Assembly: GCA_018830405.1 (NCBI GenBank)
Contig: JAHJSF010000007.1
Location: forward strand, 1-5,304
Reading direction: 5' to 3'
DNA: 5,304 nt
Origin: Nitrospinota bacterium
GTDB taxonomy: Bacteria > Nitrospinota > Nitrospinia > UBA9942 > JAHJSF01
Below, in pieces: positions 1-5,304 of the stretch (position 1 is the stretch's first letter; each line of letters begins with the position of its first letter). The notes under the pieces were generated by a model. The model ran no database searches. It saw only the letters and a program-made list of their open reading frames with translations, and had not been told where the DNA came from. A program made the position numbers and the translations under genes.

Positions 1-272
1 CCGACCAGAAGGGCAACGGCCAGCCCCGGCCCTGAGGTTACGGCCACCAGGTCTATATCGGAGAGTTCAACCTTAGCCTTGTGTAGCGCCTCTTCAGTTA
101 CTCCCCCTATATTCTCTATATGTTTGCGGGAGGCCAGCTCCGGCACAATCCCCCCGTGACGTGAGTGGGTGTCGTGCTGCGAGGCGATTGCATTGGAGAG
201 AATCTTCCTCCCATCCTCAACAACTGCGACAGAAGTCTCATCGCAGGAGCTCTCTATTCCGAGTGTTAGCAT
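1..272 (-). CDS. tsaD: tRNA N6-adenosine threonylcarbamoyltransferase TsaD, N-terminal part (partial)
   Basis: Reading the minus strand from an ATG at 272-270 gives about 90 residues that run off the left edge. They carry the TsaD/Kae1/YgjD signatures: [18 protein letters not shown] at the N-terminus (ASKHA-fold nucleotide-binding start), [16 protein letters not shown] near residues 40-55, and [14 protein letters not shown] at the edge. TsaD is cytoplasmic and, with TsaB and TsaE, transfers the threonylcarbamoyl group from threonylcarbamoyl-AMP to A37 of ANN-decoding tRNAs (t6A). Family members are about 330-340 residues, so only about a quarter is present and the metal-binding HxxxH motif lies outside the window. 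The SD site is poor (A-rich leader AAGATTAAGAAAAAT), but the start matches the family's usual N-terminus. The gene is divergent from the hicBA pair and has no visible functional link to it. Confidence 0.96.
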
Positions 273-359
273 ATTTTTCTTAATCTTATCTTGGTTTTCG
301 AATAACAATTACAGGGATTAAAGATATCAGATATGGGATGGAAAGGGAACATTTGGGGT

Positions 360-397
360 TTTTCTCCCTTTCTTGCTCGTCCAAGAAAGGGAGAAAA
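360..397. repeat. perfect 16-bp inverted repeat (hairpin) with 6-nt loop
   Basis: Positions 360-375 (TTTTCTCCCTTTCTTG) are exactly complementary to 382-397, with loop CTCGTC at 376-381. The gene-free stretch between tsaD and hicB is otherwise largely non-coding. Neither side is followed by a clear T-run, so this is not a textbook intrinsic terminator; a purine/pyrimidine-strand palindromic repeat or cruciform is the safer reading. It lies upstream of tsaD and of hicB, so no annotated gene in the window ends at it. Confidence 0.7.
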
Positions 398-409
398 GAA
401 GACGGCCAT

Positions 410-536
410 CATTGTTTTAATGGCTTGAAATGACGGTTGGTTTCGGTGCCTAAAAAAACTCGCTTCGCTCAGACAATTTTAGGCTTACTCCCTCAACCAA
501 TCTATTTCAACCCTAAACAATGAAATGGCGGTTGGT
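410..536. repeat. degenerate palindromic intergenic repeat with internal direct repeat
   Basis: The left arm (410-455) and right arm (477-522) are imperfect inverted copies of 46 bases. Shared blocks are CATTGTTT, TTGAAAT, GGTTG and GCCTAAAA, the last lying at 448-455 against 477-484. The 21-nt centre includes CTCGCTTCGCTCAGACA. A direct repeat is superimposed: GAAATGACGGTTGGT at 427-441 and GAAATGGCGGTTGGT at 522-536 (14 of 15 identical). The structure resembles a non-autonomous palindromic intergenic element that has decayed. No transposase gene, clear target-site duplication or open reading frame is visible in it. Confidence 0.55.
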
Positions 537-635
537 GCGCCGAAGCCGCGGAGGGTAAGGGGTAAATCTTGGTTTGCTTTCAGGAGCACCTATTGTATCA
601 TGTAGCTGGATAGAAAATTTTTGGGGGAGTAAAAT

Positions 636-664
636 ATTAAAATTGAATTGTTTTAATCTATAAC
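636..664 (+). promoter_or_regulatory. candidate hicBA promoter with overlapping palindrome
   Basis: TATAAC at 659-664 is a good -10 match, but the -35 is weak: TTAAAA at 637-642 with a 16-bp spacer. A 7-bp inverted repeat, ATTAAAA (636-642) and TTTTAAT (651-657) around an 8-base centre, covers the spacer and would suit a repressor operator. The distance from the -10 to the hicB ATG (about 22 bases) leaves a very short leader with the SD in it. HicB-type autorepression is known for family members that carry a DNA-binding domain; this HicB appears to lack one, so the operator reading is tentative. Confidence 0.35.
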
Positions 665-686
665 CTTATTCTGGAAGGGGTCAAAC

Positions 687-899
687 ATGAATACAGAATA
701 TACTGCTATGGTCAAGCAAGAAGGTGATTGCTGGATTGGGTGGATAGAAGAATTTCCGGGAGTGAACTGTCAAGAGGATACTCGTGAGGAATTAATGGAA
801 AGTCTTCGGGTTACACTGAAAGAGTCATTGGAGTTCAACCGTCAAGATGCCTTAGCGGCAGTAGGGGCTGGTTATGCGGAAGAAAAAATCGCCCTATGA
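687..899 (+). CDS. hicB: HicB-family antitoxin (short form, 70 aa)
   Basis: The product is a HicB-like antitoxin expected to bind and block the adjacent HicA mRNA interferase. The 70 residues show the partial RNase-H-like HicB fold: strand EYTAMVKQEGDCWIGWIEEF (4-23), the characteristic PGVNCQEDT turn (24-32), then an amphipathic helix EELMESLRVTLKESLEF (34-50). Many HicB proteins carry an extra C-terminal ribbon-helix-helix or HTH domain and exceed 100 residues; here the frame stops after the antitoxin fold, so this is the short UPF0150-like type. The start is supported by GGAAGG at 673-678, 8 bases before the ATG. Its TGA overlaps the hicA ATG (ATGA, 896-899), which implies translational coupling. 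The antitoxin precedes the toxin, the reverse of the classical hicAB order. Confidence 0.9.
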   Translation: MNTEYTAMVKQEGDCWIGWIEEFPGVNCQEDTREELMESLRVTLKESLEFNRQDALAAVGAGYAEEKIAL

Positions 900-1084
900 G
901 GCGTAATGACCTTCTTAAGTATTTACGAACTCAAGGATGTGAACTTGTAAGAGAAGGGGGTCGCCATTCATGGTGGTGGAATCCAAATCAAAATAGACGT
1001 TCATCTGTGCCAAGGCATACCGAAATAAACGACATTCTTGCAAGAAAGATATGCAAAGACCTTGGGGTAAAACCTATAAGGTAA
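896..1084 (+). CDS. hicA: HicA-family mRNA interferase toxin (62 aa)
   Basis: This is a HicA toxin, a small double-stranded-RNA-binding-fold ribonuclease that cleaves mRNA when not bound by HicB. The N-terminal helix MRRNDLLKYLRTQGCELVR is followed by EGGRHSWW with the catalytic histidine at 24, then a strand and the conserved SSVPRHTEIND block (36-46), and a closing helix DILARKICKDLGV. Length and motif order are normal for the family, so the toxin looks intact and probably active. It starts inside the hicB stop (ATGA overlap) and has no separate SD, so its synthesis should depend on hicB translation. No third gene follows on this strand; the pair is isolated between repeat-rich intergenic DNA, in keeping with a mobile module. 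Confidence 0.93.
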   Translation: MRRNDLLKYLRTQGCELVREGGRHSWWWNPNQNRRSSVPRHTEINDILARKICKDLGVKPIR

Positions 1085-1122
1085 GTCCCGTTCCAAGCCT
1101 AAAAATGAAAAGGTGGCTAAAG

Positions 1123-1157
1123 GCTAGGCGGTATTTATGTTTTATTCACCACCTAGC
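1123..1157. terminator. imperfect hairpin between convergent hicA and the cysteine-rich gene
   Basis: GCTAGGCGGT (1123-1132) and ACCACCTAGC (1148-1157) form a 10-bp stem with one C-A mismatch and a 15-nt AT-rich loop. It lies in the 147-base gap between the 3' ends of hicA (plus) and the small minus-strand gene, where a shared bidirectional terminator would be expected. The flanking T-runs are short (CTCGTTT on the plus strand; CTTTAGCCACCTTTTCATTTTT on the minus strand), so termination is plausible but not strong. GCCTAAAA at 1097-1104 echoes a block of the 410-536 repeat. Confidence 0.35.
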
Positions 1158-1231
1158 TCTCGTTTAACCCGAAAAAGTCAAACACTATCCTGATTTGTGG
1201 CCGTTATAAATGGGGCTTTATTCGTAAACTC

Positions 1232-1417
1232 TCAGTTGGACTCCCATGAAGGACACGAGCAGCCATATTTTGTGGCTACCCCCTTCTTGAAAACGTTACA
1301 CCAAAAATTGGCCCCCTCTCCATAGTCTTCGGCGCTCTTACCCTGCGGGAAATTCTCATCTGCCTGTTTGCAGCCGGCACAACCGTTCATCTCCTGAAAT
1401 TTAGTAATCTCCGCCAT
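1232..1417 (-). CDS. cysteine-rich small protein of unknown function (61 aa)
   Basis: I do not recognise this family. The 61-residue product has five cysteines: CAGC at 13-16, Cys40 in NFWCNVFKKG, and CSC at 53-55 just before PSWESN. That spacing suggests a bound metal (zinc or an iron-sulfur cluster) or a redox role, which is inference. There is no signal peptide or membrane segment, so it is probably cytoplasmic. It is very likely real: a strong SD GGAGGT (1426-1431) sits 8 bases before the ATG, and a near-consensus promoter (1472-1500) lies just upstream. It is separated from the response-regulator gene by 149 bases, so it is probably its own transcription unit. Aromatic residues beside the cysteines (F38, W39, F43, Y51, W58) suggest a compact folded core. 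Confidence 0.8.
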   Translation of the reverse strand: MAEITKFQEMNGCAGCKQADENFPQGKSAEDYGEGANFWCNVFKKGVATKYGCSCPSWESN

Positions 1418-1471
1418 ATCGTCTTACCTCCGCTAAGATCTATTATTGCCTTCCCGCCAGTATACTATTTT

Positions 1472-1500
1472 ACTATAGACCCAACCCTATTCCCTGTTAA
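1472..1500 (-). promoter_or_regulatory. sigma70-type promoter for the cysteine-rich gene
   Basis: On the minus strand TTAACA (1500-1495) and TATAGT (1477-1472) are separated by exactly 17 bases; each hexamer matches the housekeeping consensus at five of six positions. The predicted start near 1465 leaves a leader of just under 50 bases containing the GGAGGT site. This is the best promoter match I found in the window. Confidence 0.6.
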
Positions 1501-1520
1501 GTCCCTTTTTGACAACCTCA

Positions 1521-1547
1521 GCGGGAAGGGCGCAGTTTCCCTCCCGC
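1521..1547. terminator. GC-rich hairpin after the signalling operon (possible weak terminator)
   Basis: GCGGGAAGGG (1521-1530) pairs with CCCTCCCGC (1539-1547) with a one-base bulge and an 8-nt loop, about 20 bases beyond the stop of the 415-aa response-regulator gene. Read on the minus strand, the stem is followed by GAGGTTGTCAAAAAG rather than a U-run, so it is not a canonical intrinsic terminator. It may protect the 3' end or work with Rho. It separates the operon from the promoter of the cysteine-rich gene. Confidence 0.35.
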
Positions 1548-1566
1548 CGCATTATACCGCTGGAAG

Positions 1567-2814
1567 TTATATCCTTAATTCTGAAGCAATGTGCTGAAGG
1601 ATACTTGTCACCTTCATCTTGGCAAGACCTATGGACGCGTCGCCTTTCAGAATGAGAACAAGGTTGACATGAGCCTTACCGGGCTGCGTTTTAAAGTGAT
1701 CAGTGCCTTCATTGAAACACTCAACTATAATATGCGCCTGCTCTGTCTCTACATGCACAAAGTCTCCCATCCCCAGGCCCATTTCCGTTGATACCTTTTT
1801 GGCGTTCATAAGAATGTTGTTGGCCATGACCCCTGTCTTCTTCAAATTATGCGTGCTTCCCTGTGCTTCTAACACCGCAATGGATTCTCCTGCCGGGGTG
1901 TATATGGCAACCCCGTCAAAACCATCAATTGAAGCAAATTCTTTTAACTTGTCCTGAATAGCCATGATGTTTATCTCCTTTTTGTTTAGATTTATATTAC
2001 CAACCTCAAAAAATAAACCTTCTGCATCACCCTCTTTCTTTACTGTTGAATTATCATCTCCCCTCCTTTCATTGTCCGGATTTACAAGTTTATTGGCGAC
2101 CTCGCCTATTACATCTTCGATTGTGGCTTCAGCAAGTACCATTTTATTTTCATCCTTCATCCTGGAACTCTCCAGTAAAATGTGGCTCAGGGTTGATTTT
2201 ATGCGTTTGCTCCTTTTTTTGTAGACATCAAACGTTATCTTTGCGTCATTCCAACCTATAATTTTGTAGGCGGCTTCTTCCCCTTTCAGCGGACCGGTTT
2301 CAGCATCCTGCATTTCACCCTTCACAAAATAAAGAGTACCGGTCATTCCCTGCGCCCTGATGTTCAGCGCGCATGTTTTTTCCTCTATCTCCATAAATTG
2401 AAGGAATGACGGCAGGGCTATACCGCTTATATGCCCCTTTGATGCTGCATCAAGCGCCGCAGTGATTTTTTCCCCCAACTCCTCAAAATCTACGGGTTGT
2501 TCTATATATTGGACAGCGCCGAGCTTGAGAATCCTATCTTCAATGGCAGGCGTTCCAAAAGCGGTCATTACAATTACCGGTATCTTGGGATAGTTAGTGA
2601 CGACAAAGGCGAGCAATTCAAAACCGTCCATTACCGGCATCTTGAGGTCGGTAACAACCAGGTCAACATCGATCATTTGTATTGTCTCTACTGCCACCTT
2701 GCCGTTTTCAGCTAAAATCACTTCATATCCTGCGGGCCTAAGCATGGCCTCAAGAAGTTTCAGATTTTTAGGTTCGTCATCAACACAGAGAATTTTTAGT
2801 TTTACATTAGCCAT
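1567..2814 (-). CDS. Response regulator: receiver, PATAN (DUF4388) and Roadblock-like domains (415 aa)
   Basis: Three modules are visible. Residues 5-122 are a REC receiver with acidic pocket D12-D13, phosphoacceptor D56 (VVTDLKMPVMDG), switch T84 and Y103. The usual Lys before Pro is Gln106 (IEQPVD), so signalling may be altered. Residues about 129-225 resemble PATAN/DUF4388: GIALPSFLQFMEIEEKT, a GTLYFVKGEMQDAETG hairpin, GEEAAYKIIGW and ITFDVY. After a helical stretch and a polar linker (about 245-283), residues 284-415 look like a Roadblock/LC7 module (GFDGVAIYTPAGES and a C-terminal NLVLILKGDASIGLAKMK strand-helix). There is no DNA-binding domain, so output is probably protein-protein. 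The gene starts 9 bases after the upstream receiver gene, with GAGGG overlapping that gene's stop, so the two are cotranscribed. An in-frame internal start at Met284 has its own SD. REC is certain; PATAN is likely; Roadblock is a recognition call by pattern. Confidence 0.92.
   Translation of the reverse strand: MANVKLKILCVDDEPKNLKLLEAMLRPAGYEVILAENGKVAVETIQMIDVDLVVTDLKMPVMDGFELLAFVVTNYPKIPVIVMTAFGTPAIEDRILKLGAVQYIEQPVDFEELGEKITAALDAASKGHISGIALPSFLQFMEIEEKTCALNIRAQGMTGTLYFVKGEMQDAETGPLKGEEAAYKIIGWNDAKITFDVYKKRSKRIKSTLSHILLESSRMKDENKMVLAEATIEDVIGEVANKLVNPDNERRGDDNSTVKKEGDAEGLFFEVGNINLNKKEINIMAIQDKLKEFASIDGFDGVAIYTPAGESIAVLEAQGSTHNLKKTGVMANNILMNAKKVSTEMGLGMGDFVHVETEQAHIIVECFNEGTDHFKTQPGKAHVNLVLILKGDASIGLAKMKVTSILQHIASELRI
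1963..1980 (-). promoter_or_regulatory. internal SD and ATG inside the response-regulator gene
   Basis: On the minus strand AAGGAG (1980-1975), within a longer A-rich AAAAAGGAG, lies 9 bases before an in-frame ATG (1965-1963) that encodes Met284. This is a stronger SD than the one at the gene's own start. It falls exactly at the junction between a polar linker and the Roadblock-like module, whose first residues MAIQDKLKEF read like a natural N-terminus. Initiation here would give a free 132-aa Roadblock-like protein. Confidence 0.6.
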
Positions 2815-2823
2815 AAAGCCCTC

Positions 2824-3189
2824 TTAGTTTAAAAATTTTCTAATTATTTCCGGCAGTGCTACCGGGTCTATCGGTTTTGGCATATACGCGTCAAACCCTG
2901 CCGAGAGACATTTTTCCTTATCGCCCTTCATGGCAAAAGACGTTAAGGCTATGACCTTTATCCCCTTTGTTTTAGGATTTTCCTTAAGTATCTTTACCGC
3001 AGAGAGTCCGTCCATAACCGGCATTTGTATATCCATTAGTATCAAATCAGGCATATTCTCGTTGGCCATTCTGATTCCTTCGCTGCCGTCTGCGGCCTCT
3101 ATGACCTCATAGTTAAAATGTCTGAGAACGTCTATTAACAGGATGTGATTTTTTTCGTTATCTTCTACAATAAGTATTTTATGGGGCAT
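2824..3189 (-). CDS. single-domain response regulator, CheY/DivK-like receiver (121 aa)
   Basis: The whole protein is one receiver domain: HKILIVEDNEKN (acidic residues E9, D10), phosphoacceptor D53 in LILMDIQMPVMDG, switch T83 (VIALTSFAM), Y102 and K105 in AYMPKPID. All key residues are present, so it should accept phosphate normally. With no output domain it is likely a diffusible phospho-carrier or allosteric partner, as DivK and CheY are, receiving phosphate from the kinase encoded just upstream. The DIQMPVMDGL and AGFDAYMPKPID sequences are typical of receivers paired with hybrid-type kinases. The start has AGAGGTG at 3200-3194, a few bases before the ATG. It is cotranscribed with the following REC-PATAN gene (9-base gap) and separated from the kinase gene by a 187-base repeat-bearing spacer. 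Confidence 0.95.
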   Translation of the reverse strand: MPHKILIVEDNEKNHILLIDVLRHFNYEVIEAADGSEGIRMANENMPDLILMDIQMPVMDGLSAVKILKENPKTKGIKVIALTSFAMKGDKEKCLSAGFDAYMPKPIDPVALPEIIRKFLN

Positions 3190-3222
3190 GGGTCACCTCT
3201 ATTAAAATTGTTGGCTCTTTAA

Positions 3223-3314
3223 CTCCCCTCCTTAGTTAAGGAGGGGCAGGGGTGGTTGGGTTCGAAAACTTACCACCCCTGCCTTCGGCCACCCCTCCTA
3301 AAATAGGAGGGGAG
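3223..3314. repeat. multi-hairpin GC-rich palindromic repeat inside the operon
   Basis: Three perfect inverted repeats lie in tandem in the spacer between the kinase and receiver genes. The first is CCCCTCCTTA (3225-3234) with 3237-3246. The second is GGCAGGGGTGGT (3245-3256) with 3272-3283 around a 15-nt loop. The third is CCCCTCCTA (3292-3300) with 3304-3312 around AAA. The outer arms can also pair: CTCCCCTCCT (3223-3232) with AGGAGGGGAG (3305-3314), enclosing the central hairpin and closing the whole element. The form is that of a REP/MITE-like intergenic palindrome. No U-run follows, so it is unlikely to stop transcription fully; in mRNA it could stabilise or be cleaved between the kinase and receiver messages. 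Confidence 0.75.
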
Positions 3315-3376
3315 CTGTTGAACTATGAGGTTGTATTTTACTCCCCTTCATCCTCCTTAACCAATTCCCCCTCTTT

Positions 3377-5266
3377 TTATAGTGGAAGTGTAAAGGCGAA
3401 CTTACTTCCTTTTCCAAACTCACTTTCAGCCCAAATTCTTCCTCCGTGAAGCTCCACGAGCTTCTTTGTCAGCGCCAAACCGAGACCTGTCCCCTCATGC
3501 TCTTTTGTATATGCCGGCCCGCCAAGCTGTGTAAATTCGGTGAAGAGCCTTGGCATGTCTTCAGGTTTAATTCCGATACCAGTGTCCTCCACGGAGATTT
3601 CGATAAATCCGGCCTCCCTTTTTGTAGATAGTTTGACAGAACCCCCGTCCGGAGTGAACTTTACGGCATTGCTTAAAAGGTTAATTAATATCTGCTTAAT
3701 TTTCCTCATATCAGCTTCAACCTCTATCTCGGGGTCCTGTTTCATTTCAAGGGTCAAAATAATATTGCGCTTCATCGCCTTTTCTTTAAGCATCGTCATG
3801 GAGGCCTGAAGTATATCTTTTAACCTGAATCTCCTCTTGGCCATTTCTATCTTGCCGGCCTCAACCTTTGAGATGTCCAATATACCATTAATAAGCCCGA
3901 GCAGGTGATTTCCGCTCTCTTCAACATAACGCACATACTCACGCTGTTTTTCATTTATAGGCCCGTAAAATTCCTTCAGTAAAACGATAGAGAACCCTAT
4001 GATGGAATTCAACGGGGTACGAAGCTCATGTGACATATTGGCCAAAAAATCCGATTTGGCCCTGTTTGCAGCTTCGGCAATCTGCTTCAAGTCTTCAAGC
4101 TCCCGAGACCTTTCCATTATTTTTTGTTCAAGCCCATCTCGCAATATCAGAGCTTTCTGCAATTCTTCAGACATATGATTAAAGGAATTGGCCAGAATCC
4201 CTATCTCGTCATTTGAGCTGACGTCTGCCTTAAAAGAGAAATTGCCTCTGGCTATCTCATCTGTAGCTTCAACAAGCGTGTTCACAGACCCGGTTATGCT
4301 CTCGATGATTACATCTGCGGAGGTGACTCCAATGGCGATGGTGATAAGCATTGCAATAGCAAGAACAATATTTATCTTTCTTGCCGCATTGTGGGCAGAG
4401 TTTTTCGCCTGACTAATGTCTGCGCTGGTTATCGCCTGGATTTCATCGTCCAGAATATCATCCAGCTCTTCGCGCATCCGCTCAAACCTTGCCAGAGTCT
4501 CTTCTTTTGTTTTATCTAGTGTGAGAACGTCCTTAACAAGCCTTATGCTTTCTTCAAAGAGAGCGCCAAGCTGCGCCACCCATTGCTGTTCTTCTGAAGA
4601 GAGTTTCAGGTTTTTGTATTCTTCAAGGTCTTCTCTGAACTCAAGCGCATCCTTATGAATGCGCTCTTCAATCGCTCTGCTGTGGGTTCGCCAGTAGTTG
4701 GCCAGGCCCTTGGCTATCTCGTAAGCGTTGATCTCCATTTCAGAAGAGGTCCGCCTCTTGTCATCAGCTTGAGGGTCAGCCGGTTTAATTGATATCTGGA
4801 TATGGTCATCCAGAATATCGTCAATCTTATCGAGCTTTTTGGCGAAGGCGTTTATCTTGCTGGTCTCCTCGTCTTCAATCTTGATAAGCTCTTCTGCCAG
4901 CGCTATAAATTCAGCGTAGCCCTGCTCTACCTTGATTGCTAACCCGGTTTCCTTTTCTGTTTCGGCAAATTTGCGGAATATTTTCTGAAAATGTTCAAAG
5001 TCTTTCTTATTATCTTTAATGCGTTCAAGGTGTTTCGGGTCGCGGTCGTGGAGATAGCCGAGCACGGCAAAGCCTGTGCCGATAAGGTTAATCTCCATCT
5101 CATAAGCTGCGGCGCTGCTTGGCTCTTCTGCCTCTGTGATAAGCTTTATTTTTTTATTGATGCTCATAGTTTGAAAGATGGAGAACAATCCGAAGACCGC
5201 AAACAGAGTCAATAAAGCCGCTGTGCCCAATATCAATTTCTTTTTAATTGTCATGGTCGTCCTCAT
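3377..5266 (-). CDS. membrane-bound sensor histidine kinase (HAMP, HisKA, HATPase_c; 629 aa)
   Basis: Residue numbers count from the ATG at 5266; the likelier start is M5 at 5254, which has an SD. The order is a short cytoplasmic tail, TM1 (about 11-31), an extracytoplasmic helical sensor (about 32-297), TM2 (about 298-321), HAMP (about 319-371, with [13 protein letters not shown]), a coiled-coil linker, and HisKA with phosphoacceptor His413 in SHELRTPLN. The HATPase_c follows: N-box NLLSNAVKF (N533), G1 DTGIGI (561-566), F-box LFTEFTQL and G2 GTGLGLAL (592-599). All catalytic motifs are intact. There is no attached receiver, so phosphate should go to the receivers encoded downstream. The sensor is two related halves of about 103 residues, each opening with EMEIN and closing with DDILDD-x-IQ exactly 120 residues apart; its size resembles helical bimodular (HBM) sensors, but ligand and family are unproven. 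Confidence 0.96.
5260..5264 (-). promoter_or_regulatory. SD site favouring the second ATG of the kinase gene
   Basis: GAGGA on the minus strand sits 5 bases before the ATG at 5254-5252 (M5). The upstream ATG at 5266 has no purine-rich SD before it (GGCGGCTCAATT). Starting at M5 gives [10 protein letters not shown], a typical kinase N-terminus with positive charge directly before TM1, and shortens the protein to 625 residues. Confidence 0.55.
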
Positions 5267-5284
5267 AATTGAGCCGCCATTTTC

Positions 5285-5304
5285 GGGGGGGGGAGGGGGG
5301 GGGA
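5285..5304. other. G9-A-G9-A low-complexity end of the window
   Basis: The last 20 bases are two G9-A units directly upstream of the kinase gene. This is either a sequencing or assembly artefact at a contig end or a true homopolymer tract. It hides the operon's promoter and anything further upstream. Confidence 0.7.

Follow-up and report, generated by a model that had tools for sequence, protein, structure and literature searches.

Nested in-frame products, of which CheA-S is one, are familiar among bacteria and arise as short forms from an internal start within a signalling gene. In type III secretion, an in-frame internal start in SctQ (YscQ) gives a free C-terminal domain, SctQ-C, that binds the full-length protein, and in Yersinia function was lost when the internal Met was replaced (PMC4295842). 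From an internal start, HrcQ likewise gives a free C-terminal product that binds its long form (PMC8553256). Roadblock proteins often regulate small GTPases as parts of heteromeric complexes (PMC9481161), and cyanobacterial PATAN regulators were linked to type IV pili (PMC7690835). The gene described here resembles SctQ and HrcQ in having an in-frame internal start within a longer gene and a predicted free C-terminal domain. Unlike SctQ and HrcQ, it belongs to an unrelated family with a Roadblock domain at the C-terminus and a response regulator as the long form, and both the short product and its complex are predictions. It differs from the CheA-S gene in encoding a response regulator, the latter being a histidine kinase gene. 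It shares the receiver plus PATAN/DUF4388 arrangement of the PATAN regulators PixE, PixG, LsiR and PatA, but adds a Roadblock domain with a putative start of its own.

The window, which denotes the whole analysed stretch of 5,304 nucleotides, comes from a Nitrospinota draft assembly of 1.42 Mb in 185 contigs, 87% complete. Three genes lie in line on its minus strand, in the order histidine kinase (5266-3377), receiver (3189-2824) and 415-aa gene (2814-1567). By ORF and Pfam analysis, the kinase has 629 aa with HAMP, HisKA and HATPase_c domains, and the receiver is a single-domain protein of 121 aa whose gene ends 9 nt before the 415-aa gene. The latter encodes a receiver with its phosphoacceptor Asp present (REC, residues 8-117, 2464-2793; PF00072, E 1.5e-25, 89.9 bits versus a cut-off of 30.2), a DUF4388 or PATAN domain (residues 126-224, 2143-2439; PF14332, E 6.6e-13, 49.2 versus 25 bits), a linker (residues 225-283, 1966-2142) and a Roadblock module of 132 aa (1567-1965, codons plus stop). 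The module, assigned from AlphaFold2, Foldseek and the stand-alone homologue of G143, is the proposed free product. According to the alignment and the full-length model, the linker is little conserved except for the SD-encoding residues, and most of it is at pLDDT about 21-26. On the plus strand of the window, at 687-1084, genes for a HicB-like antitoxin (weak UPF0150/DUF1902 match) and a HicA toxin (PF07927, E 7e-12) overlap at their ends, and the contig ends in a stretch of G (5283-5304), probably an assembly artefact. Neither an MglA-like GTPase gene nor pilus genes were found in the window.

The initial annotation had placed an in-frame ATG (Met284) with a Shine-Dalgarno (SD) sequence upstream inside the response-regulator gene, which was confirmed by direct reading and by duplex energy. 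The minus strand around the site reads AAC AAA AAG GAG ATA AAC ATC ATG GCT ATT CAG. The SD sequence AAAAAGGAG occupies 1975-1983 (codons AAA AAG GAG) and the ATG, Met284 of 415 and in frame, occupies 1963-1965, giving from 1983 down to 1963 the layout AAAAAGGAG-ATAAACATC-ATG with a spacer of 9 nt. The SD:anti-SD duplex amounts to -8.7 kcal/mol at the internal site, -6.3 at the annotated start of the gene and -4.8, -7.1 and -7.4 at the neighbouring genes, so that the internal site pairs with the anti-SD more strongly than the 415-aa gene's own start. The site was also said to lie at the boundary between the linker and the Roadblock-like part, and it does: PATAN ends at residue 224, and a long linker leads to the first helix of the module, whose start at 283 was the sole use made of a poor full-length structure model (pLDDT 47). 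Chance resemblance of the internal site was ruled out by the rarity of the motif in 65 related genes, in which an in-frame ATG or GTG with AGGAG or GGAGG upstream and a duplex energy of -8.5 kcal/mol or lower occurs at 14 of 26,510 codons, and the motif precedes 12 of 741 other in-frame ATGs. An assembly artefact was ruled out as well, since many independent genomes repeat the layout.

Because the module gives by sequence alone a weak match to Pfam Robl_LC7 (PF03259; E 0.027, 14.6 bits, under the curated cut-off of 23), its description as Roadblock-like required a check of the fold. The AlphaFold2 model, based on a two-row alignment and with a mean pLDDT of 64, has the Roadblock order H-EE-H-EEE-H, the first element being helix 3-11 of the free protein. 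Foldseek returned 99 matches at E<=0.001, and the 50 listed are Roadblock, MglB/MglC, LAMTOR/Ragulator or dynein-arm chains, with Asgard Roadblock, MglB and LAMTOR/Ragulator chains as the top PDB matches. The model and its matches agree with the earlier description and indicate a Roadblock fold, and the module is a diverged branch of the Roadblock/LC7 domain. It resembles MglB/MglC and other bacterial Roadblock proteins in fold and in the size of the free module, whereas it differs from MglB/MglC in its weak sequence match and in being encoded inside a response-regulator gene.

The window's genome holds two further genes of the receiver-PATAN-Roadblock layout, C77 and C15. C77 (L002, 417 aa) combines a degenerate receiver with a module 82% identical to that of the window, and AAAGGAGGTAAACATC-ATG is retained. 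Outside this genome, the module was not found among the 77 genomes searched of the window's own phylum, and searches of plasmid, viral and solved-structure sequences gave nothing useful. A MAG labelled Deltaproteobacteria, L005, has the same gene; its module identity is 62% and its site reads GGAAAGGAGATCAATACT-ATG. L005 is absent from the 77-genome set of the window's phylum and present in the set of its own class, which alone comprises 389 genomes, and by these sets is of another phylum than the window. A four-sequence module profile run on these 389 genomes yielded 15 more fused genes with a window-type module, so that the comparison set consists of 18 genes (the window, C77, L005 and the 15 profile matches) from two phyla, with module identities to the window of 35-82%. 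AGGAG and ATG stand at the module boundary in 17 of the 18, these and all other counts over the set coming from related and hence not independent sequences; in the 17 genes the ATG encodes the first residue of the module, and GGAG ends 5-9 nt ahead of it. The site-bearing genes make up nine of the ten clusters below 75% module identity. The lone exception, L129, forms the tenth cluster and has no recognisable PATAN and neither ATG nor SD. In most of the loci L117, L118, L120-L128 and L131, the next gene after the nested one encodes a protein whose start (DLHVHTRRYSACAE) is presumably PHP-phosphoesterase-like.

The SD sequence is read in two codon phases, as AAG GAG in four genes and as A-GGA-G (AAA GGA G or ACA GGA G) in 13, which indicates conservation of the nucleotides rather than of the peptide. 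Upstream of it there is no shared residue, and the rest of the linker is unconserved. Over 810 codons, the 18 linkers contain no in-frame stop, whereas the other two frames have 36 and 69, which suggests that the full-length product is kept too; together with the retained SD and ATG, the open frame speaks for retention of the long frame alongside the internal start. In 15 of the 17 genes Ala or Ser comes after the internal Met, and both are common second residues at true N-termini. In 15 of the 17, moreover, the internal site ranks among the least structured 11% of windows in its own gene, while the RNA around two sites (L117, L124) is fairly structured; a 91-nt stretch at the site is less structured than its own shuffles in the window (z +1.3), the paralogue (+1.4) and L005 (+1.8). 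Taken as sequence evidence, these features make conserved internal initiation very likely, in which a nested gene yields the full-length protein and a predicted free Roadblock partner. A counterpoint to the nested start is that AAG/GAG and AAA/GGA codons are frequent in linkers rich in Lys, Glu and Gly.

The initial annotation had left the choice between two products and a recent fusion in which the old ribosome site survives. It had proposed comparing homologues for separate genes versus fusion, and had named loss of the SD among relatives sharing the fusion as a refuting result. In this comparison nearly all fused genes with the window-type module keep the site, and related genes lacking it usually precede a separate free gene. 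Since 17 of 18 genes keep the SD, in two phases and amid an otherwise unconserved linker, dual products, with the short protein predicted, are favoured over a recent relic. It is accordingly improbable that loss of a stop joined a receiver-PATAN gene to a Roadblock gene downstream and that the old ribosome site merely persists, functionless, in linker codons. A fusion origin at some point is likely, and a free Roadblock gene is kept right behind the fused gene in some lineages; in G132 and G343 (L052, L057) the next gene and the fused module are alike, which may reflect a fairly fresh fusion. A dead site, however, would be expected to have decayed in most lineages, yet this one survives at 35-62% module identity with diverged wobble positions, the window and L005 using the identical codon at only 51% of conserved residues, and neither the lack of common sequence in the remaining linker nor the two codon phases suits a relic. 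Very unlikely is a role of the motif in slowing elongating ribosomes for co-translational folding, rather than in initiation: its place at a domain border would fit, but a pause requires no ATG, whereas the Met is invariant in the 17 genes and mostly followed by Ala or Ser, and the SD-to-ATG spacing suits initiation. Selection of the linker peptide as protein, for example Lys-Glu/Gly beside Met as a helix cap with the SD likeness as by-product, is hardly credible despite a Lys at -4 in eight of nine cluster representatives, since the peptides vary (KEINI, KEDGV, KGDDK, KGVDT, KGGKP, KERT) under constant AGGAG nucleotides, and L129 and gene A of G143 have the module region without Met or SD.

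Fused relatives without the site usually have a separate free Roadblock gene right after them. In G143, a stand-alone module gene lies within 60 nt behind a fused receiver-PATAN-Roadblock gene that lacks an internal start. The stand-alone product is 51% identical to the window's module, and its gene has its own start, AAGGAG-AAAACC-ATG. A sample of 395 genomes was searched with a six-member PATAN profile, a plain PF14332 search being too broad, and about 25 fused genes without internal site were found directly preceding a free Roadblock-like gene. Over all genes, 25 of the 34 that lack the site have an adjacent free Roadblock gene, versus 2 of the 23 that carry the site (Fisher p 1.7e-6; p 0.012 in the first sample alone), where the p-values disregard relatedness and diverse tails were put in one Roadblock set by sequence clustering, partly by eye. 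Both an internal site and an adjacent free gene are present in L052 and L057, and neither in nine genes (L064, L079, L065, L067, L089, L102, L104, L107, L129), so the substitution of site and free gene is a tendency and not a rule. Three other PATAN regulators (L096, L099, L056) have a tail that appears all-helical, unlike Roadblock.

Putative internal starts also occur with other Roadblock modules. In C15 (L008, 383 aa) the Roadblock-like module is a different one (about 25% identity), and AAAAAAGGAGGTAAACCA-ATG stands at the boundary; an internal SD and ATG with a different module are likewise found in G179, G132, G343, G333 and a second gene of G772. C77 joins a C15-like front (72% identity, the modules being 24% identical) to a window-like module (82%, with 33% in front), and these mosaic identities indicate that a module was exchanged at the start site or close to it. 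The two genes (L002 646-1899, L008 1024-2175) are paralogous pseudo-receiver genes with a common front half and different Roadblock modules. In both receivers the phosphoacceptor Asp is replaced by Asn (IANLEMP in C77, ITNMEMP in C15), and these copies would therefore be constitutive or otherwise regulated. Ahead of its window-type site, the C77 linker contains ACGAAAGGAGGGCAAGCAAAG (L002 about 1421-1445), a possible remnant of a C15-type SD whose ATG turned into AAG. The REC-PATAN tree is poorly resolved, with nine parsimony changes of the SD label over 56 genes, and for this reason no number of gains or losses of the site is claimed. The wider proposition is evenly balanced, namely that this regulator family uses pairs of tethered and free Roadblock domains, the free one coming from a next-door gene or a conserved internal start, and that SD, ATG and module are swapped as a cassette between regulators.

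For the window gene, a working scheme of conserved internal initiation may be outlined. Ribosomes starting at 2814 would produce the 415-aa response regulator, in which Roadblock is tethered to the receiver and PATAN, while ribosomes loading on AAAAAGGAG in the linker of the same mRNA would start at Met284 and produce the free 132-aa Roadblock protein, internal initiation being suggested by the sequence and by analogy. Roadblock domains dimerise, and the free module may thus pair with the tethered copy, a pairing suggested in the initial annotation and indirectly supported by the free Roadblock genes that commonly lie behind related fused genes. Once the receiver is phosphorylated, with the upstream-encoded kinase as the probable donor, the complex of tethered and free copies might change what it binds. 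By analogy, the precedents of SctQ, Roadblock heteromers and PATAN regulators lead one to expect such a tethered/free pair, with partner binding set by receiver phosphorylation.

A full-text literature search found no papers mentioning both DUF4388 and Roadblock, so this arrangement seems undescribed in the papers searched. Annotation of the gene as a single ORF would miss a predicted second protein; the evidence points to two proteins, in many lineages. The finding bears on how the Roadblock domain acts as a phosphorelay output, for which the nested gene and the same pair encoded as two genes offer a natural comparison.
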